This document shows positions 1 through 64,000 of a stretch of 64,000 bases of DNA, one piece after another. This stretch comes from Halorutilus salinus (GTDB lineage: Archaea > Halobacteriota > Halobacteria > Halobacteriales > Halorutilaceae), in contig NZ_RKLV01000002.1 of assembly GCF_026242195.1 (NCBI RefSeq), positions 186,001-250,000 on the forward strand, given 5' to 3'. Every line of letters begins with the position of its first letter. Within the stretch, counting starts at the first letter, position 1. The position numbers were made by a program, and so were the translations under genes. The notes below the pieces were generated by a model. The model saw only the letters and a list, made by a program, of their open reading frames with translations. It did not search any database and had not been told where the DNA came from.

Positions 1-3
1 GAC

Positions 4-333
4 CTACGGCGACCGTACGACCTCAACGTCTACCTCGTCGCCGTCCACGCCTATACGTACGAACTGCGTCCTGACGTGCTCCTTAGCCGTCCCGACAGCC
101 TCTTCCTCCGTCCCGAATCCACGCGGGGAAGGCGACTCGAAGGCTATACGCACGGTCTCGTCTTCGAGGAAAAGCGCCGTACCGCCGCTCTCGACCTCGT
201 AGAACGAGTCACACACCCAGACGTACGGTGCCGAAACATCGGGTGCGCCTGAGTAGCTCGGTGGTTCGTCGTCGGGTTCGAAGACCGTCCCCGTTAGGTC
301 GGTTCCGCGCGCCGCACCACGTACGAGTATCAC
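4..333 (-). CDS. conserved haloarchaeal protein of unknown function
   Basis: A 109-residue acidic soluble protein with no signal peptide or membrane segment. It has a central PYVWVCDSFYEVESGG stretch, and a C-terminal half rich in Glu/Val that ends in a predicted alpha/beta segment. I recognise the pattern as a small family found widely in haloarchaea without an assigned function. The stop codon lies at the window edge, so the gene is complete. It is divergent from the DCC-family gene with about 70 bases between them, which must hold both promoters. No function can be inferred from context. Confidence 0.75.
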   Translation of the reverse strand: MILVRGAARGTDLTGTVFEPDDEPPSYSGAPDVSAPYVWVCDSFYEVESGGTALFLEDETVRIAFESPSPRGFGTEEEAVGTAKEHVRTQFVRIGVDGDEVDVEVVRSP

Positions 334-403
334 ACCGGATAGACGGGGCGAGGGAACAAAACCGTGCCGACGCGTTTATTCGTCGGGAAGCCGTAGAACG
401 GAC

Positions 404-811
404 ATGGAACAGAACCGACCCGTCCTTCTGTTCGACGGTGTCTGCAACCTCTGTAACTCGTTCGTCAACTTCGTCATGGAACGCGACGACGACTTCGCCT
501 TCGCGTCTATACAGTCCGACGAGGGCGCGCGTCTAATACGCGAAGCGGGTCTGTCGCCCGAAGACCTCGAAACCTTCGTCGTAATCGACGGCGACGATGT
601 CTACACCAAGTCGCGTGCGGGTCTGGAGGTTCTACGCCGTCTCGGTCTCCCGTACTCGCTCGTCTATCCCGCCGTCATCGCCCCGCGGTTTCTCCGAGAC
701 CCAGTCTACAACCTCATAGCGTCCAACCGGTACGACTGGTTCGGTAAACGCGACGAGTGCCGCGTCCCCGACGACGAAACCAAAGACAGGTTCCTTTCGT
801 CGGAGTTCTGA
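404..811 (+). CDS. DCC-family thiol-disulfide oxidoreductase-like protein (DUF393)
   Basis: 135 residues. The N-terminus carries the family signature DGVCNLC (residues 11-17), the CxxC-like pair that names the DCC family of thioredoxin-fold proteins. The C-terminal YDWFGKRDECR motif is also typical. Full length for the family (about 130 residues), cytosolic, no signal. Members are presumed to act in thiol-disulfide exchange, but the substrate is unknown. A TTTATT element lies about 26 bases upstream of the ATG and fits a leaderless archaeal transcript. A T-rich tract follows the stop. Confidence 0.85.
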   Translation: MEQNRPVLLFDGVCNLCNSFVNFVMERDDDFAFASIQSDEGARLIREAGLSPEDLETFVVIDGDDVYTKSRAGLEVLRRLGLPYSLVYPAVIAPRFLRDPVYNLIASNRYDWFGKRDECRVPDDETKDRFLSSEF

Positions 812-833
812 TCTAACCCGTCGCTGTACCTCG

Positions 834-839
834 TTTTTT
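834..839 (+). terminator. oligo-T terminator after the DCC-family gene
   Basis: A run of six T residues (TCGTTTTTTG) about 23 bases after the stop codon. It is the kind of U-tract that ends archaeal transcription, and no strong hairpin is needed. It separates this gene from rio2. Confidence 0.5.
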
Positions 840-952
840 GCTTCCCTTCTGGACGGTGTCGACCCCCGTATTCTGTATAGCGAAATACGGTTTACGTGAC
901 GCGTCGGTACCGTACCGAACACGGTTTAACACGCCGACACGTACCCCGAAAC

Positions 953-1819
953 GTGTCTGAGACTCTCGCAGAGAGCTTCGGGCGTCTCGAAGACGAGGAG
1001 TTCCGCGTCCTAAACGCCGTCGAACGCGGTATGGAGCACAACGAGTGGGTTCCGGAGGAGGAAATACCCGGACTCGCGCGTCTCCATCCCGATGAGGCGG
1101 AGTACCACGTAAGCAGGCTCAACGATCTCGAACTCGTCGAACGGCGCGACTCACGGTACCTCGGATACAGGCTTGTCGCCGAGGGCTACGACGTTCTCGC
1201 GCTGAACGCCTTAGCCGAAACCGGCTCCGTCACCCGTCTCGGAGGTAACATAGAGGTCGGAAAGGAGAGCGACATCTACGAATGCGCCGACGCGGATCGT
1301 GAACTCGTCATGAAGCTCCACCGTGAAGGGTACACGCAGTTCAGGGACACGACGCGCGAACGCGACTATACGCATGACAAAGGGCATCTTAGCTGGATGT
1401 ACACGGCGCGAAAGGCGGCTGAGGCGGAGTACGAGACTCTCGAAGAGCTTTACGGCGACGTAGCCGTCCCCGAACCCGTCGACCAGAACCGTCACGCCCT
1501 CGTCATGTCGCGTTTCGACGGTGTCGAGCTACGCCGTGCTGACGTTGACGCACCCCGCGCCGTCCTCGATGCCGTCCTCGACGAGCTTTCGCAGGCATGG
1601 CGCACGGGCTACGTACACGCCGACATGAGCGGCTACAACGTCCTCGTATCGCCCGACGGGATACGTATAATCGACTGGCCTCAGTCCGTCGAAACCGACC
1701 ACCCGCACGCGCGTCAGCTACTCGACAGGGATATATCCAACCTGCTCGCACATTTCGAAAAGAGGTACGACGTTAGCCTACCGACCAAGGAAGATGCCGT
1801 GAACCGCGTCGTTCAGTAG
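953..1819 (+). CDS. rio2: RIO-type serine/threonine protein kinase Rio2
   Basis: Archaeal Rio2 kinase acting in small-subunit ribosome maturation (family knowledge). Residues 1-80 form the Rio2-specific winged helix. The glycine-loop region GKESDIYE follows, then the HADMSGYNVLV catalytic loop and the IDWPQSV metal-binding Asp motif. The open frame extends back to 896. I prefer the GTG at 953 because homologues begin near this point and a TTTAAC box sits about 26 bases upstream, which is right for a leaderless message. The last few bases overlap the convergent small membrane gene. Confidence 0.9.
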   Translation: MSETLAESFGRLEDEEFRVLNAVERGMEHNEWVPEEEIPGLARLHPDEAEYHVSRLNDLELVERRDSRYLGYRLVAEGYDVLALNALAETGSVTRLGGNIEVGKESDIYECADADRELVMKLHREGYTQFRDTTRERDYTHDKGHLSWMYTARKAAEAEYETLEELYGDVAVPEPVDQNRHALVMSRFDGVELRRADVDAPRAVLDAVLDELSQAWRTGYVHADMSGYNVLVSPDGIRIIDWPQSVETDHPHARQLLDRDISNLLAHFEKRYDVSLPTKEDAVNRVVQ

Positions 1820-2037
1820 CCCGCGAACAGATCCGCGGCTACTATGCTCAGCCCTATACCCACGGATATAGCCGTTGTGAGCAGGAGACCGAGGGCTATA
1901 CTTGATCCGACCGCGACAACCGAGGTCATCATACCGCCGAGAACGAATGCCGCTATCAGCATGAGACAGACCTCAAAGTTGTCGAAGACTATCTTAGCGA
2001 GAAAGCCGGTGTTCCCGTACCTGTGCTTGACAGACAT
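1813..2037 (-). CDS. small two-helix membrane protein
   Basis: 74 residues with two hydrophobic segments: about 24-45 (VCLMLIAAFVLGGMMTSVVA) and about 48-70, ending in LFAGY. The N-terminus MSVKHRYGNTG is hydrophilic and basic, so an N-in hairpin topology is likely. The 3' end overlaps the rio2 stop by a few bases, tail to tail. I do not recognise a named family. Upstream (2037-2060) the sequence ATATATGTTCATAC could hold its promoter. Confidence 0.6.
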   Translation of the reverse strand: MSVKHRYGNTGFLAKIVFDNFEVCLMLIAAFVLGGMMTSVVAVGSSIALGLLLTTAISVGIGLSIVAADLFAGY

Positions 2038-2126
2038 ATATGTTCATACTCTGTCCTAACTTATTACTCTTGCTTCTGCGCCACTTTCGCGCTCTCCCGA
2101 ACGATCTACCGTCTTCCCTGCGCTTC

Positions 2127-2371
2127 TCTAAGCCGACCTTTTCGTGTAATAGCGCGGATTTCTAACATTATATAGTTGTCTTATGTCCCTAAGTACGCGT
2201 AGAAGCCAAAAGCTAACATTAGGTTTGGTCTAATCCCGTCTAAGCCCTGTTCGAGCCGGCTCCCCGCCGTGGGATGAGGTGTCTAAGCCGACGAACTGAC
2301 GGCGTGTCCCGGAACTGGCGTTAATCTGAAGTCGGAGGCTTTTCGGTTCGTCCGTCTCCCAATCCTCCGAC
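2127..2371. repeat. cluster of short direct and inverted repeats
   Basis: Three copies of TCTAAGCC (two extended to TCTAAGCCGAC), two of CTAACATTA, and an 8-bp perfect inverted repeat (2331-2338 with 2364-2371) that could form a hairpin with a 25-base loop. Repeats this dense are not seen in the other intergenic spaces of the window. They could be regulator binding sites or parts of a structured RNA. Confidence 0.45.
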
Positions 2372-2426
2372 CGCCACATACCCATCCCAAGCGTACAGTT
2401 TCACGTCCGAGACGTATCTACGTCTG

Positions 2427-2456
2427 TATATTCTATAACGCTATACACAGATGCCT
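2427..2456 (+). promoter_or_regulatory. TATA-rich imperfect dyad upstream of the MFS gene
   Basis: CTGTATATTC and CTATACACAG flank an AT-rich centre, giving an imperfect inverted repeat (TCTGTATA against TATACACAGA) that contains TATA boxes. It lies 50-80 bases before the GTG of the transporter gene, so it could be the promoter with an overlapping operator. Confidence 0.4.
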
Positions 2457-2506
2457 CGCCGTACGGTTTGTAAAGAGCCAAGATACACGAACAGATACGT
2501 CGTGAC

Positions 2507-3685
2507 GTGAAAGGTCTACGTTCCCTTTCGGCGTCTTACGAGACGCGTATGCTCGCCGCCCTCGCTCTCGGATGGGCGACGTTGCAGTGCGGTCGTTTCC
2601 TGCTCCCCCCTCTGCTCCCGCTTATTACCGAGGCGCTGAGCTTCTCAAGCGCGGGTATCGGACTCGCGCTGACGCTGTTCGGTCTCGTCTACGCGCTGAC
2701 ACAGTACCCAAGCGGCAGGTACTCGGACGCACTCACACGGTCAACCGTCATACTACCCGGCTTTGTCGTCCTTCTCGCGGGCTTCGTCGTACTCGGCTTC
2801 GCCGTCTCGCAGACCGTATTCGTCACCGCGATGGTGGTTCTGGGTGTGGGTAAAGGTCTGTACGCCAGTCCTTCGCGCGCCTTCCTTGGCGATCTGTTTA
2901 GCGCGAGACGTGGACGTGCGCTTGGTATCTACTCGGCGGGGACGGATGTAGGCGGTTTGATAGGCGCGGGTATCGCCGTACTCGTCCTCTCAACGACGGT
3001 ATGGCGCGTCGCGTTCGTCCCCGTCGTCGCGGTTCTCGCCACCGTCACGGCGCTCTTCTTCGTCTGGAACCGCCAGAGCTACGAGCTTTCTTCCGTCCGT
3101 CTGTCGCCCGATGACACCGTCGGCAGGATAGCTGAGAGCAGACGACAGCGTGAAACGCTCGTCGCCTTCTCCGTCTTCTACTTCTTCGTCGGAGGACTCA
3201 CCAACTTCTTCCCATCTCTCCTCGTCGCACGCGGCTTCTCCGAGACGACAGCCGGGGCGAGCTTCGCACTCCTGTTCGGCGTGGGCGCGTTTACGAAGCC
3301 CGTCGCGGGGGAGGTAAGCGACCGTTTCCCGCGTCTTCTCGTGGGCGCGATCGGCTTGGTGACAGCGATCGTGGGACTGTCCACGGTTCTCGTCGCTCCG
3401 ACACTCGGTGTCGTCGCCGTCGGCACCGTACTAACCGCCGTCGGCTACAAGACACAGTTCCCTATAGCCGACACACTCGTCATGGACGCCGCTTCGGACG
3501 GCGAGATGGGCGGCGACCTCGGTGCGTCGCGTGCTGTCTTCCTCACCGCAAACGCACTCGGTCCGGGTGCGGTAGGCGTAATCGCCGCCGTCACCGACTT
3601 CGGGACGGCGTTCCGGGTGCTCGTCGCCTCTCTTCTCGTGAGCATCGTCCTTCTCGGTCGTCAGTACCTACGCGACGAGGATTAG
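2507..3685 (+). CDS. MFS transporter
   Basis: 392 residues, the usual length for a 12-helix major facilitator. Hydrophobic segments run through the whole chain. A conserved-loop remnant (YPSGRYSDALTRS) sits between helices 2 and 3, where MFS proteins carry the GxxxDRxGRR motif. A second symmetrical loop (KPVAGEVSDRFPR) appears in the C-terminal half. The start is GTG. Substrate cannot be told from sequence; the fold could serve drug or metabolite efflux. The stop overlaps the stop of the convergent gene by about 4 bases. Confidence 0.85.
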   Translation: MKGLRSLSASYETRMLAALALGWATLQCGRFLLPPLLPLITEALSFSSAGIGLALTLFGLVYALTQYPSGRYSDALTRSTVILPGFVVLLAGFVVLGFAVSQTVFVTAMVVLGVGKGLYASPSRAFLGDLFSARRGRALGIYSAGTDVGGLIGAGIAVLVLSTTVWRVAFVPVVAVLATVTALFFVWNRQSYELSSVRLSPDDTVGRIAESRRQRETLVAFSVFYFFVGGLTNFFPSLLVARGFSETTAGASFALLFGVGAFTKPVAGEVSDRFPRLLVGAIGLVTAIVGLSTVLVAPTLGVVAVGTVLTAVGYKTQFPIADTLVMDAASDGEMGGDLGASRAVFLTANALGPGAVGVIAAVTDFGTAFRVLVASLLVSIVLLGRQYLRDED

Positions 3686-4257
3686 CCCGCCTTCTCGCGC
3701 GTAACGAACTTCGCCACCTCGTCCCTGCTCTCAACGGTCGCTTCGACCGTAATCCAGCCGTCGTTCTCGCGCACGTTCTCAGCCTGCTGTACCGACAGGT
3801 TGACGCGGTCGGTCGAACCTACCGTCTCACCGCCTCCCAGAACCCCTACTTCGCGGTTGTCCGCCCAGACCACGTCGTCCCTCTCCGTCGTGTTTCCGGC
3901 GTATATCCATGTGTACACAGACACGCCCTCGGCGTCCACCGACATCCGGTTCCGAAGAACGGCGTTCACCTCACGGCACGTCCGCCCGCAGTTCTCGATC
4001 GACCCTACCTCAAACTCGAAAGGCGGTGTGGGCTTGGTCACACCGTCTCCGCCTTCCTCGCCCTCGGCGACGGAAGCTTCTTCCCCGCCCCCTTGACCAC
4101 CCATCTCGTAGACGTTCTCCGTCTCAGGAGGCTCATCCAGACCCGCCGCCGGGTCTTCCTTGAGCGGTCCGATACCTTCGACGTACGCGTATCCGAGGAC
4201 GCCGAGGGCGACAACAGAAACCAGCGCGCCGGCTACGACGGCTCTACGTCGGTTCAT
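3682..4257 (-). CDS. membrane-anchored exported protein, unknown function
   Basis: About 191 residues from the MNRRRAVVAGALVS start. A single N-terminal hydrophobic segment (about residues 8-27) follows three arginines and would act as an uncleaved anchor or signal. A low-complexity Gly/Glu linker (about 45-70) leads to a beta-rich domain with a Cys pair (ENCGRTCREV) and a pattern of alternating hydrophobics like CARDB or FxLD-type domains. This suggests an extracellular adhesive or scaffold domain. The frame extends five codons further upstream. No function assigned. Confidence 0.65.
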   Translation of the reverse strand: MNRRRAVVAGALVSVVALGVLGYAYVEGIGPLKEDPAAGLDEPPETENVYEMGGQGGGEEASVAEGEEGGDGVTKPTPPFEFEVGSIENCGRTCREVNAVLRNRMSVDAEGVSVYTWIYAGNTTERDDVVWADNREVGVLGGGETVGSTDRVNLSVQQAENVRENDGWITVEATVESRDEVAKFVTREKAG

Positions 4258-4574
4258 CGCGGACTCGTACACGTCCGCGGGATTAAAAGCTTCCGTGGCT
4301 GTACATCCGAACCGGTCTCAGTTGGAGACTACGGAGTCGGGTTCGTACGAAAGCCTCGTGTTCTCTACGACAGTGGAGCCGTCGGTACCGCGTGTCTGTC
4401 TTCCTGCCTCGCTTCCGTCTCCGCCCTGTGTACCTCCACGGCTTTTTGTCATGGTCTTTCTACATGTATACACGGAAACGCCGTTACTTAAGCTTTCCTC
4501 ATCATCTTACATGTTCGACCACGTACGCGCCCCCATCCCGGAACCGTGATACAGACGCGCGCCGTAACCCGTGT
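4258..4574. other. noncoding region between divergent genes
   Basis: About 317 bases with no convincing gene. It must hold the divergent promoters. A TTACTTAAG element near 4485 and a TTCGTACGAA palindrome at 4342-4351 are visible. Open frames here have compositions unlike the flanking genes and I do not call them. Confidence 0.5.
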
Positions 4575-5267
4575 ATGCCGACGCACCATACCGTACCCGT
4601 CGGGGACGAAGAGGTGGTCGCCGTACACCACGAGTCCGAGGGCGACGGCTGGATCTTCTTCTCCCACGGCTTCGTCAGCGACATGTCGGGCTATGAACGG
4701 AGATCCGAACGCGCCGTCGACGAGGGCTACGACGCCGTCCGTTTCGACCACCGTGGATGCGGCGGGTCGTCGCGGTTGTTCGGCGAACAGACGCTCACAA
4801 CACGTATAGAGGATCTGTGTGCGGTCGTCGACTACTTCGACGCGTCCTCGTACGTCCTGTTCGGGTCGAGCTTCGGCGGAAAGGTCGTCCTCCACGCGTC
4901 CGCCGCGGAGCTTGACCGGGCTAACGCCGCCGTCGTACGCGCCCCTGTCACGTACAACGCTCCCATGGAGAGGTACCGCAACGAAGGGACAGCCGAGGCT
5001 GTCGCCGACGGATTCTTCGATGATCTCGACCGTCACGGCTTCTCGGAGGTAGAGGAGAGTCTCACCGTCCCCGTCGCCTTCTTCCACGGAAGAGAAGACG
5101 ACACAGTGGACGTTGCATATAGCTTCGAAGCCGCTGTTTCGGTAGGCTCCGACGCAGTAGTTGAGGTGTACGAGGACGAAGGTCACAGGTTCTCGGACAC
5201 AGCGGAGGAACGTCTACTCGACCGTACCTTCGGATGGCTGTCGACGGTGGTGGACGAGGCTACATAA
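4575..5267 (+). CDS. alpha/beta-hydrolase fold esterase/peptidase-like protein
   Basis: 230 residues. Oxyanion-hole FFSHGF (about residues 31-36), nucleophile elbow GSSFGGK (about 93-99, Ser nucleophile), then a late FFHGREDDTV motif with the acid residue and EDEGHRF with the catalytic His. A complete small hydrolase of the serine aminopeptidase S33/dienelactone type. I chose ATG 4575 because the upstream extension of the open frame is not protein-like and the family starts close to the first beta strand. It overlaps the convergent flavodoxin gene by 8 bases. Substrate unknown. Confidence 0.8.
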   Translation: MPTHHTVPVGDEEVVAVHHESEGDGWIFFSHGFVSDMSGYERRSERAVDEGYDAVRFDHRGCGGSSRLFGEQTLTTRIEDLCAVVDYFDASSYVLFGSSFGGKVVLHASAAELDRANAAVVRAPVTYNAPMERYRNEGTAEAVADGFFDDLDRHGFSEVEESLTVPVAFFHGREDDTVDVAYSFEAAVSVGSDAVVEVYEDEGHRFSDTAEERLLDRTFGWLSTVVDEAT

Positions 5268-5799
5268 GCCTACGCTCGGCGAACCTCATGAAGTCGGAGG
5301 CGAAACGCTCCACCTCCCCCCAGTCGGTGTACTCGTAGTCGCGCGACGTGTCGGTATCCCCTGTCGCGTCCTTCGCTATACGTTTCATCATGAGACGTTT
5401 TACGAAGCCGTACTTCGAGTACCTGAGAGCGCCGCCGAAGAAGCCTATGCGGTCGGGGTTCCATCCCAGATCTTCGAGAAACGCGTCGGCGTACCCCGCG
5501 GCTTCGGCGCGTCCCTTACCCCCGACCGCCGACGAGAGGGATATCTGGAAGAAAGCCGTCGGCTTCTCGCGCAGAGCCTCGGCGTTTGACGACACCAGAC
5601 GGCGTACGTCGGGGTGGTGTTTCTCGTAATGAACCGCGGAGCCGATAATTACAGCGTCGTACCCACGGACGGAAGGCTCCGAACCCGCCTCGACCGTCGT
5701 GGCTTCCCCTCCGTTCTCCTCTACGACACGCCCTATACGTTCGGCTACCTTCTGCGTCTGTCCTTCGACGGTTCCGTAGACCACGAGGAACGAAGCCAT
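5260..5799 (-). CDS. flavodoxin-domain protein, HemG-like
   Basis: 179 residues. The N-terminal VVYGTVEGQTQKVAERI is the FMN phosphate-binding loop of flavodoxins. The middle AVIIGSAVHYEKHHPDV and late FFGGALRYSKYGF match protoporphyrinogen-oxidase HemG-type flavodoxins, which lack a long-chain insertion. Likely an FMN redox protein at or near the membrane. Whether it oxidises protoporphyrinogen here is not shown, and no other heme gene is nearby. Upstream on the same strand is the PQQ-type sugar dehydrogenase, 39 bases away. Confidence 0.8.
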   Translation of the reverse strand: MASFLVVYGTVEGQTQKVAERIGRVVEENGGEATTVEAGSEPSVRGYDAVIIGSAVHYEKHHPDVRRLVSSNAEALREKPTAFFQISLSSAVGGKGRAEAAGYADAFLEDLGWNPDRIGFFGGALRYSKYGFVKRLMMKRIAKDATGDTDTSRDYEYTDWGEVERFASDFMRFAERRLM

Positions 5800-5838
5800 G
5801 TTACGTCTCCGTATCCCGCTCGTATAACCCCGGTGGCG

Positions 5839-6993
5839 TCAGTCTTCGGGTACGAGACGGACAACGGGTGCGTCGCTACCGTCGACGAGGGCGTACAGGT
5901 AGCCGTCGGCTCCCTCTGTGACATCGCGTATACGCCAGCCGCGTCCGCCGAGCAGAGGCGGCTTTCGGGTCAGTTCGTAGCCGTCGACGCCCAGACGTCC
6001 GAGGTACGCGCCCGCGAGGTTTCCGACGAACAGGTCGCCCTGCCAGCCGGGGAAGGCGTCTCCCGTGTAGAACGTCATGCCCGCAGGCGGGAAGCCGCCG
6101 CTTCCGCATTCCCAGAAATGGACGGGTGGTGTCACACCGTCGCGTTCCTCGTGGGGTACGCTCACGGGCGTGTCGGTACCGTACTCGCACGACTCCGAGG
6201 CTATGGGCCAGCCGTAGTTCTCACCGGCTTCGATGACGTTTATCTCGTCACCGTCACGTTCGCCGTGTTCGGACTCCCAGAGTTCACCGTCGCGTCCGAA
6301 CGTAAGACCCTGCGGGTTCCTGTGTCCGTAGCTGTAGACCGTGTTACGTGCAACGGGGTCGTCGACGAACGGGTTGTCGTCGTGCGCGGAGCCGTCGGGG
6401 TTGAGACGGAGTATACAGCCGAGTTCGTTCGTCACGTCCTGTGCGACGTGACCGGAGCCGAAGTTCTTGAACCCTCTGTCACCCGACGTGACGTACAGCG
6501 CGCCGTCGTCGCCGAAGAGGGCGCGTGAACCGTAATGGATGGAGGAGTCTACGAACGGCTCCGCGACGTGCAGAACCTCGAAGTCGCGCAGACGCGGCGC
6601 GTCCGTCTCCAGCCTACCGCGTCCGACATGTGTCGCGGTTCCGCCGTCCCCCTCCGCCGAGTAGGTCAGGTACACCCATCCTCCGTCGGTGTAGTCGGGG
6701 TGGGGCGTTACGTCGAGCAAGCCGCCCTGTCCCTCCGACGCCACCTCCGGGGTTCCATCGACGACGCGTGCCGTTCCGTCCTCTGTGTCGATGATACGTA
6801 GACGCCCCGGTAGTTCGGTTACGACCGCTCGCGTCCCGTCGAGGAAGGCGATCCCCCAAGGCTGTTCGAAACCCTTGGCGCCCTTCTCGACGGTGTACGA
6901 CGTTTCGGAAGCGCCGCCGCCGTCGAGACAGCCCGTCACCGCCGTCGCTGAGGCGGCGAAGAACAGACGTGACATCACCATCCTTCTGTCCAC
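5839..6993 (-). CDS. PQQ-dependent aldose sugar dehydrogenase-like lipoprotein
   Basis: 384 residues. N-terminal RLFFAASATAVTGCLDG has a lipobox (TGC, Cys about 22), so the mature protein is probably lipid-anchored outside the cell. The six-bladed propeller of soluble glucose/aldose dehydrogenases is shown by QPWGIAFL near the start, YGHRNPQGL and WESEHGERDGDEIN in the middle, and ENYGWP after it. Family members oxidise sugars with PQQ; a PQQ supply is not visible here. Two bases separate its start from the end of the upstream HxlR gene, so they may be cotranscribed. Confidence 0.85.
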   Translation of the reverse strand: MDRRMVMSRLFFAASATAVTGCLDGGGASETSYTVEKGAKGFEQPWGIAFLDGTRAVVTELPGRLRIIDTEDGTARVVDGTPEVASEGQGGLLDVTPHPDYTDGGWVYLTYSAEGDGGTATHVGRGRLETDAPRLRDFEVLHVAEPFVDSSIHYGSRALFGDDGALYVTSGDRGFKNFGSGHVAQDVTNELGCILRLNPDGSAHDDNPFVDDPVARNTVYSYGHRNPQGLTFGRDGELWESEHGERDGDEINVIEAGENYGWPIASESCEYGTDTPVSVPHEERDGVTPPVHFWECGSGGFPPAGMTFYTGDAFPGWQGDLFVGNLAGAYLGRLGVDGYELTRKPPLLGGRGWRIRDVTEGADGYLYALVDGSDAPVVRLVPED

Positions 6994-6994
6994 G

Positions 6995-7345
6995 CTACAC
7001 CTCCTCTTCGAGCCACTCCTCCGACCAGTCGGCGAGTTCTTCGAGCGCGGGGCTTAACGCCTCGCCCTTGGGCGTAAGACGGTAGTAGCTCGCTATGGGG
7101 CTTTCTTCTACACGACGCCTGACGAGACCGAGTTCTTCGAGATCGTCGAGGACGCGCGAAAGCGTACTCGAACTCGCGCCCGTCGACTTCTCAAGCTGGT
7201 TGAAACGTTTCTCGCCTTCCTGTAGGTCGTGGAGTATGATAAGACGCCACCGTGAGCCTATCTCCTCGACAGCCTCGACGACCGGACACGCTTCCGAGTT
7301 CTTCTCCTCCACGGCTTCGGCTCCTGACCCTGTCCGGGGTTTCAT
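6995..7345 (-). CDS. HxlR-family transcriptional regulator
   Basis: 116 residues. The family's N-terminal Cys (EACPVVEAV) is followed by GSRWRLIILHDL and a winged helix with recognition segment ASSSTLSRVLDDLEELGLV, then the wing (YYRLTPKGEAL). HxlR proteins are redox- or aldehyde-sensing dimers that often control an adjacent reductase. Here a nitroreductase lies divergently across 111 bases that contain a spaced inverted repeat. It sits directly upstream of the sugar dehydrogenase on its own strand. Confidence 0.9.
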   Translation of the reverse strand: MKPRTGSGAEAVEEKNSEACPVVEAVEEIGSRWRLIILHDLQEGEKRFNQLEKSTGASSSTLSRVLDDLEELGLVRRRVEESPIASYYRLTPKGEALSPALEELADWSEEWLEEEV

Positions 7346-7349
7346 CTAT

Positions 7350-7410
7350 GTTACCTCGTTCTATCCGTCGTGCCGAAGCTATATGTGGTTTTCGTGCGAA
7401 AGTAGGTAAC
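7350..7410. promoter_or_regulatory. GTTACCT...AGGTAAC inverted repeat between HxlR and nitroreductase genes
   Basis: GTTACCT at 7350-7356 and its exact complement AGGTAAC at 7404-7410, centre-to-centre 54 bases, flank the divergent promoters. A natural candidate for the HxlR operator half sites. The AT-rich GCTATATG between them may be a TATA box. Confidence 0.5.
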
Positions 7411-7456
7411 GTAATGCAACCGTACCAGAACCCCGATCACGGAGAGGTAGAAACTT

Positions 7457-8119
7457 ATGTCCGAGTTTGACGAGGTCGTCGAAACACGCAGAAGCGTACA
7501 CGACTACACAGACGAACCTCTTGACGATGAGACGGTGGAGGATATATTCGAACGCGTCCGTCTCGCGCCCTCCGGCTACAACCTACAACCGTGGGAGTTC
7601 CTCGTCCTACGCGACGACGAGACGAAGTCGGCGTTACGCGAGGTCGCTTACGATCAGGAACACGTCACCGAAGCCGCGGCGGCGGTCGTCGTGCTGGGTA
7701 ACAAGAACCCTATGGCGCATGCAGAGCCACTGTTCGACGACTGGCTCCAAAAGGGGTACATCCCCAACGAGGACGTCCGCGACGCCCTCTTGGAGGACGT
7801 CGAAGGGATGGCGGAGATGCCCGAAGACGAGCGGCGTGTCTGGACGACGCGTAGTACCGCGCTCGGTGCGATGACCCTCATGTTTTCAGCTTGGGACGAA
7901 GGCGTCGCCACCTGCCCGATGGAAGGGTTCGACGCAGACGCACTCACCGACGAGTTCGACATCCCCGACGGATACGAACCCGTTATGCTCGTTACCATGG
8001 GCTACCCGGCGGACGGCGCCCCCGACATAGAAAACGAACGCAAGGCACGCCGTCCCGTCGACGAGATCGTACATTACGAGGTGTTCGACCCCGTCGACGA
8101 GACGAACCTCGACACCTAA
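7457..8119 (+). CDS. nitroreductase-family FMN oxidoreductase
   Basis: 220 residues. The typical N-terminal RRSVHDY phosphate/FMN-binding motif (residues 11-17), LAPSGYNLQPWEFLVL (FMN isoalloxazine contact), a central helical insertion, and C-terminal VMLVTMGYPA complete the nitroreductase fold. Full length. It would reduce quinones, nitro compounds or similar with NAD(P)H. It is divergent from the HxlR regulator, which fits regulation by that protein. It ends one base before the convergent MATE gene. Confidence 0.9.
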   Translation: MSEFDEVVETRRSVHDYTDEPLDDETVEDIFERVRLAPSGYNLQPWEFLVLRDDETKSALREVAYDQEHVTEAAAAVVVLGNKNPMAHAEPLFDDWLQKGYIPNEDVRDALLEDVEGMAEMPEDERRVWTTRSTALGAMTLMFSAWDEGVATCPMEGFDADALTDEFDIPDGYEPVMLVTMGYPADGAPDIENERKARRPVDEIVHYEVFDPVDETNLDT

Positions 8120-9532
8120 TCAGTCGTCGGCTTTCGTCGTCTCCGTCTTACCCGTCAGGTTCATATCGCGCCATCTTCCGGTGCTAAACCATCCGAAAGC
8201 GACCGTTGCGCCTATGATGTTCGAGACGGCGAAGGCGAGCCAGAGTCCGTTCGAACCGAACTGCGTCGCGCCGACGTAGGCGATACCGAGGCGGGCTAAG
8301 CCGACGACGCCTACGGTTATTGCCGCCGCGGTTAGCGTCTTTCCCGTGCCACGTATACCGCCGATGTACGCACGCATTACGCCGAGGAAGCCGAATGTCG
8401 GTGCAACGAAACGGAGGAACGTCGCGCCTTCGTCTATTATAGCGGGGTTGTCGGTGAAGATAGCGATTACAGAGTTAGCGAAGAGCCACGTTACCACACC
8501 CATGGCGGCGAGTACCACGAACATCGTCCGCGCGGCTATATGGTTCGCCGCCTCGACACGGTCGGGTTCGTCAGCCCCGATGTTCTGTCCCGTCATAGTC
8601 TCGACGCCCTGAGCCACCGCCGCGGCGGGTAGGAAGATAACCGAGAAGACGCGCGTACCGACACCGAACGCCGCCGCCACCGTGTCGCCGAACATACCGA
8701 CGACGAACAGGAGGGCGTTTATAGAGACGGCGCGCCCTGTCGTCTCTACCGACGCGGGACCGCCTATACGTACGATCTTCCGTACGAAAGTCGGGTTCGG
8801 CACCATGTCGCGCGCGTGTATACGTACGCCGTACGTAGTCCGTAACATCACGAACAGACCGACGCCGAGCGCGAGAGACCGCGAGAACACCGTCGCCACC
8901 GCCGCGCCCTGTATACCCATCTCCGGAAACGGACCCCAGCCGAAGATCAGGAACGGATCGAGGAGTATGTTGAGAACCACGGAGCCGAGCATTACGAGCA
9001 TCGGCGTGATCGTGTCGCCGTACCCGCGCATCAGGAATATGAACGTGAAGAAGCCGAACATGAAGACGAGACCGAGAGAGATCACCTCCATATAGCTCGC
9101 GCCGAGACGTACGACCGTATCCGAAGCCCCTGTTAGGGCAAGGAAGTCCTCGACGATGAAGTAACCGCCGGCTCCGAGTACGACCGAGGCGATGAGAGAG
9201 AAACCCGTTACCTGCGACGCGGCGAACTCGGCTTCCTCCTTCTCGTTAGCGCCCGTATGCTGTGCGACGAGCACGCTCCCTGCGACTGCGAGACCCATAC
9301 CGAGCGAGATCAGGAGGAATACGACAGGGAAGGCGAAGCTTATAGCCGCGAGCGCGTCGTCGCTGTACTGTCCGAGCCAGAACGTGTCGACGAGGTTGTA
9401 CGCCGTCTGAAGCAGGTTCGTGACGACGATGGGAAGCGAGAGGTAGAACAACGGCTTGCCGACGCTCCCCGACGTAAGGTCGAACTCGTCACGGTTCTTG
9501 AATATAACGCCGAGCCTGTCCCTGAGGCTCAT
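8120..9532 (-). CDS. MATE-family multidrug/Na+ antiporter
   Basis: 470 residues with 12 hydrophobic segments. N-terminal GKPLFYLSLPIVVTNLLQTAYNL-type helix 1, VDTFWLGQYSDDALAA (the conserved VDxxxxG motif), and a second related motif in the other half (GVETMTGQNIGA). Complete. It pumps cationic drugs out with Na+ or H+. Its start overlaps the stop of the TetR gene by 4 bases, so the pair is one transcript under the palindromic operator at 10112-10129. Confidence 0.9.
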   Translation of the reverse strand: MSLRDRLGVIFKNRDEFDLTSGSVGKPLFYLSLPIVVTNLLQTAYNLVDTFWLGQYSDDALAAISFAFPVVFLLISLGMGLAVAGSVLVAQHTGANEKEEAEFAASQVTGFSLIASVVLGAGGYFIVEDFLALTGASDTVVRLGASYMEVISLGLVFMFGFFTFIFLMRGYGDTITPMLVMLGSVVLNILLDPFLIFGWGPFPEMGIQGAAVATVFSRSLALGVGLFVMLRTTYGVRIHARDMVPNPTFVRKIVRIGGPASVETTGRAVSINALLFVVGMFGDTVAAAFGVGTRVFSVIFLPAAAVAQGVETMTGQNIGADEPDRVEAANHIAARTMFVVLAAMGVVTWLFANSVIAIFTDNPAIIDEGATFLRFVAPTFGFLGVMRAYIGGIRGTGKTLTAAAITVGVVGLARLGIAYVGATQFGSNGLWLAFAVSNIIGATVAFGWFSTGRWRDMNLTGKTETTKADD

Positions 9533-10101
9533 ACGCCGTCCCCGTCAACGAGACACGTTTCGACGTACGTCTCCACCGTGGCGCGGAGCTCGTCGTCTGT
9601 CTTACCGACCGTAACGCTACGCGTGCGCAGACCGTTTCCAAGCGCGACGAGCATCTCCGCCGTCCCCTCTGCGTCCACGTCGTTACGGAAAACACCTTCT
9701 TCGACCCCGCGCCGTACCGTGTCTTCGATGTACGTCTTTAGCTCTTCCTCGTACTCGACGAACCTATCGCGCACACCTTCGTTGTACGGCGACTGTGCCT
9801 TCATCTCTAACATCGCCGTCCTGAAGCCGTCGCCTACCTCGTCCTCGCGCGGCGTCAGTAGACTGACGAGTTCGTCCGCCGGATCGTCCCCGTCCCCTTC
9901 GAGACGTTCGTGGAACTCGTCGAGGAGGTAGTCGAGGAAAGCGAGCAGAAGCTCCTGCTTCGTACCGTAGTGGTAGTGGAGCGTAGGCTTGCTCTTCTCC
10001 GACTCGTCGGCTATATCCTGCATCGTCAGACCCGCGTATCCGTTCTCGCAGAGCGCGCCGTAGGTCGCCTCCATTATCTCGTCTTCTGCGTCGTCATCCA
10101 T
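9529..10101 (-). CDS. TetR-family repressor of the MATE operon
   Basis: 190 residues. The N-terminal helix-turn-helix reads ATYGALCENGYAGLT, then MQDIADESEKSKPTLHYHYG, the hallmark TetR DNA-binding segment with the YYHYxxK-like end. The C-terminal helical domain (about 60-190) would bind ligand. Overlap with the MATE gene and a perfect palindrome 11 bases upstream of the start argue for autoregulation, with efflux induced by substrates. Confidence 0.9.
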   Translation of the reverse strand: MDDDAEDEIMEATYGALCENGYAGLTMQDIADESEKSKPTLHYHYGTKQELLLAFLDYLLDEFHERLEGDGDDPADELVSLLTPREDEVGDGFRTAMLEMKAQSPYNEGVRDRFVEYEEELKTYIEDTVRRGVEEGVFRNDVDAEGTAEMLVALGNGLRTRSVTVGKTDDELRATVETYVETCLVDGDGV

Positions 10102-10111
10102 CTATGACAAC

Positions 10112-10129
10112 TAACTGACCGGTCAGTTA
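10112..10129. promoter_or_regulatory. perfect 18-bp TetR operator palindrome
   Basis: TAACTGACCGGTCAGTTA is an exact palindrome. It lies 11 bases before the TetR start codon, where it would overlap the transcription start or TATA region. Core GACCGGTC resembles other TetR operators. Confidence 0.8.
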
Positions 10130-10198
10130 AACAGTTTGTGAACTCGTTTCGAAACCCGAACCAGACGCGTCTTTACGCCGTGTCCACTACCGTCGTAT

Positions 10199-10861
10199 AT
10201 GAAACGCCGCGACTGTCTCAGGCTCGCCGCAACCGGTGTAGGCTTCTCCGCGGCGGGTTGCGTTTCGGCGCTCCGAGGCGGGGACGATGCCGACGAGAAC
10301 GCGTACCTCGAACCCCCTGACGATATACACGAGGATGGGGGGTACCCGACGTACGGCGACCCCGTTCCGGACGTCGATCTTCTCGATATCTTCACCGACG
10401 AATACGTCTCGACGCGTCAGGAAGGCGAGTATCTTATGACGTTCTTCTACTCGTTCTGTCCAACTGAGTGTATCTGGATCATATCGGCTCTTACGCATAC
10501 GGAGGCAAGGGTGGTAGAGAACGGCGGCGAACCGCCGCGTATACTCGCCGCGACCTTTGACCCCGCTCGTGACACTCCGAAACGGCTCACCGACTACGCC
10601 GAGCGCATGGGTATAGAGACGGACGGAGGCTGGAGCTTCCTCCGTCCTGAGGACGAGAAACGCGCCGACGAGGTAATAACCGGAAGGTTCGGCGTTAGCT
10701 TCGCAAAGAGGTCGACGGGCGGGATCTACGACTTCCTCCACGACACCCTGATACTGCTCGTCAACGAGGACGGCTACGTTGAGCGTACGTACACGAACGA
10801 GGAGCCGAACCCCGACGTGATAGCCTCCGACATCGCCGACCTACGCGACGCACAAGCCTGA
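10199..10861 (+). CDS. SCO1/SenC-type copper chaperone lipoprotein
   Basis: 220 residues. Twin Arg plus lipobox at the N-terminus (LAATGVGFSAAGC, Cys about 21) indicates export and lipid anchoring. The thioredoxin-fold domain carries the copper-binding CPTEC motif (CxxxC, about 88-92) and a late His in DFLHDTLILLV, the third ligand of SCO proteins. It would deliver copper to cytochrome oxidase CuA or act as a thiol reductase. It ends next to the convergent NosL-like gene, a second copper-handling protein. Confidence 0.85.
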   Translation: MKRRDCLRLAATGVGFSAAGCVSALRGGDDADENAYLEPPDDIHEDGGYPTYGDPVPDVDLLDIFTDEYVSTRQEGEYLMTFFYSFCPTECIWIISALTHTEARVVENGGEPPRILAATFDPARDTPKRLTDYAERMGIETDGGWSFLRPEDEKRADEVITGRFGVSFAKRSTGGIYDFLHDTLILLVNEDGYVERTYTNEEPNPDVIASDIADLRDAQA

Positions 10862-11440
10862 CTACCAGACACACCGGTTCATGTTGTACCTCGTGAACCT
10901 CTCGGCGTCGCCGGTGCTGAGCTCGTCGAAACGCCTCGTGAACGCCTTTGCCCCTTCCTCGTCCACGAAAGGGACAGGGTTACGCCCGGCGGGCATATCG
11001 ATAAGGTCGCGCTCACCCACGAAGACGTAGTAGGCGTCGAAGCCGTCGACTGTCTGGCGCGTCGCGTAGTCGGTTACCCAGAGACCCTCCACATCGGCGT
11101 CCGACACACCGAAGGCGGACGGCGACGTGTAGTAGGCACCCATACATCCCGACGTACAGAAGAATGCGCGCTCGCCGTCCTCGTGGACAGCCTGAGCGTT
11201 CCACCGCGGATGGTCGGTGACGTTCCGCGCACAGACGTCGCACGATGCGTCGGGGTAGTCGACGGGTTCGGGCGTGAAGCCGTCACCGTCTGCTTCACCT
11301 CCTTTTCCACCGTCGTCACCGTCCGTCCCATCGCCCTCCGTCTTCGCTGAACCGCTTCCGAGACATCCCGTCACCGCTGTTCCGCCTACTGCGACGAGTA
11401 TCTCGCGTCTCCGGAGCGACGGGCTGTCGTCACCCTTCAC
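10862..11440 (-). CDS. NosL-like copper-binding lipoprotein
   Basis: 192 residues, GTG start. Signal with lipobox (AVGGTAVTGCLGS), a Gly/Asp-rich linker to about residue 55, then a NosL domain: DVCARNVTDHPRWNAQ, FFCTSGCMGAYY, and ending FTRYNMNRCVW. NosL proteins bind Cu(I) and supply nitrous oxide reductase, but related haloarchaeal proteins sit with other copper systems. No nos genes are visible here. The partner is the convergent SCO-like gene. Confidence 0.8.
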   Translation of the reverse strand: MKGDDSPSLRRREILVAVGGTAVTGCLGSGSAKTEGDGTDGDDGGKGGEADGDGFTPEPVDYPDASCDVCARNVTDHPRWNAQAVHEDGERAFFCTSGCMGAYYTSPSAFGVSDADVEGLWVTDYATRQTVDGFDAYYVFVGERDLIDMPAGRNPVPFVDEEGAKAFTRRFDELSTGDAERFTRYNMNRCVW

Positions 11441-11493
11441 GGTCGGAAAGACGTCGAGAGGCGTAAAAACACGTCTGGTACGTCGGTCGAAAC

Positions 11494-11709
11494 TCAGTCC
11501 TCTGTCGCGTCACCGTCGGGATCGAACTCGAATATATCCTCTACGTTACAGCCGAACTCGTGCGCGAGCTTGAAAGCGAGTTCGAGCGAGGGGTCGTACC
11601 TGCCCGTCTCGATCGAGTTTACCGTCTGACGGCTTACGTCCACCCTTTCGGCAAGCTCACCTTGGGTCAGGTCTTCCCTCGCCCTATACACCTTCAAGCT
11701 GTTCTCCAC
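11494..11709 (-). CDS. short XRE-family (Cro/CI) helix-turn-helix regulator
   Basis: 71 residues, essentially only the helix-turn-helix: REDLTQGELAERVDVSRQTV, NSIETGRYDPSLELAF, KLAHEFGCNVEDIFEF. It is close in sequence to the second XRE protein at 51735-51938 (shared RQTVNSIE/RQTINSVE and GRYDPSLEL). GTG start. A GTAAA-N6-TTTAC dyad, the same motif as at the other XRE module, lies 20-35 bases upstream over the likely TATA box, so it is probably autoregulated. No coupled membrane gene is present here. Confidence 0.85.
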   Translation of the reverse strand: MENSLKVYRAREDLTQGELAERVDVSRQTVNSIETGRYDPSLELAFKLAHEFGCNVEDIFEFDPDGDATED

Positions 11710-11728
11710 GCAGGATACAGTGTCTAAC

Positions 11729-11744
11729 GTAAACTATACTTTAC
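11729..11744. promoter_or_regulatory. GTAAA-N6-TTTAC dyad at the XRE gene promoter
   Basis: GTAAACTATACTTTAC, with an internal TATA-like core on the minus strand. It is preceded by GTCTAAC, as is the related site at 13023. Likely operator of the adjacent XRE regulator. Confidence 0.6.
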
Positions 11745-11763
11745 GGTGACTCGGTGCGTCTCC

Positions 11764-12918
11764 TCAGCCACCGTCGGCTTCGACGAGAGCGCCCGCCACC
11801 GCAGGACCGTCAGGGAGTTCGATACGCGTACCGTGGACGACGAGCCTCTTTCGTTCTCCGTCCGCCGTCTCCGTGGCGAACGAGTAACGTATGCTGTCGA
11901 CCTCGCCTTCCTCGCGTTTACGTAGGTTCTCGCGCATACGTTCCCGATCCTCCTCCGTGGCGGCGTACTCGGTCGCGTGTGTTCCTACCACGTCGTTGAC
12001 CTCCTCGCCGAGAGCGTCGGCGAAAGCCGTGTTGACGTAGTCGAAGACACCGTCCTTGACGACGTACACGCCGGCGAGGCTCTGTTCGACGATAGCGCGG
12101 AACTTCTCCTCCGACTCCCTGCGACGTCTTTCGTTCTTCTTCCTTTCGGAGATATCGCGCACGACGGCGAGTACGCGATCCTCGCCGTCTATCTCGGCGC
12201 GTCTGAGGCTGACCTCGACCCAGAAGGTTCTGCCGTCCTTGGTGACGTTCTTCCACTCGAAGACGCGCGACCCCTCGCGCTCCGCCTTCTGCAGGTTCCG
12301 GAGCGCCCTCTCCTCCGTGTACGGCTCCTCGTCCGCAGAGACGTCGGAGACGTTGAGTCCGAGCGCCTCCTCGCGCGTGTAGCCGTGCATCTCACACATA
12401 CGTTCGTTAACGTCGAGTATCTCGCCTGTCTCGGGGTTCTCGATAAACAGCGCATCGTTTATCTTCTCGAAGACCTCGCGGTAGTTGGTACGTGCGCGCT
12501 CCCTCTCGACGATGTTACGGACGCGGTTTGCGAGAACGTCGTGTTGCTCCCTTCCGGGGTCTTCGACACCCGCGATGAATCCGCGTAACGTTCCACGCAC
12601 CACGTCCGTCGCGCCCGCCTCTATAGCCTCCATCTCGTCCTCCGAGGAGACGTCGCCGAGGAAAGCCACGAAAGGCACGTCGCTCGACGCGCGCACCCTA
12701 CGTAGAATCTCAACACCGTCCACCTCACCCGTTCCCTCGCCGCAGACGACGCAGTCGGTACCGGCTTCGTCTACATGGTCGACCGCCTCGTCCACCGATT
12801 CGGCGACAACAGCCTCGAAGCCGTCGCGTTCCTCAAGAAACCCTTTGACGGAGTTTAGAACCTCTCGGTCGTCACCGACCAAGAGCACCCTGTACCCCCT
12901 TCCGGTTTTGACGCCCAT
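11764..12918 (-). CDS. receiver-like/PAS/PAS signal-transduction protein without kinase domain
   Basis: 384 residues. Residues about 9-120 form a response-receiver fold (VLLVGDDREVLNSVKGFL then VDGVEILRRVRASSDVPF). At the phosphoacceptor position the sequence reads CVVCGEG, with no Asp, and the conserved Lys is also missing, so this is a pseudo-receiver. Two PAS/PAC domains follow (about 140-265 and 265-380), with PAC signatures RVLAVVRDISERK and a second at the end. No histidine-kinase or output domain is present, so it probably acts through protein contacts. Leaderless start with an AT-rich box about 30 bases upstream. Confidence 0.8.
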   Translation of the reverse strand: MGVKTGRGYRVLLVGDDREVLNSVKGFLEERDGFEAVVAESVDEAVDHVDEAGTDCVVCGEGTGEVDGVEILRRVRASSDVPFVAFLGDVSSEDEMEAIEAGATDVVRGTLRGFIAGVEDPGREQHDVLANRVRNIVERERARTNYREVFEKINDALFIENPETGEILDVNERMCEMHGYTREEALGLNVSDVSADEEPYTEERALRNLQKAEREGSRVFEWKNVTKDGRTFWVEVSLRRAEIDGEDRVLAVVRDISERKKNERRRRESEEKFRAIVEQSLAGVYVVKDGVFDYVNTAFADALGEEVNDVVGTHATEYAATEEDRERMRENLRKREEGEVDSIRYSFATETADGERKRLVVHGTRIELPDGPAVAGALVEADGG

Positions 12919-13021
12919 CGGATTAAGATTCTTGGGGTCGTTCTTATTCCTTTTGCTGTTCGCGGAAACGACCGCCTTCCGAATACGAAAGGGTTATATT
13001 TGTAAAGTCTTAACGTCTAAC

Positions 13022-13039
13022 TGTAAACTTAAGTTTACA
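13022..13039. promoter_or_regulatory. perfect 18-bp palindrome TGTAAACTTAAGTTTACA
   Basis: It contains the same GTAAA-N6-TTTAC core seen at the two XRE modules and is the most symmetrical copy. It lies about 100 bases upstream of the PAS gene and 43 bases upstream of the tRNA-like gene, so either could be the target. A TTATATTT box is 20 bases to the left. Confidence 0.6.
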
Positions 13040-13081
13040 CCGGGTGCGTCGTTTCCCCCGCGACGGGCTTGGTAAAGATAA

Positions 13082-13170
13082 GCCCTGGTTGGACAAGGCT
13101 CGGTCCCCATCACCCTCCCCCTTTGATGTCCCCTCCGAGCCGGAGCGCGGTTCGACTCCGCGCCGGGGCA
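13082..13170 (+). tRNA. tRNA-like gene of class II size with an abnormal anticodon arm
   Basis: 89 bases fold as a long-variable-arm tRNA. Acceptor GCCCTGG pairs with CCGGGGC (one G-U), discriminator A. D arm GGAC/GTCC. T arm CGCGG-TTCGACT-CCGCG. Variable arm CTCCG-AGC-CGGAG. The anticodon stem CATCA/TGATG is intact but its loop is 11 bases (CCCTCCCCCTT) instead of 7, and no U33-anticodon-purine37 order fits a Ser or Leu anticodon. A perfect alternative pairing GGCTCGG/CCGAGCC also exists. It may be a decayed or specialised tRNA; isotype not assigned. Confidence 0.5.
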
Positions 13171-13265
13171 TGACCCCATCGACCCGACCCTTTTCCGTCC
13201 TGAACCGTCTGAGCCTCAAGCGGAGACACTATATGTGCAGGGCATGTATACCACGCAAAGAACAT

Positions 13266-13826
13266 ATGCAGAACGAGGTATACAGGGTACGTGCCAGCTT
13301 TGAGGTACCGCTCGACGAGTTACGCAGTTTCCTCGACGGCTACGAACCTCCCGCCGAGATAGACGGTGTCGACGTTGAGAGACGCGGTAACAAGCTGTTG
13401 CTGACCGCCGACGCCGACCGTGACGCGTCGAACTACACGCCCACGGCGCTCCTGAAGGCGAGCCTCAAGGAGAGGCGTCTGTACAAGACGGACGAAGGCT
13501 GGTCGCGTGAGGATCCGAGGAACGAAGCCTTCGGCGAAGACGAGGTGGAGTCCAAGACGGTCGAGTACGCGTGTTTCAAGGGCGACCGCGAAACGGTGCT
13601 CCAGAACACCGCGTTACGTTACCCTATGTTCGGTGTTCTCTCCGACATAGCGCTTTTTGCGGGCGTCGGTGAACTCACAGGTATCGCCGTCGTGGACGGC
13701 GAGCTTTCTGCGACACGTATCATCGAAGGCGAGGAAAGACCCGCGACGGTCGAGGTTGTCGACCCCAACGAGGGCAGGAACGAGACGAACGCTTCGGGGT
13801 GGCGCGACAACAGCCTCATCGGCTGA
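13266..13826 (+). CDS. conserved haloarchaeal protein of unknown function
   Basis: 186 residues, soluble and acidic. A ferredoxin-like start (VYRVRASFEVPLDELRSFL), a central YTPTALLKASLKE segment and the conserved VEYACFKGDRETVLQNTAL stretch identify a family I have seen only in haloarchaea, with no known role. I use the ATG at 13266, since the upstream frame runs through the tRNA-like gene and homologues start with this VYRV strand. ATGCAG follows a TATACC box by about 15 bases. Confidence 0.8.
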   Translation: MQNEVYRVRASFEVPLDELRSFLDGYEPPAEIDGVDVERRGNKLLLTADADRDASNYTPTALLKASLKERRLYKTDEGWSREDPRNEAFGEDEVESKTVEYACFKGDRETVLQNTALRYPMFGVLSDIALFAGVGELTGIAVVDGELSATRIIEGEERPATVEVVDPNEGRNETNASGWRDNSLIG

Positions 13827-13864
13827 CCGACTACTTATACATACACGGTTCGTAGCTACGGCGG

Positions 13865-15433
13865 ATGCTCCAAACCGATAGACGGGGTCTTCTGAAGCTG
13901 TCGGGCTGTGCACTTGCCACGATCGGCTCCTTCCCTTCGGTCTCGGCTTCTTCGGGAGGATGGCACAAGCCGCGCGCGAACCCCGCAAACACTGCGACTG
14001 CGTCCACGGGACCCGAAAACGGCGTCTCGTCCGGATGGTCGAAGAACGTCGGTACAGTCGGCACCCCTGTCTCAGCCGACGGTACGGTCTATGCCGCAAC
14101 CTCCGGCGGCTCCGTACTCGGTTTCGACGCGTCGGACGGTGAACGTCTCTGGAGCTACGACGCCGGTGACGGTATCGATGCTCCCGTCTCGTACGCCGAC
14201 GGCTCCGTCTACTTCACCGCCGGGGCGGTCACGTACGCCCTCGACGCTTCGAACGGCGAGGAGATATGGTCACGTCGCGGAACCGGCGCGTCGGTGTCGC
14301 CCGTGAACGCCGTCGACGGTACCGTCTACGTCGGTCTGTCGAGCACCGTCTACGGTCTCGGGAAGCATACAGGGACGGTTCTGTGGAAGGAGTCTCTAAG
14401 CGCCCCGTTGGCGGGATCCCCCGCCGTACGCGACGGTACTGTCTACGTCGCGACACGGGACGGGAACCTCTACGGCTTCGAAGCCGACGGCGGACTCGGA
14501 TGGACAGCAGACGCGGGCGCGTCGGTCGCAGGCGCACCCGTTGTTACCGACGACGGCGTCTTCGTCGTAGGCGGACGCGGCGGGGTCCGCTCGTTCGGGA
14601 CGGACGGAGACGAGAACTGGTCGGAGTCGCTCACCAAGCGAGTGACAGCCTCGCCCGCCGTCGACGACGATCACGTCTACGTAGCCACCGACGAGGGAGA
14701 CGTTCACGCGCTCCGCACCTCAAGCGGCTGGGAGGACTGGGTCTTTGAGGGCGACGGCTCCGCGTACGCCCCCGTCGTCGGAGGCGGAACCGTCTACGCC
14801 GTCTTGGGAGGAACGTTACACGCCGTCGACGCATCGAACGGAAACGAGCGGTGGAGCCACGACGGCGTGTCGGGTTCGCCCGCTATCGTCGGAACCGACC
14901 TACTCGTCGGCGACGGTAGACTCCGACGCCTGACCGGAGGGTTCAGATCGCCCGACACTGCCGTCGTCTCCGCGTCACTCGGTTCCGACACTGTCGAAGT
15001 AGGCGGCTCCGTCGGCGTAGACGCACGGATACGGAACTCAGGAGACGCCGACGGCACGCACCAAGCCGTCGTTTACGTCGACGACGTGTCCGCCGAGTTC
15101 CGTCGTGTCGATGTTCCGGCTGGCGAGACGGTCGACGTAAGCTTCTCCGTCTCGTTCGACGAACCCGGTGAACACGCCGTACGTGTCGGCGGATCCGACG
15201 CAGGGAGCGTAGAGGTAACGGACGGCTCCGCTTCCGACAGACAGGGCGACGGCGGGGACGACGGAACAGAGAACGGAACGGACGACGGAGGCGCGGGTGA
15301 CACGGATACGAACACCACCGACGGACGGAGCGCCGACGGGGAGCCGACACCCGGCTTCGGGCTCCCTGCCGTCGCCTCCGCAACACTGGCTGTCCTTGCG
15401 AAGAGGCTCCTCGCGTCTGACGAAGATTCTTAA
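13865..15433 (+). CDS. secreted PQQ-like beta-propeller protein with CARDB domain and PGF-CTERM tail
   Basis: 522 residues. Tat-like signal (DRRGLLKLSGCALATIGS), then seven or so propeller blades with repeated GTVYVAT/DxSNGEEIWS units (about 45-355). A CARDB-like domain follows (about 365-450), then a Thr/Asp/Gly-rich linker and a C-terminal PTPGFGLPAV motif with hydrophobic helix and KRLL. That ending matches the archaeosortase signal PGF-CTERM. The mature protein would be cleaved and lipid-anchored by ArtA (58544-59386). It probably serves surface binding or scaffolding; cofactor use is uncertain. Confidence 0.8.
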   Translation: MLQTDRRGLLKLSGCALATIGSFPSVSASSGGWHKPRANPANTATASTGPENGVSSGWSKNVGTVGTPVSADGTVYAATSGGSVLGFDASDGERLWSYDAGDGIDAPVSYADGSVYFTAGAVTYALDASNGEEIWSRRGTGASVSPVNAVDGTVYVGLSSTVYGLGKHTGTVLWKESLSAPLAGSPAVRDGTVYVATRDGNLYGFEADGGLGWTADAGASVAGAPVVTDDGVFVVGGRGGVRSFGTDGDENWSESLTKRVTASPAVDDDHVYVATDEGDVHALRTSSGWEDWVFEGDGSAYAPVVGGGTVYAVLGGTLHAVDASNGNERWSHDGVSGSPAIVGTDLLVGDGRLRRLTGGFRSPDTAVVSASLGSDTVEVGGSVGVDARIRNSGDADGTHQAVVYVDDVSAEFRRVDVPAGETVDVSFSVSFDEPGEHAVRVGGSDAGSVEVTDGSASDRQGDGGDDGTENGTDDGGAGDTDTNTTDGRSADGEPTPGFGLPAVASATLAVLAKRLLASDEDS

Positions 15434-15440
15434 ACCAACC

Positions 15441-15454
15441 GTCTAACGTTAGAC
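15441..15454. promoter_or_regulatory. perfect 14-bp palindrome GTCTAACGTTAGAC
   Basis: It ends two bases before the ATG of the DNA-binding-like gene 15457. In a leaderless transcript the palindrome would cover the transcription start, so bound protein would block initiation. It is likely the operator of the gene it precedes. Confidence 0.6.
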
Positions 15455-15456
15455 TG

Positions 15457-15891
15457 ATGCCGGACGACTGGAACAACGGTCTCGAAAGCGAACAGGTGAC
15501 GACGTATATCGACGAGACCACAAAGGAGGTATGGAAGGAGCACGCCGAGGCGCTCGGTATGTCGCTGAGCCGGTTCGTCGAGAGCATGGTCAACGCCGGA
15601 AGGTCGTTACACGAGGATACAGCGCCTGAGGGGTACGAGGACACCGACCCGGCGAGCGCGAGACGCGAAGCCGAGGCACTACGGCAGGAACTTGAGACGC
15701 TGGAGGAAGCCGAACGCGCCGATGCCGTCGAGGTCTATGCCGTACTTGACGCTTCGGGCGGATACGAGACCGTCGAAGCTCTCGCCGACGGTGTCGACGC
15801 CGACGAGTCCGCCGTCTACGAGGCGTTACAGTCGCTTCTCGACGAAGGTCTCGTCGAGTACGATACTATGCGTAACGCGTACACAGCATGA
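15457..15891 (+). CDS. RHH/winged-helix-like partner of the XerA recombinase
   Basis: 144 residues. The N-terminal third (VTTYIDETTKEVWKEHAEAL, then GMSLSRFVESMV) looks like a ribbon-helix-helix. A short coiled coil (REAEALRQELETLEEAERAD) joins a C-terminal winged-helix-like part (AVYEALQSLLDEGLVEYD). Its stop overlaps the recombinase start by 4 bases, so the two are translationally coupled. Haloarchaea commonly carry such a gene ahead of this recombinase (family recollection). It may regulate the pair or guide the recombinase. Confidence 0.75.
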   Translation: MPDDWNNGLESEQVTTYIDETTKEVWKEHAEALGMSLSRFVESMVNAGRSLHEDTAPEGYEDTDPASARREAEALRQELETLEEAERADAVEVYAVLDASGGYETVEALADGVDADESAVYEALQSLLDEGLVEYDTMRNAYTA

Positions 15892-16880
15892 GTTCCAAAA
15901 CCGCCGGAGACACCGACTACATCGCGGAGTTCGCCGCCGACATGCGCGCCTACGGCAAGTCACCGTCAACCGTCTACGAGTACGAACGCGTACTCCGCGA
16001 CTTCGACGAGTACCTCGACGGCGGACACGCCGACGCGACGAGACGCGACTGTATGCGGTACGTCGCCCACCTGCGCGACACCGACCTCGCTGACTCTTCC
16101 GTAGCGACCTACGCGTCGTACGTGCATCGTTTCTACGGCTACCTCGTCAAGGCGGAGGACTACCCGCACAACACGAACCCCATGGCTCTCGTGACCGACG
16201 AGATGGACGAGTCCGTCGACAAGAACCCACGGAGACGTGAGCTAAACGTCGAAGACGTCGTAGGCTTCCTCCGAACCGTCAACCATCCCCGTGACAGGTG
16301 TATGCTCGTCCTTCTGTTCAAGACGGGTATACGAGCGGGCGAACTCGCCAACCTTGACCTACGCCACGTCTCGCTTTCACCCGACGAGAACGACCGTTTG
16401 GGCACCGGCGGCGACCCCCTTCTGAACGACCGCTCGCTCTACGTCGACAGCGGGATAGACGGCAACAAACGCGTCCGTGACACCCTCGTACCCCTCGACG
16501 ACGAGACGGAGGACGAACTCGTGCGTTGGCTCCGTGTCCGACCCTGTGGCACCGACGCGTCGGGCGACGATCCTCTCTTCGTCTCACTCTCTCCTTCGTC
16601 GTCCGGAAGACTATCCTCCGAGGCTATCGCCGAGACGATGCGTAAGTACACGCGCGACCATGGATGGTGGTCGCCCGAAAACGACATGAAGCAGAACGTG
16701 ACGCCTCACTACTGCAGACATTTCTTCACGACGTACATGCGTGACGCCTCCGGCGACGATGCGCTCGTCCGTTACCTTCGTGGCGACACGGGAGGCGACA
16801 TCTTAGAGACGTACACCCACAACTGGGGCGACCGCGTCCGTGAGAAGTACGAGAAATACGTCTACCGCCTCCTGCCGTGA
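15888..16880 (+). CDS. xerA: XerA-type tyrosine recombinase
   Basis: 330 residues. The N-terminal SAM-like core-binding domain (YKSPSTVYEYERVLRDF-like start to about 105) is followed by the catalytic domain. Catalytic residues: first Arg in LFKTGIRAGELANLDL, HYCRHFFTTYM (His and second Arg), a late His in DILETYTHNWGD and the Tyr nucleophile toward the end (REKYEKYVYRL region). Archaeal XerA resolves chromosome dimers at dif; no dif is obvious near. No att repeats or phage genes flank it, so a housekeeping role is likelier than an integrase. Confidence 0.85.
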   Translation: MSSKTAGDTDYIAEFAADMRAYGKSPSTVYEYERVLRDFDEYLDGGHADATRRDCMRYVAHLRDTDLADSSVATYASYVHRFYGYLVKAEDYPHNTNPMALVTDEMDESVDKNPRRRELNVEDVVGFLRTVNHPRDRCMLVLLFKTGIRAGELANLDLRHVSLSPDENDRLGTGGDPLLNDRSLYVDSGIDGNKRVRDTLVPLDDETEDELVRWLRVRPCGTDASGDDPLFVSLSPSSSGRLSSEAIAETMRKYTRDHGWWSPENDMKQNVTPHYCRHFFTTYMRDASGDDALVRYLRGDTGGDILETYTHNWGDRVREKYEKYVYRLLP

Positions 16881-16955
16881 GACGACCGTGTAAACCGTTT
16901 AACGCTATATCTTCTCATCCCGTGGATATATGAGCCAGCGGTCTTTACTGTCGGT

Positions 16956-17117
16956 ATGCCACAGGTTGATATACCGTCCGAGATACACGAGAAGGTCGAG
17001 GAGTACGCGCAGAACCGCGGATACTCGGTCGGTGAGGCTTACGCCGAACTTGTCGAGTTCGCCCTGCGCGAGACGGAGCGCGATGACGACGACGACCTAC
17101 AGAGCGGTATAGCGTAG
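16956..17117 (+). CDS. 53-residue ribbon-helix-helix protein
   Basis: A small complete gene (ATG to TAG): residues 1-10 MPQVDIPSEI form a beta strand, followed by two helices (EKVEEYAQNRGYSVGEAYAE and a second ending FALRET) and an acidic tail of five Asp. This is the length and pattern of CopG/Arc proteins. TATA-like ATATATG about 30 bases upstream. It ends two bases before the convergent R15P isomerase gene. Target unknown; no toxin partner is adjacent. Confidence 0.7.
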   Translation: MPQVDIPSEIHEKVEEYAQNRGYSVGEAYAELVEFALRETERDDDDDLQSGIA

Positions 17118-17118
17118 C

Positions 17119-17973
17119 TCACGCCCCGTCCACTGTCTCAGTAAGCTCCGGGTAGGCTTCGCCTACGGCGTCAACGAACGCGTCGGGGGTGTGCACGCCG
17201 AGTTCTGAGACGATACCGTCGACCTTTTCGGGTGCTATACGCTCGAACGCGTAGTTGACTACATCGACCTCTTCGGGCGGATCTTCCCAGACCTCCTCTG
17301 AGGCGCGTTCCTCTATCTCCGTCTCGTAGCCGAAGCTCGACATAGGGTCGTACTTCCACGAGTTGGTGACGACGTAGACGGGTACGCCGTATCCCTGTGC
17401 AACCTCGGCGAACATCTCGCTACCTATCTTGTTTATGACCTTGCCGTTTTCGAGTACGGCGTCCGCGCCGATGAGCATTATGTCCGCCTCACGCAGAGCT
17501 ATACGTGCACCAGAGTCGACGTAGAAACGCGTCGGCACCCCGGCTTGTGCGAGTTCGCGCGCCGTCTCACGTCCTTGGTACAGCGGGCGTGTCTCCGTCA
17601 CGCGTGCGCGGAAGCCGCGTTCCGATGCCACGGTTTCGAGAACCGAGGTTACCGACGACGAATGGCAGTGCGTGTAGACGGTGTCGCCCTCGTCGACCAA
17701 CGGCGCACCGTTGGCGTCTATCCTATCGCTCACCTCTATCTGCTCCAAGACACGGTCGTAGTCGCCTGTTGAGCGTGCGACGCGTATACAGTTGAAAAGG
17801 AACGGCTCCGTCGGGCGCGCGCCCTTGAGACGTTCGGCGACACCGTCGACGCGTTCCTCGTCCGCCCCTTCGTCGACGAGGCTCTTGAGAAGACGTACGC
17901 CCGCCTCGGCGACGTTCGTCGCGCCCTGTATCTCGACGTTCTCTATATCACGTACGGTCTGGTCGACCTCCAT
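17119..17973 (-). CDS. ribose-1,5-bisphosphate isomerase
   Basis: About 284 residues of the eIF2B alpha/beta/delta-like family. Signature segments: THCHSSSVT (substrate binding), ETRPLYQGRETARELA, DSGARIALREADIMLIGADA with the catalytic Asp, and NKIGSEMFAEVA, then VVTNSWKYDP. It converts ribose-1,5-bisphosphate to ribulose-1,5-bisphosphate for RuBisCO. The ATG at 17973 begins the usual helical N-terminus; an upstream TTG or GTG adds eight residues. It lies downstream of the AMP phosphorylase and RuBisCO genes, completing the AMP pathway. Confidence 0.92.
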   Translation of the reverse strand: MEVDQTVRDIENVEIQGATNVAEAGVRLLKSLVDEGADEERVDGVAERLKGARPTEPFLFNCIRVARSTGDYDRVLEQIEVSDRIDANGAPLVDEGDTVYTHCHSSSVTSVLETVASERGFRARVTETRPLYQGRETARELAQAGVPTRFYVDSGARIALREADIMLIGADAVLENGKVINKIGSEMFAEVAQGYGVPVYVVTNSWKYDPMSSFGYETEIEERASEEVWEDPPEEVDVVNYAFERIAPEKVDGIVSELGVHTPDAFVDAVGEAYPELTETVDGA

Positions 17974-18012
17974 GGCGCGGTTACGGACGCGCACCAAAGA
18001 AACGTTTCCCTG

Positions 18013-19491
18013 CTACACGCGTTCTACCAACGACTCACCGCGGTCGCCTACACGTACGGGACGCTGTGACTCGGCAAACTTGCGCGCCTCCTCAAGCTTC
18101 TCGCGTTTGACGGCGTGTATGGTGAAGAGAACGTCGCCACGCGATACCTCCTCGTCGACGCCGGCTTCAAGGTAGATACCCGCGCTCTTGTCGTGCGGTG
18201 CTCCCGCGCGGCGCGCCACACCGCTGATGAGTTCGTTGTCGATATGTGTCACGTACCCCGAACGATCCGCCACGAAGCCGTGTGTCTTCCCTCCGGGAAC
18301 GAGGTCGTCGCGCGTCACGTCCGGGTCGCCGTTCTGCGCCTCTACTATCTCACGGAACTTTTCGAGCGCCTCGCCCGATTCGAGTATACGCGACGGCGAA
18401 CCGTCGACGCCGCAGATTTCGAGAAGTATCTCGGCGAGACGGACGCTCTTGACGCGTAGGTCTTGGGGTCCGTCGCCGTTCAGAACGCCGAGAACGTCGC
18501 GCGCCTCAAGCACGGGACCTATACCACGTCCTACCGGCGCGCCTCCGCGCGTAATCGTACATTCGGTACGTACGCCGAGATGGTCGGAGACGCGTTTGAA
18601 GTCCTCTGCGAGTTCGCGTGCGTCCGAGAGATCCTGTACCTTAGCCCCCTCGCCGTACGGTATGTCGAGGACGAGATGCGTCGAGCCTACGCTCTTCTTC
18701 TTCGAAAGCACCGATGCGATAACCTGTCCCTCAGGGTCGAGCGAAAGAGGGTTTTCGGCGCGTATGATGCGGTCGTCTACGGGCGAGAGTTCGACCGAAC
18801 CGCCCCATATCATACAGCCGTTCGTCTCCTCGACTATCTCGGTTATACGTTCCTTCTCGAACTTAACGTCGCAGAAAACCTCGACGGTGTCGGCGGTGCC
18901 CGCTGGCGACGTGATAGCCCGCGACGATGTCTTGGGTATCTTAGCACCCGCGGCGGCGACGATAGGCACGACGAGGGGCGTGACGCGGTTACCTGCGACA
19001 CCGCCTATCGAGTGCTTGTCCGCAACCACGCCCTCACCCCACTCCATCGTCTCGCCAACTTCCGTCATATGCTCCGTAAGCGACAGCGTCTCCGACATAG
19101 AGAGACCGTTGGCGTATATCGCCGATACGTAAGCGCCGAGTTCGATATCGTTGAGGGCGTTTCTGTCGATATCCCTGACGATTCTACGTATCTCGTCGTC
19201 TTCGAGCTCCTTATCCTCAAGCTTGTTCCGTATACAGCCCACGGAGCCTGAACGCGGCGCGAGTGAGACATCGACGTCGCCCGTGAGATGCTGGAGACGT
19301 TCCGTCGCGCCGAGAACGCCCTTGTCGACGAGCTTTTCTGTTACCTCGACGATACCCGTCTCCGTCCTCTTGTCCGACCGTATCACTATCCTGTCAAGCG
19401 GGTTCGCGCCGAGTTCGTCGGCGTCGTCACGGTGGAGGAGAACCGTCGGTGTCTCTGTACCTATGTCGACGGGTCTGACCTCAAACTTCAT
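18013..19491 (-). CDS. deoA: AMP phosphorylase
   Basis: 492 residues, the length of archaeal AMP phosphorylases. The first 85 residues are the archaeal N-terminal domain. The thymidine-phosphorylase-like core shows DKHSIGGVAGNRVT (phosphate binding), KTSSRAITSPAGTADTVE and VGSTHLVLDIPYGEGAK. It phosphorolyses AMP to ribose-1,5-bisphosphate and adenine. Its start overlaps the RuBisCO stop by 4 bases and the isomerase follows about 40 bases on, so the three enzymes are one operon in reverse pathway order. Confidence 0.93.
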   Translation of the reverse strand: MKFEVRPVDIGTETPTVLLHRDDADELGANPLDRIVIRSDKRTETGIVEVTEKLVDKGVLGATERLQHLTGDVDVSLAPRSGSVGCIRNKLEDKELEDDEIRRIVRDIDRNALNDIELGAYVSAIYANGLSMSETLSLTEHMTEVGETMEWGEGVVADKHSIGGVAGNRVTPLVVPIVAAAGAKIPKTSSRAITSPAGTADTVEVFCDVKFEKERITEIVEETNGCMIWGGSVELSPVDDRIIRAENPLSLDPEGQVIASVLSKKKSVGSTHLVLDIPYGEGAKVQDLSDARELAEDFKRVSDHLGVRTECTITRGGAPVGRGIGPVLEARDVLGVLNGDGPQDLRVKSVRLAEILLEICGVDGSPSRILESGEALEKFREIVEAQNGDPDVTRDDLVPGGKTHGFVADRSGYVTHIDNELISGVARRAGAPHDKSAGIYLEAGVDEEVSRGDVLFTIHAVKREKLEEARKFAESQRPVRVGDRGESLVERV

Positions 19492-20756
19492 TCAGTGCCC
19501 CATTTTTCGAGCGCCGTTGCGAGCGCCTCGCTCTCCTCGGCGCGTTCTTCGACGGATACGCCTTCGCCGGCTGATTCCGCCGCCTCACGCATTGCACGTC
19601 CGCCTGCGCGCGTTCCGTCGGGATGTCCGTGGACGCCGCCGCCCGCCTGTACGACGGTTTCGGAGCCGAGGATGTCGACGACGTCGCCGACGACACCGGG
19701 ATGTAGACCGCCCGACGCGACAGGTATGGTCGTCTTGATACCCCTATCCGAACGCAGAAAGTCGTATATCTCGACTACCTCGTCACGTCCGCCTTCCATC
19801 TTTCCGACGACAGCGCCCGCGTGAAGGTTGTCGACGCCGCAGAGACGCGCGAACTTTGCGACGGCGAGCATCGAAACGCCGTGGTATGGTAGACGTGTGA
19901 ACGCGGCGTGCCCCGCGCGGTGACCGTGTATGCCCACGTCGTCGCCGACGTAGTCACGTATCTCGTGTAACGCCCCCCAACCCGCGGTGAGTATATCGAC
20001 CATAACGTAGTCGCCTCCGTTTTGGAGGACAACGTCCGCGCGTTTCTTCATCTCGTCGCCGGAAGCCGTGATGTTGGGGAAGTACAGCTTTTGCTCGCCC
20101 GTCTCTTCCTCAGCCTCGCGTTTGGCTTCGAGCGTCGCCTCCACGCGGTCGTCGAAGCCGTTGAAGCTCATATCAGCGAGGTTTTCGTCGTCCTTGACAA
20201 CGTCCAGACCACCTACCCAGCCCTCGTAAGCCACCTCGGCGTGTTCGTCGGGGCGTAGACCGAGCTTGGGCTTGACGATGGTACCCACGACCGGACGATC
20301 TTCCGCATCTACGCGTGACCTGATCGTCCCGATACCGAGCGCCGGACCCGCGAAGCTCTCGACGAGTTCCGACGGGAAGACAACGTCTTTGAGACGCAGG
20401 TTGACGACCTCGCTCAGACCGAAGATGTTGCCCGCCACCGAGCTAAGTATCTGTGGGATACTCCCCGGCTCGAAAAGCTCCGTCGGGTAGGCGATACGCG
20501 CCACGCCGTCGTTTCTGCCGTCGCCGGCGTCGGTATCCATCTCTACCACACGCGCCCCCATCTCACGTATACCGTCGCGCATCGTCGTCAGGCTGGGATC
20601 CCACGTCCCTATCGACGACTCGGCGGCGACCGCACCCGACGCCCAGTCGAACTCGACGCTGTCGACGTGTTTCAGGTAGAACTCGCAGACAAGTTCGTCC
20701 TCGTCAGGCGTGCCCCCGTCCTCGACGAACCCCGTGTACTCAAGACCTTCTGTCAT
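19488..20756 (-). CDS. rbcL: form III ribulose-1,5-bisphosphate carboxylase
   Basis: 422 residues. Catalytic and metal-binding segments are complete: GTIVKPKLGLRPDEHAEV, GGLDVVKDDENL (the KDDE carbamylation/metal site), GIHGHRAGHAAFTR (the HRA stretch) and ASGGLHPGVVGDVV near the phosphate site. The N-terminal domain begins at MTEGLEYTGFV. I use that ATG, since upstream codons are not protein-like. It carboxylates RuBP made from AMP by the two downstream enzymes, giving two 3-phosphoglycerate. No phosphoribulokinase is seen, so it serves nucleotide salvage rather than a Calvin cycle. Confidence 0.95.
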   Translation of the reverse strand: MTEGLEYTGFVEDGGTPDEDELVCEFYLKHVDSVEFDWASGAVAAESSIGTWDPSLTTMRDGIREMGARVVEMDTDAGDGRNDGVARIAYPTELFEPGSIPQILSSVAGNIFGLSEVVNLRLKDVVFPSELVESFAGPALGIGTIRSRVDAEDRPVVGTIVKPKLGLRPDEHAEVAYEGWVGGLDVVKDDENLADMSFNGFDDRVEATLEAKREAEEETGEQKLYFPNITASGDEMKKRADVVLQNGGDYVMVDILTAGWGALHEIRDYVGDDVGIHGHRAGHAAFTRLPYHGVSMLAVAKFARLCGVDNLHAGAVVGKMEGGRDEVVEIYDFLRSDRGIKTTIPVASGGLHPGVVGDVVDILGSETVVQAGGGVHGHPDGTRAGGRAMREAAESAGEGVSVEERAEESEALATALEKWGTE

Positions 20757-20782
20757 GGACGACGGTACGCGCCCCCGCGTCA

Positions 20783-22546
20783 TTACTCTTGATGACCAAG
20801 CTCGGCACCGCAGATGCCGCAGACCTGATCCCCTTCGTTGACCGAAGCGCCGCAGTCGTGGCACAGACCGCCGTTCTTGTTCCGCTTACGGAGCTTCTCG
20901 CGCTCAGGCTCCATACGCCAGTAAGCCGAGAAGCCGAGTGCGGACAGAATCGCACCGAGGGCACCGAGCGCGAGGAACACGCCGTCTCCGATCCCGTCGA
21001 GGAAGCCGGGTGTCGACGTACCGTCTGTCGGAACCGTCTCGTTGGCTCCCTCCACGGTCTTCGTCTCCGTATCGCCGTCCGAAGCCGAACCGCCTACGGT
21101 TATCTCCTGCGTCGCCGTGTCCGACAGACCTTCGTCGTCCGTCACGGTGACAGAAACCGTCCAGTCGCGGCTTTCCTCGAAAAGCTCCTCGTACGTCTCA
21201 CCCGCACCCGAAAACGTCTCGGCTTCGGAGCTAAAACGCCATCCGTACGTCTCTATAGGTGCGCTACCCGCCGAACTCGACGACGCGTCAAAGCTGACTG
21301 TATCGCCGACCGACGGCGAAGACGGCGATACCTCGAAAGACGCCGTCGGGGGTATCTCCTCCTCGTCACCGAACGCACGCAGACCTTCCTCGCCCGCGAC
21401 GTACGCTTTCGCGCCCGCGACGACGGGACCGTCGGTAAGCTCGACGTCTATACCCTCTATCTCGTCGTCACCGTCCTGTTCGACCTGCTCCTTACCGACG
21501 AGGTACTCGCCGACAGTCTCGCCGTTCGAGGAGTCGACGGCGTAAAGACGCGCCTCCTCGCCGTCGAGCGTGACGGCGTAAAGGCTTCCGTCCACGAGAA
21601 CGGGGCTACCGATGAAACTACCCGTGAACTCCTCGTTCCAGTTCGTCCAGCCGCCGCTGTTTAGATCGAGTGAGTAGATAAATCCGGAGTTCGTGGCGAC
21701 GTACATGCTACCTCCTCGTAACACGGGTCCCCCGACCACCTCGCCGCGGACGGTCTTCGACCATCTGTCAACACCGTTACGTAGACGTTGGGCGTAGACG
21801 GTCTCGCCGCCGACCGTGTAGACACGTGTCTCACCGATAACGAGTTCGGAGAGCCTACCGCCTGAGTAGCTACGCCATTCGCTCTCACCCGTAAAACGAT
21901 CGAGCGCGAAGACGAGAGCGCCGTCGACGTAGATAACGCGCTCCTCCATCACCGCGGGCGCGGCTTCGACACCGACGCGCGCCGACCTCCTCCAGTTCTC
22001 GGCTCCGTCGGCGATGTCGAGCGAGTACAGGGCGTTCTCCCTCGTCGTACCTACGAAGACATCGACGCCGTCCACCATGGGCGATGTCGTCACCTCGCCA
22101 CCCAGACCCACCGACCAGTCCTCCTCGCCCGTCCGTGCGTTGACCGCGAAGAACCTGCCTTCGCTCGTTCCCGCGTACACCCTACCGTCGGCGAAGGCGG
22201 GCGGTTCGCGCACCTCGCCCTGTGTCTCGTAGCTCCAGACCTCCTCGCCCGTTAGCGTATCGACCGCCTTGACGCCGTCATAGGTGCCGAGGTACGCCGT
22301 ACCTCCTGAGACGACGGGCGCCGTAGCCCCTTCGGTGTCGAACCCCCATACCTCCTGCACCCCCGCGAGACCGCCGGGTAGACCCGCGCCGTCGGGGTTT
22401 GCGCGTCTCCGTTCCGCGTCGTACGGTAGCAGTGTCCAGCCCCCCGGCGCGTCGTTCTCCTCTTCGACCTGACCCCGGACGCGTCCCGACACTGCCGACA
22501 GTCCGCATCCGACGGCGACCCAGCCGAGGAAGGTACGTCTCTCCAT
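20783..22546 (-). CDS. exported beta-propeller/PKD membrane protein with cytosolic zinc ribbon
   Basis: About 587 residues. Tat-type start (MERRTFLGWVAVGCGLS), PQQ-like propeller blades (about 40-400; GTAYLGTYDGVKAVDTLTG and similar), a PKD domain (about 405-490; YGWRFSSEAETFSGAGETY), a linker, then one transmembrane helix (about 515-540). The C-terminal tail has a zinc ribbon, CHDCG...CGICG. The topology implies sensing outside and a zinc-binding tail inside. It is upstream of rbcL by 26 bases on the same strand, so it may share the transcript, though no functional link is evident. Confidence 0.75.
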   Translation of the reverse strand: MERRTFLGWVAVGCGLSAVSGRVRGQVEEENDAPGGWTLLPYDAERRRANPDGAGLPGGLAGVQEVWGFDTEGATAPVVSGGTAYLGTYDGVKAVDTLTGEEVWSYETQGEVREPPAFADGRVYAGTSEGRFFAVNARTGEEDWSVGLGGEVTTSPMVDGVDVFVGTTRENALYSLDIADGAENWRRSARVGVEAAPAVMEERVIYVDGALVFALDRFTGESEWRSYSGGRLSELVIGETRVYTVGGETVYAQRLRNGVDRWSKTVRGEVVGGPVLRGGSMYVATNSGFIYSLDLNSGGWTNWNEEFTGSFIGSPVLVDGSLYAVTLDGEEARLYAVDSSNGETVGEYLVGKEQVEQDGDDEIEGIDVELTDGPVVAGAKAYVAGEEGLRAFGDEEEIPPTASFEVSPSSPSVGDTVSFDASSSSAGSAPIETYGWRFSSEAETFSGAGETYEELFEESRDWTVSVTVTDDEGLSDTATQEITVGGSASDGDTETKTVEGANETVPTDGTSTPGFLDGIGDGVFLALGALGAILSALGFSAYWRMEPEREKLRKRNKNGGLCHDCGASVNEGDQVCGICGAELGHQE

Positions 22547-22646
22547 CTCTTTCTTCGTACCATCTACTTTCCTCACCGTATATAACTTATGTCAATACGA
22601 CGCGGACGGTGCTCAGGTATAAGAGGTAGGCGTCTGAAACACAGGT

Positions 22647-23501
22647 ATGGAGAAGACACGTATACAGACACAGACGTTGGAGTTCGAGGCGTTACGCGCA
22701 GGCGACGGCGACCGTCTCGCCCTACTACTCCACGGGTTCCCCGACGACCCGCGTGGCTTCGAACCCGTGATGGAGAGGCTCGCAGACGCAGGATACACCG
22801 CCGTCGCACCGTACGAACGCGGATACGGCGCGACGGACACGCCGCCCCTTGAACCCTCGAACTACTCCGTCACGGCGCTCGGCGGCGACGTAATCGCTCT
22901 ACTGAACACCCTTGACGCCGACGACCCTCTCGTCATCGGGCACGACTGGGGCGCTGTCGCACTCACGGCTGTCTGTAGGCTCGACCCGTCGCTCGTAGGC
23001 GAAGCCGTCGTCGCCGCAGTCCCGCCCGACTTTGTCGAAGCTCTCGATGACCATCCGTCTCAGGCGTTACGTAGCTGGTACATGACCTTCTTTCAGGTTC
23101 CGGGTCTCGCCGAGGAGTCACTACGCGCCAACGACTTCGCCCTAATCGAGCGCCTATGGTCGACTTGGTCACCCAACTGGGACTACGCCGAACGCGTCGA
23201 GGAGGTCAAGGAGACGTTCCGCGAGAGCGAAACCGTCGAGGCTTCGCTCCTCTACTACCGCTCCTTCTTCGACGAGATACTCCCGAAGCCCGTCGGCTCG
23301 ATGCGTATACGCGGTATCGACGTACCGACGCTCCTCGTAGCGGGACGTGACGACGGATGCGTCACCGTCTCCGCTTTCGAGGACTCGACACGGTGCTACG
23401 ACGCACACGCCGAACTCGAAACCGTCGGGGGCGCGGGACATTTCATGCATGCGGAGAAGCCCGATGTTTTCGCCGATCGTGTGCTTGAGTTCGTCGGTTA
23501 G
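22647..23501 (+). CDS. alpha/beta hydrolase, epoxide-hydrolase-like
   Basis: 284 residues. Oxyanion motif HGFPDDP (about 29-35), substrate loop PYERGYGATD, nucleophile elbow GHDWGAV (Asp nucleophile, about 91-97), a helical cap, acid residue in VAGRDDG and catalytic His in GAGHFMH. The HGxP plus GHDWG combination is that of soluble epoxide hydrolases or haloalkane dehalogenases. Complete and cytosolic. Divergent from the propeller protein across 100 bases. Substrate not known. Confidence 0.85.
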   Translation: MEKTRIQTQTLEFEALRAGDGDRLALLLHGFPDDPRGFEPVMERLADAGYTAVAPYERGYGATDTPPLEPSNYSVTALGGDVIALLNTLDADDPLVIGHDWGAVALTAVCRLDPSLVGEAVVAAVPPDFVEALDDHPSQALRSWYMTFFQVPGLAEESLRANDFALIERLWSTWSPNWDYAERVEEVKETFRESETVEASLLYYRSFFDEILPKPVGSMRIRGIDVPTLLVAGRDDGCVTVSAFEDSTRCYDAHAELETVGGAGHFMHAEKPDVFADRVLEFVG

Positions 23502-23591
23502 ATGCCGGCGCTCCCGTGGTTATCTCTGTGGTCGGAAGACGTGTGACCTTTGTCTGACAGGGATTTAATAACTGTCCGTCCCAGTTCGGCA

Positions 23592-23708
23592 TGGGTATGT
23601 GGGGATTCGAACCCCAGTCCTTCCGGAACGGTGTACCGATGCGCGCCGCGCGGACTCGCGCCCCTTGAGGCTCCGTCCGGTCGTTCTGCCGGGCTGAACT
23701 ACATACCC
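23592..23708 (-). tRNA. tRNA gene with a probable 43-base intron, isotype not assigned
   Basis: Acceptor GGGTATG/CATACCC with discriminator A, D arm GTTC-AGCCCGGCA-GAAC with G18G19, T arm TGGGG-TTCGAAT-CCCCA. The anticodon stem pairs ACCGG with CCGGA except for one A-A mismatch. Its loop region holds 50 bases instead of 7, pointing to a 43-base intron with internal pairing (CGG/CCG, GCGCG/CGCGC). I cannot place the splice sites or a canonical U33-anticodon; a CAA triplet preceded by CT is one option. An AT-rich promoter (CATAATTATTATG) lies about 35 bases upstream on the minus strand. Confidence 0.7.
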
Positions 23709-23758
23709 GTCTTCGTTCCGGTACTACCACTTTCCCCCACGAACATAATAATTATGCC

Positions 23759-24400
23759 ATGACAGAGGAAGCGGTGCGCGAGCGTTTCGACGGATATATC
23801 GACAGTATGTACGGCTACGTGACCGACGAGGTACAGCCTCTCAACGCCGTAGGCTTTCCGACGTTCATAAGCAAGCCCACGAGAAAGGCGACACTGCCCG
23901 TCGCACGGCGCGAAACCGACGCCGTCGGACGTTCGTTCGAGCGCAAGTTCGGTATCGTCGTCGACTGCGCCGCGGGTGACGATGTGACCGAACGTACCGA
24001 CGACTACCTCGAAGCCGATGTATTCTATGCAAACTTCCAAGGAGCGGAGGAGGATCGTGGACGTATGTCGGACGAACTCGTCGACCGCCTCCGTGAAATG
24101 TCGGAAGCCGTCGCGCCAATCGTCGACTCTGATGAGGAGAGGTTCTGGGACGCCGTTGTCGATGTCTACGACCGCGAAGGCGCGCACTCGGCTCTCGACG
24201 GATGCTTCGACTACGCCCGGACGGCGCACCGTTACGCCGACGATGTCGAACTAACGATTACGCTCGATATAGGACCGTTCGGCGCGACGGTCGACTACAC
24301 CGACGAAGCCGTCCGTGTGCTCGATGTCTCGGAGGGAAGGCTACGCGAAAAGGTCAGAAAGGACGTTGACGCAGTCTACGACGCTAAGCAGGACGGATAA
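23759..24400 (+). CDS. hypothetical acidic protein
   Basis: 213 residues, no signal or membrane segment. N-terminal helix (REERFDGYIDSMYG-like), a segment with VARRETDAVG and FGIVVDCAAGDD, then largely helical, ending in a DIGPFGATVDYTDEAV beta region and a helical tail. I do not recognise the family. The ATG follows an AATAATTATG element that may serve as its promoter, shared with the divergent tRNA. The last 17 bases overlap the convergent helix-turn-helix gene. Confidence 0.6.
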   Translation: MTEEAVRERFDGYIDSMYGYVTDEVQPLNAVGFPTFISKPTRKATLPVARRETDAVGRSFERKFGIVVDCAAGDDVTERTDDYLEADVFYANFQGAEEDRGRMSDELVDRLREMSEAVAPIVDSDEERFWDAVVDVYDREGAHSALDGCFDYARTAHRYADDVELTITLDIGPFGATVDYTDEAVRVLDVSEGRLREKVRKDVDAVYDAKQDG

Positions 24401-24614
24401 CCTCGTATATCCCCCCGCCCGCGTGTTGGTGCTTCTCGACCATACCACGTTCCTCCAGAACCGCGAGGGCGTACACAGCCTCCTCCTCGGACAGGTACGT
24501 CTCCTCGGTTATCTCCTCCTGCGTGAAAGGTCCGCGTTTTTCGAGAACGACGAAGACCAGCTTGGCGTCACACGGGAGATCGCGCACCTGTTCCTCGAAA
24601 GCCGCCGAGTCCAT
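24384..24614 (-). CDS. small winged-helix (MarR-like) regulator
   Basis: 76 residues making a single winged helix: DAKLVFVVLEKRGPFTQEEI, the recognition helix SEEEAVYALAVLEERGM, and wing HQHAGGGIYEVIR. Haloarchaea have many such stand-alone domains. It lies 24 bases downstream of the carotenoid oxygenase gene on the same strand and may be cotranscribed with it. Target unknown. Confidence 0.75.
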   Translation of the reverse strand: MDSAAFEEQVRDLPCDAKLVFVVLEKRGPFTQEEITEETYLSEEEAVYALAVLEERGMVEKHQHAGGGIYEVIRPA

Positions 24615-24638
24615 GGTACGGCTTCGTACCCCTGCCTA

Positions 24639-26054
24639 TTAAACGCGTCGTCGGTAGAAGTTTCCGTGGAAGCCGTGCGGTACGGGACGCTCAACGCGTC
24701 CGCGTGCGGTTTCCTCAAACGTCGACGCATCAAGGACGAGAAGGAAGGACGTCTCCTCGTTAGGGTCGAGGACGACCGAAACCACGACGCCGTCGTCCTC
24801 GTCGGTTCCGTCCGGGTCGGGGACGAAGACGGGTTCGCTCGGATAGGTCGAATCTTCCTCCCAGACGGACACCTCGCGTTCGCGCGTGTCTACCTTTACG
24901 AGCCGGTTGGGGAACCCACGCGTCGGGACGTTACGGTGCCCGACGCCGTACGCGTACCTGTACTCGCGTCCGTCCCTGTCGTTGCGGACGCGCGGAAGCT
25001 CGAAGGAACCCCCGTAGACCGTCCCGTCCTCCACCGTTCCGGTGTCGACGTTGACGCGGTACCGGCGTAGTTCGGCGGTAGGCATACGCAAAGGCGGGTC
25101 GTCACGTACGGAGCCGAGGTAGAGGTCGTTTACGACCGACGCGTCGTCGTAAGCCGCGAGATCGAGGACAACATCGTCGCCGTCGTCGTAGGCGTTGACA
25201 TGGTGGAAGGCGAAGAACGGTGACGTCTCAGGGGAGGCGACGACCTCACCCGTCGATCGGTCGACGAACGTGAACCGCGTGCCACGGTCGGGCTTCCAGT
25301 CGTACGACTCCGCAACCGTGTCGTTCCCGAAACGTATCTTCAGCGGGCTGACGACGAACGGGAACTCAACGAGTACGACGTACAGCCGTGTGAGCGCGAA
25401 GCTGTGCATGTACGCGGGTTCATCGCGCCCTATCTCGGCGATAACCTCGCGTCCGTCGCCGTTCTTGACGTAGACCCGGTACCCGGTTCTGCGTCCGAAA
25501 CGCGTGACGTAGCTCACGCGCTCACCCGTTTCGGGGTCGGTGTGCGGGTGCGGTGTCGTTATCTGTCCGAGGTCGTCGAGTTCGTCCGGAACGTCGAGCG
25601 TTTCGAGCGTCTCGGGGTCGAACTCCACGGGCATCGTCGTCTCGGTTACCGCACGGAAGGTTTCGTCGTCCTTTACGACGTTCACGCCCGCGTTGTCCGT
25701 CGGTTCGGGCGCGGCGAAGTACGAGAAGAAACGCCCGAAGACGCCTGCGCAGGGATCCGTGGCGAACTCGTTGCGTCGTAGTTCGCCCTCGCGCATCCCC
25801 TCGTACGCGTCGGTACGTAGGAAACGCGATGTGTACCGCACCTCATCCTCCGCGCCGTCGAAGCCGAACCTGTGGAGCATCGCCATACCGTCGAACCAGT
25901 GGTTGACGCTCGCGCCGTCGTTCTCGTACATCCCTGGACCGTTACGTAGTAGCACCCCGGTCAGCCAGTCGGGGAGCGTACCGTGTAGATCGACCGACTC
26001 CTCCTTGACCTCGTCGGACTCGTCGAGCGACTCGAAGCCGAGACGGTAGTCCAT
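24639..26054 (-). CDS. carotenoid cleavage oxygenase (RPE65/CCD family)
   Basis: 471 residues, usual family length. The four iron-binding His are visible: PHPHTDPETG, AYMHSFALT, FAFHHVNAYDDGDDV and the final HGFHGNFY. Early NGPGMYEN and DGMAMLHRF motifs match bacterial and haloarchaeal carotenoid oxygenases. It would cleave beta-carotene or apocarotenoids with O2, giving retinal or apocarotenals. The ATG at 26054 starts the known N-terminal segment; the longer frame is noise. Carotenoid synthesis genes are at 44.8-49 kb, and no rhodopsin gene is in the window. Confidence 0.9.
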   Translation of the reverse strand: MDYRLGFESLDESDEVKEESVDLHGTLPDWLTGVLLRNGPGMYENDGASVNHWFDGMAMLHRFGFDGAEDEVRYTSRFLRTDAYEGMREGELRRNEFATDPCAGVFGRFFSYFAAPEPTDNAGVNVVKDDETFRAVTETTMPVEFDPETLETLDVPDELDDLGQITTPHPHTDPETGERVSYVTRFGRRTGYRVYVKNGDGREVIAEIGRDEPAYMHSFALTRLYVVLVEFPFVVSPLKIRFGNDTVAESYDWKPDRGTRFTFVDRSTGEVVASPETSPFFAFHHVNAYDDGDDVVLDLAAYDDASVVNDLYLGSVRDDPPLRMPTAELRRYRVNVDTGTVEDGTVYGGSFELPRVRNDRDGREYRYAYGVGHRNVPTRGFPNRLVKVDTREREVSVWEEDSTYPSEPVFVPDPDGTDEDDGVVVSVVLDPNEETSFLLVLDASTFEETARGRVERPVPHGFHGNFYRRRV

Positions 26055-26085
26055 GCGACGGTTACGCTCCCGCGCCGCAAAAGCC

Positions 26086-26730
26086 TTAGCCGGTCGGACG
26101 TAGACGCGCGTAGTAGTTTCCGTCGGAATCCCAGACGGTTCCGTCGAGCGACGAGTCGTCGACGAGCGCCTCGAACGACGCCCGATCGTGTATATGGTAG
26201 TACCTGTCGCGTTCCTCCTCGCCGCGTTTCCATGGGACGTGGTGATCGCCCCCCGCGGCGCGTATCTCGTCACGCACGCCGTCGAACTTGGGATGTTCGA
26301 TAGCCCAGACGGAGACGAGCGCATCGCCGTCGTCGCCGAGGACGCGCGCCACCTCGTCGAGCGCCGACAGACGTCCGGCTCGCGTCGGCAGGTGGTGTAG
26401 GACGGCGACGCAGAGGGCGAGGTCGGCGCAAGAGGAACGGAAAGGAAGAGCCGAGAGGTCGCCGCGTACGACGGGCGGTTCGGCGAGCGCGACCATCGAG
26501 CGCGAGAAGTCGATGCCGACCGCCGTGTCGAAACGTTCGCGTAGGAGTGGAAGGTGTCGTCCGTTACCGCATCCGAGGTCGAGAGCGACCCCGCCCTCGC
26601 GTCCATCAACGAACTCGGCGACGTCGTCCCAAGGTTGGTTACGTGTCTCGTCGAAAGAAGACGCGATCGCGTCGAACGTCTCACGTAGACGTGCCTTCTC
26701 GTCGCTCCCGCCGTCCTCGTCGCCGGTCAA
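26086..26730 (-). CDS. class I SAM methyltransferase, Trm9-like
   Basis: 214 residues. SAM motif I LDLGCGNGRHLPLL (about 48-61), VGIDFSRSMVALA, GDLSALPF and AVLHHLPT. The late HVPWK...RYYHIHDR pattern is that of Trm9/ALKBH8-type tRNA wobble-uridine methyltransferases. A TTG start overlapping the mutL stop (TTGA) gives a natural N-terminus TGDEDGG. No other start in that stretch is better. Overlap with mutL implies a mutS-mutL-methyltransferase transcript. Confidence 0.8.
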   Translation of the reverse strand: MTGDEDGGSDEKARLRETFDAIASSFDETRNQPWDDVAEFVDGREGGVALDLGCGNGRHLPLLRERFDTAVGIDFSRSMVALAEPPVVRGDLSALPFRSSCADLALCVAVLHHLPTRAGRLSALDEVARVLGDDGDALVSVWAIEHPKFDGVRDEIRAAGGDHHVPWKRGEEERDRYYHIHDRASFEALVDDSSLDGTVWDSDGNYYARLRPTG

Positions 26731-28352
26731 AGCCGCACCCCGCCGCGTTCGAATCCCTCTGCGATACGCCGTTCGTTTACGGAGAGAACCGTAGGACGAC
26801 CGTGCGGACACGAAAACGGCTGTTCACACTCACCGAGCGCACGTACGAGATCCGTCGCCTCGTCGCGTCCGAGTTCGTCGCCAGCCTTTAGCGAAGGATG
26901 GCACGCAACGTCCTTCAGAACCTCGTCACGCAGATCCACCTCCTCGCCCGCTACGAAACGGTCGAGTACGTCGTGTACGAGTTGGGTGTCGCCGACGCGT
27001 CCCATCGGTGCGGGAACGCCACGGACGCGGTACAGACCGCCGCCGAATCCCTCGATACGGAAGCCGTTTGCGCTCAGAGCGTCGCGGCGCTCCTCGACAA
27101 CAGCCACCTCGTCGGGCGAAAGATCGACGGTGACCGCCTCGTCGAGTTCGGCGGACGGCACGCTTCCGTTAAACTCGTCGCGTAGCTCCTCGTAGTTGAC
27201 GCGTTCGTGCGCCGCATGCTGGTCAACGACGAGAAGATCGTCGTCCGACTCGCAGAGGAGGTACAGGTCACGGAACTGACCTATGACCTCGGCGTCGGCG
27301 AAGGCGGAGTCCTCGGACGTGTCGACATCGACGGGGGCGTCCAACTCCATCTCACCCCTGCGCGTCAGATCCTCGTTCGTAACCGCGTCGCGGACACCGG
27401 ATAAGACGACACGGCGCACCGCGTCCTCGTCCACGAAACGTACCTTCTTCTTCGCGGGATGTACGTTGACATCGACGCGTTCGGGTGGTACGTCTACGGA
27501 GACGACGGCGACGGGGTAACGATCCTCCGGAAGAAGGGTTCCGTAGCCGTCGACGGTCGCACCCCGCACCGTCTCGTCGTCGACGGCGCGTCCGTTCACC
27601 GCCGTGTAGACGTGGTGCGTCGCCGACCGCGTCACAGAAGGCTGTACGAGAGCACCCTCGACCGAGATACGTCCATCTTCGTGAGAGAAACGCGTCGCGC
27701 GACTCGCCACGTCGCGCCCGTAGACGGCGTACAGCGCATCGACGGGGTCGCCCGAACCCGGCGTTGACAGAACCTCGGTGTCGCCGTGTTCGACCGTGAA
27801 CGCAACATCAGGACGCGCCAGACCGTAACGCGTCATGAGACGTGAGACACGCCGGAACTCGCGTCCGGGCGACGAAAGAGTCTCACGTCTCGCGGGTGTA
27901 GACTCGAAAAGCCGTGTTACCTCAACGGTCGTGCCGCGCCCGCGTCCCGTCTCCTCGACGCGCTCGCCGTCGATACCCGCGCCCGTCACGACGCGCGTTG
28001 CACCGACGCCGTCGTCCTTCGTAACCATCTCGACGCGCGCGACACGCCCTATGCTCGGTAGCGCCTCGCCACGGAAGCCGAGACTGTCGACCTTCGAAAC
28101 GTCGTCGGCGTCCGAAATCTTGCTCGTAGCGTGCCTTTCGAACGCGCATACGGCGTCGTCGGCGTTCATTCCGCGCCCGTCGTCGGCGACGCGGACGAGA
28201 TCGATACCGCCGTTCTCAACCTCGACATCCACCGAACCCGCACCCGCGTCAAGCGAGTTCTCGACGAGCTCCTTGACGACGCTCGCGGGGTTCTCGACGA
28301 CCTCGCCCGCCGCGATTAGCTCGACCGTTTCGTCGTCGAGTTTACGTATCAT
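26727..28352 (-). CDS. mutL: DNA mismatch repair protein MutL
   Basis: About 541 residues. The GHKL ATPase region is clear: [44 protein letters not shown] and [11 protein letters not shown]. The C-terminal dimerisation half ends in CPHGRPT, a zinc/endonuclease-associated motif of MutL C-termini (CPHGRP). The protein acts with MutS to nick and excise mismatched strands. The ATG at 28352 overlaps the mutS stop; a GTG two codons earlier is possible. MutS/MutL in archaea are thought to have come from bacteria. Confidence 0.95.
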
Positions 28353-30975
28353 CGACACTCTTGCTAAGCCTGTTGAGTATGTTTAACGCCTCCATCGGTG
28401 TCGTGTTTGCGGTATCGATACGCGCGATTTCGTCGACGACACGCTCCGTTCCGTCCTCGTTACACGTCCCGCCCCCTCCGTCCTTGCGTTCGCCGTTCAT
28501 CGCCCCGTTTACGTCTACGGCGGTGTCGAGACGCGTCTGTTGTAGACCGTCTTCCGTCTCTTTACCGTCCGCGTGACCTTCGTCGACGACCGCATCCGCT
28601 CGGTCGACCACCTCGTCGGGTACGCCCGCCATACGCGCAACCTCGATACCGTACGAAGCCGTAGCCGCCCCTTCGACAACCTCGTGTAGAAAGACCATGT
28701 CGCCGTCACGGCGGTCGGCGGCGAAATGCAGGTTACGTACGCCGTCGAGTTCGTCGGCGGTCTCTGTAAGTTCGTGGTAGTGCGTGGCGAACATCGTCTT
28801 AGCGCCTACCTCGTCGTGTATGAACTCCGTCACCGCGCGTGCGATGGACAGACCGTCGGCGGTGCTCGTTCCGCGTCCCACCTCGTCGAGGAGTACGAGC
28901 GACCGCCGTGTCGCATTGTGCAGAATCTCGGCGAGTTCGACCATCTCTACCATGAACGTCGAACGCCCGCCTGCGATGTCGTCGCTCGCACCGACACGTG
29001 TAAAGACACGGTCGACGGGTTCGAGATGAGCGTCGTCGGCGGGGACGAAGCTACCCACCTGCGCGAGGACGCTGACGAGCGCAACCGAACGCATGTACGT
29101 CGACTTGCCCGACATGTTGGGTCCCGTCACGACCGCGAACCCGGCTTCCTCGAACGAGGCGTCGTTAGGTACGTACTCGTCGACCGACCGTTCTACGACG
29201 GGATGGCGCGCACCCTCGACGACGTGTCCGTCACCGAACTCGGGACGCGTGTACCCGTTTTCGGCGGCGACACCCGCGAGCGACCCAAGGGCGTCGAGCG
29301 CCGCCACCGTCTCCGCAACCTTCTGCATACGTTCCGCATCCTCGGCGACATCGTCACGGACGTTCTTGAAAAGGCTGTATTCGAGCTTGTCGGCGCGCTC
29401 CTCCGCACCCAGTATCTCGTCCTCGCGCTCCTTGAGTTCGGGCGTGTAGAAACGTTCGGAGTTCTTGAGCGTCTGCCGCCGTGTGTAGTCGTCGGGCACG
29501 TCGTCGAGGTTCGGGTTGGTGACCTCGATGTAGTAGCCGTGTACCTTGTTGAATCCGACCTTGAGCGATTCGATCCCCGTCCGTTCGCGTTCGCGTTTTT
29601 CGAGCGACGCCACCCATTCGCGCCCCTCGTTTTCGACACGACGCAGTTCGTCGAGTTCGTCGTCGAAACCCTCGCGTACCACGCCGCCCTCGGTGATCTC
29701 GATAGGCGGATCGTCACGTACCGCGCGCCCTATGAGACCGCGTACCTCCTCCATCGTGTCGAGATCCCCGTGCAAGGAACCGAGTAGCTCGGAGTCGACA
29801 TCGTCCAGCGCCTCCTTTACACGTGGCACGACGTCGAGCGTGTTCTTGAGCGCGAGAAGGTCGCGTGCGTTGGCACGTCCCCGCGATACGCGCGTCACGA
29901 GACGCTCTATATCGTAGACATCGCGCAGGAGTTCGCGCACCTCTTCGCGGACGAGTGTCCGACGGTTTAGCTCCTCGACGGCGTCGAGACGCTCCTCTAT
30001 ACCGTCCACCTCCAGAAGCGGATGACGTAGCCACGAGCGTAACTTACGGCTTCCGAGCGCGCACGATGTCTCATCGAGTACGTCGAAGACGGTATCCCCG
30101 TCACGTCTCCCCTCGAACAGTTCGAGGCTTTCGAGCGCCACGGTGTCCAGAAGCATATGTTCGCGCGGATCGTACCGTCTCAGACGGTTGACGTAGTCAA
30201 GACGGTCGTCGTCGCGGTTCTCGTCCTCGCCTTCCTCGCCGCGCGTGTACTCGGCGTATGCGAGAAGTGTACCGCACGCGCGTACCTCGGCGTCGTTTTC
30301 GAGCAGAGCGTCGGGGTTACGGAAGTACGCCTCAACGACTTCGCTCGGTTCGTCGGGCGCGAACGCGTCGTAAGGCGTCACCATACAGTCGTCGTCGAAA
30401 ACACCGCTGTCCACGGCGACAGCCTCCGACGGCGCGAAACGGTCTATCTCGTCCTGAACCCCTTCGTCGCCACACGTAGTTGCGACGAGTTCGCCCGTCG
30501 AGACATCCATGAAAGCGACGCCGTAACCGCTGTCGCCCTCCACGACGCAGGCGACGTAGTTGTTGTCGTCGTCGAGGAGTTCGTCCTCTACCACCGTACC
30601 GGGGGTGACGACACGTGTCACGGCGCGCCGAACCACGCCCGTCGTCTCGTCGGGATCCTGTACCTGATCCGCGACAGCGACCCTGTAGCCTTCGTCCAAA
30701 AGCGTCTCGACGTACGACTCCGCGGAGTCGACGGGTATACCAGCCATCGGGTACTCGCCCGACGAGTCCTCGCGCTGTGTCAGGGTTATATCGAGCCTGC
30801 GTGATACGTCGCGCGCCGCCTCGCAGAAGGTTTCGTAGAAGTCACCGACCTGAAAAAGTACGACGCAGTCGTCGTACTCGTCGCATAGCTCGAAGTACTG
30901 CTCCATCATCGGCGTGAGTTCGTCCCGCCTTTCCTCCATCTTCGCGGGTGCGCCCGTCGCGGATATATTGCTCAC
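28342..30975 (-). CDS. mutS: DNA mismatch recognition protein MutS
   Basis: About 877 residues. Mismatch-binding FxE motif in QVGDFYETF near the N-terminus, clamp and lever domains, Walker [29 protein letters not shown], Walker [15 protein letters not shown] and the ATHYHELT signature. Complete MutS1. The GTG at 30975 is preferred to ATG 30939: a TTTTTAC box lies about 26 bases upstream, right for a leaderless transcript. The first gene of the mutS-mutL-methyltransferase run. Confidence 0.93.
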
Positions 30976-31016
30976 AACCGTGCGTCGGTTTCCGTGGTAA
31001 AAAGCTTTCAGATGGC

Positions 31017-31361
31017 TTACACCGTGAGACGTCGCGCTTCGGCGACCGCGAAGGCTACCACGACGCCCGCTGTGTTCGCCAAGACGTCCGCTACGGTTGC
31101 CGTCCTGTACGTGATGAACGCCTGTCCTGCTTCGACCACAGCGCCGAGAACCACGACACCGACGGCGACGACGAGCCAACGGTCACGATCGAATGCGTAG
31201 AAGCCGACGACTGCGAGGGCGGCGTACGTACCCGCGTGCCATACGCCGTTGTATACGGCGTGCGTCTTTTGAAGGCTCCCCGGTGCCGTCCCCGTCGGTA
31301 CGAATGAAGCCACGGCTACCGCGACGGCACACCCGACGAAGACGTACACCCCTCTGTCCAT
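31017..31361 (-). CDS. VanZ-like small membrane protein
   Basis: 114 residues with four hydrophobic helices: about 5-22, 40-55, 58-75 and 88-108. The motif [13 protein letters not shown] and the late [23 protein letters not shown] match VanZ-like proteins (GxxDxxxNxxG). ATG 31361 begins with [10 protein letters not shown]; the frame extends upstream but looks noncoding. Role in haloarchaea unknown. Convergent in neither direction: it lies between mutS and glyA and reads toward mutS. Confidence 0.8.
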
Positions 31362-31438
31362 GTCCTCTCTCGGTGACGCACGCACGTATTTCCCACGTCT
31401 TCCGACGGCTTTATGCGCCGCGTAGACCAAATCAGAGT

Positions 31439-32683
31439 ATGAAACACGTCGAGGAAACAGCACCTCAGGTTGCGGACGCTATACGCGGCGAAACCCACCG
31501 CGAGGAGAACGGTCTGGAGATGATAGCCTCGGAGAACTTCGCCTCGCGTGCCGTCATGGAGGCGCAGGGGAGCGTCATGACCAACAAGTACGCCGAGGGC
31601 TACCCCGGCGAACGTTACTACGGCGGTTGCAAGTTCATGGATGAGGTTGAGGAACTCGCCCATGAACGCGCCCTCGACATATTCGGCGCGGAACACGTAA
31701 ACGTACAGCCACATTCGGGGACACAGGCGAACATGGCGGTCTACCTGTCGGTTCTCGACCCCGGTGACCGTATACTCGGTATGGATCTCACTCACGGCGG
31801 TCATCTTTCCCACGGACATCCCGCGAACTTCTCAGGAAAGCTGTACGACGTCGAACACTACCTCGTCGACGAAGAGACGGGGCGTATCGACTACGACGGA
31901 CTCGCCGAACAGGCGCACAGGTTCGACCCCGATATCATAGTCACGGGGGCGAGCGCGTACCCGCGCGAGATAGAGTTCGACCGTCTCGGAGAGATCGCTG
32001 ACGAGGTCGATGCGTACCATCTCGCAGACATCGCACATATCGCTGGTCTGGTCGCCGCGGGCGAACACGTCTCTCCTGTTCCCCACGCCGACTTCGTGAC
32101 CACCACGACGCATAAGACGTTACGCGGACCACGCGGCGGTATGATACTGTGCGACGACGAACACGCGAGCGATGTCGACTCCGCCGTCTTCCCCGGTACG
32201 CAGGGCGGACCTCTTATGCATGTCGTCGCCGCAAAGGCTGTATGCTTCGCCGAGGCGCAGACCGACGAGTTCGACGAGTACCAGTCGAGTATCGTCGAGA
32301 ACTCGCGCGCACTCGCACGGACGCTCGAGGACGAGGGCTGGACGCTCGTGGGAGACGGTACGGACAACCATCTCGTTCTCGTCGATCTCCGTGACGAATC
32401 TATAACGGGTAAGGAAGCCGAGGAGGCGCTCGAAGATGTCGGTATAACCGTCAACAAGAACACGGTTCCGGGCGAGGAGGAGTCGCCGACGGTGACCTCG
32501 GGCGTCCGTATAGGCACCCCGGCGCTAACGACGCGTGGCATGGGTACGGAGGAGATAGAACGCGTCGCGCGTCTTATCTCGCGCGTCCTGTCGAACACCG
32601 ACGACGAGGAACTCAAGAGCGGTGTCGCGGACGAGGTTAGGACTCTCTGCGACGAGTTCCCTCTCTACCCTGACCTTCCTTAG
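31439..32683 (+). CDS. glyA: serine hydroxymethyltransferase
   Basis: 414 residues, full length. [14 protein letters not shown] at the start, [16 protein letters not shown], the pocket [12 protein letters not shown], and the PLP lysine in [14 protein letters not shown]. It interconverts serine and glycine with a folate- or pterin-type C1 carrier. The leader is very short, with ATG directly after AGAGT and an AT-rich TTTATGCG about 30 bases upstream. Strongly conserved over its length. Confidence 0.95.
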
Positions 32684-32724
32684 CCCCTTGAACTTAATAC
32701 GGTTCGTCCCGCATTCTCACCGGG

Positions 32725-33525
32725 ATGTCGTTCAGGAGCATACTCCGCGGTGACTCTTCGGTAGACCTCGACGACATCGCGCGTATCCTACGCGACGAAC
32801 GCGGCTTCGACGAGGTCGATCTAACGCCCGTTGACGGCGAGAACTGGCTCTCTGTCCCACTCGTCGTTAACGACGAGTTCTTCGTCAAGGTTCTCACACC
32901 GCAGAACACGTGGACGCACTCGCTGTTCACCACCGTCCGTAACCTAGGCGTCCGTGTCTCCGGAAACGGACCTTTCTTCGAGTCGTTCGACTCCCCGGCT
33001 GAGATGGCGCGCCACGAGTTCGAATCGACGCGCCGTATGCGCGAAGTCGGCGTGCGCGCTCCTGAACCCGTCGACGTTATCGAAGGCGACGGTGAGGCGC
33101 TCCTACTGTTCGAGTACCTCGACGGCTTTGAGACGCTTTCGGAGGTCAGCCTCGACGAAACGACCGTGCGCGAGGTCTTCCGTATGCTCCGTCTCCTCCA
33201 TAGAAACCGTCTCGCGCACGGTGACCTCTCACTCGAAAACGTCCTCGTTGTCGACGGGGATATATACTTCATAGACTCGACAAGCGTCGTCGACAACGGA
33301 CACGACGACGCGGTGGCTTACGACCTCGCGTGCGCCCTCGGCGCTCTATCGTCACGTATACCGCCGTCGGAGGTCGTCTCGGTTGCGTCGGAGTTCTTCG
33401 ACGCCGACGACCTGAGGCACGCACTCGACTTCGTCGCCGTCGTCCGTTTACGCCCCGGTATCGAGGAGTCTTTCAGCCTTCTCGAACTACGCCGCGCCGT
33501 TGCCCAAGCGACCTCCGAGGGCTAA
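32725..33525 (+). CDS. RIO/Bud32-like atypical protein kinase
   Basis: 266 residues. N-terminal helical part, a VK lysine in EFFVKVLTPQ, a catalytic loop AHGDLSLENVLV and metal-binding FIDSTSV. It lacks the glycine-rich loop and subdomain pattern of ordinary kinases, as in RIO and lipopolysaccharide-kinase relatives. Possibly a serine kinase or small-molecule phosphotransferase; the substrate is unknown. It starts 41 bases after glyA and ends overlapping the convergent tyrA-type gene by 4 bases. Confidence 0.75.
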   Translation: MSFRSILRGDSSVDLDDIARILRDERGFDEVDLTPVDGENWLSVPLVVNDEFFVKVLTPQNTWTHSLFTTVRNLGVRVSGNGPFFESFDSPAEMARHEFESTRRMREVGVRAPEPVDVIEGDGEALLLFEYLDGFETLSEVSLDETTVREVFRMLRLLHRNRLAHGDLSLENVLVVDGDIYFIDSTSVVDNGHDDAVAYDLACALGALSSRIPPSEVVSVASEFFDADDLRHALDFVAVVRLRPGIEESFSLLELRRAVAQATSEG

Positions 33526-34793
33526 CGTACCTCGCCCCCCATCCCTTCGAGCGTCTCCGCGACAGCCTCTACCGCTCCGTCAACCTCGCCGTCTTCGAGC
33601 AGTTCAAGACGTACGGTATAGCTCGTCCAGCCGTCCGGAACCGCTTTCCCGTCGTAGACATCGATAACTTCTGAGCCGAGCACGTCGTCGTGCGACGATG
33701 CCGTTACGTCTTCGAGAACATCCTCGTCGAGGGTCGCGGGAAACGCGGCGCTAACGTCGCGTTCCTGCCGCGAGAGGCTTTCCTCCTTCCACTCGCGCGC
33801 CTCGTCACGGCTCAGAAGCTCGACGTTTTCGGTCTTTAGCTCCACCGTCTCTCCGTCTTCGTCGAGGGAGACCTTCCGTCCGCGTACGTCGCGCACCACG
33901 CCGACGTGGACGTTTCCCGAGTAGACGTGGCGCAGGACGCGTTCCTCGCCGACGCTCGCGTGTAGCTCCTCGTACCCACGGACGTTCGCCTCTATGAGCT
34001 TGTCCGAACGTCTTAACGCGCTCTTCGTATCGCCGTAACCGCGCGCCGCGTCGAGCATCCGATCCACGAAGCCGTCTATGTCGTCCTCCTCGACGGATGC
34101 GCGTAACTCTTCCGCCGACCGTATCAGCGCGTCGTGAACCTCGCCGACGGGCTGGTTGCTCTGTATCTCGGCGTACAGTTCGGGGTTCTGGTCGAGCACG
34201 CGCCCGACGAAGTCGAGCACGATCTCGTACACGGGCGACATGAAACGACGTGACTCTTCGACTTCGAAATCAAGACGTTCGAGAGCGCCGCCTATCGAGA
34301 TGAGCGAGAAATGCGTAAGCCCCTGAACGACGCTCATCATCTCGTCGTGTTCGCGCGCCGTCGCCTCCTGAACGTTCGCGCCCGCGTCGCGGAACGTCTC
34401 AACCACACGTTCGGAGACAGAGCCGTTCCTCTCACGTACGAGTATGACCGTCTGCCCGCGCATCGAACGCACCGAAGGTCCGAACATCGGATGCGTGCCG
34501 AGTATCTCGACCCCGTCGGGCGCTTGGCGCATCGCCTCGACGGGTTCACGTTTGACGCTCGTAACGTCCATAAGCAAGCCGTCGTCCATGTACGTCACCA
34601 CGTCCTCTATGACATCCGCTGTCGCTTCGATCGGTACGGCGACCACGACGACGTCGTACTCGCCCGCACGTTCCACAGGCACGCTTTCGTCGGCGTCGGG
34701 GTCGGAGACGTCCACCGACCATCCGCGTTCGCGGAAGAAGCCCACGAACCAGTCCCCCATAGCGCCCGCGCCCCCGACGACGAGTATATCCAT
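33522..34793 (-). CDS. tyrA: prephenate dehydrogenase fused to an FDX-ACB domain
   Basis: 423 residues. Residues 1-170 are a Rossmann domain (VVGGAGAMGDWFVGFF, then GTHPMFGPSVRSM), and about 170-285 the helical TyrA dimerisation domain (QGLTHFSLISIGGALERL). After a beta linker, residues about 345-423 match the ferredoxin-fold anticodon-binding domain of PheRS beta: FPATLDEDVLE, DVYDGKAVPDGWTSYTVRLE, AVAETLEGMGGEVR. It would make 4-hydroxyphenylpyruvate in tyrosine synthesis. A similar architecture may exist in other archaea; the role of the extra domain is unclear, perhaps amino-acid feedback. Confidence 0.85.
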   Translation of the reverse strand: MDILVVGGAGAMGDWFVGFFRERGWSVDVSDPDADESVPVERAGEYDVVVVAVPIEATADVIEDVVTYMDDGLLMDVTSVKREPVEAMRQAPDGVEILGTHPMFGPSVRSMRGQTVILVRERNGSVSERVVETFRDAGANVQEATAREHDEMMSVVQGLTHFSLISIGGALERLDFEVEESRRFMSPVYEIVLDFVGRVLDQNPELYAEIQSNQPVGEVHDALIRSAEELRASVEEDDIDGFVDRMLDAARGYGDTKSALRRSDKLIEANVRGYEELHASVGEERVLRHVYSGNVHVGVVRDVRGRKVSLDEDGETVELKTENVELLSRDEAREWKEESLSRQERDVSAAFPATLDEDVLEDVTASSHDDVLGSEVIDVYDGKAVPDGWTSYTVRLELLEDGEVDGAVEAVAETLEGMGGEVR

Positions 34794-34882
34794 ACCCGTC
34801 GTTACGTGTCGTCCGATAAAACCTTACCGTCGTGCGTTAACGATCCGGTAGTAATATGCGGTTATGAGACGTTTCTCCGTCC

Positions 34883-36232
34883 ATGACTGATACGAACGTC
34901 GCCCTCACCGTCGCAGGCTCCGACTCCGGCGGCGGAGCGGGGATACAGGCGGATCTCAAGACGATGGAGGCTTTCGGCGTCTTCGGAACCTCCGCCGTCA
35001 CGAGCCTCACGGCGCAGAACTCGACGGGCGTCCGTGGCGTACACGACACACCGTCTGAGTTCGTCGCGGAGCAGATAGACGCCGTCGTCGAGGACTTCAA
35101 CGTTACCGCCGCAAAGACGGGTATGCTGAGCAACGCGGAGACGGCGCGTGTCGTCGCAGAGAAGATAGACGAACACGACCTAACCACCGTCGTCGACCCT
35201 GTTATGATCGCTCAGAGCGGCGACCGTCTCCTGTCGGAGGAAGCCGAGGAGGTGGTGCGCGATGAACTCCTACCCCGCGCAAGCCTCGTCACGCCCAACG
35301 CGCCTGAGGCGGAGACTCTGACCGGTGTAGGAATCGACTCGTCCGAAGGTATGCGCGAGGCGGCGCGCGAACTCGTCGACGCGGGCGCGGAAGCCGCCGT
35401 CGTAACGGGAGGACATATAGAGGGCGACGAGGTCGTCGACGTACTCGCCGACGCCGAAACGACGGAACGGTACACGAAGCCGCGTGTCGAGGGCGGTGCA
35501 ACACACGGAACCGGATGCGCTTTCTCGTCCGCCGTTGCCGCGGAACTCGCAAACGGGGCGTCACTGCGCGAATCCGTCGCGCGCGCCGAGGGATTCCTCT
35601 ACCGTGCCGTCCGTTACGGTCTGGAGGTCGGCGAGGGTGCCGACACAGTCCACCATCTCGTCGGGACACGTAACGACGCGGCGCGCCTCGAAGCCGTAGA
35701 AGCCGTCCGTGTGACGGTGGAGCGTTTCGGTGAGATCGAGGGCTTCCCCGCACTTCTTCCTGAGGTCGGAACCAACGTCGGCGTCGCCACGCCGTACGCC
35801 GTCGAACACGACGAGATCGCCGCGGTCGAGGGACGCCTCCGACGTACCGACGTCGGCTTCGTAGCGTCGTGCGTCCGTCTCGGTGCGTCGGGACACGTCG
35901 CGCGTTACCTCCTCGGTCTGCGCGACCATCTCGACGACGAACCCGGTGCCGTGTGCAACCTGCGTAACAACGCCGAGGTGCGCGAGGCGCTCGGAACGAC
36001 GGGTATGAACGTCTTACGTATAGACCGCGCCGATCAGCCCGACGAGACGCGTGAGGGCGAAGGCGGAACCATGGGCTGGTCAGCCAGAACCGTGGCTTCG
36101 CGCGACGGCTTCCCGGATGCCGTCGTCGACGCGGGTGCCGTCGGAAAGGAGCCTATGGTACGTATCGCCGCACGCGACGCCGACGAACTCGTAGAACGCG
36201 TCGAGTCTATCGCCGAAGCCCTCGACGGATGA
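34883..36232 (+). CDS. thiDN: bifunctional HMP(-P) kinase ThiD / thiamine-phosphate synthase ThiN
   Basis: 449 residues. N-terminal ThiD domain (1-260): [31 protein letters not shown] and the anion-hole [10 protein letters not shown]. The C-terminal ThiN domain (about 265-449) contains [16 protein letters not shown] and a final MGWSARTV segment. It phosphorylates hydroxymethylpyrimidine twice and couples it to the thiazole phosphate to give thiamine phosphate. Archaeal thiN replaces bacterial thiE, and the fusion is common in haloarchaea. No upstream TPP riboswitch is evident. Confidence 0.93.
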
Positions 36233-36278
36233 CAGATGTCTGACGTAGGCTTATGAAACTGTAGAAGACAGTGCCGTT

Positions 36279-37169
36279 ATGCGCAGACCTTCGAGAGTAG
36301 CGACCTTTATAGACAAAGGAGGGACGGGGAAGACGACGGTCGCCGCACATCTCGGTGTCGCGCTCGCGGAGGCGGGCGAGGATGTCCTACTCGTCGACCT
36401 TGCGGGGAAGCAGGGCGACCTGAGCAAGCATTTCGGTCTCTGGGACGATGTGGAGGAGAGCATAGAGTCCGACGACGACTGGCCCAACATATCGACCGTA
36501 TTTCAGGACGAATGGGACATAATCGTCGAGAAGTTGGGCGAGGATGCCGTCGACGACCTGATACATGGAACCGACGAGGATATCGACGTCATACCCGCGC
36601 ATCCGGGTCTTGACTCGCTCGACGCCGAACTCGGCAACATCGACTCGCCGTCGGATCGTTATTCGCGTCTCGACGACTTCCTGACCGAGTACGTCGACCC
36701 TCTCGGCTACGATGTTGTCCTCGTCGACCTACCCGGGATTACAAACAACGTCACCTACAACGGTCTCTGGGCGGCGCGTAACGCCGTCGTCCCCGTTGAG
36801 GCGGGCGTCTTCGAGGCGAGTCAGCTTGAGGCGCTCGAACAGGATCTGGAGAAGATGGACGACAGCTTCGGCGTAACCGTCGACCTATCGATGGTCGTCC
36901 CCAACAAGATAGACCGACGTACGAAGCTCTCGAAGGAGTATCTGAAGGAGTTCCGCGACGCCTACCCCGACGTTCTCGGACGCCCTATACCCGTTTCACA
37001 GGAGATACGTAACGCCGCGAACGACGGACATACCGTCTTCGATGTAGACGAGCCTTCGAAGACCGGCGAACGCGCCTGCCGTCGTTTCGCCGAGAACGCC
37101 GAGGAGTTACGCGTACGTATCTCCGACGACGAACCGGTGCGACGTACGGAGGCGGTATCGGATGACTGA
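36279..37169 (+). CDS. ParA/MinD-type ATPase
   Basis: 296 residues. Deviant Walker A KGGTGKTT (about 14-21), switch DLAGKQGDLS, and the Walker B-like VVLVDLPGITNN. It is a ParA/Soj ATPase working on nucleoid or membrane. Its last codons overlap the next gene (ATGACTGA), a zinc-site protein, rather than a ParB. A helix-turn-helix ParB is not visible, so it is likely an orphan ParA that positions another cargo. Start ATG follows a short AT-rich leader. Confidence 0.85.
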   Translation: MRRPSRVATFIDKGGTGKTTVAAHLGVALAEAGEDVLLVDLAGKQGDLSKHFGLWDDVEESIESDDDWPNISTVFQDEWDIIVEKLGEDAVDDLIHGTDEDIDVIPAHPGLDSLDAELGNIDSPSDRYSRLDDFLTEYVDPLGYDVVLVDLPGITNNVTYNGLWAARNAVVPVEAGVFEASQLEALEQDLEKMDDSFGVTVDLSMVVPNKIDRRTKLSKEYLKEFRDAYPDVLGRPIPVSQEIRNAANDGHTVFDVDEPSKTGERACRRFAENAEELRVRISDDEPVRRTEAVSDD

Positions 37170-37575
37170 CGAGCTTGAGGAACTCAGGGAGAAGACATCC
37201 CGCGACGACAGGCTGAGCGAAACCGAAGAAGAAGACGAGGACGAGGAACCCGTCGCGTACACCCCCGTAGAGGACGTCGTCCTGCGCGAAAACGCCGACC
37301 AAGGCGTCAAGACACTCCGCGAACAGACGGAGCGGGGTGAGCGCGTCGAAGGCGACGACGAACCCGGTGAGGTCGTTCTTTCGCCTTACGACGAGCTTTT
37401 CGACGAGGACGCCGAGACGGTCGACGACCCTTACTGCGGAAACTGCGACCACGTCACGTTCAGGAAGCACAACGGCGAACCGGGTCCACACTGCTCGCTT
37501 CACGACCTCAAGACGCGTTTAGAGTCGAGCATGGTATGTGAGGAGTACGAGCCACAGACGGGCGGCGGCGGGTAA
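37162..37575 (+). CDS. acidic zinc-binding-like protein coupled to the ParA ATPase
   Basis: 137 residues. Very acidic disordered first two thirds (SETEEEDEDEEP and similar). The C-terminal part carries a metal-site pattern YCGNCDHVTF then HCSLH and a last Cys (MVCEEY), enough for one Zn. It overlaps the ParA gene by 8 bases, so they are translated together. Possibly the ParA partner or cargo adaptor. No known family recognised. Confidence 0.7.
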   Translation: MTDELEELREKTSRDDRLSETEEEDEDEEPVAYTPVEDVVLRENADQGVKTLREQTERGERVEGDDEPGEVVLSPYDELFDEDAETVDDPYCGNCDHVTFRKHNGEPGPHCSLHDLKTRLESSMVCEEYEPQTGGGG

Positions 37576-37625
37576 CTCATCGCTGTTCCGTCATTCTTAT
37601 TCGTCCCTCCCGCGTACCCGCTCTC

Positions 37626-37838
37626 ATGCAGGTAGAGCACTCGGGAACCGTCTTCTCCTTCGACTCCGAGGGCGTCGACATAGTACACGAGGGGCGTGAG
37701 TTCAGAATGCGCGCCGAGGTTATAGCACGCGCCGCCGACAAGGAGTACCTCGACGTTACCGACCACGAGGTGGCGCGTATGGTGAAGAAGGATATCGAAC
37801 TCGACTCGCCGTCCAAACGTATAGGCGACTGTCTCTGA
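37626..37838 (+). CDS. small conserved haloarchaeal protein
   Basis: 70 residues, mostly beta at the start (VEHSGTVFSFDSEGVDIV) then helix (DVTDHEVARMVKKDI). Acidic, soluble. Its TGA stop overlaps the ATG of RNase Z by one base, so the two are coupled. Known to me only as a recurring neighbour type in haloarchaea; function unknown. Confidence 0.7.
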   Translation: MQVEHSGTVFSFDSEGVDIVHEGREFRMRAEVIARAADKEYLDVTDHEVARMVKKDIELDSPSKRIGDCL

Positions 37839-38779
37839 TGTTCCGCGTCACGTTCCTCGGAACCGGCGGTTCGATACCCCAGACGAACCGTGCGCCCAGC
37901 GCCGTCGCGGTTGAGCGCGAGGGCGATCTGATGCTTTTCGACTGCGGCGAGGGAACACAGCGCCAGATGATGAGGTGCGGCACGGGTTTCACAGTCGACG
38001 ATATCTTCATAACCCACAAACACGGCGACCATCTCCTCGGTCTACCGGGTCTGACACAGACATGGACGTTCCAAGGGCGTGACGAACCCGTACGTATCTA
38101 CTGCCCCGAATCCGTCGCCGATCATGTCCGCGGCTGTGTCGCTCTCGCAGGGCACCGTCCGGCGTACGACGTCGATGTCAAGCCCGTCGGTGACGGCACT
38201 GTCGTCCGCAGGGACGGCTACGATGTCGTCGCTTTCGAAACCGACCACGGACGCGTCGACTCGGTCGGATACGCCGTCGTCGAGGACGAACGCAAGGGAC
38301 GTTTCGACCGCGAACGCGCAGAGGAACTCGGCGTCCCTCCGGGACCCATGTTCTCGACACTACACAACGGCGAGGCGGTTGAACTCGAAGACGGGACGGT
38401 CGTCGAACCCGAACAGGTCGTCGGCGAACCACGCCCCGGCAGGAAGTTCGTCTACACGGGCGACACACGTCCGACCGACCGCACCGTCGAGATGGCACGC
38501 GACGCATCGTTGCTCGTCCACGACGGTATGTTCGGTGACGACAAGAAGGATCGCGCCGTCGAGACGGGACATTCGACCGCACGCGAGGCGGCGGGGGTGG
38601 CGCGCGAGGCGGACGCCGAACTCCTCGCACTGACCCACGTGAGTTCACGTTACTCCGACGACGTTTCGCCCCTCAAGGCGGCGTCGCTTGACGAGTTCGC
38701 GGACTCTTTCGTCGCCTCCGACGGCGACGAGGTCGTTGTCGAGTACCCGGAGAAGGAGAGGGGGACGCGGCGCGTCTAA
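37838..38779 (+). CDS. rnz: ribonuclease Z
   Basis: 313 residues. Metallo-beta-lactamase motifs: FLGTGGSIPQTNRAPS, LFDCGEGTQRQM, THKHGDHLLGLPG (HxHxDH), YTGDTRPT and LTHVSSRY. The long-form region with LAGHRPAY and the GPMFSTLHNGEAV insert matches archaeal RNase Z. It cleaves the 3' trailer of pre-tRNA. Starts within the stop of the preceding small gene. Followed by a 140-base space. Confidence 0.95.
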   Translation: MFRVTFLGTGGSIPQTNRAPSAVAVEREGDLMLFDCGEGTQRQMMRCGTGFTVDDIFITHKHGDHLLGLPGLTQTWTFQGRDEPVRIYCPESVADHVRGCVALAGHRPAYDVDVKPVGDGTVVRRDGYDVVAFETDHGRVDSVGYAVVEDERKGRFDRERAEELGVPPGPMFSTLHNGEAVELEDGTVVEPEQVVGEPRPGRKFVYTGDTRPTDRTVEMARDASLLVHDGMFGDDKKDRAVETGHSTAREAAGVAREADAELLALTHVSSRYSDDVSPLKAASLDEFADSFVASDGDEVVVEYPEKERGTRRV

Positions 38780-38920
38780 GCTGTTGCGTCTCCGGGAGCG
38801 AACGCCGACGCGTATACGAGGACAGAAAACTAAACCACCGAACTTTCCTGCGTCCTGTAAGATATCTGACACCTCTGAGAGCAAAAAACATTCGTGGTTA
38901 GGGGCTGAGCTTTAACCGGT

Positions 38921-39643
38921 ATGGACAGCCTGCTGACCGTACACCGACGTTACGGCTATCTGGCGGCTATCACCTCTGGGAACAGAGACAAGAGTGCCGT
39001 GGCGGAATACCTCGGCAAGTCCTCCTCAACGGTACGTAAGCATCTCGGCGAACTCGCTGATCTCGGCGTTGTCGAAGAGACCGACGACGGATACACGCTC
39101 ACGAAGTACGGCGAAGTCGTACGCGCGAACCTGAAGGACGCTGAGCTTGCTTACGAAGCTGAGGAGATAATCGAAGCCCTTGATGCGCCGGCGGAGGTTC
39201 TCTCCCAAGGAAGGTACGTGCCCTCGCGTAAACACGTACCGAACAGCACTATCGGGGAGATCGGTGAACATGTCAAGAACGCGGACACGGTGCGCGGTCT
39301 CGTACCCGTTCTCTTCCCGCCGTACCTCGGTACCTACCACGGACAGGTGCTCGACGGCTTGGACGCCGAGTTCGTTATGGAGCGTGAAGTCCTCGAACAC
39401 ATACGTGACGAACACGGAGATCTGATGGACGAGGCATCCCAGAACGGAACACGGTTCTTCGTCACGGATAGTAATCTGTCCCACGGGCTGGCTCTGCTAG
39501 ACGAACACCGTGTCGGCGTTCTGGTTTACGACGACGACGGGCATGTGCTGGGGCGCGCGTCGTTCGCGTCGCGGAGCGCGCGCGAGCATTTTGAAGCGAT
39601 GTACGAGGGGTGCAAGGAAAACGCTGAGCGGTTCGAACCGTAG
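38921..39643 (+). CDS. FilR1-type winged-helix transcriptional regulator
   Basis: 240 residues. N-terminal winged helix (KSAVAEYLGKSSSTVRKHL, LGVVEETDDGYTLTKYG), then a sensory domain (about 100-235) resembling the FilR1/DUF1724 type found in methanogens and haloarchaea, ending FASRSAREHFEAMYEG. It sits at the left edge of an AT-richer island and immediately upstream of two identical 16-bp dyads, so it is the likely local repressor or activator. A GCTTTAACC box lies just before the start. Confidence 0.75.
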   Translation: MDSLLTVHRRYGYLAAITSGNRDKSAVAEYLGKSSSTVRKHLGELADLGVVEETDDGYTLTKYGEVVRANLKDAELAYEAEEIIEALDAPAEVLSQGRYVPSRKHVPNSTIGEIGEHVKNADTVRGLVPVLFPPYLGTYHGQVLDGLDAEFVMEREVLEHIRDEHGDLMDEASQNGTRFFVTDSNLSHGLALLDEHRVGVLVYDDDGHVLGRASFASRSAREHFEAMYEGCKENAERFEP

Positions 39644-39649
39644 TTTCCG

Positions 39650-39694
39650 CGCCAAAGTTTTGGCGTACAAACCGTTCTCGCCAAAGTTTTGGCG
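39650..39694 (+). promoter_or_regulatory. two identical 16-bp dyads CGCCAAAGTTTTGGCG
   Basis: Copies at 39650-39665 and 39679-39694, identical, 29 bases apart (about three helical turns), each a 7-bp inverted repeat CGCCAAA/TTTGGCG around GT. They lie between the FilR1-type gene and the promoter of the 39756 operon, whose TATA box GGCTATATAATCC starts at 39721. Probably cooperative operator sites. A further half site (TTTCGCC) follows. Confidence 0.75.
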
Positions 39695-39755
39695 AAACCG
39701 GGGGTGTTTCGCCACGTCCATGGCTATATAATCCTGGGGTTAAGTTAGAGAAGAT

Positions 39756-40634
39756 ATGGTTGAGAAAGACCAACAAGGAGATAGCGTAGACAGAAGAACG
39801 GTACTTAAATCTGCGGGCGTTGCGGCTAGTGCGGTTACCGGTATGAGCGGAGTTGAAGTAGTGAGAGCAGACAACGATGATTTTTATCTTGGTGAGACCA
39901 CGCTGATAGAGACGGCTGTTGAACACAGAGGTGTAGATGAATATCGATATCCTGTGGGAGTAAACTGCCACGTAAGCCACGGTCACGTTATTGATAAGAA
40001 AAATAACAGGGTCACGCTTACAACTACTGGAACAGACGTGTTTGATGGGCGGGAAACAATTATGTCTTCTCCTGGAGGATACGAGAATACCCCGCGTGCT
40101 CGGCTGCTTGACTCAGAACCACGGAACGGTGTTGTTGTTGAGTCATACTGGTCAGGCACAGTAAAAAAGAGTCTGAAAACCGACCAGAAGGAAACTCCTG
40201 TAACACCTGAAGTCTCTGTAGAGGGAAGTAGAGCAACACTAAACACCGAACAGCACACTCTATCTGTTGGACCTGACGAAGAAAAAACCGTAGAATTAGG
40301 TACCCGTAGAGTCATGGCTAGAGCCAGAGGCGATTCAACCAGAACGATCGATGATCCATTCTCTGACGAAGGTACGATGAAAGTGATGGTCCCAGGAGAC
40401 GTAGAGGAAATTAAAATAGAGACTGTAATAAAGATGAGGAACCATGGTAGACTCTCCGTGTACGGTTCTTCTGACGCCAAGATATTTCCTATGGAATCAG
40501 ACAATCCGTATGCAAAGAACCGGGTTAGTTCCATACTGAATGTAGACCCTAATAAAGCACAGACTGCGTCCTCTGGTAATACGGAGTCTAAGACAGGTGA
40601 TTTATTAGTTGTTGCTGGAGGTGATAATGAATGA
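39756..40634 (+). CDS. Tat-exported protein coupled to a metalloprotease, unknown function
   Basis: 292 residues. N-terminal DRRTVLKSAGVAASAV is a twin-arginine signal (about residues 12-38). The rest is beta-rich with no motif I recognise; it ends GGDNE. Base composition and codon use (many AGA, ATA, AAT) are clearly more AT-rich than neighbours, a sign of transfer. TATA box 39721-39733 fits a start at 39756. The stop overlaps the protease ATG (ATGA), so the two are made together. It could be a chaperone, propeptide or Tat carrier for the protease. Confidence 0.7.
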   Translation: MVEKDQQGDSVDRRTVLKSAGVAASAVTGMSGVEVVRADNDDFYLGETTLIETAVEHRGVDEYRYPVGVNCHVSHGHVIDKKNNRVTLTTTGTDVFDGRETIMSSPGGYENTPRARLLDSEPRNGVVVESYWSGTVKKSLKTDQKETPVTPEVSVEGSRATLNTEQHTLSVGPDEEKTVELGTRRVMARARGDSTRTIDDPFSDEGTMKVMVPGDVEEIKIETVIKMRNHGRLSVYGSSDAKIFPMESDNPYAKNRVSSILNVDPNKAQTASSGNTESKTGDLLVVAGGDNE

Positions 40635-41305
40635 GCAACTACATAGCCATCCTTGGAACTCAGGCATTCCATGACCAGTGGAGTTCTTCTGACAGTAAGT
40701 TGGTGGATATAAGAGAATGGTGCGAAGACGTGTGGGCAAACGAAATAAGTCCCAACGGTAATTACGGGGCGAGCTTCGCGGACTGGTCTGAGGGAGCAAT
40801 TGCTGTTCCTGATAGTGCGTTTGAGGATGACAACATAGATGATTTGTCTATCAGGCGAGATAATGCTAATGACTGGTTAAGAGACTACTGGCAGTATTAT
40901 GACAATTATGTTGCTATAATAGTCATTGATGATTGGGGGCAGGATGATGATAAACTGGGTATTGCACTCAATAGTCAAGCAGGATCCTGTTGTAACAGAG
41001 CAGCTATCGTTGATGCGCGCGCAGACCGTAATGGGAATTTGCCATCCAATCTAGAAAATGTGGGTTCTGAAGGAATCGCGGCTCACGAACTTGTGCACCT
41101 GTATGGTGCACAACACACAGATGGGTCTACTCAGGACGGAGGATGGTTCAACCCTGATGAGGCAAGTATAATAGCTGTGCCTTCGGATCCGATTGGATGT
41201 GCAGATAATGGGAGTTTAGACGAAATAATAAGTTGGTATAGTGATTGTACGGTTAACGAGGTGCAAGATCATATAGACAGTGAAGATAGCATAGAACCAC
41301 TATAG
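40631..41305 (+). CDS. metzincin-like zinc metalloprotease without signal peptide
   Basis: 224 residues. HELVHLYGAQHTD (about 150-162) is the extended HExxHxxGxxH zinc motif of metzincins. Cys residues (EWCEDV, GSCCNRA, IGCADNG, SDCTVN) hint at disulfides, so an extracellular site. Yet the chain starts MSNYIAILGTQAFHDQW with no signal. Export on the Tat-signalled partner upstream (hitchhiking) is a possible explanation. AT-rich like the previous gene. No match to the classical halolysin (subtilisin) type. Confidence 0.75.
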   Translation: MSNYIAILGTQAFHDQWSSSDSKLVDIREWCEDVWANEISPNGNYGASFADWSEGAIAVPDSAFEDDNIDDLSIRRDNANDWLRDYWQYYDNYVAIIVIDDWGQDDDKLGIALNSQAGSCCNRAAIVDARADRNGNLPSNLENVGSEGIAAHELVHLYGAQHTDGSTQDGGWFNPDEASIIAVPSDPIGCADNGSLDEIISWYSDCTVNEVQDHIDSEDSIEPL

Positions 41306-41683
41306 ATGAAACGAAGAAAGTTCATCTCGGCGTCGGCGGTCTTTCTCGCCACGGGCTGTCTCGGGAACGACGAGAACCATGAACTGAGGGAGAGTGAGTT
41401 TGAACCTATAGATCTGGTACTGGATAACCCGGATAGGGAAAACACGACCGTGTCGGTTGAAATAACACAGGACGGTAGGACAGTATACTCTGATGAGTTA
41501 GAGGCTACGCGGGACGATAGCACGAGGGTGGAAAGCGTCATAGAAGAAGAGGGGGAGTATGTGGTGCGCGCCGAACTGAACGGGATGAGCGAAACCGAAA
41601 ACCTCCGTATTTCGAGTACGACTGCGGCAATTTACATACTCCCCGGTAACGAAACGATTGAAGTTACAGTTGGAGTAGAGTAA
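41306..41683 (+). CDS. small lipoprotein of the protease operon
   Basis: 125 residues. Signal KRRKFISASAVFLATGCLGN with lipobox Cys about 18. The remainder looks like a single beta-sandwich (alternating hydrophobics, TTVSVEITQDGRTVYSDELE). The ATG begins directly after the protease stop, so it belongs to the same operon. It might be an inhibitor or immunity factor, or a surface anchor for the protease. Family unknown. Confidence 0.7.
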   Translation: MKRRKFISASAVFLATGCLGNDENHELRESEFEPIDLVLDNPDRENTTVSVEITQDGRTVYSDELEATRDDSTRVESVIEEEGEYVVRAELNGMSETENLRISSTTAAIYILPGNETIEVTVGVE

Positions 41684-41700
41684 ACGGCGGCTAAACAGAA

Positions 41701-42630
41701 ATGATATCCAACTCACGGTTTCCGGAGTCTATACCCTACCTTCTTCTAACCCTCGGCGTTCTTTTTGGTCTATCGCCGCTTCTGAACCTCGGCGGAGTTA
41801 GCTTACTACCTCTATCCCCGTCCTACGTCACAGCGGGAGCCTTCGGTTGGCTCTACGTCCGAGGTATGGTCAGGCGAAACTCGTACGTGCTGGCGGTTCC
41901 GGCGGTGACATTTCTCATCCTCACAGGCATGTGGCTGTACTTTGAGCTTTCCAGCCCCTACTGTCTGAGCGCGGAAGGCGTCGTGTCGTACGGCAGTATA
42001 TCCCTCTTCTTCGTCCTTGGACAGACGGCGAAGAAGAAGGAGTGGGTCTACTTCGGTGCGTCGGGACTTGCTTACCTCGTATGTACGTATACCGTAGCTT
42101 CCGGTCTTCCCGGCGCGGGCTGGGGTGGAGTTAACCCTGTCTCGCTTGGTCTTACGCTCGTTCCTGTCCTTGTTCCGGGTATACCTATCGCTGTAGCAAC
42201 CTATCTTCTACTGCGCGGCGATCCGAGCAGGAAAGACCGCGTCTACCTCGGCACCGCGGTACTGGCTTACGCTGTCTGGGTAGTGGTCGGATCCGGTACT
42301 GTCCAGCTTGTACTTGACCCCCGGCCGGTGTTCCATCTACTTGTTCTCGTCCTTAGCTTAGGAATACCGCGCGCCGTGGTGCCCCGTCTTCTACCCGACG
42401 ACGCATCGAAGAGGGAGGAGCGGGCTTACCTCGGTGCCGCCGTGGTGGCTTACGCCCTCTGGATCCCTCTGTTTACCGTTGGCGTACTACCGCTGTTATA
42501 CTCATGGACAGGTGCTGTTGTACTCGCACTCACGCTCGGCGCGGGGATACCGCTCGGTGTAGTGGGGTACCTCGTACCGAACAACGGACGCCGACAACAA
42601 ACAGTCAGGGAACCGGGACATGGAAACTAA
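41701..42630 (+). CDS. multi-pass membrane protein, paralogue 1 of 3
   Basis: 309 residues, about nine to ten hydrophobic segments. N-terminal ESIPYLLLTLGVLFGLSPLL matches the starts of the next two proteins. About residues 40-85 (YVTAGAFGWLYVRGMVRR, then LAVPAVTFLILTGMWLYF) are nearly identical to paralogue 3. It looks like a repeated domain of 4 to 5 helices, here at least doubled. Starts 17 bases after the lipoprotein. Function unknown. Confidence 0.65.
   Translation: MISNSRFPESIPYLLLTLGVLFGLSPLLNLGGVSLLPLSPSYVTAGAFGWLYVRGMVRRNSYVLAVPAVTFLILTGMWLYFELSSPYCLSAEGVVSYGSISLFFVLGQTAKKKEWVYFGASGLAYLVCTYTVASGLPGAGWGGVNPVSLGLTLVPVLVPGIPIAVATYLLLRGDPSRKDRVYLGTAVLAYAVWVVVGSGTVQLVLDPRPVFHLLVLVLSLGIPRAVVPRLLPDDASKREERAYLGAAVVAYALWIPLFTVGVLPLLYSWTGAVVLALTLGAGIPLGVVGYLVPNNGRRQQTVREPGHGN
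41822..41942 (+). repeat. near-identical DNA segment shared with 43353-43479
   Basis: About 120 bases that match 43353-43479 closely: TACGTCACAGCGGGAGCCTT, CGTGCTGGCGGTTCCGGCGG and ATGTGGCTGTACTT all recur. The match is at the DNA level, including third positions, unlike the remaining diverged sequence of the two genes. Confidence 0.75.
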
Positions 42631-43222
42631 CCTTCGTATCACGGATCTCCTCCCGTATCTACTCATAGCCCTCGGCGTGCTACTCTACCTGTCGCCTTTA
42701 GCACCGTTGCCGCTGGACAAGACCGAGGACTTCCTCGTTCTCACAGCACCGCACTACGTGGTGGCAGGTCTTCTCACGCTGTTCGCCGCACGCGGTAGAG
42801 GCGACGTGCGTCTGCACATGGTAGCGGCTCCCGTAGTAGCCTTCGCCGCTTCGGCTGGTATGCTTCTGCTGAGTATGTTGCTCATACCTGAACCGCCCGC
42901 CGGTTTCGGTACTCCGCCGTACTGGCCGGAGGTCTTGGAAATCATCGCGTACTCGGTCGTCTCTCTAATCTTTTCGCTTGGGATAGCTATACGCGCACGG
43001 AAAGTAGGGTACGTAGGCATGATACTGTTGGTGTACGTGGGTGCCGTCCAGTTTGTCGCGGTACGTGTTCTTAACGGTGAGGGTGGTGCCAGTTTGGGGG
43101 AAGTCGCCGGTCTTTTTATAGCGACCGTGGTGCCTTTCGTCGCCGGTCTTCCGCTCGGAGTCGTCGGATATCTCCGGTACGGTAAATATGAACGAGCCAG
43201 CACGTCGAATACCGAAACATGA
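42620..43222 (+). CDS. multi-pass membrane protein, paralogue 2 of 3
   Basis: 200 residues, five or six hydrophobic segments. N-terminal TDLLPYLLIALGVLLYLSPL, then ALPLDK-type linker and HYVVAGLLTLFAARGRG, aligning with paralogues 1 and 3 but more diverged. It overlaps the preceding gene by 11 bases and the following by 4, so all three are coupled. No catalytic motif seen. Confidence 0.65.
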   Translation: METNLRITDLLPYLLIALGVLLYLSPLAPLPLDKTEDFLVLTAPHYVVAGLLTLFAARGRGDVRLHMVAAPVVAFAASAGMLLLSMLLIPEPPAGFGTPPYWPEVLEIIAYSVVSLIFSLGIAIRARKVGYVGMILLVYVGAVQFVAVRVLNGEGGASLGEVAGLFIATVVPFVAGLPLGVVGYLRYGKYERASTSNTET

Positions 43223-43758
43223 ACCTCGACTCTCGTATCTCAGCTATTCTCCCGTACCCGCTCCTGCTTATAGGAATCCTGCTCTACGTATCCCCGTTCG
43301 TACCTGTTCTGAACCACTACGATGCTTCCTACGATCTGGTATTCGTGGCTCCCTCTTACGTCACAGCGGGAGCCTTCGGTTGGCTGTATATGCGAGGGAA
43401 GATAGAGAAAGACTCATACGTGCTGGCGGTTCCGGCGGTGACCTTTCTCCTTCTCACAGGTATGTGGCTGTACTTCGACTTCCCCGGACCGTACGCGGTA
43501 ACCGCGCGTTTCGTCTTCGGGTTCGGCTCTCTCTCCTTCCTGTACGTTACAGGACACGTAGCGGGGGTCGGAGACCGGATTTACGCCGCCGCCTCCGTGG
43601 TGGCTTACGCAGTCTGCCTTTCTGTGGTGGTCGTACTTCCCCCGTTCGACCCATGGATGTTTCTTTCGCTGTTTCTCGTATCCGTGGTCACGCTAGTTTC
43701 GGGGGTTCCGCTTGCGTTGGTAGGCTACGTCCTATCCGGCGTATCAACAGGTTCCTGA
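43219..43758 (+). CDS. multi-pass membrane protein, paralogue 3 of 3
   Basis: 179 residues, five or so hydrophobic segments. Starts within the stop of paralogue 2 (ATGA). Shares with paralogue 1 the core YVTAGAFGWLY...SYVLAVPAVTFLLLTGMWLYF, with near-identical DNA, showing a recent duplication or gene conversion. It ends 27 bases before the convergent deacylase. Function unknown. Confidence 0.65.
   Translation: MNLDSRISAILPYPLLLIGILLYVSPFVPVLNHYDASYDLVFVAPSYVTAGAFGWLYMRGKIEKDSYVLAVPAVTFLLLTGMWLYFDFPGPYAVTARFVFGFGSLSFLYVTGHVAGVGDRIYAAASVVAYAVCLSVVVVLPPFDPWMFLSLFLVSVVTLVSGVPLALVGYVLSGVSTGS
43353..43479 (+). repeat. near-identical DNA segment shared with 41822-41942
   Basis: Second copy, in paralogue 3. 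Because synonymous sites are also mostly the same over about 120 bases, gene conversion or a very recent duplication of this segment is likely. Confidence 0.75.
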
Positions 43759-43785
43759 TGAGGCGGGAGGTTCGGATCTTCTAAT

Positions 43786-44748
43786 TCAGAACCGCTCCAA
43801 CCCCGTCGCAACGCTCATCACGTACTCACCCGTCGCAACCATCGGTAGTCTACGCGTCCGCCAGACGACACCGTTCACCGAAGAGTCGACCGTCTCCTTC
43901 GTCTCGCCGAAGACGTCGGTGACCTCGAAGAGAGCGTCCCCCTTGCCGACCTCGTCGTACAGATCGGCGTGTCTTTCAACCAGACCACCGCTGTCGGCGT
44001 GGAAGACTTCGAACTCCTTTGCGCGGAGCTGTTCGTCCGGCGTCGTGGGTTCGCCTTCGAGGAATCCGTACCCCTTGAGGACGTTGAAGACACCGCGTAC
44101 ACCCGTCTCTACTGACCCTCTGTCCCATCCGACGGCACCGCCGAGTTCGGGGTCGACGAGAGGGACGCCGTCTTCGGGTGCGGCGCGCGCCAACTGCCCC
44201 TTGGGACCCTTCTTGTCGAGGACGTACTCCGTCCCGAAGGTACGTGCGAGTTCGAGGCATTCGTCGTGGAGACGGTGACCACGTCCGCAACGGACGCGTA
44301 CCTCGTCTATCATACGGCTTGTCGAACCCTGATGGAGATCCAGACCGAGGTCGGCGCGCTCTGCACCGTTCTCGTAGACGAGGTTGGCGAGACGTTCGCT
44401 ACTCGAACCGTCGGCGTCACCCGGAAACGCACGGTTGAGCTTGGTGCTATCGACGGGGTTCTTGTGCTCCGCCATCTGAAAGCCGTGGTAGTTTAGGACG
44501 CCGACGACGAGTATCTGTCCCGTGAGTTCGTCGGCGTCGAGACGCCGGGTTACCTCGCGCACGACACCGACGCCGTTTAGCTCGTCGCCGTCGCTTCCCG
44601 CCTGTACGTAGAGCGTTTCGCCTTCCTCAGCACCGTTTACGACCGCAACCGGAAGACCGAAGCCGGAGCCGTCGCGCGTCTCTCCGGCGGTTAGTATCCC
44701 CGTGTCGATCTCACCCGGTGCGGCTCGCGCAGACCCGAACTCAGCCAT
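43786..44748 (-). CDS. succinylglutamate desuccinylase/aspartoacylase-family deacylase
   Basis: 320 residues, M14-type zinc peptidase-like deacylase. AGSDGDELNGVGVVREV stands at the first metal motif. The usual HGxE His is Asp here, as I recall for haloarchaeal members. NYHGFQMAEHKNPVDSTKLN, LDLHQGSTSRMIDEVRVRCG (the second metal His) and a C-terminal beta domain (KTVDSSVNGVVWRTR-type) follow. It would deacylate an N-acyl amino acid. Divergent from crtD with 79 bases between. Confidence 0.8.
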   Translation of the reverse strand: MAEFGSARAAPGEIDTGILTAGETRDGSGFGLPVAVVNGAEEGETLYVQAGSDGDELNGVGVVREVTRRLDADELTGQILVVGVLNYHGFQMAEHKNPVDSTKLNRAFPGDADGSSSERLANLVYENGAERADLGLDLHQGSTSRMIDEVRVRCGRGHRLHDECLELARTFGTEYVLDKKGPKGQLARAAPEDGVPLVDPELGGAVGWDRGSVETGVRGVFNVLKGYGFLEGEPTTPDEQLRAKEFEVFHADSGGLVERHADLYDEVGKGDALFEVTDVFGETKETVDSSVNGVVWRTRRLPMVATGEYVMSVATGLERF

Positions 44749-44827
44749 CTACACGGATATGTCGGGCATGTAACATTACTTTCCCGGTTCGAAGCACGTT
44801 TATGTCTTGGGCGCAACTGATCTGTAA

Positions 44828-46309
44828 ATGTCATCCGACGACCTTTCCGACGCCTCAGTAACGGTCGTCGGCGGCGGATTCGGCGGTCTATCGTCGGCTT
44901 GTTACCTCGCCGACGCCGGCGCTGACGTTACTATACTCGAAAAGAACGAGCAGATGGGCGGACGTGCAAGCACGCTTGAAGTCGAGGGCTTCCGTTTCGA
45001 CATGGGTCCTTCGTGGTACCTGATGCCCGACGTATTCGAACGTTTCTTCGGGAGCTTCGACCGCGAACCCTCGGACTACTACGAACTCGAACACCTCGAT
45101 CCGCATTACAAGGTGTTCTTCAAGGATGGCGACGAGGTCGAGATACCTAAGGAGCCTGCGCTCGCGGCGGATGTCTTCGAGGAGTACGAGGAGAACGGGG
45201 CTGAGAAGCTTCGTGGGTACCTCGACTCGTCGGAGAGAAACTACGAACTCGCTATGAACAACTTCATCTACGAGGATCGGTCACGTCTACGTAACTGGAT
45301 CGATCCGTCCGTCCTCCGTGCTATCCCTCTCGGCTTACAGCTACTCGGCTCGATGGAGGGGTACGTCCACAACCGTTTCGAGAACGACAAGCTAAGACAG
45401 ATCCTACAGTACACGCTCGTCTTCCTCGGCGGTTCGCCCAAGAACACGCCCGCCCTGTACAACCTGATGTCGCACGTCGACTTCAACCTCGGTGTCTACT
45501 ACCCCGAGGGCGGTATGACGGGTGTCGCCGACTCCATCGCAGAGATGGCACGCGAACTCGGTGTCGAGATACGGACTGATGTCGAGGTCACGGGCGTCCG
45601 TAACTCCGGACGCGTTCTAAGGACGACCGACGGCGAGTACCGCGCCGACGCGACCGTCTGTGACGCCGACTACGCGCATTTCGAACTCGACGTTCTTGAG
45701 AACCACCAACGGACACACGGTGAGGAGTACTGGGAGTCACGTACGTACGCACCCTCTGCGTTCCTCGTCTACTGGGGCGTTGAGGGCGACGTTGACGAAC
45801 TCGAACACCATACGCTCGTCCTACCTACCGACTGGGATCAGCATTTCCACAACATATTCGAGAACCCGGGTTGGCCCATGGATCCCGCGTACTACCTCTG
45901 TGTCGCCTCCGAGTCGGACGACGGCATCGCACCCGACGGATTCTCAAACCTGTTTACGCTCGTCCCTATCGCGTCGGGGCTTGAGGACAACGAAAAGATA
46001 CGTGAGAGGTACAAGAACAAGATTCTCGACGACATGGCGGAGAACACGGGCGTCGACATACGTGACCGTATCGTCGTCGAGGAGGTGTTCACCGTTGACG
46101 ACTTCGCCTCGCGTTACAACAGCTACGAGGGTACGGCGCTCGGTCTTGCTCATACGCTGACACAGACAGCCTTTATGCGTCCGTCGCACCGCTCGTCGAA
46201 GGTCGAACGTCTGTACTACACGGGTTCATACACCGACCCCGGTATAGGCGTGCCCATGTGTCTCGTTAGCGGTGAACACACCGCGAACACCGTCAAGGAT
46301 GAGCTTTAG
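44828..46309 (+). CDS. crtD: carotenoid desaturase, CrtD/CrtI type
   Basis: 493 residues. FAD-binding VVGGGFGGLSSACYLADAG (about 12-30), EKNEQMGGRAST and FDMGPSWYLMPD, with the C-terminal GSYTDPGIGVPMCLVSGE typical of phytoene-desaturase relatives. It is followed by lyeJ and cruF, the order of the bacterioruberin cluster in Haloarcula, so I name it as the 3,4-desaturase CrtD rather than CrtI. Its stop overlaps lyeJ by 11 bases. CrtI itself might be this gene or lie elsewhere. Confidence 0.85.
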   Translation: MSSDDLSDASVTVVGGGFGGLSSACYLADAGADVTILEKNEQMGGRASTLEVEGFRFDMGPSWYLMPDVFERFFGSFDREPSDYYELEHLDPHYKVFFKDGDEVEIPKEPALAADVFEEYEENGAEKLRGYLDSSERNYELAMNNFIYEDRSRLRNWIDPSVLRAIPLGLQLLGSMEGYVHNRFENDKLRQILQYTLVFLGGSPKNTPALYNLMSHVDFNLGVYYPEGGMTGVADSIAEMARELGVEIRTDVEVTGVRNSGRVLRTTDGEYRADATVCDADYAHFELDVLENHQRTHGEEYWESRTYAPSAFLVYWGVEGDVDELEHHTLVLPTDWDQHFHNIFENPGWPMDPAYYLCVASESDDGIAPDGFSNLFTLVPIASGLEDNEKIRERYKNKILDDMAENTGVDIRDRIVVEEVFTVDDFASRYNSYEGTALGLAHTLTQTAFMRPSHRSSKVERLYYTGSYTDPGIGVPMCLVSGEHTANTVKDEL

Positions 46310-47147
46310 GGCGCGCGACCGTCTCGTCTACCTGTTCAAGCTTTCACGCCCGCGGTTCTGGTTCTACCTCGCAGGACCCGTTCTCGTCGGTCTCGTCTAC
46401 GCCGCGGGAACGCCTCAGGAGCTTCTGTCACCGTTCAACTTCGCACTCTTCCTCTACTTCCTCGTACCCGCGAACCTGTTTCTGTACGGCGTCAACGACT
46501 ACTTCGACGCCGACATAGACGAACAGAACCCTAAGAAGGAAGGGAAGGAGGTACGTTACACCGACGACAGGGTTGTCGCGGCGGTCGTCGTCGCGTCGGG
46601 CGTCGCCGGACTCGCGTTCGTTCCGTTTCTGTCCCCCACAGCCCTCGTCGCACTCGGCGTCTTCTACCTCCTCGCCGTCGAGTACAGCGCACCGCCCGCA
46701 CGTTTCAAGACGACGCCTTTCGCCGACTCGTTCTCGAACGGTCTCTACATCGTACCCGGCGTAGTCGGCTTCGTCGCCCTCGCGCCCGCCGAGGCGCTCC
46801 CGCCCCTCGCAGTCGTCGGCGCGTGGCTCTGGGCTATGGGTATGCATACGTTCTCGGCGGTTCCCGATATCGAACCCGACCGTACCGCCGGGGTTGAGAC
46901 GACGGCGACCTACCTCGGCAAGGGGCGCACACTCGTCTACTGCGCCGTCGTATGGGGTGCGAGCGCCGCCGTATTCGCCACCGTCTCATTACCGTTCGCC
47001 GCCCTTCTCCTTGTCTACCCCGCCCTTGCACTCGGTGTCGCGTACGCTGAGACGGACGTCGACCGCGCGTACTGGTACTTCCCTCTTCTAAACACAGGTG
47101 TCGGCGCTGTCGTCACACTCACACGTCTCTGGGAGCTGGTGTACTGA
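46299..47147 (+). CDS. lyeJ: lycopene elongase/hydratase (UbiA family)
   Basis: 282 residues, eight to nine helices. UbiA prenyltransferase motifs are clear: NDYFDADIDEQNPKKEGK (first Asp-rich) and DIEPDRTAGVETTATYLGKG (second). It adds C5 units to lycopene to form dihydroisopentenyldehydrorhodopin en route to C50 bacterioruberin. ATG 46299 sits within the crtD end. Its stop overlaps the cruF start by one base. Confidence 0.88.
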   Translation: MSFRARDRLVYLFKLSRPRFWFYLAGPVLVGLVYAAGTPQELLSPFNFALFLYFLVPANLFLYGVNDYFDADIDEQNPKKEGKEVRYTDDRVVAAVVVASGVAGLAFVPFLSPTALVALGVFYLLAVEYSAPPARFKTTPFADSFSNGLYIVPGVVGFVALAPAEALPPLAVVGAWLWAMGMHTFSAVPDIEPDRTAGVETTATYLGKGRTLVYCAVVWGASAAVFATVSLPFAALLLVYPALALGVAYAETDVDRAYWYFPLLNTGVGAVVTLTRLWELVY

Positions 47148-48001
47148 TGAGCTACGGCGGTACGGCGGTTCGTGACCGTCTGCCGTCCGACCGCGACGAG
47201 TTCGAGAACGCCTTCGACTCCGCCGTCCGTGACAACCGTTTCGTTATAGCCGTCCTTTTCCCCGCGGTCGGAGCCTTTACCCTCGTCGCCAGCGCCGAGG
47301 GCGTCCTGCCCGACCCGGTCAGCTTCAACCCGTGGCTACTCCTTTTGGGCGTCGTCGTCATGCGTTCGCCCCTCATCGCTGGCGTCCTTCCGACCGTCGG
47401 TAGACGCGCGGCTTACGGCGTCTCCGCTCTCGTCGTCTACACGTACGCCGTCGAGGTGGTCGGCGTCTCAACCGGCTTCCCTTACGGCGAGTTCGCCTAC
47501 GGCGTCTCCCTCGGACCCACCTACGCGGGTGTACCTCTCGCTCTTCCTGTGTTCTACATACCTCTCGTCGTCAACGCCTACCTTCTCTGTCTTCTCCTTC
47601 TCGGCGGACGCGCGTCGTCACTCCTCGTACGCGTCGGTGTGGTCGCCGTGACGGTCGTCGGTATGGACGTCGTTCTTGACCCCGGAGCGGTCGCGCTCGG
47701 CTTCTGGTCGTTCGAGGAAGCTTTCTCCTACGGCGTCCCCCTTTCGAACTACGCGGGATGGACGCTATCCGCCGTCGTCTCAGTCGTCCTTCTCGACATC
47801 TCCTTCGACCGCGATGCCCTTCTCTCACGTCTCGAAGGCTGTGACTTCATGCTCGACGACATGGTGAGCTTCGTCATACTCTGGGGCGGCGTAAACCTCT
47901 GGTTCGGAAACCTCCTACCCGCCCTCGTCGCTGTCGTCTTCGGTGTAGGACTCTTCCGTACCGACCGTTTCGACTCACGTCTTCTCGACCCGTTGAGTTA
48001 G
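47147..48001 (+). CDS. cruF: bisanhydrobacterioruberin hydratase CruF
   Basis: 284 residues with about eight helices. VEVVGVSTGFPYGEFAYG and PLALPVFYIPLVVNAYLL, followed by VGMDVVLDPGAVALGFWSFEE, match CruF hydratases. It hydrates C50 intermediates to bacterioruberin, the red membrane carotenoid of haloarchaea. Last gene of the crtD-lyeJ-cruF run. The stop overlaps the convergent crtB by 4 bases. Confidence 0.85.
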   Translation: MSYGGTAVRDRLPSDRDEFENAFDSAVRDNRFVIAVLFPAVGAFTLVASAEGVLPDPVSFNPWLLLLGVVVMRSPLIAGVLPTVGRRAAYGVSALVVYTYAVEVVGVSTGFPYGEFAYGVSLGPTYAGVPLALPVFYIPLVVNAYLLCLLLLGGRASSLLVRVGVVAVTVVGMDVVLDPGAVALGFWSFEEAFSYGVPLSNYAGWTLSAVVSVVLLDISFDRDALLSRLEGCDFMLDDMVSFVILWGGVNLWFGNLLPALVAVVFGVGLFRTDRFDSRLLDPLS

Positions 48002-48978
48002 TCGCCCTCAGCCTCGTCGCCTACCGCGAAAGGTATACGTTCCCTCAGACGTCCGACGCGCGACGACCCCGTTCCGGATTCGATCGCGCTCACCCTCTCG
48101 AAGACCGACTCCGGATCCTTGTCGCGTACCCACGCGAGACGTGTACGTCCGTAAGCCCTAAGCTTACGTACGGTACCGAGCGAAGGCTCCGACGAAAGCA
48201 CGTCGTAGTTACGCCCACGTATCAGACTGTGGTGCTCGGCGTACATCACGGAGGCGAGCAGTACGGGGAAACGGCAGTCGTCGGGCAGAAGACGTATCCC
48301 TTCGACACCCTCCCTGTACAGCTCCTCCGTACGTTCCAGTTCCTCGCGGACGGCACCGCGGAAGCCCTCTGTGGCTTCGAGAGAGATGATATCCTCCTCC
48401 GTCACCCCGTTTCTTTCGACGGTTTCGAGAGGGAGGTAGATACGACCTCTTTTCTGTGCGTCCTCGCGTACGTCGCGTATGAAGTTGGTCATCTGGAAAG
48501 CCTCACCGAGCTTTTCGGCGTAGGGCTTCGTAGCCTCGTAGTCGTCGACACCCATTATACAGGTCATCATGTTGCCAACAGCGGCGGCGCTCCCGCGCAT
48601 GTAACCTCGTAGCTCGTCAAAGTCTCTGTAACGCGACTTCGTGAGATCGGTCTGCATGGCGTCGATAAACTCGTCCACCTCGCGTTCGGGTATACCGTGC
48701 TCGTCGCGCACAGACGCGAACGCCTCTATCACGGGTTCGTCCGTTTCGCGCTGACCGAGCGCCGCCTCGCGTACTGATTCGAGTTCCCTGTGTTTCTCGT
48801 CGACACCGGTGTCATCGTTGTAGTCGTCAACGACCTCATCACAGATACGGAAGAAGCCGTAAAGAACGTGCGTCCGGTGCCTCACGCGTTGAGGCAGAAA
48901 ACGCGTTGCAAAGAAGAACGTCCTACCGGTTCTTTTCTGTATGGCGCGGCTCAGCTTTACGCTCTCGTCGTCTACCAT
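47998..48978 (-). CDS. crtB: phytoene synthase
   Basis: 326 residues. Two Asp-rich signatures: DEVVDDYNDD (about 47-56) and FIRDVREDAQKRGRIYLP (about 165-182), with YAEKLGEAFQMTN between. It condenses two GGPP to phytoene, the first step of the pathway served by the convergent crtD-lyeJ-cruF genes. Complete. Upstream is a 74-base space with an AT-rich box, then the small 49053 gene. Confidence 0.93.
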   Translation of the reverse strand: MVDDESVKLSRAIQKRTGRTFFFATRFLPQRVRHRTHVLYGFFRICDEVVDDYNDDTGVDEKHRELESVREAALGQRETDEPVIEAFASVRDEHGIPEREVDEFIDAMQTDLTKSRYRDFDELRGYMRGSAAAVGNMMTCIMGVDDYEATKPYAEKLGEAFQMTNFIRDVREDAQKRGRIYLPLETVERNGVTEEDIISLEATEGFRGAVREELERTEELYREGVEGIRLLPDDCRFPVLLASVMYAEHHSLIRGRNYDVLSSEPSLGTVRKLRAYGRTRLAWVRDKDPESVFERVSAIESGTGSSRVGRLRERIPFAVGDEAEGD

Positions 48979-49052
48979 CAGAAAGAATCCTCCGGTGCTG
49001 GCATACTAAATACAACGTCCGACAGCCGTTTAGTTCTTTCGTGGTTCGTTGC

Positions 49053-49307
49053 TCACTCCGCGGATTTAACCTTCCATGTCGTCGCGCTCGCGTAGCTCCA
49101 TTTCTCTATCGACAGCGTGTCGCATCTCTCGGACAGACGGAGCATGTTCGTACCTATCTCGCGCGACGACATATCGAGGTCGTCCGACATGAACTTGCTC
49201 TTGAAGTAGCACTTGCCGTCCTCAACACGGTTCTCAAGGTACTCGACTATCTCCGACTGCTTTTCGTTCATGCCGTCGGTACGTTGAGCCGTGGATGCTG
49301 TGGACAT
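49053..49307 (-). CDS. small haloarchaeal winged-helix-like protein (DUF7123-like)
   Basis: 84 residues. The KCYFKSKFMSDDLDMSSREI, GTNMLRLSERCDTLSIEKW pattern is a stand-alone DNA-binding-like domain widespread in haloarchaea. N-terminal Ser/Thr tail of 12 residues; an internal ATG (MNEKQ) is an alternative start. AT-rich TTTAATTAG about 37 bases upstream. Regulatory target unknown. Confidence 0.7.
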   Translation of the reverse strand: MSTASTAQRTDGMNEKQSEIVEYLENRVEDGKCYFKSKFMSDDLDMSSREIGTNMLRLSERCDTLSIEKWSYASATTWKVKSAE

Positions 49308-49396
49308 TCTGTCTCAACCTCTCTACCTCACCCTATGTACCTGTACTAATTAAACACCCCTCAACGTTGGAATTTATTTCCGTTTATTCACCCGTT

Positions 49397-49413
49397 CCGG
49401 CTGGTTCAGCCGG
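49397..49413. other. hairpin CCGGCTG-GTT-CAGCCGG
   Basis: A perfect 7-bp stem with a 3-base loop in the 166-base space between the two minus-strand genes. It could protect the 3' end of the ATP-grasp transcript or be a regulator site. Confidence 0.4.
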
Positions 49414-49443
49414 TTTGAAGAAGCAACGAGACTGTTTTACACA

Positions 49444-49450
49444 GTTTAAA
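49444..49450 (-). terminator. T-tract terminator after the ATP-grasp gene
   Basis: Minus-strand reading gives CCTTTTTAAAC about 25 bases after the stop codon of the ATP-grasp gene; a simple U-tract of five. Sufficient for archaeal termination, though short. Confidence 0.4.
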
Positions 49451-49473
49451 AAGGTCTTTCGTATCTTTTTCTC

Positions 49474-50298
49474 CTATCCGACGCTCTTCACCAACCGCGC
49501 GAGGCGCGCGTAGAATCCGTCGTTGTATTTGTCGGCGTCGTCGACCGTCGGGCGCGCGTTCACTTCGTTCACCAGAGGCGTGTCGGCGTATAGAACGTCG
49601 ACGCCGCAGAAGTCGACACCGAGCGCGCGCGCCGCCTCCTCAGCCACAGAGGCGACGGAGTCGGGTGGTTCGACGCCGTGTGGCTCCGCTCCCGCATGGA
49701 CGTTCTTCTTCCAGCCGTCGGCGCGGCGCTCGACAGCGCCTGCGTAGTCGCCGTCGACGACCATGATGCGGTAGTCGCGCGCGCCCTCAATATACTCCTG
49801 TACGACGAACGTACGGTCGCGCACGAGCGAGGACTCGTGGACGACGCCGAAAAGATCCGCGACGCCGGTTGCGGAGTCGGCGTCGCGTACGAGGGTTGCG
49901 CCGCGTCCCGACGAAGCCGAGTTTGGCTTGACGACCGCGGGCGTGCCAACGCCGTCGAACGCTGTGCGCACCTCCTCGTCACCCACAGGGCTGGAGAGGA
50001 GGCGTGTTTCGGGCACGGCGACGCCGGCGTCTTCGAGCAGAACGACCGTCCGCGCTTTGTTACTCGTCGTCAGCACGTCGCGCGCGCCGACGATCCAGTC
50101 GATGTCACCGAGGGCGTCGACGACGCCGCCTTCGACGAGACGCGACGGGAAGACGAGACCCGTGTCGGCGTCCACCTCCTCGTCGAGGCTGTACGCGCGC
50201 CCCGTCGTCTCGAACGTCGTACAGTCGACGCCGTGGGGTCGCAAGCCGTCCTTGATACGCCGGTTCGACGCCTCTCCGTGGGTCAGCAGAAGCTTCAC
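49474..50298 (-). CDS. RimK/LysX-like ATP-grasp ligase
   Basis: 274 residues, GTG start. ATP-grasp features: a VVKPNSASSGRGATLV phosphate loop, FVVQEYIEGARDYRIMVVDG, and the metal-binding end LVNEVNARPTVDDADKYN. The N-terminal domain (LLLTHGEASNRRIKDG) matches haloarchaeal RimK-type enzymes. It would ligate an amino acid (often Glu) to a carboxyl group of a protein or small molecule. The acceptor is unknown. Divergent from the 50381 gene by 82 bases. Confidence 0.8.
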   Translation of the reverse strand: MKLLLTHGEASNRRIKDGLRPHGVDCTTFETTGRAYSLDEEVDADTGLVFPSRLVEGGVVDALGDIDWIVGARDVLTTSNKARTVVLLEDAGVAVPETRLLSSPVGDEEVRTAFDGVGTPAVVKPNSASSGRGATLVRDADSATGVADLFGVVHESSLVRDRTFVVQEYIEGARDYRIMVVDGDYAGAVERRADGWKKNVHAGAEPHGVEPPDSVASVAEEAARALGVDFCGVDVLYADTPLVNEVNARPTVDDADKYNDGFYARLARLVKSVG

Positions 50299-50380
50299 AG
50301 ACGCGGTTGTCGCCGTAGCGTTATTAGACCTGCGAGCGTCCCCGCAAGCTTAATACGCGGGGGCGAACCAACCCCAAACG

Positions 50381-50593
50381 ATGGGAGAGATAGAGATAGA
50401 CTTACCCGAGCGTCTCGAGATGCAGATAGCTCAGCTGATAGAGGAGGAGGAGTACATCGACAGGCAGGAAGCCGTCGAGGATCTGATATCCATCGGTATC
50501 AGGACGCTGAGGACGAGCGGACGCCGCGACGAGGAGGAGGAGTTCGACGAGTTTGAGGACACGATGGGGGGAGACGACGAGTACGCGTTCTAA
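50381..50593 (+). CDS. ribbon-helix-helix protein
   Basis: 70 residues. MGEIEIDLPERLEMQIAQLI is the beta strand and first helix, RQEAVEDLISIGIRTLR the second helix; an acidic tail follows. This is the CopG-like pattern with the usual conserved length. Its stop overlaps the convergent HD gene by 4 bases. Possibly controls the divergent ATP-grasp gene. Confidence 0.7.
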   Translation: MGEIEIDLPERLEMQIAQLIEEEEYIDRQEAVEDLISIGIRTLRTSGRRDEEEEFDEFEDTMGGDDEYAF

Positions 50594-51732
50594 ACCACCT
50601 TCTCCGACGCCCTCTCGACATCCTCCAGAACCTCTTCGGGCGCGTACACACCGAACCGCCAGCCTTCTTCGTGTAGCTCCATCAGAGTCCTTACGAGCGG
50701 TGATACGTCTTCGAGCCTGCGTTTCTCGCCGTCGACGACGACGCTCGCCTCCGTCTCAGCCATACGCGGGGGCGTAGAGAGATCGACGATGACCTCGTGC
50801 GGCTCCACCCCCGCGTCGTCGGCTATCTCGTCTTCGAGAGCGCGCGGGTTTGCGTCGAGCGCCGTATCGCGCACCTCGTCGCGCGGCTTCCAGACGGCGC
50901 GTTTGTACAGACGGCGCTCCGCGAGACGTTCGCCAGTCTCCGCCGTCGCGTCGTTCTGGCGCAGAGCGACGACGAGTTCGTGGTCGTCCATACGCCGTAC
51001 GCGCCCCGCGTCGACGCCGCCCTCTATGAGGCGTTCCGTACCGCGTTTTAACATAGCCTTAGAGATACGCGCCACGTGGTGGTTGTAGACGGTCGGATGC
51101 ATCAAGGCGCGCGCGAGTAGGAGCGCCTCCGCCGTCTGTATGTTACCCTCCCCAAGGACGAGTTCGTCACCGACGTAGCCGAGTTCGAGGACGAGCCTGC
51201 GGCTGTCGATAGTGCCGTAAGGAACTCCCGTGTGGTATGCGTCACGTACGAGGTAGTCCATACGGTCGACGTCGAGTTCGCCCGAAACAAGCTGTCCGTA
51301 ACGTCCCTCCCCACGGACGAGAGCCGCTACGCTGTCGGGCGAGATACCGCGCTCCTCCAGAACCCGCGCGACCTCGCCGTCTATGATATCCTCGACCTCG
51401 TCGTGCCTCTTACCTACCTCATCCTCCACCACCCCTTCGACGTTGTGCGAGAAAGGCGTGTGACCGACGTCGTGGAGCAACGCCGCGGCGCGCACCTCGT
51501 CGCGTTCGACGCCCGAAACGCCGAGGTTGTCGAGCGCCTGTACGGCGAGATGGTAGACGCCGAGCGAATGCTCGAAACGCGTATGATTCGCCGACGGATA
51601 GACGAGGTAAGCCGTGCCTAACTGGCGTATATGGCGCAGACGTTGCATCTCAGGCGTGTCGAGAAGGTCAAGCGCGAAGCCGTCGACACGTATATGATCG
51701 TGAACCGCGTCCTTGATCGTCTTGGTCGTCAT
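50590..51732 (-). CDS. HD-domain phosphohydrolase (SAMHD1/dGTPase-like)
   Basis: 380 residues. HD-domain ligands: HTRFEHSLGVYHL, ALLHDVGHTPFSHN and a late VDRMDYLVRDAYH. QRLRHIRQLG just before is also family-typical. It is the archaeal YdhJ/dNTP-triphosphohydrolase-like group. It would hydrolyse nucleotides; substrate not certain. It lies two bases downstream of the XRE gene, on the same strand as the XRE-DUF2178-like pair, and could be on the same transcript. Confidence 0.85.
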   Translation of the reverse strand: MTTKTIKDAVHDHIRVDGFALDLLDTPEMQRLRHIRQLGTAYLVYPSANHTRFEHSLGVYHLAVQALDNLGVSGVERDEVRAAALLHDVGHTPFSHNVEGVVEDEVGKRHDEVEDIIDGEVARVLEERGISPDSVAALVRGEGRYGQLVSGELDVDRMDYLVRDAYHTGVPYGTIDSRRLVLELGYVGDELVLGEGNIQTAEALLLARALMHPTVYNHHVARISKAMLKRGTERLIEGGVDAGRVRRMDDHELVVALRQNDATAETGERLAERRLYKRAVWKPRDEVRDTALDANPRALEDEIADDAGVEPHEVIVDLSTPPRMAETEASVVVDGEKRRLEDVSPLVRTLMELHEEGWRFGVYAPEEVLEDVERASEKVV

Positions 51733-51734
51733 AC

Positions 51735-51938
51735 CTACCCTTCGTCGCCGTCGTACAAGAATATGTCCTCGGCGTAACAGCCGAAGAACCCCGCGAGTTC
51801 AAAGCCGAGTTCGAGCGAAGGGTCGTAACGCCCGCGCTCGACCGAGTTTATGGTCTGGCGCGTAACCCCGACGCGTTCGGCGAGTTCGCGCTGGCTAAGA
51901 CCCCGCTCCTCGCGCATCTCACGCAGACGGTTTTTCAT
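51735..51938 (-). CDS. short XRE-family regulator
   Basis: 67 residues, one helix-turn-helix: REERGLSQRELAERVGVTRQ, TINSVERGRYDPSLELGF, ending CYAEDIFLYDGDEG. Highly similar in layout to the regulator at 11494. Its ATG overlaps the stop of the membrane gene (ATGA), so they are coupled. The twin dyads at 52354-52387 upstream of the operon are its likely sites. Confidence 0.85.
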   Translation of the reverse strand: MKNRLREMREERGLSQRELAERVGVTRQTINSVERGRYDPSLELGFELAGFFGCYAEDIFLYDGDEG

Positions 51939-52351
51939 ATGTACTTGTAGTAGGTGTAGAAGACACCCCACGTCAGAACGAAGGCGCTCCACGCCATGAA
52001 GAACAGCTCTACTATAGGACCCATCTCGTAGACGCCCGCGAACTCAGCCGCGAGCAGTGAGACGAAGACGACGAAACCGCCGCCGCCGTACAGGCTAAAC
52101 ACCGCCGCGCTCGCCTTCTTCGTAAGGTCGTCGTAACGTTCGTCGTAGACCGTGACGGAGCTACGCCGGAGTGCGAAGTCGGCGATAAGCCCGATGACGA
52201 ACAGACCGACGAAGCCGATGAAGCCGGCGCGGGCGTGGTCTACCCCCATGCCTACGAGGAAGACGACCGCGGCGCTCAGGTAGATAGCGCCAAGCAGACG
52301 TCCGTACGTTTCGCCGCTGTACCTCTCTATGAATCCGTCTGTCTCTGTCAT
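51935..52351 (-). CDS. DUF2178-like four-helix membrane protein
   Basis: 138 residues. Start MTETDGFIERYSGE at ATG 52351; the longer frame is not coding. Four hydrophobic helices (about 18-40, 43-60, 82-105, 112-132). The pairing of such a membrane protein with an immediately downstream short XRE regulator is a recurrent archaeal/bacterial module (family recollection); function unknown. The promoter region holds two dyads. Confidence 0.75.
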   Translation of the reverse strand: MTETDGFIERYSGETYGRLLGAIYLSAAVVFLVGMGVDHARAGFIGFVGLFVIGLIADFALRRSSVTVYDERYDDLTKKASAAVFSLYGGGGFVVFVSLLAAEFAGVYEMGPIVELFFMAWSAFVLTWGVFYTYYKYI

Positions 52352-52353
52352 AC

Positions 52354-52387
52354 GTAAAGTCTCCTTTACGCGTAAAGCTTGTTTTAC
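52354..52387. promoter_or_regulatory. tandem GTAAA-N6-TTTAC dyads
   Basis: GTAAAGTCTCCTTTAC at 52354-52369 and GTAAAGCTTGTTTTAC at 52372-52387, two bases apart, directly upstream of the DUF2178-like/XRE operon. The first has GTAAAG/CTTTAC fully symmetric. Same consensus as 11729-11744 and 13023-13038. Confidence 0.7.
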
Positions 52388-52454
52388 GTTATGTATTAAC
52401 CTTTTGGTATTTGGCGATGCGTCTTCCTGATGAGGACGGAATCCGTAAGAAACC

Positions 52455-53558
52455 TCAGTACTCCTGAAGCACGTCGTACCGCTGGTCGCGGAGCGCGGCG
52501 GGGCGCCCTGCGTCCTCGATGGCGCGTACGATCTCATCCTCCGTCATACGGAAGTCAGCGCCCGCCTCTGCGACGACGTTCTCCTCCATCATCGTGCTAC
52601 CCATGTCGTTTGCGCCGTAGGCGAGAGCCATCTGACCCACCTTCGCGCCCTGTGTCACCCAAGACGACTGGAAGTTTTCGAAGTTGTCGAGCATGATCCG
52701 CGCGACTGCGAGCGTACGGAGGTAGTCGGTCGCGCTCGGTCCTTTGGGACCCGTCTTGCGCGCGAGCGGCGTGTCACCGGGCTGGAAGTCCCAGCAGATG
52801 AAAGCCATGAATCCACCCGTCTCGTCCTGTAGGTCGCGTAGACGTAGGAGGTGGTCGATACGTTCGTCCCACGTCTCGACCGTACCGTACATCATCGTCG
52901 CCGTCGTCGAAAGACCGAGGTCGTGTGCGGCGCGCATAACGCCGAGCCACTCGGTCTTGGTGACCTTGTACGGCGAGATCTCGTCACGGACGCGGTCGGC
53001 GAGTATCTCGCCGCCTCCGCCGGGGATCGAGTCAAGACCCGCGTCGCGTAGACGGCGCAAGACCTCACGGTACGAGAGGTTCTCCTTACGCGCGAGGTCG
53101 TTTATCTCCTCAGGCGAGAAGGCGTGCATATGTATATCGAAACGCTCCTTTACGTCGCTCAGCATCTCCTCGAACCATTCGAGATCGAGGTCGGGGTGGA
53201 CGCCGCCCTGCATCAGTATCTGGACGCCGCCCGCGTCGACCGTCTCCTGTATCTTCTCGTAGAGTTCGTCGCGTGACAGGACGTAACCCTCGTCGTGCCC
53301 CGGCTTACGGTAGAAGGCGCAGAACGAGCAGTATGTGTCGCAGACGTTGGTGTAGTTGACGTTGCGATCCTTGATGAACGTCACCGTATCGCCCGCTCGT
53401 CGCGCGCGGAGTTCGTCGGCGACCTCGCCGAGACGTGTCAGAGGTGCGTTCTGTAACGCGACGCCGTCCTCGCGTGTGAGGCGTTCGCCGTTCAGCGCCC
53501 TTTCGAGGACATCCTCGTAGCCGCGTTCCGCCGACGTGCGGGTTGCTGTCTTGCTCAT
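52455..53558 (-). CDS. mqnC: cyclic dehypoxanthinyl futalosine synthase (MqnC)
   Basis: 367 residues. Radical-SAM cysteines CDTYCSFCAFYR (CxxxCxxC; about 73-84), GGVQILMQGGVHPDL, PGGGGEIL, and the terminal SSWVTQGAKVGQMALAYGA then GSTMMEENVV, the pattern that distinguishes MqnC from CofH. It cyclises dehypoxanthine futalosine in menaquinone synthesis. The ATG overlaps the mqnA stop by 4 bases. Downstream the gene ends after a leader region toward the DUF2178-like operon. Confidence 0.92.
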   Translation of the reverse strand: MSKTATRTSAERGYEDVLERALNGERLTREDGVALQNAPLTRLGEVADELRARRAGDTVTFIKDRNVNYTNVCDTYCSFCAFYRKPGHDEGYVLSRDELYEKIQETVDAGGVQILMQGGVHPDLDLEWFEEMLSDVKERFDIHMHAFSPEEINDLARKENLSYREVLRRLRDAGLDSIPGGGGEILADRVRDEISPYKVTKTEWLGVMRAAHDLGLSTTATMMYGTVETWDERIDHLLRLRDLQDETGGFMAFICWDFQPGDTPLARKTGPKGPSATDYLRTLAVARIMLDNFENFQSSWVTQGAKVGQMALAYGANDMGSTMMEENVVAEAGADFRMTEDEIVRAIEDAGRPAALRDQRYDVLQEY

Positions 53559-54385
53559 TTTTTCACCGTTATTTCGGGAACCGTCTCTATCTCGTCTATA
53601 CGTTCCGCCTTCTCATAATACTTGGTAAGTCCGCGTATATGCGACGGAGTGAGGTCGTGGTCGAGCATACCGAGGTAGCTTCGTGCGTAGCCGGGATCGA
53701 GGCTCATCCGTTCTGCGAGGTCGGAGGCTATCGTGTCGATAGCCTCGTAGCCGACGCGTTTCGACTCTTGTAACGCCTCAGCGACGCCGAGCGCCTCGGA
53801 GCGCGGTACGTCGTTCCGGACAGCCCAGACGGCGTAGACCATACGTTCGTCGGTGTGTTCGCGCCACTCGCGCCCAAGGTCGTAGACGTGTGCGTCGGTT
53901 TCGTCGTCACGCTCTGCAAGAAGCGCGTGGTCGCCTATTACGAGTCCCGCGTCCGCCTCTGCGAGCATCGCCTCTGCGTCGGGTTCGCGTACGATGTACT
54001 CGGGTGAGACGCCGTACCTCTCGTCGAGCAGAATCTTGAGAAGGACGACGCTCGTCGCGCTCGTTGAGGCGAGCGCCACCGTCGCGCCGTCGAGTTCCTC
54101 CGCCGGTACGGACGAAAAAAGGGAGACGCTACCGACCTCGGCGCGCGATGAGACCGACAGGTCAGGGAGAAGGTAGTAGTCGTCGGAACGGCGCGCGTAC
54201 TCGATGCTCGAAACCGGCGCTATATCTATCTCGCCGCGCGCTAACATCTCGTTTAGAGCCGCGGGGAAGCCCTCGACGAGACGTATGTCGGCTTCGACCT
54301 CGCCCGTCTCTATACCGTGGTAGACGGGGTCGGAGTTCACGAAGTCTATACGTCCGACACGCGTCGGCTCAGACACCGTAACCAC
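53555..54385 (-). CDS. mqnA: chorismate dehydratase MqnA
   Basis: 276 residues, periplasmic-binding-like fold of MqnA/MqnD. N-terminal VGRIDFVNSDPVYHGIE, GEIDIAPVSSIEYAR, VALASTSATSVVLLK and DAGLVIGDHALL. It removes water from chorismate to give 3-[(1-carboxyvinyl)oxy]benzoate, the entry step of the futalosine route. GTG start at 54385 overlaps the preceding gene; a GTG at 54376 (VSEP) is an alternative. MqnD and MqnB are not in the window. Confidence 0.9.
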   Translation of the reverse strand: MVTVSEPTRVGRIDFVNSDPVYHGIETGEVEADIRLVEGFPAALNEMLARGEIDIAPVSSIEYARRSDDYYLLPDLSVSSRAEVGSVSLFSSVPAEELDGATVALASTSATSVVLLKILLDERYGVSPEYIVREPDAEAMLAEADAGLVIGDHALLAERDDETDAHVYDLGREWREHTDERMVYAVWAVRNDVPRSEALGVAEALQESKRVGYEAIDTIASDLAERMSLDPGYARSYLGMLDHDLTPSHIRGLTKYYEKAERIDEIETVPEITVKK

Positions 54386-55010
54386 CCGCCTCTGCGCGGT
54401 CGACAGGCACGAAGCCAGCCTCGCGCGCCGCGAGTTCGGGGTCGAAACCGTCGTCCTCCTCTACGAAGCCGAGGTCGTTAGCCCCGTACGTAAGCGATGT
54501 CTGGGCGAGCTTATCGCCGACACCGTCGCGTCCGACACGTACCCCCAGAACGTCGAGGAAAAGACGCGTCACCGCGACCGTCTTCAGATCGGTGAAAGCT
54601 GTCGTCCGTCCGTCGGGTACGAGCGTAACACAGCGTACGTCCGTCTGCGCCGAAAGCTCCCTGACATCACCCAGACGTTTGGCGAAGCCATCGGCTCCGT
54701 CTCCGTAGACGACCGCAACGTCGACGGGTTCGGGAACGTCACGGTACGCGTCGAAGCCGTCCTTGGTGTTACCCACGAAGAGATCGACGGCGGATCCCGG
54801 TACCTCGTCACGTTTGGAGAGACGCACCTCGTCGTAGCCGTCCTGTGTCACGTCCTCAGGAGGGGTGAGGCTTCCGTAGTAGACACGGTCGTCCGTCATG
54901 CGTCGTGTCTTCTCACGCGCTTCCTTACCGAGACGGTTGACACCGTCCGTCTCAAGTAGTTTAGCCACGTCTTCCCGCGCAGACACGGCTTCTGTGTCCG
55001 TGTTTCTCAT
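54369..55010 (-). CDS. MqnE/MqnC-like protein lacking radical-SAM cysteines
   Basis: 213 residues from ATG 55010 (GTAAATA box about 27 bases upstream). The C-terminal half (about 145-185: FTDLKTVAVTRLFLDVLGV then KLAQTSLTYGANDLGFVEED) aligns with the C-terminus of MqnE/MqnC, which reads DLKTIAVARLMLDN and KLAQxALxxGADDL. The N-terminal helix resembles the pre-barrel segment, but there is no CxxxCxxC and the barrel is shortened. It heads the mqn operon, overlapping mqnA by 17 bases, so a role as a subunit or diverged aminofutalosine enzyme is possible. Confidence 0.75.
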   Translation of the reverse strand: MRNTDTEAVSAREDVAKLLETDGVNRLGKEAREKTRRMTDDRVYYGSLTPPEDVTQDGYDEVRLSKRDEVPGSAVDLFVGNTKDGFDAYRDVPEPVDVAVVYGDGADGFAKRLGDVRELSAQTDVRCVTLVPDGRTTAFTDLKTVAVTRLFLDVLGVRVGRDGVGDKLAQTSLTYGANDLGFVEEDDGFDPELAAREAGFVPVDRAEAGGYGV

Positions 55011-55054
55011 CGTATACAGTACGTCGGCTATCCGTAAATACGCTTCCAATGACG

Positions 55055-55063
55055 AATAAAAAA
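55055..55063 (-). terminator. U-tract terminator of the SRP RNA
   Basis: Minus-strand sequence GCGTTTTTTATT follows the closing helix of the RNA, a run of six T then ATT. A clear archaeal terminator. Confidence 0.7.
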
Positions 55064-55064
55064 C

Positions 55065-55368
55065 GCGGACGACCGGGTCGTCTCCGTCGGGACAGGGGGG
55101 CTACCCGACGAGCCTCCTCCACCCCGCGACCCCACGGGCGACAGATGTCGACGGGTGGGATGCTCGCTTCCGCGCCTGACCCGGTGCCCGCCGTCAAGAC
55201 GTGGCGTACACCCCTCCGGGTGTCGACACGTCACCTCTGCCCTCGTGGGACGAGGCTTCTACGTCGGCTCCTCGGACCCTCCCGCCGTCAGGAGCCTTCC
55301 CGGCTTTCTCGCCCCCGCTGAAGACGGTTTGCGGTGGAGGTGACGCCTAACCACCCGGGCTAGTCCGC
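55065..55368 (-). ncRNA. signal recognition particle RNA (7S RNA)
   Basis: About 304 bases. The terminal helix pairs 5' CGGAC...CCGGGT with 3' ACCCGG...GTCCG. The 5' part has CACCTCCACCGCAAACCG and GGGGCGAGAAAGCCGGGAAGG, like haloarchaeal 7S RNAs. The universally conserved helix 8 motif GGTCAGGCGCGGAAGCGAGC is at 55161-55182 on the minus strand. A weak box (CGTTTTTGCG) lies about 28 bases upstream and a T-tract follows. It is the RNA core for co-translational membrane targeting. No gene overlaps it. Confidence 0.92.
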
Positions 55369-55460
55369 TTTGTGGCGTAGCGCGGGCGGACGCAAAAACG
55401 TTGTGGAACATAAGACGGTGAAACGGAAGACGGATACGTCGCGGAGGAGCATGAACCGTT

Positions 55461-56234
55461 ATGCAGGCTCCTGTCACCCTGCTCACCGACTTCGACGACT
55501 TCTACGTCGCATCGATGCGCGGCGTCGTCGCGTCGCACGGCGTCCCTGTCATCGACATCTACCACGAGGTACCGCCGCAGGACGTCCGCGCTGGCGCGTT
55601 CATACTCCGCAACGTCGCGCCGTACTTCCCCGAAGGAACCGTCCACTGCGTCGTTGTCGACCCCGGTGTTGGTACCGACCGCCGTTCGGTCGTCGCCGAG
55701 GCTGGCGACCAGTACCTCGTCGGTCCCGACAACGGAGTTCTGGTACCCGCGGCGCGCGAACTCGCGGGCGATGACGCGCGTTTCTACGACGCGCCGTACG
55801 ACGAACCAGAGTCGCATACGTTCCACGGACGCGACGTATTCGCACCGCAGGCTGTACGTGTCGCCGTGGACGGGGTCGGCGCTGTCGCCGGCGAACGCGT
55901 CGAACCGACCCGACTTGACCTCGGCACACCGACTTTCGAAGGAGGCGAGGCGCGCGCAACCGTCGTCTACGTCGACCGTTTCGGGAACGCGGTTACGAAC
56001 CTGAGCGGCGACGCCGTTCTCGCGCGTACCGACTACGGCGGTGAGGTCGTCATCGACGGAAGACGCCTACCTTTCGAACGTACGTACGCCGACGTCGGAC
56101 GCGGTGAACCCCTCGCTCTCGTCGGTAGCCACGGAAACCTTGAGGTAGCCGCGCGCGAGGCGAGCGGTGCCGACGTACTCGGTCTATCTTCGGGCGACGA
56201 TCTGACCGTCCGTCCGGAGACGAAAGAGGGATAA
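55461..56234 (+). CDS. SAM hydroxide adenosyltransferase (DUF62)
   Basis: 257 residues. LLTDFDDFYVASMRGVV at the start, VVDPGVGTDRRSVV, VGPDNGVL, and TFHGRDVFAPQAVRVA. The C-terminal beta domain has YVDRFGNAVTNL. These are the motifs of the chlorinase/fluorinase superfamily enzymes that hydrolyse SAM to adenosine and methionine in archaea. Full length. Divergent from the SRP RNA over about 90 bases. Confidence 0.9.
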   Translation: MQAPVTLLTDFDDFYVASMRGVVASHGVPVIDIYHEVPPQDVRAGAFILRNVAPYFPEGTVHCVVVDPGVGTDRRSVVAEAGDQYLVGPDNGVLVPAARELAGDDARFYDAPYDEPESHTFHGRDVFAPQAVRVAVDGVGAVAGERVEPTRLDLGTPTFEGGEARATVVYVDRFGNAVTNLSGDAVLARTDYGGEVVIDGRRLPFERTYADVGRGEPLALVGSHGNLEVAAREASGADVLGLSSGDDLTVRPETKEG

Positions 56235-56256
56235 GACGGACGCGATAACCACCCGT

Positions 56257-57099
56257 ATGATAGTAGCAGGCTCGGAGTCGCAGGTTCTCGCGGCGCGCGT
56301 CGCGCGCGAGACGGGACGCAAACTCGTACGTGTCGAGCACGAAAGCTTCCCCGACGGCGAACGTCTCGTCCGCGTCCCCGGCGTCGAAGACAAGGAGGTC
56401 GCGGTCGTTGCGAGTACGCCTACGGATGAGGCGTACGTCGAACTCCTCCAGATACTCGATGCCGTCCGCGGTGCGTCACGTACCGACCTCGTTATACCTT
56501 ACATGGGCTACTCACGTCAGGACGACGAGTTCGAAGATGGTGAGGCGGTTTCGGCGCGTGCTCTCGGCTCCGCGCTCCCGCACGTCGACTCGGTCACGAC
56601 CGTCAACCTCCACGAGACGGACGTACTCGAAGACTGGTTCGACGCCCCTGAAAGACGTGACCTCGACGCCGCACCCGCTCTCGCCGACGCGTTTACCGAA
56701 GAACTCGAAGAGCCTCTGGTCGTAGCGCCCGACGGCGGCGCGCGCAAACTCGCACAGAGCCTCGCCGAACGCGTGGGCGGCGACGCCGACCATCTCGTAA
56801 AGAAACGTCTCTCAGGCGACGAGGTACGTATCGAGACGCAGGAGGTCGACGCCCAAGGACGCGACGCCGTCCTCGTCGACGACATAGTGGCTACGGGCGG
56901 GACGATGACCGAGGCGGTCGAGGTTCTACGCGGGAATGGCGCGCGCTCCGTCCGTGTCGCGTGTGTCCATCCCGTCTTCGCGCGTAACGCAGTCCTGCGT
57001 CTCTACTCGGCGGGCGTCGAACGCGTCGTGGCGACGGACACGCTCGGCACGGCGTTGAGCGAGGCGTCCGTCGCGCCGGTTCTCGCGCGCCATCTCTGA
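56257..57099 (+). CDS. prs: ribose-phosphate pyrophosphokinase
   Basis: 280 residues, the short archaeal form. RVEHESFPDGERLVR, YMGYSRQDDEFEDGEAVSA (ATP-binding with flexible loop), VAPDGGARKLA, and the PRPP-binding DAVLVDDIVATGGTM. It makes PRPP from ribose-5-phosphate and ATP for nucleotide, His and Trp synthesis. It starts 23 bases after the DUF62 gene; a shared transcript would link SAM and nucleotide salvage. Confidence 0.95.
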   Translation: MIVAGSESQVLAARVARETGRKLVRVEHESFPDGERLVRVPGVEDKEVAVVASTPTDEAYVELLQILDAVRGASRTDLVIPYMGYSRQDDEFEDGEAVSARALGSALPHVDSVTTVNLHETDVLEDWFDAPERRDLDAAPALADAFTEELEEPLVVAPDGGARKLAQSLAERVGGDADHLVKKRLSGDEVRIETQEVDAQGRDAVLVDDIVATGGTMTEAVEVLRGNGARSVRVACVHPVFARNAVLRLYSAGVERVVATDTLGTALSEASVAPVLARHL

Positions 57100-57137
57100 A
57101 CCGTCGGAGGTATGACGCCGCAAGCCGACGTACGTCT

Positions 57138-57662
57138 ATGATAGAGGTCGAGGTCAAGGTACGTGCATCGCTTGACGAGGCTGAGGAAAGTCTCACCCAA
57201 CTTGACGCCCAAGAGGTTGGGGAAAAGAGACAGGTCGATACGTACTTCTCCGCTCCACACCGTGACTTCGCTCAAACCGACGAGGCTCTGCGCGTACGGC
57301 GCGAGAACGGCGACGCGTACGTGACGTACAAGGGAGCCAAACGCGGCGACGGTACAAAGACAAGGCAGGAGCACGAAACCTCCGTCGGCGACGCCCAAAC
57401 CGCGCGCGCCGTACTCGAATCACTCGGCTTCGAGGAGTTCGGAACCGTCGAGAAGGATCGGCGTCTCTACGTCCTCGACGGCACGACGGTTACGCTCGAC
57501 GAGGTCGACGGTCTCGGCGAGTTCGTCGAGGTCGAACTGGAGCGCGAGGAAGGCGACGACAACGACGAGGCGCGCGAGGCGGTCTTCGGTACGCTCGAAC
57601 GTCTCGATCTCGACCCTCAGGACTCCGTAACCGAGTCGTATCTCGAACTCCTGTACGCGTGA
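57138..57662 (+). CDS. CYTH-domain protein (class IV adenylate cyclase/thiamine-triphosphatase-like)
   Basis: 174 residues. The N-terminal EVEVKVRA is the ExExK triphosphate-binding signature, followed by VDTYFSAPHRDF, LRVRRENGDAYVTYKG, and late EFVEVELE. This is the CYTH tunnel fold, full length as for CyaB. It hydrolyses or cyclises a triphosphate such as tripolyphosphate or ATP. It follows prs by 38 bases on the same strand. Confidence 0.85.
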   Translation: MIEVEVKVRASLDEAEESLTQLDAQEVGEKRQVDTYFSAPHRDFAQTDEALRVRRENGDAYVTYKGAKRGDGTKTRQEHETSVGDAQTARAVLESLGFEEFGTVEKDRRLYVLDGTTVTLDEVDGLGEFVEVELEREEGDDNDEAREAVFGTLERLDLDPQDSVTESYLELLYA

Positions 57663-57916
57663 CGTTACGGCTAAGTGGACGCGCGAGGATGTGGTAGTAT
57701 GCCGCGCGCCGTGGAGAGCAAAGACGACGGTTCGGTCATACATAACCGAGGCGGTACACGGAGGGGGAAGGGCGACGTAGCCGTACGGCTCGGCGACTGT
57801 TCCGCGTATGACGGCTCCCACACGGCGAAAACGGCTGAGAACGACACGGCTCCGTACAGGTACTGTAACGACGACGGCGACGGCGAGCGCCGACAGCCTT
57901 CACCGGATCGAACCGA

Positions 57917-58504
57917 ATGATAGCACGCGTCGGCTTTAGATGGATCGCGGTCGCGTGTCTCGTACCTGCTGTCGCATCGTTTTACTCCCCCACAGCCTTC
58001 TCGGTCGCCGTCGCTTTACCTATACTCGTAGCCGTCTTCTTCCGTGACCCCGACCGCGAACCCGACGGATCCGGTGTCGTCTCACCCGCCGACGGAAAGG
58101 TGTCGGTCGTGCGCGAGGAGGACGGAAGGCTACGCGTCGGCGTCTTCATGAACCTCCACGACGTTCACGTCAACCGCGCACCCGTCGGAGGCACCGTCTC
58201 TTCGACCGTCCACCACGACGGAGCGCACCGCCCGGCTTTCTCTAAGGACAGCGACCGTAACGAGCGTCTGGAGACGACCATCGGCGGCTTCGGCGTGGTA
58301 CAGATCGCGGGCGCTTTCGCACGTCGTATCACGACGTACGTCGAAGAAGGGGAAGCCGTCGAAAGGGGTGAACGTCTCGGTGTCATAGCCTTCGGTTCGC
58401 GCGCGGATGTTGTCTTCCCCGCGTCGTACACGCGAGACGACCTCCGCGTCGAGGAAGGCGACCGCGTCCGCGCGGGCGAGACGGTTCTCGCTAACGACGG
58501 ATGA
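57917..58504 (+). CDS. phosphatidylserine decarboxylase (PssD), archaeosortase-linked
   Basis: 195 residues, a short proenzyme. N-terminal double hydrophobic segment (WIAVACLVPAVASFY and FSVAVALPILVAVFF), then VSPADGKVSV, MNLHDVHVNRAPVGG and the self-cleavage serine in AFGSRADVVFP (LGST-type GS bond). It yields phosphatidylethanolamine in the membrane. In Haloferax PssD and PssA are required for ArtA processing (literature knowledge). Here artA is 39 bases downstream, which fits that link directly. Confidence 0.88.
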   Translation: MIARVGFRWIAVACLVPAVASFYSPTAFSVAVALPILVAVFFRDPDREPDGSGVVSPADGKVSVVREEDGRLRVGVFMNLHDVHVNRAPVGGTVSSTVHHDGAHRPAFSKDSDRNERLETTIGGFGVVQIAGAFARRITTYVEEGEAVERGERLGVIAFGSRADVVFPASYTRDDLRVEEGDRVRAGETVLANDG

Positions 58505-58543
58505 GCGGTAAGCTTTTGACCGCGAATACCGTAACCTCCCCCG

Positions 58544-59386
58544 ATGGAAGCCATAACACTACTGCTCTGGACGGCGATAGCCCTGTTCCTTCTCGGAGCC
58601 GTCTACGAGGATCGCGCATACGTCCTCTCCGCCGCGGGCTGGGTGTTCTTCGGCGCGTTCTGGTTCGTCCGTATACCTATCTACCTCGGAACCAACAGCT
58701 GGATAAAGGTTATACTCGCCGTCGTCGCACTTCCGCTATCCGTATACGTCGGCTACCGTCTGGTTAACGAGGAACGCGACACGGTTCTCAAGCTGAGCCA
58801 AGCCGTCGCCGCCATGGGGATCATCTACCTACCGTTCGGTCTCATAGGCGCTCTCAACACCGCCCTTATCGAACACACGGCGGCGCAGACGAACCGTATA
58901 ATGTCGGTTCTCGGCGTCAACGCACAGCTCATAACCGGCGACGGTGTACGTAACATCTTCGCCGTCACCAACCCCGCGACAGGGGAGGAGTACAGGACGC
59001 ATATCATACTCGCGTGTACGGGTATCGGTAGCATGGCTATCTTTGCGGGGCTAATCTCCGTGATACGCGCACCGTTCCGTAGGAAGACGATGGCGTTCGC
59101 CGTCTCCGTACCCGTCATATACGCCCTCAACCTCGGACGTAACGTGTTCATAGCGACGGCGTACGGATACCAGTGGTTCCCGTACGGCGAGGGTTTCATC
59201 GCGTCCGTCACGGGTAAGTTCGACGCGTACGCGAGCTTCTTCTGGGCTGACAAGGTTATATCCCAGGGCTTGAGTGTAATCGTCCTCGTCGGTATACTGC
59301 TCGCTGTCATCCGTTTCCTCCCCGAACTCACACATCTTCTTGACGAGGTGCTTGAACTCCTCGGCATCAAGAATAAGACTGCATGA
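58544..59386 (+). CDS. artA: archaeosortase A
   Basis: 280 residues with about eight helices. The exosortase/archaeosortase core shows the catalytic Cys in IILACTGIGSMAIF (Cys 158) and Arg 199 in YALNLGRNVFIATAYG. Full length for the family. It cleaves the PGF-CTERM signal at the cell surface and attaches the protein to a lipid. A substrate candidate is the 13865 propeller protein. The stop overlaps the metallophosphoesterase start by 4 bases. Confidence 0.92.
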   Translation: MEAITLLLWTAIALFLLGAVYEDRAYVLSAAGWVFFGAFWFVRIPIYLGTNSWIKVILAVVALPLSVYVGYRLVNEERDTVLKLSQAVAAMGIIYLPFGLIGALNTALIEHTAAQTNRIMSVLGVNAQLITGDGVRNIFAVTNPATGEEYRTHIILACTGIGSMAIFAGLISVIRAPFRRKTMAFAVSVPVIYALNLGRNVFIATAYGYQWFPYGEGFIASVTGKFDAYASFFWADKVISQGLSVIVLVGILLAVIRFLPELTHLLDEVLELLGIKNKTA

Positions 59387-60108
59387 TCGAGGGTGACGAG
59401 GGGTCAGAGACACCCGCGGGTGGGTTCGAAGACCTAAGCTTCGGCGCGGGTGCGGTCTACGTTCCTGAGGAGGACGTCGCCTCCGTCAGCGATCTGCACG
59501 TCGGTCTTGCCGATGCCGCGAGACGTGACGGGACTGCGTTACCCTTCGACGAGGAGACGGCGCTTGAAGAAGCCGTACGCGACGTACTGACCCGTTCCGA
59601 GCCTTCGACACTTGTTTTCGACGGCGACGTACAGCACTCGTTCGGGGGTATCGGTGACGCGGGCGACACCGTCCGGCGTCTGGAGCGCGTTACTGAGACG
59701 TACGGAGCCGAACCCGTCTTCGTTGAAGGCAACCACGACACCGATCTTGACGCCGTTGTTGAGACGGAGGCTTGGCACGAGGAAGGCGACGTCGTCTTCG
59801 TCCACGGCGACACGGTTCCCGCGAACCTTCCCGACGCGTCCCTGTACGTCGTCGGACACGACCATCCGACGGTCGAGATAGAGGGTCAGAAGCAGTCCTG
59901 TTTCCTGCACGGACCTTACGAGGACGCGGCGGTAGTCATGACTCCCGCGCTCAACCCTCTGTGTGAGGGCGTCGTAGTCAACGAGATGCGCGCATACGAC
60001 TTCATGTCACCGTTCGTACGCGACTTCGACCGTTTCCGTGTCGCGGTCGAAACCCGAGACGAGGCTCTGCGTTTCCCGCCGATCGACGACTTCCGGCGTA
60101 TGCTTTGA
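59383..60108 (+). CDS. calcineurin-like metallophosphoesterase
   Basis: 241 residues. SDLHVGLADAA, VFDGDVQHS, VEGNHDTDLD and VVGHDHPTVE supply the metal ligands of the two-metal phosphoesterase site. Archaeal members of this size are YfcE-like or nuclease-like. It overlaps artA by 4 bases, so pssD-artA-phosphoesterase may be one operon. The last codons abut a mobile element end: the TGA stop is shared with the element's terminal GGGTCAA on the minus strand. Confidence 0.85.
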   Translation: MIEGDEGSETPAGGFEDLSFGAGAVYVPEEDVASVSDLHVGLADAARRDGTALPFDEETALEEAVRDVLTRSEPSTLVFDGDVQHSFGGIGDAGDTVRRLERVTETYGAEPVFVEGNHDTDLDAVVETEAWHEEGDVVFVHGDTVPANLPDASLYVVGHDHPTVEIEGQKQSCFLHGPYEDAAVVMTPALNPLCEGVVVNEMRAYDFMSPFVRDFDRFRVAVETRDEALRFPPIDDFRRML

Positions 60109-60485
60109 CCCCCTCCTCCGCCTGAAGTTGGAGGAATCCGCGAAGCGGATATTAAGGTTGGGCGTTTCCTAACGGTCAAGTTCCCTTTCGGGAGCCGTGT
60201 CGTAGGTTCCCGCCTAATTATTATCGAAGGCGTGGTTTACAGCTCGTATAGCACGGTCAAACGTGCCTATCTCCCCAGTCATGGTGGGCGTGTCTTCGCA
60301 AGGTCAAAGACCTTGCTCAACGGCAGGTTGTTCAGCCTGCGAGTTTCCGCTTACGTCAACCTAATGTTACGGCGGTTTCAATACGCATTAGGAAAATAAA
60401 TTCTTTGTGTTGAATATCCAGACAGACTACGGAGTGCGATAGGTTGACCTTTCGACGCATTCATTCTGACCCTAAAGGGTCAGGC
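60107..60485 (-). mobile_element. TnpB-less IS200/IS605-type element (MITE/PATE-like), about 380 bases
   Basis: Minus-strand right end: GATTCCTCC...CTTCAGGCGGAGGAGG...GTCAA, the typical hairpin and cut-site pattern of haloarchaeal IS1341-type elements. Left end: hairpin CTGACCC-TAAA-GGGTCAG at 60466-60483. Between are several perfect stems: ATCCGC-GAA-GCGGAT, GCAAGGTC-AAA-GACCTTGC, GCAGG...CCTGC, CCTAATG...CATTAGG. No tnpA or tnpB frame remains. It may carry an omega-RNA-like structure. It separates the phosphoesterase from grpE. Confidence 0.6.
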
Positions 60486-60548
60486 ATTCTGCTGTACTAC
60501 GTGTAATCAGTTGAACTTATCCGTAGCCGTCGCCAAGACGGCGTAAAG

Positions 60549-61127
60549 GTGAGAGTTTTGGACACAGAGGAGAAACACGACGGCGGTGACGACGAACCGG
60601 CGGAACCGGAGAAGCTCCGTAACCGTCTCGAAGAGCGCCAAGAACGTATCGACGAACTCGAAGGCGAACTCGCCGAGCGACAAGGGCGCGTCGACGAACT
60701 CGAATCACGCGTCAAACGCGTTCAGGCGGACTTTCAGAACTACAAGAAACGCGCCGAGGAGCGCAGGGAGGAGGTTCGTGAGCGCGCCACCGAAGACCTC
60801 GTCGAACGTCTGCTCGGCGTCCGTGACGACATCGACAGGGCGCTCGAAGCCGACGAGGAGACGGACGCCGACGGTGAGGATCTGCGTGAGGGCGTTGAAA
60901 TCATACGTGACGAACTCGACGACGTTCTCCGCGACGAAGGCGTCGAACGTGTCGAGACCGATGAGTTCGACCCTGAGAAACACGAGGCTATGATGCGCGT
61001 CGACTCCGAGGAACACGAGGAAGGAGAGGTGGTGGACGTTTACGAACAGGGCTACGTCATGGCTGGGCGCGTCCTACGTCCCGCGAAGGTAACCGTTGCC
61101 GACGGAGACGAGGGCGAAGACGAGTAA
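60549..61127 (+). CDS. grpE: nucleotide exchange factor GrpE
   Basis: 192 residues, GTG start. A long coiled coil (about 20-75, LEERQERIDELEGELAERQ) leads to the conserved QADFQNYKKRAEERREEV and the C-terminal beta domain with DEFDPEKHEAMMRV and GYVMAGRVLRPAKV. It releases ADP from DnaK. AACTTATCC about 30 bases upstream can serve as TATA box; the mobile element ends only 60 bases before, so the promoter is close to the insertion. Confidence 0.95.
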   Translation: MRVLDTEEKHDGGDDEPAEPEKLRNRLEERQERIDELEGELAERQGRVDELESRVKRVQADFQNYKKRAEERREEVRERATEDLVERLLGVRDDIDRALEADEETDADGEDLREGVEIIRDELDDVLRDEGVERVETDEFDPEKHEAMMRVDSEEHEEGEVVDVYEQGYVMAGRVLRPAKVTVADGDEGEDE

Positions 61128-61170
61128 AAACAAGCTTTTAGCCATCGGACTGACAACCCTCGTGTAACCG

Positions 61171-63093
61171 ATGGCTTCAGAGAAGATACTCGGTATCGAT
61201 CTTGGTACGACGAACAGCGCGATGGCTATCATGGAGGCGGGCGACCCTGACATAATCGAGAACTCCGAGGGCGACCGCACGACGCCTTCGGTGGTCGCGT
61301 TCAGCGACGACGGCGAACGCCTCGTCGGAAAGACGGCGAAGAATCAGGCGGTTCAGAATCCCGACAGGACGGTACAGTCTATAAAACGCCATATGGGTGA
61401 GGAGTATGAGGTAACCGTCGACAACGAGGACTACACGCCGGAGCAGATCAGCGCGATGGTACTCCAGAAGATGAAACGCGACGCCGAGGACTACCTCGGC
61501 GAGGAGATCGAGCGCGCCGTTATAACCGTCCCCGCCTACTTCTCCGACGCACAGAGGCAGGCGACCAAGGACGCAGGGAAGATAGCGGGTCTTGAGGTCG
61601 AACGTATCGTAAACGAACCCACCGCCGCGGCGATGGCTTACGGTCTCGACGACGAGTCCGATCAGACCGTCCTCGTCTACGACCTCGGCGGAGGGACGTT
61701 CGACGTCTCCATACTCGAACTCGGCGGCGGCGTCTACGAGGTCGTGGCGACGAGCGGAGACAACGATCTTGGCGGCGACGACTGGGACAACGCGATCATC
61801 GAACATCTCGCCGACGGGTTCGAGGACGAACACGGTATCGACCTACGTGAGGACAGACAGGCTCTCCAGCGTCTCAAGGACGCCGCGGAGGAGGCGAAGA
61901 TAGAGCTTTCGTCGCGCAAGGAGACGAGCATAAACCTACCGTTCATCGCCGCGGGCGACGACGGACCTATCAACCTCGAAACCTCGCTCACCCGCGCCAA
62001 GTTCGAGTCGCTGACCGACGACCTTCTGGGGCGTACGACCGAACCGATGCGTCAGGCTATGGACGATGCGGGCGTCGACGAGGACGGTATAGACGAGATA
62101 ATACTCGTCGGCGGTTCGACACGTATGCCGCAGGTGCGCGGTATGATAGGCGACGAGGTCGGTATCGAGCCACGCCGCGACGTAAACCCCGACGAGGCGG
62201 TGGCGCTCGGCGCGGCGATACAGGGCGGCGTCCTAAGCGGAGAGGTCGACGACCTCGTTCTCCTCGATGTCACCCCGCTGTCGCTCGGTATAGAGACGAA
62301 GGGCGGCGTCTTCACACGTCTAATCGACCGCAACACGACGATACCCACGGAGGCGTCGAAGGTCTTCACGACGGCGGCGGACAACCAGACGAGCGTCACC
62401 GTACGTGTCTTCCAGGGCGAGCGCGAGATCGCGGAGGAGAACGAACTCCTCGACGAGTTCATGCTGTCGGGTATACCGCCCGCGCCCGCAGGGACGCCAC
62501 AGATAGAGGTCACTTTCTCGCTTGACGAGAACGGCATCGTCAACGTCGAGGCTGAGGACAAGGGTAGCGGCACGACGGAGTCGGTTACTATCGAGGGCGG
62601 CACGGGTCTTTCGGACGAGGAGATAGACGATATGGTGAACGAGGCGGAGAAACACGCCGAGGAGGACGAGCGCAGACGCGAGCGCATAGAGGCACGTAAC
62701 GAGGCGGAGAGCGCCGCCAACCGAGCCGAAACAACGCTCGACGACAACCGCGAAGAGGTCGACGAGACGACGGCGGAGGAGGTCGAGGAAGCCGTCGAAG
62801 AGGTACGCGACGTGCTCGAAGACGAAGACGCCACAAAGGACGAACTCGAAGACGTGACCGAGTCGCTCAACGAGGCGGTGCAGGAGATGAGCAAGGAGAT
62901 ATACGCCGAGGCTGGCGAACCGGATGCAGGCGGTGCCGCAGGTGCAGGAGCCGCGGGTGCTGGAGGTGCCGCGGGCGCAGGTGCTGGTGGCGGCGCGGGC
63001 GGTGCCGACTTCGACTTCAGTCAGGCTGGCGGTGACTCAGGAACCGACGCCGAGGAAGCAGACTTCGAAGACTCGGAAAAGGACGACGGGTAA
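61171..63093 (+). CDS. dnaK: chaperone DnaK (Hsp70)
   Basis: 640 residues. ATPase motifs: [13 protein letters not shown]-type start, [33 protein letters not shown] and [10 protein letters not shown]. The substrate domain carries [14 protein letters not shown]. The tail from about 585 is Gly/Ala-rich (AGAAGAGGAAGAGAGG). Full length. With grpE and dnaJ it forms the usual grpE-dnaK-dnaJ order. Follows grpE by 43 bases with its own short leader. Confidence 0.97.
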
Positions 63094-63099
63094 CACCTG

Positions 63100-64000
63100 A
63101 TGGCTCGGGACTACTACGACGCACTCGGTGTCGACCGCGACGCCTCGCAGGACGAGGTGAAGAGCGCGTACCGCGAGAAGGCGCGCGAGTACCATCCGGA
63201 CGCGAGCGACCACGAGAACGCTCAGGAACGTTTCAAGGAGATACAGGAGGCGTACGAGGTTTTGGGCGACGAGGAGAAACGCGAGGCGTACGACCAGATG
63301 GGGCACGACAGGTTCAAGCAGGCGGAGAAACAGGGCTTCGATCCCTCCGAGGCGGGTGCCGGCGCGGGTACAGGAGGCGGACGCTCACGCGGCGGTATGG
63401 GAGGAGGCGGCGGTCTCGGAGATATCTTCGACGACCTGTTCGGCGGTGGCTTCGGCGGCGGTGGCGGACCCGACGCCAAGACATCCGTCACCGTCACGCT
63501 CGAAGACGTGTACGAGGGTGCCGAGAAGGAGGTTACGTACACCACGACCGCCGAATGCGGTACGTGCGACGGAACCGGCGCGGCGGAGCCTTCTAACGCA
63601 CGTCGGTGTGGCACGTGCGGCGGTTCGGGACGCGTCGAACAGCGCCAGCGCACGCCTTTCGGACAGGCGACGACGGTTACCGAATGCCCCGACTGTGGCG
63701 GTAGCGGAACGGCGTACGACGAAGCCTGTGGCGACTGTGCCGGCGATGGAGAGGTGCGTGACCGCGTGACGCGCACCGTCGAGATACCTGCGGGCGTCGA
63801 GGACGGGACGACGCTACGTCTCCGTGACGCGGGTACCGAGATACATATTGAGGTTAGGGTTGAGGAGCACGACATCTTCGAACGCGACGGCGCTGATGTC
63901 TACTACGCACACCCCGTCTCGTTCCCGCAGGCCGTCTTCGGCGACACGGTTACGGTTCCTACACTCGAAGGCGAGGTCGACATGGAGGTTTCCGCGGGAA
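63100..64000 (+). CDS. dnaJ: chaperone DnaJ (Hsp40), truncated by the window end
   Basis: First 300 codons seen; the 3' end is beyond the window. J domain (1-70) with the HPD tripeptide in REYHPDASD, a Gly/Phe region (GGGGLGDIFDDLFGGGFGGG), and four zinc-finger repeats: CGTCDGTG, CGTCGGSG, CPDCGGSG, CGDCAGDG (about 155-215). The C-terminal substrate region begins. ATG is six bases after the dnaK stop. It is a type I Hsp40. Confidence 0.95.
   Translation, partial: MARDYYDALGVDRDASQDEVKSAYREKAREYHPDASDHENAQERFKEIQEAYEVLGDEEKREAYDQMGHDRFKQAEKQGFDPSEAGAGAGTGGGRSRGGMGGGGGLGDIFDDLFGGGFGGGGGPDAKTSVTVTLEDVYEGAEKEVTYTTTAECGTCDGTGAAEPSNARRCGTCGGSGRVEQRQRTPFGQATTVTECPDCGGSGTAYDEACGDCAGDGEVRDRVTRTVEIPAGVEDGTTLRLRDAGTEIHIEVRVEEHDIFERDGADVYYAHPVSFPQAVFGDTVTVPTLEGEVDMEVSAG

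What the first reader, a model, noticed from the sequence alone, without database searches (positions are those of the whole stretch)
38921..43758. AT-rich island with a regulator, twin dyads, a Tat protein coupled to a signal-less metzincin, a lipoprotein and three membrane paralogues
The metalloprotease (HELVHLYGAQHT) has several Cys and no signal. The upstream gene has a Tat signal and overlaps it by ATGA, which suggests a co-exported pair (Tat hitchhiker, inhibitor or propeptide). A small lipoprotein and three coupled membrane proteins follow, and twin identical 16-bp dyads sit at the promoter. Base composition and codon use differ from neighbours. This could be a secreted toxin/protease with immunity or anchoring proteins.
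Basis: partly seen in the sequence, partly recalled or inferred. Interest (0 to 1): 0.75.

Follow-up and report, generated by a model that had tools for sequence, protein, structure and literature searches.

The report
Two-gene Tat-exported haloarchaeal metalloprotease
In salt-loving archaea, a zinc protease that lacks its own export tag is made from a gene tightly coupled to a partner that carries the tag, and relatives with the two genes fused, or with a tag on the protease itself, suggest that the partner carries the protease out of the cell.

Summary
A 5.04-kb AT-rich island (38758-43801), absent at the same site in a congener, holds a FilR1-type regulator, twin 16-bp dyads, a Tat-signal protein (T), a signal-less metzincin-like protein (M) overlapping it by 4 nt, a lipoprotein and three membrane paralogues. 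The T-M pair recurs: nine distinct intact type-1 pairs in diverse haloarchaea, T always directly upstream of M. In two further lineages T and M are one polypeptide (one confirmed in a second plasmid record). In five relatives M carries its own Tat signal and the genome has no detectable T. No close, intact type-1 M lacked a Tat signal in cis or in the adjacent gene. The T family also pairs with a second HExxH family. Best explanation: T and M form a cytoplasmic complex exported together by Tat, as Streptomyces MelC1/MelC2 are, and M is a secreted or surface protease. Complex, export and proteolysis are inferred, not shown. The window's M keeps the zinc motif but has Ile at the Met-turn. The lipoprotein and FilR1 regulators recur near pairs above chance; the membrane paralogues were found nowhere else. 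Toxin/immunity has no direct support. All relatives with records are annotated 'hypothetical protein'.

The parts
38758..43801 (.). Inserted AT-rich island (approximate edges)
   Evidence: In congener G385 the flanking sequences are contiguous with only 35 bp between them (L185 4074/4109). Also absent between the same genes in G287. No integrase, tRNA, or shared repeat of 7 bp or more between the two end stretches.
38921..39643 (+). FilR1-type winged-helix transcriptional regulator
   Evidence: Pfam FilR1_middle 80 bits (cut-off 27) and HVO_A0261_N 47 bits (cut-off 35). Same family near pairs in L011, L012, L015 and L082.
39650..39665 (.). Dyad 1 CGCCAAAGTTTTGGCG, putative operator
   Evidence: matched by CGCCAAGATTTTGGCG in the decayed paralogous locus L119.
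39679..39694 (.). Dyad 2, identical copy 29 bp on
   Evidence: in the paralogous locus it reads CGGCAAAGCTTTGCCG, changed symmetrically in both arms.
39723..39730 (+). TATA-box-like element about 30 bp before the Tat gene start (leaderless-type promoter)
   Evidence: sequence, (GGCTATATAATCC); inference.
39756..40634 (+). T: Tat-signal partner/escort protein, 292 aa
   Evidence: RRTVLKSAG twin-arginine signal. No Pfam domain beyond a sub-threshold TAT_signal. Homologues always directly upstream of a signal-less metallopeptidase.
40610..40634 (+). Translation-coupling junction: GGAGGTGAT Shine-Dalgarno plus ATGA overlap
   Evidence: sequence. Similar GGAGGTG-type motifs at several other pair junctions.
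40631..41305 (+). M: signal-less metzincin-like metallopeptidase, 224 aa, HELVHLYGAQH zinc motif, 5 Cys
   Evidence: Reprolysin_5 E 5.6e-4, below its cut-off. 15-member family alignment A3 with invariant W35, D100, C190 and nearly invariant C206.
41306..41683 (+). Small Tat-type lipoprotein (RRKFISASAVFLATGC lipobox), 125 aa
   Evidence: Homologous to lipoproteins beside M in L011, L085, L109 and L013 (leave-one-out E 2e-11 to 2e-5), weakly L074.
41701..42630 (+). Membrane protein 1, paralogue
   Evidence: no homologue in 20 other genomes or in plasmids.
42620..43222 (+). Membrane protein 2, paralogue
43219..43758 (+). Membrane protein 3, paralogue

Best explanation
The core is a two-gene secreted-protease system. 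The upstream gene makes T, a soluble partner with a Tat signal. The downstream gene makes M, a metzincin-like zinc peptidase without any signal, and its translation is coupled to T's. T and M fold and bind in the cytoplasm and the complex leaves through the Tat translocon on T's signal (hitchhiking). Outside, M is released or held near the surface and cleaves an unknown substrate. The FilR1-type regulator probably controls the promoter through the twin dyads, and the lipoprotein acts at the cell surface with M. Shown: gene order, coupling, signals, recurrence, natural fusion, complementary own-Tat forms, empty site. Inferred: physical complex, export, proteolysis, operator function.
For: T is always directly upstream of M in type-1 pairs (W, L011, L014/L015, L019, L073, L074, L076, L108 and L192 intact; L012 and L013 damaged; gap or overlap of 10 nt or less). 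Searching with T alone over 394 genomes finds the same loci; its full-length hits all lie beside a metallopeptidase gene, apart from one weak partial hit (G391) whose context was not examined. T and M are one polypeptide in L078 and L079; L078 is matched at 100% over 441 aa by an annotated single CDS in Haloarcula sp. CBA1115, and its sister L076 has two genes. Five relatives (L016, L017, L018, L071, L072) carry a Tat signal on M itself, and their five genomes gave no T hit. The C-terminal Cys pair is conserved in nearly all members, including the fusions and own-Tat forms, fitting an exported, disulphide-bonded domain. T is also paired with a second HExxH family in L080-L083 and L126, with homologous mature T domains (E 5e-11 to 7e-3; hhalign 97%).
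Against: No experiment or complex model. AlphaFold models from 2-sequence alignments are poor (pLDDT 46 and 30), so the fold is unproven. The window's M has Ile in place of the Met-turn Met. L014/L015 (first zinc His lost) and three own-Tat relatives (HExxH lost) look catalytically dead, so the family is not uniformly a protease. One type-2 protein (L144) has no Tat partner, and the distant L109 protein has a Tat protein downstream rather than upstream. T is far larger than an escort needs.
Confidence: 0.72

Rival explanations
1. T is mainly a trans-acting propeptide or inhibitor: the locus is a split zymogen, and T keeps M latent until it is outside; export with T is a by-product.
For: In the fusions the order is signal, T domain, catalytic domain, the classic secreted-zymogen layout. 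T is 220-290 aa, larger than a signal carrier needs. The same T family serves two different peptidase families.
Against: Own-Tat forms with an intact zinc motif (L016, L017) have no T domain and no T gene detected in the genome, so the fold and activity of the family do not require it. Not exclusive of co-export.
Confidence: 0.45
2. A secreted antagonistic protease (halocin-like) with the lipoprotein and/or membrane proteins as self-protection.
For: Patchy distribution (about 5% of 394 genomes), plasmid locations, recent transfer (identical 4.3 kb in genomes of two families), neighbouring membrane proteins or lipoproteins, inactivated copies.
Against: No immunity gene is shared by all loci; membrane proteins following different pairs are not detectably related; the lipoprotein family is common elsewhere (51 of 98 genomes); no PADLOC match for T, M, lipoprotein or membrane proteins. 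No activity data.
Confidence: 0.2
3. A nutritional or envelope-remodelling secreted protease induced through FilR1-type control.
For: Haloarchaea secrete other proteases by Tat (general knowledge). A paralogous operator-regulator locus in the same genome precedes a Tat-signal remnant resembling a trypsin-like protein, from inspection only. An S8 peptidase gene lies next to the L078 fusion.
Against: Dead homologues are kept with the same architecture, which fits poorly with simple digestion.
Confidence: 0.4
4. M is a cytosolic protease and the operon partner T is exported independently.
For: M has no signal peptide; no protein-level data.
Against: Fusions, own-Tat relatives and the conserved Cys pair all point to export.
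Confidence: 0.08

Closest known systems
Streptomyces MelC1/MelC2 tyrosinase operon (PMC2758597)
   Same: Bicistronic operon; upstream gene makes a Tat-signal helper, downstream enzyme lacks a signal; the enzyme hitchhikes through Tat on the helper and is inactive without it.
   Different: MelC2 is a copper tyrosinase, not a peptidase; bacterial; T has no known relation to MelC1, and fused forms exist here.
E. coli PaoABC, three-component Tat hitchhiker (PMC4273604)
   Same: Folded multi-subunit complex exported on one subunit's Tat signal (abstract).
   Different: Molybdenum oxidoreductase; no zymogen-like fusion or signal swap shown here.
Reprolysin/adamalysin-type metzincins (Pfam Reprolysin_5; ADAM17, PDB 1bkc; PDB 4on1 metalloprotease II)
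   Same: HExxHxxGxxH zinc motif followed by a Met-turn region; marginal profile matches (Pfam E 4.8e-6 best member, PDB E 0.043-0.066).
   Different: Below the Pfam cut-off for the window protein; signal on a separate protein; Met-turn Met replaced in the window member.
Single-chain secreted zymogens such as haloarchaeal halolysins (general knowledge)
   Same: Tat signal, accessory domain and catalytic domain, the layout of the L078/L079 fusions.
   Different: Serine protease versus metallopeptidase; here the two halves are usually separate genes.

Membership tests
Tat hitchhiker complex | Partner carries a twin-arginine signal | tested here: met
   RR conserved in all ten aligned T sequences, including the two fusions. 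The Pfam TAT_signal score is below its cut-off in the window.
Tat hitchhiker complex | Cargo lacks its own signal | tested here: met
   Paired M sequences begin directly at the domain (L011 has a short extension without a signal); own-Tat relatives align with an extra N-terminal signal.
Tat hitchhiker complex | Genes are coupled and conserved as a pair | tested here: met
   9 intact pairs, 2 damaged, 2 fused lineages.
Tat hitchhiker complex | Partner and cargo bind each other | not testable with these tools
   Natural fusion is indirect evidence; single-chain models poor.
Tat hitchhiker complex | Cargo export depends on the partner's signal | not testable with these tools
   Needs secretion assays.
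Metzincin metallopeptidases | HExxHxxGxxH/D zinc motif | tested here: met
   HELVHLYGAQH in the window.
Metzincin metallopeptidases | Met-turn methionine | tested here: not met
   Ile in the window protein (SIIAV); Met in L011, L013, L016, L017, L019, L073, L074, L076, L079. The window protein is therefore called metzincin-like.
Metzincin metallopeptidases | Metzincin fold | tested here: inconclusive
   Model pLDDT 46; Foldseek lists some reprolysins but nothing significant.
Metzincin metallopeptidases | Above a curated family cut-off | tested here: not met
   Reprolysin_5 20.6 bits against 27.
FilR1 / HVO_A0261-type regulators | FilR1_middle and HVO_A0261_N domains above cut-off | tested here: met
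   80.2 and 46.9 bits.
Toxin-immunity (halocin) systems | Growth inhibition and self-protection | not testable with these tools
   Needs bioassay.

The most novel reading that the evidence does not exclude
Haloarchaea have a dedicated, modular Tat escort family (T) that carries at least two sequence-unrelated classes of signal-less zinc peptidase out of the cell, spread as mobile, regulated cassettes with accessory surface proteins, and repeatedly interconverted with single-chain (fused) and own-signal forms.
Probability: 0.45. Interest if true: 0.75.

Novelty: new variant of a known kind. Interest (0 to 1): 0.62.

Why it matters
Tat hitchhiking is known for bacterial redox and copper enzymes. 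Papers found here did not describe it for a protease or for archaea (within an open-access library). If right, it names the export route of protein families now annotated as hypothetical, shows natural swaps between signal in trans, fused signal and signal in cis, and gives a small, testable system for how archaeal Tat recognises folded complexes. It also warns that secretome predictions from signal peptides alone miss such proteins.

Tried and rejected
No complex model was attempted: the sequences allowed for folding do not include a natural fusion. Virus or phage origin: none found in viral contigs with three alignments, in phage records, or in PHROGs. Defence system: PADLOC matches only the generic HTH of the regulator. 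RNA or tRNA elements: none. Membrane paralogues as a conserved part: rejected, no homologues beside other pairs, in 20 other genomes or in plasmids. First A2 hits with only the Tat signal matched (about 15 genomes) were set aside as not T. Homology of type-1 and type-2 peptidases: not detectable. A mirror-tree correlation of T and M (Spearman 0.53, Mantel p 0.002) was not used as evidence of binding because linked genes share history. Its summary said 'no intact type-1 M lacked a Tat signal'; this is now limited to close family members, because the distant L109 protein has its Tat protein downstream.

Full report
Observation. The seven genes, the overlaps, the Tat signal, the missing signal on the protease and the twin dyads are all as described. 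The window lies in a 2.1-Mb haloarchaeal assembly (G000:C10). GC falls to 45-51% in the core, and GC3 of the T-M pair is 0.38-0.39 against 0.73-0.76 in two flanking genes. In a congener (G385) the sequences on either side of the island are contiguous, with 35 bp between them, and the same genes are neighbours in a second genus of the family. The island is therefore an insertion of about 5.04 kb. No integrase or tRNA was seen, and no shared repeat of 7 bp or more between the two end stretches.

The pair is conserved. Searching the protease (M) over 394 genomes of the class finds relatives in about 5%. Wherever a close, intact M lacks a signal, a homologous Tat protein (T) lies directly upstream. 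Intact type-1 pairs: window, L011 (Halopiger xanaduensis plasmid), L014/L015, L019 (Natronosalvus caseinilyticus plasmid), L073, L074, L076, L108, and L192 (Haladaptatus sp. DYSN1 plasmid). Two more are damaged: an in-frame TAG in M of Halobiforma haloterrestris (L012/L084), and a split T frame in Halorubrum hochsteinianum (L013). Junctions range from a 10-nt overlap to a 1-nt gap, several with a Shine-Dalgarno motif inside the end of T. The independent search with T alone returns the same loci.

Fusions and swaps. In L078 (441 aa) and L079 (478 aa) a single frame encodes Tat signal, T domain and M domain. L078 is not an assembly slip: the identical 441-aa frame is one annotated CDS in Haloarcula sp. 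CBA1115, although the same genome also holds a broken second copy (L077). Its closest relative L076 has two genes, with branch support 96/90. The N-terminal part of L078 matches the T profile weakly (E 3e-4), and L076's T matches that of L078 strongly. The T assignment of L079's N-terminus rests on position and a shared RR signal more than on sequence score. Conversely, L016, L017, L018, L071 and L072 carry a Tat signal directly before M, and their genomes gave no T match. L016 and L017 keep the zinc motif; L018, L071 and L072 have lost it. The tree is poorly resolved and does not order these events.

A second peptidase uses the same partner. T homologues in L080-L083 and L126 are directly followed by another signal-less family, 234-245 aa where intact, with HExxH, a TPM element and often a C-terminal SxCT. 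L126 carries an in-frame stop in the peptidase, and L125 looks like a further, damaged example. The mature T domains are homologous between types (hmmsearch E 5e-11, 3e-8, 2e-7 and 2e-6 for L081, L082, L080 and L083, weaker for L126; reversed controls 0.5 or worse; hhalign 97%), while the peptidases themselves are not detectably related. One further type-2 gene (L127) follows a different, PQQ-repeat protein by 5 nt; its frame seems to begin with a Tat-like stretch, but the start codon is unclear. Exceptions: L144 has no Tat partner upstream, and L109, a distant type-1 hit, has a Tat protein downstream instead.

What the protease is. M is metzincin-like: HELVHLYGAQH in the window, best family member Reprolysin_5 E 4.8e-6, and marginal PDB matches to metalloprotease II (4on1) and ADAM17. 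The window copy fails the Met-turn test (Ile), and its Pfam score is below the cut-off, so it is not filed as a metzincin. Two Cys in the C-terminal part are conserved almost throughout, which suits an exported, disulphide-bonded protein. L014/L015 and three own-Tat relatives have lost zinc ligands, so some copies may be non-enzymatic or decaying.

Regulation and accessories. The regulator has both FilR1_middle and HVO_A0261_N domains, and such regulators lie near L011, L012, L015 and L082; a rough binomial estimate gives p about 1e-5 to 7e-4 for four of eleven type-1 loci. The dyads recur once in the genome, at a decayed locus on contig C15, after a frameshifted paralogous regulator: the first dyad differs by one pair of letters, the second (CGGCAAAGCTTTGCCG) has changed symmetrically in both arms, and the spacer TACAAACCGTT and the TATA region are kept. 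That supports a real operator, bound by this regulator family, but binding is untested. The lipoprotein family lies beside M in five loci by sequence score (window, L011, L013, L085, L109) and weakly in L074. It occurs in 51 of 98 genomes at one to three copies, so repeated adjacency is unlikely by chance (rough p 8e-11; the estimate treats loci as independent). The membrane paralogues have no relatives among proteins after other pairs, in 20 other genomes or in plasmids.

Mechanism. The arrangement is that of Streptomyces MelC1/MelC2, where a Tat-signal helper carries a signal-less enzyme out (PMC2758597). Fusion and signal swapping are what a co-export partner predicts. Active own-Tat forms without T argue that T is not an absolute requirement for folding or control, but T is large and conserved enough (RNHGxxxVFG and P motifs) that a second role as latch or chaperone is likely. 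Binding, export and proteolysis remain inferences.

Limits. The genome sample is about 394 of a larger class. Start codons were chosen by eye. The gene-calling script is heuristic. Adjacency p-values assume independence. The paper library is open-access only, so absence of a report is weak evidence. All relatives seen in annotated records are called hypothetical protein.

Noticed in passing
G000 contig C15 about 59,000-60,000 (L119 2966-4021, minus strand): A decayed paralogous locus: frameshifted FilR1 regulator, the same twin-dyad promoter, and a truncated Tat-signal frame whose start resembles a Tat-exported trypsin-like protein in L085 (3275-4417), judged by eye.
   Followed up: partly
L014 and L015: 4,311 bp including T, M, a lipoprotein and a transposase gene are 100% identical in genomes of two families (G228, G371), so very recent transfer or cross-contamination of an assembly.
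   Followed up: partly
L129, L131 and about 30 similar hits: A widespread HExxH protein of about 320-350 aa, with its own Tat signal in L131, next to a 2'-5' RNA ligase-like gene in the two loci read; distantly similar to the type-2 peptidases.
   Followed up: no
window 36279-37169 and L085 6217-6696: A ParA-like ATPase lies about 1.8 kb before the island, and a similar one lies beside the lipoprotein and decayed M gene of a Halomarina plasmid; in the window it lies outside the island.
   Followed up: no
window 41701-43758: Membrane paralogues 1 and 3 share near-identical DNA stretches (for example GTCACAGCGGGAGCCTTCGGTTGGCT), suggesting recent duplication or gene conversion.
   Followed up: no
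L127 246-2178: A signal-less type-2 peptidase follows a PQQ-repeat protein by 5 nt, a possible second kind of partner.
   Followed up: partly
L018, L071, L072: A supported clade of own-Tat relatives that have all lost the HExxH motif but keep the Cys pair and an intact frame, possibly pseudoenzymes with a new role.
   Followed up: no
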